The notes under the pieces were generated by a model. The model did no database searches, was not told the DNA's origin, and was given only the letters and a program-made list of their open reading frames with translations. From the NCBI GenBank assembly GCA_016209865.1, contig JACQVL010000002.1:1-13581 (forward strand): a stretch of DNA of 13,581 nt. Direction: 5' to 3'. The position numbers and the translations under genes were made by a program. Positions 1 to 13,581 of this stretch are shown one piece after another; within the stretch, counting starts at the first letter, position 1; the number at the start of each line of letters is the position of its first letter. The DNA is from Candidatus Latescibacterota bacterium. GTDB lineage: Bacteria; JAAXHH01; JACQVL01.

Positions 1-146
1 GGTCAGGGGTCGGGGAAGGACAGTAACTCTGTAACGTTAGAATATTCCTGTCGATTCTGATATCGCGGATGAATTCTGGAGAACTTATAGGTCTGATCTG
101 TCCCATGATGACCGATCACTTTTCTTGATTTTCCTGACCCCTGACC
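1..146. repeat. Inverted repeat of heptamer-like units flanking the leader of the first gene
   Basis: GGTCAGGGGTC at 1-11 is the exact reverse complement of GACCCCTGACC at 136-146. Both arms are built of 7-base units (GGTCAGG/GGTCGGG on the left, CTGACCC twice at 134-147 on the right). The 124 bases between them hold no convincing gene; they include an isolated AACGTTAG at 34-41 that matches the octamer repeat found elsewhere in the window. The left arm touches the window edge, so the element may extend further. It could be a small dispersed intergenic repeat; no function is evident. Confidence 0.5.
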
Positions 147-168
147 CCTGTCATTCAAGGAGCCTCCC

Positions 169-1227
169 ATGACCATACTCGACGCGTTCAAAGCAGGAAA
201 AGCCGCGGCCAGCGGCCATAAGCGGCTGGTGGCGCTGCTCTGGCTGGCGAACGTCCTCGTTGCGCTCACCCTGACGATCCCGTTTCATCGGACGTTCGAC
301 GCGTACATCCGGAACACCCAGGACGAGCATGAGATGACCGCCGGGTTCCGGTGGGAGTGGTTTCAGCGGTTCCGGTACGACACGCCGGGGCAGGTTGTCA
401 GCACGTTCAGCCCGTCGGTGATCGGCTACGCGCCGTTTCTGAAGAACCTCGACGACCTGACGACGGGGCGGATGTTCACCGAGACGCTGCCGGTCATCGT
501 CGGGATGGGGGCGGTGTACCTGCTCGTCAGCGTCTTCTTAGCCGGGAGCATCGTCGGGGCGCTGGCGCAGACGGACGACACGTACTCGACCCGCCAGGCG
601 TTCATCTGGGGCGGGACGTACTTCGGACGGTTCATCCGGCTCGCCATCCTTTCGTTGCTGCTCTATTACCTCCTCCTCCGATGGGGCTTCGGACTCATCC
701 GGAAGAACCTGCCTGCCTGGACGCTCGACATGGCGTCCGAGACGCCCGCGCTCGTCCTGTACCTGGGGTTGAACGGGGTGACCGTCCTGGTGTTGATGTT
801 CGTCGATCTGGCGATCGACTACGCCCGGATCAAGACCGTCCTGGAGGACCGGCGCAGCATGATCCTGGCCACCCTGTCCGCGTTCCGATTCGCGGGCGCA
901 CATATTCTCAAGACATTCGGGCTGTATCTTCTGATCGGGTTGGTGGGGCTCCTGTGTCTTGTCGTGTATGCGGTGGTCGAGGCGCTCATCCCGCAGCATC
1001 GGCTGCTGACGATCGGGATCGTCTTCGTCATCCAGCAACTCTACTTTCTTTCGCTCTTCTGGGTCAAATGCTGGTTCTACGGGGGAGAGTTGGTGCTCTA
1101 CCGGGGATTAACTGCCAAACCGAGCGCGACACCCGCTCCTACTCCCCCACTCCAGCCAGTCGGAGCCGGCGTGCCAGTCACTCCACCGTTGCAAACGCGT
1201 TCGGGTGAAGAGGAAGCCAAACCATGA
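169..1227 (+). CDS. Multi-pass integral membrane protein of unknown function
   Basis: The ATG at 169 follows AAGGAG at 157-162 with a 6-base gap, which supports this start. The 352-residue product has about six hydrophobic segments: residues 20-38, 107-130, 155-175, 194-217, 247-270 and 278-300. A loop of about 70 residues lies between the first two. The segment around 213-240 (DLAIDYARIK, VLEDRR, AFRF) looks like a conserved amphipathic cytoplasmic helix; I have the impression of similar motifs in other uncharacterised bacterial membrane proteins but cannot name a family. The tail (315-352) is rich in Pro and Thr and ends in charged residues, so it is probably disordered. I see no catalytic motif or transporter signature. 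The gene converges on the alcohol dehydrogenase gene with only 24 bases between stop codons. The coding call is firm; the function is unknown. Confidence 0.85.
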   Translation: MTILDAFKAGKAAASGHKRLVALLWLANVLVALTLTIPFHRTFDAYIRNTQDEHEMTAGFRWEWFQRFRYDTPGQVVSTFSPSVIGYAPFLKNLDDLTTGRMFTETLPVIVGMGAVYLLVSVFLAGSIVGALAQTDDTYSTRQAFIWGGTYFGRFIRLAILSLLLYYLLLRWGFGLIRKNLPAWTLDMASETPALVLYLGLNGVTVLVLMFVDLAIDYARIKTVLEDRRSMILATLSAFRFAGAHILKTFGLYLLIGLVGLLCLVVYAVVEALIPQHRLLTIGIVFVIQQLYFLSLFWVKCWFYGGELVLYRGLTAKPSATPAPTPPLQPVGAGVPVTPPLQTRSGEEEAKP

Positions 1228-1251
1228 GCACACCCTGACCGACCGACGCAT

Positions 1252-2415
1252 TCACGCGTACGCCCGCTCGAAGAGCATGAGGATATCCTCCAAGCCGGTC
1301 TTGCGGGGGTTGACCGGGATGTTCCCGCTCTTCATCGCGTCGGCGGCCATCGCCGGGAACGCTTCCCGCCGCGCGCCCAGGGCGGCCAGGTTGGCCGGGA
1401 TGCCGACGTCGGCGGACAGCGTCCGGACGGCGGCCACGGCGCGCCGAGCGGCGTCCATCGCGCTCAGCCCGCGCACCTCTTCTCCCATCGCCGCCGCGAT
1501 CCGGGCATACTGGTCGGGACACGCCATCAGGTTGTACTCCATCACGTGCGGGAGCAGCACCGCGTTCGCCACGCCGTGTGGGATGTTGAAATGAGCGCCG
1601 AGCGGATGGGCCATCGCGTGCACGTTGCCCAGCCGGGTGAACGCGAACGAGTGCCCGGCTAACGTCGCGGCGATGAGCATCTGTTCGGTCGCGGCGACGT
1701 GATGGTCGCTGGCCGCCGCCTGGCGCAGGTTGGCGGCGATCAGTTCGATCGCCTGGATGGCGAAGGCGCGCGTGACCGTATTGCCCGCCAGACAGACGTA
1801 CGCTTCGATCCCGTGCGTGAGCGCATCCATCCCCGTCGCTCCGGCGATGGGGATGGGCAGCCGGACGGACAGGTCGGGGTCGAGGACGGCGGCGGCCGGC
1901 ACGATGAGCGGGCTCCCGATCGTGGCCTTGAACTGCCGGCTCCGGTCGGTGATGACGCTGAACGGCGTCACTTCGCTCCCCGTCCCGTACGTCGTCGGAA
2001 TGCAGAGCAGGAACGGGATCGGCTGGCGGACCTTGTTGATCCCCTCGTACTCCATCACCCGGCCGCCGTTCGTCGCTAAGATACCCGTCCCCTTGGCCAC
2101 GTCCATCGAACTCCCCCCGCCGATGGCGATCAGCATCCCGCATCCGTCGTCCAGGTACCGCCGGGCGCACCGCTCGACCGTCTCGGCGCTGGGGTTGGCC
2201 TCTGTCTCGTCGAAGACGGCGTACGACCGGCCAGCGCGGTCGAGGACGGCGGTGAGCCGGTCGAGCAGCCCCACGCTCCGAATCCCCGGGTCGGTGACGA
2301 TCAGCGTCCGCCCCTCTCCGGCGTCCTCTAACAGACGGGGCACCTGCTGGATGGCACCGGGACCGAAGACGAGCCGGGTGGGCGCGGCAAACTCAAAGAG
2401 GGTCTGGTAGGGCAT
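1252..2415 (-). CDS. Iron-containing (group III) alcohol dehydrogenase
   Basis: The protein has 387 residues, the usual length for this family, which oxidises alcohols or reduces aldehydes/ketones with NAD(P)H in the cytoplasm. The N-terminal dinucleotide-binding domain has the GGGSSMD motif at 99-105 (family form GGGSxxD). TTYGTGSEVT at 141-150 is the conserved nucleotide-site segment. The all-helical metal domain carries all four expected ligands: Asp197 and His201 in GMDALTH, His266 in NVHAMAH, and His280 in NIPHG. The C-terminal NPRKTGLEDI is also typical. The start is supported by GGAG about 7 bases upstream on the minus strand. The substrate cannot be read from sequence: 1,3-propanediol, lactaldehyde, 4-hydroxybutyrate and short primary-alcohol enzymes all share this fold. 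The gene stands alone, divergent from the VWA gene, with no pathway partner nearby. Confidence 0.93.
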   Translation of the reverse strand: MPYQTLFEFAAPTRLVFGPGAIQQVPRLLEDAGEGRTLIVTDPGIRSVGLLDRLTAVLDRAGRSYAVFDETEANPSAETVERCARRYLDDGCGMLIAIGGGSSMDVAKGTGILATNGGRVMEYEGINKVRQPIPFLLCIPTTYGTGSEVTPFSVITDRSRQFKATIGSPLIVPAAAVLDPDLSVRLPIPIAGATGMDALTHGIEAYVCLAGNTVTRAFAIQAIELIAANLRQAAASDHHVAATEQMLIAATLAGHSFAFTRLGNVHAMAHPLGAHFNIPHGVANAVLLPHVMEYNLMACPDQYARIAAAMGEEVRGLSAMDAARRAVAAVRTLSADVGIPANLAALGARREAFPAMAADAMKSGNIPVNPRKTGLEDILMLFERAYA

Positions 2416-2452
2416 AGTCAGGCTCCAAGAAAGGCGAAAAGGGAGAAAGACA

Positions 2453-2480
2453 GTGACAAGTGACGAGTGACAAGTGACGA
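2453..2480. repeat. Four-unit heptamer tandem array (GTGACNA)
   Basis: Four consecutive 7-base units: GTGACAA, GTGACGA, GTGACAA, GTGACGA. The array is followed by GAGAAAA. The same unit, also in four copies and also followed by a GNGAAAA-type sequence, occurs at 4795-4822. It lies between the divergent promoters of the dehydrogenase and VWA genes, close to the predicted dehydrogenase transcription start. Confidence 0.8.
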
Positions 2481-2483
2481 GAA

Positions 2484-2512
2484 AACGTAGTACGCGATAC
2501 TCCCCGTGTCAA
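2484..2512 (-). promoter_or_regulatory. Candidate sigma-70-type promoter for the alcohol dehydrogenase gene
   Basis: On the minus strand, a perfect -35 box TTGACA (2512-2507) is followed after 17 bases by TACGTT (2489-2484), a weak match to TATAAT. Transcription would start near 2477, inside the heptamer array, giving a leader of about 60 bases. Confidence 0.5.
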
Positions 2513-2532
2513 CCGTTTTCTGGCCTTTCCCC

Positions 2533-2561
2533 TTGACGCCCGCGAAGCGTCGGATTACATT
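2533..2561 (+). promoter_or_regulatory. Candidate sigma-70-type promoter for the VWA gene, nearly leaderless
   Basis: TTGACG (2533-2538) and TACATT (2556-2561) are separated by 17 bases. A start about 7 bases past the -10 box falls near 2568, within a few bases of the ATG at 2571. There is no purine-rich ribosome binding site ahead of that ATG. Together these suggest a leaderless or nearly leaderless transcript. Confidence 0.5.
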
Positions 2562-2570
2562 GGATCATGT

Positions 2571-4760
2571 ATGCACTTTACCCTCAACACTCAGTCCCTC
2601 CTCTGGCTGGCCTTCACGGCGGTCGCGGTCATCGTGTTCATCGTCTGGGCGTACCGGCAAGTCGTCGCCCAGCTTGCCGGCCGGACCGGATGGCTGCTGA
2701 CCTGCCTCCGGATCGGCGCAGTCGGTCTGCTCCTCTTCACGATCTGCGAACCCGCCGTCAGCTTCGCGTTCCGCCGCACGGATAAGGCGACCGTCCTCCT
2801 CCTGGTCGACACGTCGGACAGCATAAGCATCACCGACCGGTTGGGCAATCGAGCCCAGGCCGCCAGCCGGTTGTTGACCGGCAGCTGGTTCAAGACCCTG
2901 GACGACCGGTACCGGGTCCAGCCCTACCGGTTCGCGGAGAGCGTGGCTCCCCTGACCGAACGCGAGTTTGACCCGGTGCCCGTCCAGAAGAACGGGACCG
3001 ACATCGGGGCGGCGCTCGACTTCGTGAAGACTCGCACGGATGAAGAACAGGTGGCTGGCGTGATTCTCGTGACGGACGGCAACCCCACGGTCGGGCGAGA
3101 CCCGCTGCGGGCAGCCGCCGGTCTCGGCCTGCCGGTCTACACGATCGGGATCGGGGATACGACCGAGCCGCAAGACGCCGCCGTGGTCAAGCACCTGACG
3201 AACGACATCGCTTACGCCAACAGCAAGGTGCCCGTCGAAGTCACCATCCGGAGCAACGGGTTCGACGGGGTGCGAGTGCCGGTCACCCTGTCCGAGGGGA
3301 CGCGGGTGATCGACACCCAGTACGTGACCCTCAGCGGAGGGGAGCGTGAGCAGTCCGTCATGCTCCATCTCGTCCCGACAGAAGACGGGGCGCATCAGTA
3401 CACCGTGACGATCCCCGTCCAGCCACGGGAACAGATTCCGCAGAATAACAGCTACGGGTTTACGATCAAAGTCCTGAAGGAGAAATTAGGTATCCTGTAC
3501 ATCGAGGGGAGTCCGCGGGCGGACGTCACCTTTCTCAAGCGCACCCTCGAGCGAGACCCCAACGTCGAGGTCACGAGCCTGATCGCGCGGCCGGACGGGA
3601 GTTTCTACCCGAAACCCCTCCCGGCCACGCGTGCGGAGTGGTTCCGGTACGACCTGGTCATCCTGGGGAGCCTCCCGGCCGCCCGGCTTCAGCGCTGGGA
3701 CCGGCAGATCGTCGAGTTCGTCGAGCAGAAAGGGGGAGGACTGATCGCCTTGGGCGGCCACCGGAGTTTTGAACTCGGCGGCTACGCGGGAACCCCGCTG
3801 GGGAGTCTGATGCCGGTGATCATCCCGGCCGTCAACCGGGGGGTGCTCGAAGGACTGTTCACCCCGGACCTCACCCCGGACGGACGAGACCATCCTGTCA
3901 CGCAACTGGACGACGACCCGCTCCGCTCCGCGCGACGATGGGGAGAGCTGCCTCCCCTGCCGGGGATCAACCAGGTCGGCCCCGCTAAACCCGGAGCGAT
4001 CGTCCTGGCGGTGCACCCGACCTGGAAGGCCGGCGGGCGGAACGCCCCGGTCATCGCCGTCCAGCGGTACGGCCTGGGCAAGGTCATGGCGATCACCGCG
4101 TACGACCTGTGGCGCTGGGACCTGATGATGTGGGGGACGGGCGGGACGAGCGTCAGCTACGAACGATTCTGGAACAACATCGTCCGGTGGTTGACGACGC
4201 GGGAGGGCAGCCAGCGCGTCCGGGTCGCCGCCGGCAAGGAACACTACCGGGGGGGCGAGCCGGTCGATCTCACCGGCCAGGTGTATGACGAGAGTTATCA
4301 TCCCCTCGACGGTGCGACGGTCACCGTCACGGTCGTCCCGAAGACGGCCGGCGGCCAGAGAGCGGAGGTTGAGTTTACTCCCGCCGGGAACGGCTCAGGG
4401 CGGTATGGGACGACCGTCCGCGGACTGCCGTCCGGCGAGTACGCCTTCACGGCGCGAGCGGTCAGGGACGGCCGCGAGCTGGGGAGCGACAGCGGACGGT
4501 TCCGGGTCGGAGAGTTGAACGTCGAATACCTCAGAGCCCGGATGAACCAGGACCTCCTCGTCCGCTTAGCGTCGATGACCGGGGGACGGTTTTACCGGGT
4601 CTCCGAAGCCGACCGGCTGCTGAGCGAGGTGCGCTTTCCGGCCCCCAGCATCGCGCGGACGAATGAAGTCCAGCTCTGGAATCACCCGGCGATGCTCATC
4701 CTGTTCATCCTGCTGCTCTCGGCGGAATGGTTCATCCGGCGACAGCGGGGGTTGATGTGA
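2571..4760 (+). CDS. Membrane-anchored VWA-domain protein with glutamine-amidotransferase-like region
   Basis: The product has 729 residues. Two hydrophobic segments lie near the N-terminus (about 9-27 and 41-60) and one at the C-terminus (706-719). A von Willebrand A domain occupies about 73-195 with an intact metal-ion-dependent adhesion site: DTSDS at 80-84, Thr143 in NGTDIG, and Asp169 in VTDG. Residues 215-300 look like a beta-sandwich domain. Residues 305-545 resemble the class I glutamine amidotransferase-like fold common in large VWA membrane proteins (LYIEGSPR at 309-316, DLVILGSLP at 361-369, GGGLIALGG at 388-396). I see no clear catalytic Cys, so it is probably not an active amidotransferase. 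A second beta-rich domain follows at about 550-645. Such proteins often accompany MoxR/Bat-type gene clusters, but no MoxR ATPase is present here. ATG 2567 starts only a short out-of-frame reading frame. Confidence 0.9.
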   Translation: MHFTLNTQSLLWLAFTAVAVIVFIVWAYRQVVAQLAGRTGWLLTCLRIGAVGLLLFTICEPAVSFAFRRTDKATVLLLVDTSDSISITDRLGNRAQAASRLLTGSWFKTLDDRYRVQPYRFAESVAPLTEREFDPVPVQKNGTDIGAALDFVKTRTDEEQVAGVILVTDGNPTVGRDPLRAAAGLGLPVYTIGIGDTTEPQDAAVVKHLTNDIAYANSKVPVEVTIRSNGFDGVRVPVTLSEGTRVIDTQYVTLSGGEREQSVMLHLVPTEDGAHQYTVTIPVQPREQIPQNNSYGFTIKVLKEKLGILYIEGSPRADVTFLKRTLERDPNVEVTSLIARPDGSFYPKPLPATRAEWFRYDLVILGSLPAARLQRWDRQIVEFVEQKGGGLIALGGHRSFELGGYAGTPLGSLMPVIIPAVNRGVLEGLFTPDLTPDGRDHPVTQLDDDPLRSARRWGELPPLPGINQVGPAKPGAIVLAVHPTWKAGGRNAPVIAVQRYGLGKVMAITAYDLWRWDLMMWGTGGTSVSYERFWNNIVRWLTTREGSQRVRVAAGKEHYRGGEPVDLTGQVYDESYHPLDGATVTVTVVPKTAGGQRAEVEFTPAGNGSGRYGTTVRGLPSGEYAFTARAVRDGRELGSDSGRFRVGELNVEYLRARMNQDLLVRLASMTGGRFYRVSEADRLLSEVRFPAPSIARTNEVQLWNHPAMLILFILLLSAEWFIRRQRGLM

Positions 4761-4763
4761 GGG

Positions 4764-4822
4764 GTAGTCGGTAGTCGGTGGTCGGTGAAAATCAGTGACG
4801 AGTGACCAGTGACGAGTGACGA
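4764..4822. repeat. Two adjacent heptamer tandem arrays (GTAGTCG and GTGACNA)
   Basis: GTAGTCG, GTAGTCG and GTGGTCG run from 4764 to 4784. After ten bases, four units (GTGACGA, GTGACCA, GTGACGA, GTGACGA) run from 4795 to 4822. The second array matches the one at 2453-2480 in unit and copy number. The arrays begin right after the stop of the VWA gene. They fit no hairpin terminator and no CRISPR pattern. Confidence 0.8.
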
Positions 4823-4843
4823 GCGAAAAACAGTGAAGAAGGG

Positions 4844-4868
4844 GTCATTCCCGCGAAAGCGAAATCCA
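4844..4868. repeat. Degenerate copy of an ATTCCC-type palindromic repeat
   Basis: GTCATTCCCGCGAAAGC followed by GAAATCCA closely matches the left half of the better-preserved repeat at 11261-11286 but has lost the GGGAAT half of its palindrome. It lies just upstream of the thi promoter. Confidence 0.55.
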
Positions 4869-4878
4869 AGTATTTCTC

Positions 4879-4907
4879 TTGACTTTTCTTCTGACTGATC
4901 GTAGCTT
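4879..4907 (+). promoter_or_regulatory. Candidate promoter of the thiO-thiS-thiG operon
   Basis: TTGACT (4879-4884) and a weak -10 box TAGCTT (4902-4907) are 17 bases apart. Initiation near 4914 would begin the transcript about 13 bases before the 5' side of riboswitch helix P1, the arrangement expected for a riboswitch leader. Confidence 0.5.
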
Positions 4908-4926
4908 GCAAGCGTGAAGATCGTGC

Positions 4927-5010
4927 GCCGTTAGGGGTGGCTCGGACGCGAGCCTGAGAGTGACGAACCCTTCGAACCTGACCTGGGTCATACCAGCGTA
5001 GGGAAACGGC
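4927..5010 (+). promoter_or_regulatory. TPP riboswitch (THI element) aptamer
   Basis: Every conserved THI-box block is present in order: GGGG at 4934-4937; a perfect P3 stem GGCTCG/CGAGCC (4939-4944 with 4949-4954, GACG loop); CTGAGA at 4954-4959; ACCCTT at 4967-4972; GAACCTGA at 4974-4981; and the block ATACCAGCGTAGGGAA ending at 5006. Closing helix P1 pairs GCCGTT (4927-4932) with AACGGC (5005-5010). The element binds thiamine pyrophosphate in the nascent RNA and controls the thiazole genes directly downstream. It works with the terminator annotated at 5021-5054. Confidence 0.96.
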
Positions 5011-5020
5011 TGAGGATGGA

Positions 5021-5054
5021 CAGCCGTTTCACATCGAGACGGCTGATTTTGTTT
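5021..5054 (+). terminator. Riboswitch-controlled intrinsic terminator
   Basis: CAGCCGTTTC (5021-5030) pairs with GAGACGGCTG (5036-5045) through ten base pairs, one of them a T-G wobble, around a 5-base loop. A T-rich run (ATTTTGTTT, 5046-5054) follows directly. The terminator's 5' arm is also the exact complement of GAAACGGCTG (5003-5012), the 3' side of riboswitch helix P1. With TPP bound, P1 forms and the terminator is free to fold. Without TPP, 5003-5012 pairs with 5021-5030 and transcription reads into thiO. Confidence 0.88.
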
Positions 5055-5064
5055 GGAGGCCTCC

Positions 5065-6186
5065 GTGCCGCGATCCCCGGACGTGCTCGTCATCGGTGGC
5101 GGGGTGATCGGACTGGCCATCGCGCGCCGGGTGGCGCAACGCGGCGGCCGGGTGACGGTGATCGAGCGGGGCGTGCCCGGTCATGAGGCCTCGTGGGCGG
5201 CCGCCGGGATGTTAGCGCCGCAGTGCGAGAGCGACACGATCGACCCCTTCTTCGACCTGTGCCGGGCCAGCCTGGGACTGTACCCGGCGTTTGCCCATGC
5301 CCTCCGGGACGAGGCCGGGATGGAGATCGAGTACCGCGTCGACGGCACGCTCTACCCGGCGCTGGATGACCGGGAACAGAAGACGCTGGAGCAACGCTAC
5401 CAGCGGCAGCGTGAGGCCGGCCTGCCGGTCGTGCGGTTGACGGCGAAAGAAGCCCGGACGATCGAGCCGAACCTGTCCAACCGGGTTCAGATGGCTCTGT
5501 CGTTCCCGGACGATCATCAGGTGGATAACCGGAAACTGGCGCAGGCGCTCGTCGTCGCGGCCAGACGGGCGGGGGTGGATGTTCGTGAGGGGGTCACGAT
5601 CACCCGGATTCTCACGGATGGCGACCGTGTCATCGGCGCGGTAACTAAGACAGAGGAGTGGCATCCGGATGTGGTCGTGAACGCCGCCGGGTGCTGGGCG
5701 AGCGTCCTGAACGGGCTGCCTCCGGGCGCCTGCCCGCCCATCCGGCCAATCCGCGGCCAGATGCTGTCCCTCGACGTGAGCGCGTCACCCCCGTTCCGTC
5801 GTGTGATCTATTCTCACCGGAGCTACCTGGTGCCGCGCGCCGACGGGCGGCTCCTCATCGGCGCGACGGTCGAGGAGGCCGGGTTCAAGAAACAGGTGAC
5901 CGTCGGGGGCATCCTGAAACTCTTCAAGGGCGCGCTCGACCTGGCCCCATCGCTCCGGGAGTATCCGGTTGAATCGACCTGGTCCGGCCTCCGGCCCGCC
6001 TCCCCGGACCGGCTGCCGGTGCTCGGCCCGGCGGCGCTCGACGGTCTCATCTTAGCCACCGGACACTACCGCAACGGGATTCTCCTCGCCCCGATCACGG
6101 GCGAGCTGATCTCAGACGTCATCACGACCGGGGACATCCCCCCCATGATGCGCCCGTTCCTGCCGGGAAGGTTTGAGAGGGTATGA
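5065..6186 (+). CDS. thiO: Glycine oxidase ThiO (FAD-dependent, thiazole synthesis)
   Basis: ThiO oxidises glycine to dehydroglycine (iminoacetate), one of the three substrates of thiazole synthase ThiG. I place the start at GTG 5065, giving 373 residues, because GGAGG at 5055-5059 lies 5 bases ahead of it. The in-frame TTG at 5053 falls inside the terminator's T-run. The N-terminal FAD-binding beta-alpha-beta fold shows GGGVIG at residues 11-16, and an acidic residue ends the second strand (VTVIERG). EASWAAAGMLAPQ is the typical ThiO/DadA-family segment after it, and WSGLRPASPDRLPVLGP followed by GHYRNGILLAP is the characteristic C-terminal FAD-contact region. It is the first gene after the TPP riboswitch and overlaps thiS by four bases (ATGA), indicating translational coupling. 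A related amine oxidase is possible in principle, but context makes ThiO nearly certain. Confidence 0.95.
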   Translation: MPRSPDVLVIGGGVIGLAIARRVAQRGGRVTVIERGVPGHEASWAAAGMLAPQCESDTIDPFFDLCRASLGLYPAFAHALRDEAGMEIEYRVDGTLYPALDDREQKTLEQRYQRQREAGLPVVRLTAKEARTIEPNLSNRVQMALSFPDDHQVDNRKLAQALVVAARRAGVDVREGVTITRILTDGDRVIGAVTKTEEWHPDVVVNAAGCWASVLNGLPPGACPPIRPIRGQMLSLDVSASPPFRRVIYSHRSYLVPRADGRLLIGATVEEAGFKKQVTVGGILKLFKGALDLAPSLREYPVESTWSGLRPASPDRLPVLGPAALDGLILATGHYRNGILLAPITGELISDVITTGDIPPMMRPFLPGRFERV

Positions 6187-6383
6187 CCGTCACCGTCAAC
6201 GGAACCGTCCATGAATTCGACCGCGCGATGAGCATGGCCGACTTGTTATGCCTTTTTGATATCAAGTCAGACGGCATCGCGGTCGCACTCAACGCGTCGG
6301 TCGTCCATCGCCAAGACCTGTCTCAGATGATGCTTCGCGACGGGGACATCGTCGAGATCATCCGCGCCGTCGCGGGCGGGTAA
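6183..6383 (+). CDS. thiS: Sulfur carrier protein ThiS
   Basis: A 66-residue ubiquitin-like protein ending in the required Gly-Gly (AVAGG). Its C-terminus is adenylylated and converted to a thiocarboxylate that donates sulfur to the thiazole ring made by ThiG. The N-terminal strand-turn-strand (TVTVNGTVHEF) and the DGDIVEIIRAVAGG end are typical. The start overlaps the thiO stop as ATGA. The activating enzyme ThiF is not in this window and must be encoded elsewhere or replaced by a MoeB-type enzyme. Confidence 0.95.
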   Translation: MTVTVNGTVHEFDRAMSMADLLCLFDIKSDGIAVALNASVVHRQDLSQMMLRDGDIVEIIRAVAGG

Positions 6384-6387
6384 ACTC

Positions 6388-6484
6388 AACGTTAGAACGT
6401 TCACACGTTTGCACGTTCACACGTTTAACCCCCGCCTTGGTTTTAACGTTTAAACGTTCTAACGTGCAAACGTGTCAACGCTCT
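6388..6484. repeat. Paired octamer arrays (AACGTTNN x5, 17-base spacer, x5) between thiS and thiG
   Basis: The left array (6388-6427) has five 8-base units: AACGTTAG, AACGTTCA, CACGTTTG, CACGTTCA, CACGTTTA. The right array (6445-6484) has AACGTTTA, AACGTTCT, AACGTGCA, AACGTGTC, AACGCTCT. ACACGTTTGCACGTT (6403-6417) is a perfect 15-base inverted complement of AACGTGCAAACGTGT (6461-6475), so the transcript could form a hairpin with a 43-base loop. That 15-mer recurs at 8765-8779. The element separates thiS from thiG inside the operon. Confidence 0.85.
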
Positions 6485-6504
6485 TTAGAAAGGAGCACAC
6501 TCTT

Positions 6505-7290
6505 ATGTCCAGCACACTGAAGATCGGAGACCGGGAGTTTCATTCCCGGCTGATTTTGGGGACGGGCAAATACCCCAACTTTGACGCCATGGTACAATCG
6601 TTCGAGGCGAGCGGGACGGAGATGGTCACCGTCGCCATCCGCCGGGTGAACCTCGACGATAAGTCTGGCCAGTCGTTGCTCGATTACATCGACCGCAAGA
6701 AGTACACCCTGCTGCCCAACACCGCCGGGTGTTACACCGCCAAGGACGCGATCCTGACCTGCGAGCTGGCGCGTGAGGCGCTCGGGACGGACATCGTGAA
6801 GCTCGAAGTGATCGGGGACGAGCGCACGTTGTTCCCAGACAACGAAGCGACGATCGAAGCGGCGCGGGTCCTCATCAACAAAGGGTTCACTGTCCTCCCG
6901 TACACGATCGATGACCCGGTGGTGTGTAAGAAACTCGAGGCGATCGGGTGCGCGGCCGTCATGCCGCTTGCCGCGCCCATCGGCTCCGGGCTGGGCATCC
7001 GGAACCCGTACAACATCATGATCATCGTGGAGCATAGCCACGTCCCGGTGATCGTGGACGCCGGGGTGGGCATCGCCTCGGACGCGGCGGTGGCGATGGA
7101 GCTGGGGTGCGACGGGGTGCTGATGAACACGGGCATCGCGGGCGCGAAAGACCCGGTCAAGATGGCGGAAGCGATGCGGAAGGCGGTCGAGGCGGGGCGT
7201 CTGGCGTTCGAGGCGGGACGGATTCCGAAGAAGCTGTACGCGACGGCGTCCAGTCCGTTGACCGGGGTGATCGGGACGGCGGCGTCGTAA
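6505..7290 (+). CDS. thiG: Thiazole synthase ThiG
   Basis: ThiG condenses 1-deoxy-D-xylulose 5-phosphate, dehydroglycine from ThiO and the ThiS thiocarboxylate into the thiazole phosphate carboxylate precursor of thiamine. The 261-residue TIM-barrel protein has the expected length. [12 protein letters not shown] (12-23) is the family's N-terminal signature. Lys99 in VKLEVIGD is the expected Schiff-base lysine, and PIGSG plus [12 protein letters not shown] are the phosphate-binding loops. The ATG at 6505 has AGAAAGGAG ending 9 bases upstream; the in-frame GTG at 6472 is rejected because it lies within the octamer repeat. The gene is co-directional with thiS after a 121-base gap filled by that repeat. 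Its stop is only 9 bases from the stop of the convergent regulator gene. Confidence 0.96.
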
Positions 7291-7299
7291 CATACCCGA

Positions 7300-8679
7300 T
7301 CACGCCCCTCCGGGGCTGAGGCCCGGCTCGATGCCCAGCGCCTTCATCTTCTTGTACAGGTACGTGTACTCCAGTCCCAGCGCCCGCGCGGCGGCCTCCA
7401 CCTGCCACTGATGGGCGATCAGACGGCGCAGGATGAAGTCGCGCTCGAATTGAGACCGGGCCTCTCGCAGGGTCGCTGAGTCTCCCTGCGCGGAGCCTTG
7501 ATCCGTTGGGATTCCCCCATCCAGAATTGTCCTCACATCCTGCCCGGCGATCTCCGTCCCATCCACCAGCAGAGCGAGCTTCTGCGCCGCATGTTTGAGT
7601 TCCCGCACGTTCCCCGGCCAGTCCCGCGCCATCAACCGGTCGAGCGCCTCCGGTAGTGCTACTTTGGATGAAAAGTGATTCTCCTGGCAGAATTCCGCCA
7701 GGAAGTGCTGGATCAACTCCGGGATGTCCGACCGTCGCTCCCGGAGGGGCGGGATACGGATCGTCATCACGTTGAGCCGGTGGTACAGGTCCTCCCGGAA
7801 CCGGCCGGCCGTCATCTCCGCTTTCAGGTCCTTGTTCGTCGCCGCCAGCACCCGCACCGACACGCTCATCGGGCGATCCTGGCCTAACGGCTCGACCTCG
7901 CCAGACTCCAGCACCCGCAGAACCTTCGCCTGGGCCGCCAGGCTCATGTCCCCGACCTCATCCAGGAATAACGTCCCCCGGTCCGCCGATTGCACCTTCC
8001 CGATGCGACTGCGGACCGCGCCGGTAAACGCCCCGCGGCCGTGACCGAACAGCTCGCTCTCGATCAGCTCACCGGGGAGCGCCGCGCAGTTCACGACGAC
8101 GTACGGCCCGCCCGCGCGACCGCTGGCCGCATGGATCGCCCGCGCGATCAACTCCTTCCCTGTCCCACTTTCCCCTTGAATCAGCACTGTGACCGTCGTC
8201 CCGGCCACCTTCGCCATCAGGTCAGCGATCTGGCGCATCGAAGCGCTCCGTCCGACGATCGCCGCCTGCACCCGCAACCGGGTGACGAACTGCGAGTGCT
8301 CGTGCCGCAATCGCGCATGGTCGAGCGCGCGCCGGATCGTCAGGCCGACGTGCTCGACGTGCAGCGGTTTCTCCAAGAAATCATACGCCCCTAATTTCAT
8401 CGCCTCCACCGCCGTCTGGATCGTCCCGTACGCGGTGAACACGATAACGGGCATCGTTGTCGTGCGGTCTCCGAGCGCCCGAAGGATGGTCAGCCCGTCG
8501 AGTTGAGGCATCTTCAGGTCGAGCAGTAGCAGATCGACCCGCTCGTCCTGGAGCTTCTTGAGCGCCTCCAGTCCATCCTCGGCCTGCACGACCCGGTAGC
8601 CGTCCTCCTCGAGGACCTTCCCCAGGGTCGCCCGCGTCCGGGCGTCGTCGTCGGCGATGAGAATAGTGAGCGTTGACAC
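7300..8679 (-). CDS. NtrC-family sigma-54-activating response regulator
   Basis: A 459-residue protein of standard three-domain design. The receiver domain (1-120) has acidic residues Asp10-Asp12, phosphoacceptor Asp54 (LLLDLKMP), Thr82 and Lys104 (FLEKP). The AAA+ domain (about 140-375) has Walker A GESGTGKE (169-176), the sigma-54-contacting GAFTGA loop (216-221), Walker B GTLFLDEV (235-242) and RFREDLYHRL with the arginine-finger region. The C-terminal Fis-type helix-turn-helix spans about 410-450 (QVEAAARALGLEYTYLYKKM). Once phosphorylated, it should remodel RNA polymerase-sigma-54 at target promoters. It follows its sensor-kinase gene on the same strand. The start is GTG with no visible Shine-Dalgarno sequence, and the first four codons (MSTL) match an octamer-array sequence. 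Specific targets are unknown; the promoter at 11184 is a candidate. Confidence 0.96.
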   Translation of the reverse strand: MSTLTILIADDDARTRATLGKVLEEDGYRVVQAEDGLEALKKLQDERVDLLLLDLKMPQLDGLTILRALGDRTTTMPVIVFTAYGTIQTAVEAMKLGAYDFLEKPLHVEHVGLTIRRALDHARLRHEHSQFVTRLRVQAAIVGRSASMRQIADLMAKVAGTTVTVLIQGESGTGKELIARAIHAASGRAGGPYVVVNCAALPGELIESELFGHGRGAFTGAVRSRIGKVQSADRGTLFLDEVGDMSLAAQAKVLRVLESGEVEPLGQDRPMSVSVRVLAATNKDLKAEMTAGRFREDLYHRLNVMTIRIPPLRERRSDIPELIQHFLAEFCQENHFSSKVALPEALDRLMARDWPGNVRELKHAAQKLALLVDGTEIAGQDVRTILDGGIPTDQGSAQGDSATLREARSQFERDFILRRLIAHQWQVEAAARALGLEYTYLYKKMKALGIEPGLSPGGA

Positions 8680-8804
8680 GTTGGAACGTTAGAACGTTGG
8701 AACGTTAAAAGATGAGAACAGAGACGATGATCCACAGAGTCATCGCTCTTCGAATGTAGATTTGAACGTGCAAACGTGTTAACGTTCGAACGTTCAAACG
8801 TTCA
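8669..8804. repeat. Paired octamer arrays (AACGTTNN x5 each) between kinase and regulator genes, overlapping both
   Basis: The left array (8669-8708) reads AGCGTTGA, CACGTTGG, AACGTTAG, AACGTTGG, AACGTTAA. The right array (8765-8804) reads AACGTGCA, AACGTGTT, AACGTTCG, AACGTTCA, AACGTTCA. A 56-base non-repetitive spacer lies between. The left array covers the regulator's GTG start (8679-8677) and next codons; the right array covers the kinase's last codons and TGA stop (8794-8796). The two genes thus have no intervening DNA beyond this element. Sequence is shared with 6461-6483. Confidence 0.85.
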
Positions 8805-10935
8805 GCGTCATCGTCACCACCGTCCCCGCGCCCTCCCGGCTGCGCAGGTCGAGCGTGCCGCCGTGCGCCTCGACGAGGTGCCGGGCGATGGGCAGGCCGA
8901 ACCCGGTGCCGGACGGCTTCGTCGTGAACGTCGGCTCGAACACCTTCGCAAGATGGGCTTCAGGAATGCCCGCGCCGGTATCCATTACCTCGATCACGAT
9001 CGTGCGAGCCACGACGCCGTTCGACTCCAGCCGCTCGCTGGATCGGGTGATGATGATGATCTGTCCGTGTTGCCCGTCCATCGCGGCGACCGCGTTCTCG
9101 ATGAGGTTCTCGAGGACCATTCCTAAGACATCTGGATCGACGTAGATCATCGGCAGGCCCTCTTCCGTCTTCAGCACGATCTCGGCCGGCAGCAAGACGG
9201 TCTGCTGGTAGAACGCGGCGCGTTCTTTGAGATAGGGGTTGACATCGAGCGGTTGCTTCTTCAGGTGGACGCAGTCCACGAAGCGCATGACCGCGTTCGC
9301 GCGCTGTCCCAGGCGTTCCATCTCATCCAGGATGACAGTGAACGATGGCGTATGCTCAGGACCGGTCTGCTGCATCAGCCGGCGGAGGGTCAGGGACATG
9401 ACGTTGAGCGGGCTTTTCAACTCATGCGCGAGCGCCTGCGCGACCGTCGCCCACGCGAGGACAAAGGGCATCCCGTCCGACTGCGGAGACGGAGACGAGC
9501 GTCGCGTGCGCCGGACGTAGAGGAGCAGCATAGCGGCAGTGATCGCCACGCCCGAGATGAAAACACCAGCGTACCGCAGGAGTGACAGATCCAGCCGGCT
9601 GAGGACGGGGGCGGGCCGGAGGTCGTAGACACTAAATACATCAGAGGGCTGCCGCACCAGGAAGGAAAATGGACTTTCTGATGGTCCCAGCTGGACAAGA
9701 TATATCTGTCTCCCCTCTTTCAACGTTGCCATCGGTCGGAAGCGATCGTCCAGCACGAGCAATCCCGCTTCCTGTACGACGCAGTAGATTTCAGGCCGGC
9801 CGTCCCGATTGAAGTCATAGACCTGTACCCCGGTCGGCTTCCCGGTGTTGTACTCCAGGACGGTCTTGAGGGATTCATCCAGCGCGGCGACCAGGCCCTG
9901 AGCGGTTCCGACGATGATCTCATCCCGGCCGTCTCGATTCAGTTCTGTCGTGAGGATAGAAAGCACTGACCACGGGCTATTCCAGCGATGGAGCATGCGT
10001 CCGGTCTTCCCATCCCAGATGCCGATCTGACCAACGTTGGGTTCAGTACGCGGTCCATCCAAGGCAGTCACAATTTCAGGAATACGATCTCCGTTCACAT
10101 CCGCCGCTGTTGCTTTCACAACTGTAGACGTCCCGCCGAGGCGCTGCTGCCAGAGAAGATGTCCTTGATTGTCGAGAACGATCAAGTAGCTGTGGAGATC
10201 ATCCGTTCCGTTCGCATCGGCTCCGTTCCCTGGAGTCACGGTTCCGATCAGAATCTCATCACGCTGGTCACCGGTCAGGTCTTGGATGGAGATGGAGTTA
10301 GGGACTGTCCCCATCGGATAGAACCACAAGACAGTTCCGGCCCGTCCGTCGAGCGCGACGATTCCGCGCGGGGTCAAATCGAATCCGGTTTTGATCTGGC
10401 CGATGAGGTCAGGCCGGCGGTCTCCGTTCACGTCCGTTGTTCCAATGATCATGATTCTCGAATCGAGCGTCCCGTCTCTATTGGTATCCTTGAGCTGGAC
10501 GATATCTGCAGTCCAGCGCGGGAGCGGTTGGGGGCGCTCCAGGACTGCCTGGTCATAGACCTTCAGTAGGAGATGATCTCCTTCAATGAGACCGATACAG
10601 ATTTCATCACGATGATCGCCGTCCAGGTCGACATTCCCGGAGAAGTCAAACGGCATTGGAAGGTTCAGTTGCCATCGGACCCGAGTGCCAGAGGGGAGGA
10701 TAACATGGAGCATCAGGGCGTACGGCCCTGCGGGAACTTTGCCATAGGACGACAGTTCCATCTGTCCGTCCTGATCGATATCTAAGACCCCGTGAAAGTT
10801 ACTTTCCGTGAACGTAAACCGCTGGCGGAAGATGTAGGGGAGCGAGGCGGGCGAATCAGACGAAGCGGGCGCACAGGCGACGCATGTGAGGGCGAGCAGG
10901 CTGCTCGTGAGCACGACAAGACGGAGCGGCGTCAT
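8794..10935 (-). CDS. Sensor histidine kinase with extracytoplasmic FG-GAP/VCBS beta-propeller
   Basis: A 713-residue protein. Residues 4-21 are a hydrophobic export signal or anchor; Cys18 and Cys21 are near lipobox context but neither fits the consensus well. Residues 40-430 carry eight Asp-rich calcium-loop motifs: DIDQDGQME (52-60), DLDGDHRDE (103-111), DTNRDGTLD (150-158), DVNGDRRPD (168-176), DLTGDQRDE (219-227), DVNGDRIPE (279-287), ELNRDGRDE (331-339), DFNRDGRPE (374-382). Most are 43-60 residues apart, as in an integrin-like propeller of about seven blades. A transmembrane helix spans about 452-474. The cytoplasmic kinase follows almost at once, without HAMP or PAS: phosphoacceptor His504 in AHELKSPL, N-box Asn614, DTGAGIP (652-658) and GTGFGL (676-681). 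It should phosphorylate the regulator encoded 114 bases downstream. The ligand is unknown. The ribosome binding site is weak. Confidence 0.94.
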   Translation of the reverse strand: MTPLRLVVLTSSLLALTCVACAPASSDSPASLPYIFRQRFTFTESNFHGVLDIDQDGQMELSSYGKVPAGPYALMLHVILPSGTRVRWQLNLPMPFDFSGNVDLDGDHRDEICIGLIEGDHLLLKVYDQAVLERPQPLPRWTADIVQLKDTNRDGTLDSRIMIIGTTDVNGDRRPDLIGQIKTGFDLTPRGIVALDGRAGTVLWFYPMGTVPNSISIQDLTGDQRDEILIGTVTPGNGADANGTDDLHSYLIVLDNQGHLLWQQRLGGTSTVVKATAADVNGDRIPEIVTALDGPRTEPNVGQIGIWDGKTGRMLHRWNSPWSVLSILTTELNRDGRDEIIVGTAQGLVAALDESLKTVLEYNTGKPTGVQVYDFNRDGRPEIYCVVQEAGLLVLDDRFRPMATLKEGRQIYLVQLGPSESPFSFLVRQPSDVFSVYDLRPAPVLSRLDLSLLRYAGVFISGVAITAAMLLLYVRRTRRSSPSPQSDGMPFVLAWATVAQALAHELKSPLNVMSLTLRRLMQQTGPEHTPSFTVILDEMERLGQRANAVMRFVDCVHLKKQPLDVNPYLKERAAFYQQTVLLPAEIVLKTEEGLPMIYVDPDVLGMVLENLIENAVAAMDGQHGQIIIITRSSERLESNGVVARTIVIEVMDTGAGIPEAHLAKVFEPTFTTKPSGTGFGLPIARHLVEAHGGTLDLRSREGAGTVVTMTLNV

Positions 10936-11183
10936 GGGCTTCTCACGGTTGAGGAGGCGCGAACACCAGAGACATGACGATGTACGAAAGAGAAGTATCG
11001 AACGCAGTAAAGTAGAGAGTGTTCATTGCATGAAATGATAAATCAATATACGCCGATTGGCACAAAACGACAAGAGGGTTCTCAAGAGAGGCTGGAAGGG
11101 AACACCGGGGCATGATGAGCAACATCTTGAGGGGCAAGCTCTTTCGAGAAGGCCGATTGGAGTGTCGAAACCAGGCTGACGAC

Positions 11184-11199
11184 TGGCATGGTGTTTGCA
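11184..11199 (+). promoter_or_regulatory. Candidate sigma-54 (-24/-12) promoter for the NHL/PKD protein gene
   Basis: TGGCATGGTGTTTGCA matches the sigma-54 consensus TGGCACRNNNNTTGCW at every specified base except the sixth (T for C). The GG (11185-11186) and GC (11197-11198) pairs are separated by the required ten bases. Transcription would start near 11210, about 165 bases before the ATG at 11375. The adjacent gene pair encodes a sigma-54 activator, which makes the match more credible. Confidence 0.55.
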
Positions 11200-11260
11200 A
11201 TCAAGTCTCAAGGGTAAATCATTCATCACGCGAACTCTCCATGTCATCCTTACTGCCGCT

Positions 11261-11332
11261 GTCATTCCCGCGCAAGCGGGAATCCATCACTTTTCTGCGA
11301 TGCTGATTGGATTTCTGCGTTCACGGGAATGA
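11261..11332. repeat. Imperfect long palindrome of the ATTCCC-N8-GGGAAT type
   Basis: ATTCCCGCGCAAGCGGGAAT (11264-11283) fits the pattern ATTCCC-N8-GGGAAT, the form of the Neisseria dRS3 repeat and of similar intergenic repeats in other bacteria. Flanking GTC and CCA extend it to 11261-11286. A degenerate inverted copy begins TGGATTTCTGCG and ends CACGGGAATGA (11308-11332), making a palindrome of about 70 bases. It lies between the candidate sigma-54 start and the NHL gene, so it would be in that gene's mRNA leader. A decayed half-copy is at 4844-4868. Confidence 0.65.
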
Positions 11333-11374
11333 TATCATGCAGAACGTGAGTTTTTCAACCAAAGGGGGGTACTT

Positions 11375-13581
11375 ATGAAACGGCAAAGAATGTCTGTGTT
11401 GCTGTTCATTATGACAATCGGACTCATTGTGACGATGGAGACCGTATCGGCTCAGGTGCCAGGTACCATTATGACGGTTGCCGGAGATGGGTTTGTTTTC
11501 ATCGATTCTAACGGTGATATCAATGGTCGTTTCGCGGGTGATTGGGGCCCAGCCACTCTGGCCAGCACGAATAGAGCCCATAAGATTGCTCTGGATGGAG
11601 CTGGAAATCTCTATATCGCGGATTCCGGTAACAACCGCGTTCGGCGGGTCGATGCGATTACCAAAATTATCACGACGGTGGCCGGTAATGGAACCGCGGG
11701 CTTCTCCGGGGACGGCGGCCCGGCAACCCTGGCCAGCTTGAATAACCCTGATGATGTGTTTGTCGATGGAGCCGGCAACCTGTATATCGCGGATGAAAAG
11801 AACGACTGCATCCGGAAAGTAGACTACAGTACCGATATCAGAGGGATCATTACCACGTTTGTCAGTGGTCTGAACAAACCCACAGATGTGTGGATGGATG
11901 AAGCAGGAAACTTGTACATCTCCGATCACGTCAATAATCAGATTGTAAAGCGTGATCCTGGTGGGACCGTCACCGTAATCATTGGTGGTCTGAACCGTCC
12001 ACGTGGTATTGTGGTGGATGGTTCTGGGAATCTCTACATCGCAGATCGAGACAACCATCGCGTCCTGAAGCGTAACCTCAGCACAGGGATTACCACCACT
12101 GTAGCGGGCAATGGGACTGAAGGCTTCTTCGGAGATGAAGGCCAGGCAACTCTGGCTCGCCTGGCGGGACCTGAAGATGTGACCATAGATGGTTCAGGGA
12201 ACCTCTATATCGCAGATAGGTGGAACCATCGGGTTCGGAGGGTAGACAACGGGGTCATCACGACGGTTGTTGGAAGTGGGCCTACTGGCCCCGGGAATGG
12301 TGATTTTACTGAGGATGGCATACCGGCGACTGAAGCACGCTTTAATAGCATTACCAGTGTATTTCTAGATGGAGCTGGAGAGCTTTACTTTATCGATTAC
12401 TATAACCAGCTCACCCGGAAGGTGATTGCTACCCCGATCAACCAGCAGCCGGTAGCCAATGCGGGAGGGCCGTACAACGTGGATGAAGGCGGTTCGGTGA
12501 GCGTTACCGCGAGTGGGAGTGATCCGGATGCCGGAGATGTCCTGACCTTCGCCTGGGACCTGGATAACAACGGTTCCTTCGAGACCCCCGGCCAGAGCGT
12601 AACGTTTTCGGCTGTTGGACTGGATGGCCCCAGCCCCCACCCCATCGCAGTCAAGGCCACCGACAGCGGGGGACTGTTCGCCACGGCTCAGGCCACCGTC
12701 AATGTTCTGAACGTCGCACCCACGGTGGGCACGATCACCGCTCCGATCGACCCCATCAGCGTGAATACGCCTATCACCGCCAGCGCCCCCTTCGCCGACC
12801 CCGGCACGCCGGATACCCACACGGCCGAATGGAGCTGGGGCGACGGCACAACCTCAGCAGGCACGGTCACGGAAACCAATGGGTCAGGCTCGGTGAGTGG
12901 GGACCACACCTATACGACGGCGGGCGTCTATACCGTCACGCTGACGGTCACCGACGATGACGGCGGGGCCGGTCAGGCCGTGTTCCAGTTTGTCGTGATC
13001 TACGACCCGAGTGCCGGCTTTGTGACCGGCGGCGGCTGGTTCACCTCCCCGCCCGGCGCCTACACGGCCAACCCCACCCTCACGGGCAAAGCCACCGTCG
13101 GGTTCGTGTCCAAATACTTGCCCGGCGCCACGACCCCTTCCGGCAATACCCAGTTTCAGTTCAAGGCGGGGGACCTGACCTTCAAGAGCACCAGCTACGA
13201 GTGGCTGGTGGTGGCAGGCGCGCAGGCCAAGTACAAAGGCACGGGCACGATCAACGGCAGTGGGAGTTATACCTTCCAGGTGAGTGCGACGGATGGGCAG
13301 GTGTCTGGTGGAGGCGGTGTGGATAAGTTCCGAATCAAGATTCAGGGGCCGGGAGGGATGGTGTATGACAACCAGCCGGGCGCGGGAGACGATGCGGAGC
13401 CGACGACCGCGCTGGAGGGCGGGAGCATCGTGATTCACAAGAATGCGGCGGCGAAGCCGGTGGTGGCGGAGGCTCTGCCGCCGACGTTTGCACTCAGACC
13501 GAACCGGCCGAACCCGTTCAACCCAACCACCCGGATTGCCTATGAGGTGCCCCAGCGTGCCCAGATCACCCTGGCGGTGTA
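11375..13581 (+). CDS. Secreted NHL-repeat beta-propeller protein with PKD domains and T9SS-like sorting tail (3' end beyond window)
   Basis: The reading frame stays open from the ATG at 11375, preceded by GGGGGG at 11364-11369, to the window edge: 735 codons, incomplete at the 3' end. Residues 1-26 are a signal peptide (basic start, hydrophobic core, cleavage probably after VSA). Six NHL repeats follow, each with a DGxGNLYIAD-type core at 74-83, 131-140, 175-184, 215-224, 272-281 and 332-341, enough for a closed six-blade propeller. Two PKD-type domains follow at about 358-445 and 448-541 (the second has WSWGDG and HTYTTAGVYTVTLTVTD). A glycine-rich beta domain (548-688, starting FVTGGGW) follows; I have seen similar modules after PKD repeats but cannot name it confidently. 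Residues 700-735 (FALRPNRPNPFNPTTRIAY) resemble T9SS/FlgD-like C-terminal sorting domains. The propeller half is visibly less GC-rich than the C-terminal half. Probably exported to the cell surface; its ligand is unknown. Confidence 0.9.
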   Translation, partial: MKRQRMSVLLFIMTIGLIVTMETVSAQVPGTIMTVAGDGFVFIDSNGDINGRFAGDWGPATLASTNRAHKIALDGAGNLYIADSGNNRVRRVDAITKIITTVAGNGTAGFSGDGGPATLASLNNPDDVFVDGAGNLYIADEKNDCIRKVDYSTDIRGIITTFVSGLNKPTDVWMDEAGNLYISDHVNNQIVKRDPGGTVTVIIGGLNRPRGIVVDGSGNLYIADRDNHRVLKRNLSTGITTTVAGNGTEGFFGDEGQATLARLAGPEDVTIDGSGNLYIADRWNHRVRRVDNGVITTVVGSGPTGPGNGDFTEDGIPATEARFNSITSVFLDGAGELYFIDYYNQLTRKVIATPINQQPVANAGGPYNVDEGGSVSVTASGSDPDAGDVLTFAWDLDNNGSFETPGQSVTFSAVGLDGPSPHPIAVKATDSGGLFATAQATVNVLNVAPTVGTITAPIDPISVNTPITASAPFADPGTPDTHTAEWSWGDGTTSAGTVTETNGSGSVSGDHTYTTAGVYTVTLTVTDDDGGAGQAVFQFVVIYDPSAGFVTGGGWFTSPPGAYTANPTLTGKATVGFVSKYLPGATTPSGNTQFQFKAGDLTFKSTSYEWLVVAGAQAKYKGTGTINGSGSYTFQVSATDGQVSGGGGVDKFRIKIQGPGGMVYDNQPGAGDDAEPTTALEGGSIVIHKNAAAKPVVAEALPPTFALRPNRPNPFNPTTRIAYEVPQRAQITLAV

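Follow-up and report, generated by a model that had tools for sequence, protein, structure and literature searches.

The short tandemly repeated repetitive (STRR) sequences of heterocystous cyanobacteria, reportedly described by Mazel and colleagues in 1990, are heptamers, and we know of no fixed unit number or facing pairs among them. Contiguous short units may also serve as sites for proteins, as with the met boxes of MetJ, tandem 8-bp units (AGACGTCT) that lie in promoters and are read by a ribbon-helix-helix (RHH) protein.

The heptamers GGGNATC and GGGGA(C/T)T of Xanthomonas and Nostoc are dispersed and intergenic, most often with four units per array (Rehm et al., 2015, PMC4692102). Their sense strand lies just past stop codons, which the arrays may overlap, and their antisense strand just ahead of start codons; convergent pairs occur in 70 and 75 cases, divergent sites are few, and no functional gene class is associated with them (PMC4692102). 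Rehm et al. linked the four heptamer units to G-quadruplexes (PMC4692102). The TAACTGA heptamers of marine Beggiatoaceae form intergenic arrays of two to six units, some overlapping stop codons (MacGregor, 2015, PMC4679880). These are located just upstream of start codons that mostly have no canonical ribosome-binding site, adjoin essential genes such as those for ribosomal proteins, and are patchy across phyla; a nucleic-acid-binding reader has been proposed (PMC4679880). Their units are perfect, with no free positions, and a single inverted case is reported (PMC4679880). Contiguous 7-bp heptads are also found in the centromere of plasmid pSM19035, where they are read by the RHH protein ParB (PMC9499535).

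The octamer arrays described below come from the genome of a Candidatus Latescibacterota bacterium (GCA_016209865.1), hereafter the host. They very probably represent a lineage-specific, octameric variant of the gene-edge tandem-repeat class exemplified by the GGGNATC heptamers and the STRR sequences.

Two Facing Pairs of Arrays in the Window

The window is the whole 13,581-nucleotide stretch analysed, positions 1 to 13,581 of contig JACQVL010000002.1. Read-out of the sequence identifies four 40-bp arrays of five octamers each, and the 3-unit pattern matches the window 10 times, with 0.00 matches expected from 200 dinucleotide shuffles. A preliminary description of this DNA had placed such arrays at 6388-6427, 6445-6484, 8669-8708 and 8765-8804, which the read-out bears out (0.00 expected by chance). 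The registers given there are right for the first arms, on the plus strand, but the second arms are reverse complements with a register of their own (6443-6482 and 8763-8802), so that the spacers, earlier taken to be 17 and 56 bases, measure 15 and 54 bp. The elements and their surroundings are as follows.

4923-5021: TPP riboswitch (Rfam RF00059, 68.9 bits), upstream of thiO-thiS-thiG
6183-6383, plus strand: thiS-like gene, upstream of element 1 (identity by sequence and operon context)
6388-6427, plus strand: element 1, arm 1, AACGTTAG AACGTTCA CACGTTTG CACGTTCA CACGTTTA
6428-6442: element 1 spacer, 15 bp, unlike all other spacers
6443-6482, minus strand: element 1, arm 2, facing arm 1; on the minus strand AGCGTTGA CACGTTTG CACGTTAG AACGTTTA AACGTTAA
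6505-7290, plus strand: thiG (thiazole synthase), downstream of element 1
7300-8679, minus strand: sigma-54-type (NtrC-like) response regulator, downstream gene of element 2 (protein-sequence assignment)
8669-8708, plus strand: element 2, arm 1, AGCGTTGA CACGTTGG AACGTTAG AACGTTGG AACGTTAA
8709-8762: element 2 spacer, 54 bp
8763-8802, minus strand: element 2, arm 2; on the minus strand AACGTTTG AACGTTCG AACGTTAA CACGTTTG CACGTTCA
8794-10935, minus strand: histidine kinase, upstream gene of element 2 (protein-sequence assignment)

Element 1 thus lies in the thiS/thiG gap and element 2 in the histidine-kinase/response-regulator gap, and in both the two arms read towards each other. In element 1, the first arm starts 4 bp past the stop codon of the thiS-like gene, whose native stop and C-terminal GG are intact, and the element stops before the thiG ribosome-binding site, leaving the Shine-Dalgarno sequence AGGAG (6490-6494) intact. 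Element 2 overlaps both neighbours, its first arm reaching over the initial 11 bp of the response-regulator gene, which begins with GTG at 8679 on the minus strand, and its second arm including the stop codon (8794-8796) and last codons of the histidine-kinase gene. The TPP riboswitch is an ordinary companion of the thi genes. The 15-mer AACGTGCAAACGTGT, found at 6461-6475 and 8765-8779 and inverted at 6403-6417 exactly as first reported, is a consequence of the common motif. A scan of the arrays for terminators and promoters, performing near chance level, returned none except one weak promoter-like match over arm 4.

Several other repeats are present in the window. The lone unit that the preliminary description noted at 34-41 (33-41 here) is one of four isolated AACGTT words, and nothing calls for counting it as a family member; it sits between two heptamer arrays, at 1-16 (GGTCAGGGGTCGGGG) and 133-150 (CCTGACCCCTGACCCCTG), which form a facing pair shortly before a gene at 169. 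An AGTGACR heptamer array at 2452-2481 has divergent genes on either side, and heptamer arrays of GGTAGTC and AGTGACN occupy 4763-4823, starting 2 bp past the stop codon of a gene that ends at 4760. The palindromic repeat TCATTCCCGCGCAAGCGGGAATCCA, which we take to be of a kind present in other bacterial genomes, is found at 11267-11294, with a partial copy near 4846.

A Dispersed Family of Five-Unit Arms

The host genome is a 3.75-Mb MAG in 356 contigs, 83% complete, of which the window is contig 337. Searches with 3- and 4-unit patterns returned dozens of arrays from it and none with reversed control patterns; the same octamer patterns gave no match in 58 other genomes, including 15 of the same order. 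Extraction of 37 loci and scoring of arms with a directional unit model yielded about 58 arms, arranged as 20 facing pairs and 18 single arms. The dispersed, paired family that had been suspected from the window is therefore present genome-wide, and tabulation of number, spacing, pairing and gene location shows five-unit paired arrays to be widespread and to lie at gene edges.

The unit is not the non-directional AACGTTNN first proposed, but the directional octamer MACGTTNR, in which M is A or C at about 1:1, N is free and R usually G or A. Constancy at core positions is 97-99%, and G or T occurs at M in less than 1%. The outermost unit often reads AGCGTT instead of AACGTT, and many elements have unlike ends, with AGCGTT at one and AACGTT at the other. 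The R position and the M of the next unit are dependent in host arms (A then C 44, A then A 18; G then A 92, G then C 68).

Exactly five units are found in 48 of the 52 stronger arms, a count made with five-unit scoring, which is biased against shorter arrays. With the alignment anchored on the best five units, the mean core match is 5.4-6.0 of 6 for units 1-5 and falls to 1.3 and 2.0 for units 0 and 6, against a background of 1.7. The exact four-unit pattern, whose upper side is unbiased by the five-unit score, never gives three in-register windows on one strand among the runs listed, and thus no exact run there exceeds five units. A few 3-unit remnants are known (L038, L039 and L041). Placement of the L038 array inside an RNase P RNA was considered and rejected, as Rfam finds no RNase P RNA there and the array overlaps a stop codon.

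Anchoring at Gene Edges

The features that prove decisive, absent from the preliminary description, are the anchoring of arms at gene edges and their inward-facing orientation. By home-made gene calls, the elements occupy 28 tandem, 5 convergent and 0 divergent junctions, with 5 further elements unclassifiable; taken alone, the divergent deficit is weak (Fisher p = 0.09). Of 38 stop codons that face an array, 36 fall in a zone from 27 bp within its edge to 2 bp beyond it. The distance from array to next start is typically 12-24 bp, sparing the ribosome-binding site, and the intergenic length that remains has a median of 5 bp, less than at array-free junctions (p = 4e-5). Arms read outward from the nearest gene in 47 of the 52 classifiable cases; because each reads outward from its gene, two arms in one gap face each other, as they do in 20/20 neighbouring pairs. 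The upstream genes are apparently full length, with Pfam domains that extend to the end. Most array-adjacent genes are ordinary metabolic or housekeeping genes without a common function, among them those for ribosomal protein S13, DNA polymerase I, an HhH-GPD DNA glycosylase, a nucleotidyltransferase and aldehyde ferredoxin oxidoreductase.

Same-order relatives provide empty sites for comparison. Matches to thiG of 78-85% identity occur in 13 other genomes of the order (ThiG is also 72% identical to that of a Methylomirabilota MAG), and the thiS-thiG gap is array-free in five relatives, but it is long and variable and hence uninformative, so the rpsM-rpsK gap was used instead. This gap is 23-31 bp and array-free in same-order relatives, and 59 bp in the host, with a 41-bp array directly after the TAG. 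It is the clearest sign of the gain of an arm at a stop codon in the host lineage.

The host is also full of heptamer arrays that follow the same placement rule, so the parallel drawn earlier with STRR-type heptamers was well chosen. There are 45 such arrays in 148 kb examined, and one heptamer family alone has 421 pattern matches in the host and 0 in 15 relatives. Lengths cluster at 24, 31 and 38 bp (7n+3). Heptamer arrays too form facing pairs with unrelated spacers, and in 36 of 40 arrays the G-rich strand points away from the gene closest to it. Heptamer arrays of 29-33 bp with several unrelated sequences (L031-L067, L262-L277) have a deviant unit, mostly the third, on the C-rich strand (per-unit mean mismatches 0.08, 0.46, 0.86 and 0.16); inner units are favoured by the way the repeat finder trims ends, yet this does not obviously account for the third-unit asymmetry.

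The Same Octamer in Other Phyla

Among GTDB genomes at least 117 stretches match the exact four-unit pattern, and so do 12 viral contigs. Genomes rich in arrays include those of Abditibacteriales SKYG70, Chloroflexi S1bins75 and cyanobacterium CCP5. The taxa include Chloroflexota, Abditibacteriales, Cyanobacteria, KSB1, Bacteroidetes, Acidobacteria, Methylomirabilota, Omnitrophota and others, and the same word is found in isolates as well as in other assemblies. A literature search for the octamer word returned no relevant paper. Outside the host, arrays have anywhere from 3 to about 20 units. The fixed copy number first remarked on in the window accordingly applies to the host and not to other phyla, and five units is a property of the host lineage. 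About half of the array-facing stop codons in these other genomes, by coarse gene calls, fall within the same narrow distance.

Two cyanobacteria with kdp clusters about 85% identical carry arrays at nearly every junction. Orthologous arrays at kdp junctions have cores identical at 107/108 positions and NN identical at 11/36, the latter figure being approximate, since unit registers were set by hand, and the difference possibly inflated by unit gain or loss. Between kdpC and kdpD, an array of five units in one cyanobacterium has about two in the other, and at one junction of the cluster an array is present in both and absent from that place in three more distant species. From this comparison the core is either under selection or rebuilt by copying. 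All exact three-unit matches in Halomicronema sp. CCY15110 (L247, G074), and many of those in cyanobacterium CCP5 (L248, G082), fall within the roughly 6-kb kdp potassium-transport cluster. A gene for a 23S rRNA-intervening-sequence protein lies between kdpA and kdpB in this region.

Interpretation and Alternative Explanations

The basic module is the 40-bp arm of five directional MACGTTNR octamers. Arms settle at gene borders, chiefly where a stop codon lies and shortly ahead of the ribosome-binding site that follows, and would spread as ready-made modules by copying, not by slippage. Purifying selection may restrict them to gene edges: an arm brings stop codons with it, and one placed elsewhere would disrupt coding sequence or promoters. 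The core would be retained because something recognises it, and such recognition is the likeliest constraint on the arms. A hypothetical protein, with one subunit or dimer per 8-bp unit, is the first choice of reader, given strict spacing, an invariant core, two free positions, a fixed number and no selection for pairing between arms. The likely outcome would be local, acting on mRNA or DNA where one cistron meets the next. The full scheme of modules, selection at gene edges and recognition of the core has about an even chance of being correct. It is rather doubtful that the arms are specifically binding sites for an unrecognised RHH- or TRAP-like protein reading contiguous 8-bp units (7-bp in the sister families); were this the case, the arrays would belong to a widely transferred system for marking gene borders, in which array and reader spread together.

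The same arrangement could instead reflect intercistronic RNA hairpins, in which paired arms, folded into an mRNA stem, would shield the upstream transcript or uncouple translation, as BIME/REP sequences do in operons of E. coli. Facing arms in every pair, a site between the stop codon and ribosome-binding site of tandem genes, and predicted stems of -34 and -49 kcal/mol for the two window elements are all consistent with hairpin formation. The variable positions, however, do not covary between arms; there is depletion instead, arms of one element matching less than arms of different elements, and real hairpins fold worse in most cases than arm-swapped chimeras (-39.1 vs -43.5 kcal/mol). As the arms mismatch at variable positions and the chimeras fold more stably, recognition of the core is ranked above hairpin formation; 18 arms without a partner and the presence of pairs at convergent junctions also speak against hairpins, which are an unlikely explanation. 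Insertion of whole array-spacer-array units, as MITE, REP/RAYT or attC-like mobile elements, would agree with dispersed copies that are absent from relatives, with the unlike ends of many elements and with closest arms that differ at only 1-2 bases. The preliminary description likewise took the array-spacer-array arrangement for the unit of a small dispersed element family. Yet the spacers are mutually unrelated, with lengths of 1-54 bp, where a MITE would have conserved internal sequence, each arm is found alone too, single arms being common, and near-identical arms are only in modest excess over column shuffles. Identity with REP/RAYT was rejected, as searches of the host genome (83% complete) gave no match to a Y1 transposase (PF01797, TnpA-REP type) while positive controls matched. 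Integron attC sites have the order RYYYAAC ... GTTRRRY and are associated with gene cassettes and an integrase; the arms run from GTT... to ...AAC, the reverse of this order, and are located in housekeeping operons. Mobile elements of these kinds are quite improbable, and a pair that moves as one unit with a conserved middle is not supported.

Ordinary microsatellites generated by replication slippage would also consist of short tandem units, and unit number does vary in other genomes. Host arms nonetheless almost always have five units and are strictly oriented and placed at gene edges. Adjacent units share NR less often than expected (0.353 vs 0.408, p_low 0.007) and only 3% of neighbouring units are identical, which argues against slippage, since slippage predicts the opposite; the preliminary description had reached the same view from fixed number and pairing. 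Slippage is very unlikely overall, and for the host genome it was rejected on unit number and neighbour dissimilarity. A product of chance or assembly could be suspected in a draft MAG of 356 contigs in which one element is repeated at two contig ends (C23 and C208). Against this, reversed control patterns gave 0 matches vs dozens of real ones, arrays lie inside long contigs, and the word recurs in isolates and other assemblies, making an artefact a negligible prospect.

Comparison with Known Systems

The octamers resemble the REP/BIME sequences of enterobacteria in being dispersed, palindromic and located between genes of operons, but those are built of 20-40 bp palindromes and not of octamer arrays. 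The met boxes of MetJ resemble the host octamers in their 8-bp period and ACGT centre. Met boxes and pSM19035 heptads are contiguous 7-8 bp units with a known RHH reader, whereas any reader of the host octamers is hypothetical. The TAACTGA arrays are likewise intergenic, overlap stop codons in some cases, adjoin essential genes such as those for ribosomal proteins and are patchy across phyla. Unlike the TAACTGA arrays, which precede starts, the host octamers lie chiefly at stops and spare the next ribosome-binding site. With STRR sequences they have in common short direct repeats, intergenic location, many copies per genome and taxonomic patchiness; the host unit is 8 bp, where STRR are heptamers, and heptamer arrays of the STRR kind sit beside the octamers in the same genome.

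The likeness to the GGGNATC heptamers extends to mostly tandem or convergent junctions, outward reading, facing pairs and a preferred unit number. The host octamers differ in their palindromic ACGT centre, in having no G-tracts and in their number of units, which is five and far stricter. Lacking a G-tract, the octamer unit is filed as a variant, and not a member, of the GGGNATC class, and since AACGTT arrays have no G-tracts, G-quadruplexes cannot be the common cause of the placement rule. That rule is obeyed by G-tract-free octamers, more strictly and in unrelated phyla, and must therefore have another cause. Fixed at five units, with an invariant core and two free positions, the host arms provide a clean system in which to seek the protein or process responsible, and the hundreds of sister arrays in one genome add to their usefulness. 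The outward rule, the facing pairs and the preferred unit number are already published for the GGGNATC heptamers; what is new here is an octamer unit that follows them without G-tracts.

Follow-up and report, generated by a model that had tools for sequence, protein, structure and literature searches.

The window analysed here is a stretch of 13,581 bp that constitutes the entire contig C337 of a 3.75 Mb genome assembly, 83% complete. Its right half brings together a histidine kinase with a propeller sensor, an NtrC-type regulator and a divergent gene for a predicted exported NHL propeller protein (Table 1). This arrangement raises two questions, namely whether the three genes belong to one regulatory circuit, and what the kinase would sense.

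Table 1. Position of the features discussed in the text (window coordinates).
Feature	Position	Strand	Remarks
NtrC-type response regulator, 459 aa, GTG start	7300..8679	-	REC, sigma-54 AAA+ and Fis-type HTH domains; intact motifs
Hairpin element of 8-nt ACGTT units	8666..8806	-	Fills the kinase-regulator gap
Sensor histidine kinase, 713 aa	8794..10935	-	N-terminal signal/anchor, FG-GAP propeller, one TM helix, HisKA and HATPase_c
Single transmembrane helix, aa 456-474	9514..9570	-	Hydropathy
FG-GAP propeller sensor domain, aa 25-455 (fold predicted)	9571..10863	-	About seven repeats by motif count
Sigma-54 -24/-12 promoter-like site TGGCATGGTGTTTGCA	11184..11199	+	Upstream of the NHL gene; consensus match
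Secreted NHL propeller and PKD protein (export predicted)	11375..13579	+	Pfam NHL and PKD; type IX sorting tail begins (PNPFNP); cut off by the contig end

The Kinase and the Regulator

The kinase starts with a hydrophobic, signal-like N-terminus, and the FG-GAP repeats, the transmembrane helix and the HisKA and HATPase_c domains were all found within its single open reading frame. The Pfam matches were FG-GAP_3, FG-GAP, HisKA and HATPase_c, and on inspection of the sequence the catalytic motifs were intact. The original prediction of an FG-GAP propeller kinase devoid of HAMP and PAS was borne out on both counts, neither of these two domains being matched in the window kinase. Six strict D-x3-D-x3-[DE]-[ILF] repeats were counted in the sensor, in addition to the segments ELNRDGRDEI and DTNRDGTLD, and the number of blades would be close to seven. 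The single-sequence AlphaFold model of the sensor alone had a pLDDT of 39. The best NCBIfam match of the kinase was AtoS, under the curated cut-off.

The regulator matched PF00072, PF00158, PF25601 and PF02954 above cut-off, the domain set of an NtrC-type protein. The phospho-Asp in LLLDLKMP, the Walker A and Walker B motifs and the GAFTGA motif were all intact, in agreement with the claim that the partner of the kinase is a full NtrC-type activator. Its best NCBIfam matches were NtrC, AtoC, NtrX and ZraR, all of them under the curated cut-offs. Assignment to one of the named equivalogs NtrC, AtoC or ZraR was rejected, as the scores were below the curated cut-offs (412 versus 558.6, 406 versus 714 and 368 versus 760, respectively). 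Sigma-54 itself (RpoN) is encoded in the genome. A thiO-thiS-thiG operon, at 5053-7290 in the window, is convergent with the regulator gene.

A profile was built from four sensor domains (those of the window and of genomes G073, G060 and G011) and the family was surveyed with mechanically called open reading frames. Matches with kinase-sized frames (about 850 aa) were present in 19 of 384 sampled genomes, belonging to several phyla, and in 41 of the 82 genomes of the phylum of G060. The fusion of a propeller to a kinase, initially thought to be uncommon, thus proved not to be rare; it is the lack of PAS that sets the window kinase apart, because most of its relatives are approximately 120 aa longer and possess a PAS-like stretch. 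An NtrC regulator stood beside the kinase in 52 of the 62 loci with room for one. The distance matrices of kinases and regulators were correlated with r = 0.82, a value reached in none of 2000 permutations, and the family regulators formed clusters separate from those of the remaining NtrC regulators in their genomes (4 changes versus 36 in shuffles). The pairing of kinase and regulator is therefore a conserved one, and the window holds one member of a widespread and, it appears, hitherto undescribed family of signalling pairs. A partial literature search returned no description of FG-GAP or VCBS histidine kinases, or of sigma-54 in connection with type IX secretion.

Two or three propeller kinases in tandem were observed beside a single NtrC regulator at four loci (L117, L161, L162 and L178), which suggests that several sensors feed one output. 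The only relative found in the order of the window was that of G011, in which the kinase copy shows an in-frame stop and a frameshift; this copy may be decaying, or the lesions may be sequencing errors.

Linkage to Type IX Cargo Genes

The tail of the NHL protein, visible only as PNRPNPFNPTTRIAYEVPQRAQITLAV, was recognised from its motif and is truncated at the contig end; 34 full type IX sorting tails were found elsewhere in the genome. The SprA translocon was not found in the 83%-complete assembly. It was present in three relatives of the order, in one of them weakly, and in 10 of 10 genomes sampled from two other phyla.

Tailed genes are common in the phylum of G060, with up to at least 128 per genome. 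For this reason an adjacency count without control was dropped, and NtrC regulators outside the family, taken from the same genomes, served as the control (57 units from 15 of the genomes that contributed family loci). The tail HMM was seeded from the control loci and not from the test loci to avoid bias, and detection by regular expression only gave the same result. A type IX-tailed gene was directly adjacent at 24 of 111 family flanks (22%) versus 1 of 113 control flanks (p ~2e-7). When the comparison was confined to the 15 control genomes, the counts were 10 of 32 family flanks versus 1 of 113 (p = 7e-7), all p-values given in this text being optimistic since they ignore the relatedness of the loci. 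Inside the family loci, genes directly adjacent to the pair were tailed more often than those at least three genes away (p = 3e-4). An adjacent tailed gene was seen in only 22 of 73 units (about 30%), a count lowered by contig ends, and the adjacency is a tendency and no rule. At locus L239 (2062-10327), a kinase without detectable FG-GAP matches lies beside a C25 peptidase with a type IX tail, and the regulator is preceded by a weaker sigma-54-like site. This unit, counted here as a control, is possibly a divergent member of the family.

The domains of the tailed neighbours were diverse: C10, S8 and M1 peptidases, LamG, beta-helix, Kelch, PD40, Reg_prop, cohesin/dockerin and FG-GAP/ASPIC. A Pfam scan of the tailed neighbours in 19 relatives revealed no NHL domain. 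The recurring partner is therefore an exported tailed protein and not an NHL propeller. A conserved kinase-regulator-NHL neighbourhood had been expected if the three genes formed one regulon. In this strict form the idea failed and was discarded, as the NHL gene is not kept beside the pair and the neighbours differ in their domains. In the form in which the pair regulates an adjacent type IX cargo gene, the idea was strengthened by the same-genome control.

The same diversity bears on the nature of the signal. The kinase propeller had been imagined to read the secreted propeller, by specific binding between the two. The cargo of some relatives does include propellers (PD40, Reg_prop, Kelch, FG-GAP), but so many of the adjacent exported proteins are of unrelated types (peptidases, lectins, beta-helices, cohesin/dockerin proteins), with NHL missing among them, that this recognition appears very improbable and is not favoured. 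More generally, the kinase could sense the exported protein whatever its domains, or its passage through the periplasm, and so give the type IX route a signal of secretion status or a feedback. The linkage of the family to cargo genes above the same-genome control is consistent with such sensing, and a precedent exists in Porphyromonas gingivalis, where PorA, a type IX C-terminal-domain protein, acts upstream of PorXY-SigP and influences its signalling (PMC7712824), which suggests, by analogy, that a protein with a type IX tail can feed a two-component system. However, the adjacent cargoes share only the tail, itself variable in sequence, their domains being unrelated, and a cargo gene adjoins only about 30% of the units; we consider cargo sensing rather unlikely.

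Sigma-54 Sites and the Intergenic Regions

The site TGGCATGGTGTTTGCA is located 175 bp ahead of the ATG of the NHL gene, within the divergent region shared with the kinase gene. It showed no mismatch to the -24/-12 consensus, for 0.01 matches expected by chance in shuffles. With a slightly wider pattern, 27 sites were counted across the genome versus 9 for a reversed-pattern control, an excess of approximately 18. The site at 11184 is a convincing candidate for the sigma-54 promoter of the NHL gene. Of the divergent gene as first described, the NHL and PKD domains and the perfect promoter-like site were confirmed, the tail being the part that is motif-based and truncated. The sigma-54 sites of this genome precede varied genes, and no pattern indicating a regulon of tailed genes was seen among them. 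No upstream binding site for the window regulator was identified; the GCCGATTGG direct repeats ahead of the sigma-54 site were considered as such and judged to be due to chance. A REP-like inverted repeat with TCATTCCCGCGCAAGCGGGAATCCA was observed at 11262-11332, between the sigma-54 site and the start codon, and would be transcribed as part of the 5' leader.

In the relatives, a strong sigma-54 site was present in the 400 bp preceding the start of 18 of 55 family regulators, versus none of 57 control regulators (p = 5e-7), mostly immediately past the stop codon of the kinase. These sites point to a regulator that would use sigma-54 to activate its own gene. In the window, no such site was found in the kinase-regulator gap, and the site stands before the divergent cargo gene instead. 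Few adjacent cargo genes carry a strong sigma-54 site of their own, the window being the clear case.

Possibly, the pair acts on itself or on distant genes only, the NHL gene being a bystander or its site answering to another NtrC regulator. Strong NtrC-type regulator matches number at least 12 in the genome, each of them a possible activator at 11184, and the genome has about 18 sigma-54 sites in excess of the control. With 34 tailed genes, chance adjacency would amount to a few percent, and the relatives often have their sigma-54 site before the regulator instead. Against this, tailed genes adjoin the family pairs more often than they adjoin other NtrC regulators in these genomes, and the perfect site lies in the shared divergent region. 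We give this explanation about one chance in four.

The kinase-regulator gap is occupied by an element that spans from the stop codon of the kinase to the GTG of the regulator, the GTG being inside the end of the element, and no Shine-Dalgarno sequence was visible for this GTG. A second copy is intergenic, at 6386-6486. Both are inverted arrays of 8-nt ACGTT units ending in AACGTGTCAACGCTC, with fold z-scores of -2.9 (6386-6486) and -4.0 (8666-8806). In 99.6 kb drawn from other loci in the genome no such array occurred, and similar ones were found in five IMG/VR contigs.

Proposed Mechanism

We propose, as the best reading and a reasonably probable one, that the pair is a ligand-sensing two-component system that activates the sigma-54 promoter of a locally encoded type IX-exported protein. 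In this model, the FG-GAP propeller of the kinase would lie in the periplasm, held by its one transmembrane helix. The binding of a ligand would alter autophosphorylation of the kinase, which would phosphorylate the adjacent NtrC-type regulator, and the phosphorylated regulator would then activate sigma-54 RNA polymerase at nearby promoters. In the window, the site at 11184 would drive the exported NHL/PKD protein; in many relatives, the site in the gap would drive the regulator itself and possibly the genes downstream. The recurring output would be a locally encoded type IX-exported protein whose domains differ by species, and across the family the pair probably switches on adjacent genes for exported proteins. 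The signal would likely be a periplasmic small molecule, glycan or peptide, telling the cell to display the exported protein. A bolder extension, which we regard as doubtful, is that the propeller kinases of the different phyla form a signalling branch dedicated to type IX secretion, combining sensing of cargo or export status, a sigma-54 response and positive feedback on their own regulator.

Comparison with Known Systems

What is known of how type IX secretion is regulated comes mainly from PorXY in Bacteroidota. If the proposed model is true, a sigma-54 family in other phyla would offer a handle on which of the 30 to more than 128 tailed proteins are displayed. The bacteria concerned are mostly uncultured, and the question of display could be approached with one promoter and one regulator.

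PorX is not known to be an NtrC-type protein. The window pair was not identified with PorXY, as its regulator possesses the AAA+ sigma-54 and Fis domains of the NtrC type and its sensor is a propeller. The likeness is that of a two-component system tied to type IX secretion, with the cargo-like PorA upstream of the signal (PMC7712824). PorXY works via the ECF factor SigP (PMC4800418).

The NtrC/AtoC/ZraR-type sigma-54 systems, such as AtoSC and ZraSR, are alike in the architecture of the regulator and in the kinase core. The window pair differs from AtoSC and ZraSR by its FG-GAP propeller sensor, by the linkage of its family to type IX cargo genes, and by the predicted sigma-54 promoter found inside the operon of many of its relatives.

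The hybrid Reg_prop/Y_Y_Y two-component systems of Bacteroides also connect a periplasmic beta-propeller sensor to a histidine kinase and are linked to genes for surface proteins, with an AraC-type output. Compared with these hybrids, the window pair has a propeller of the FG-GAP type, a separate regulator and a predicted activation through sigma-54.
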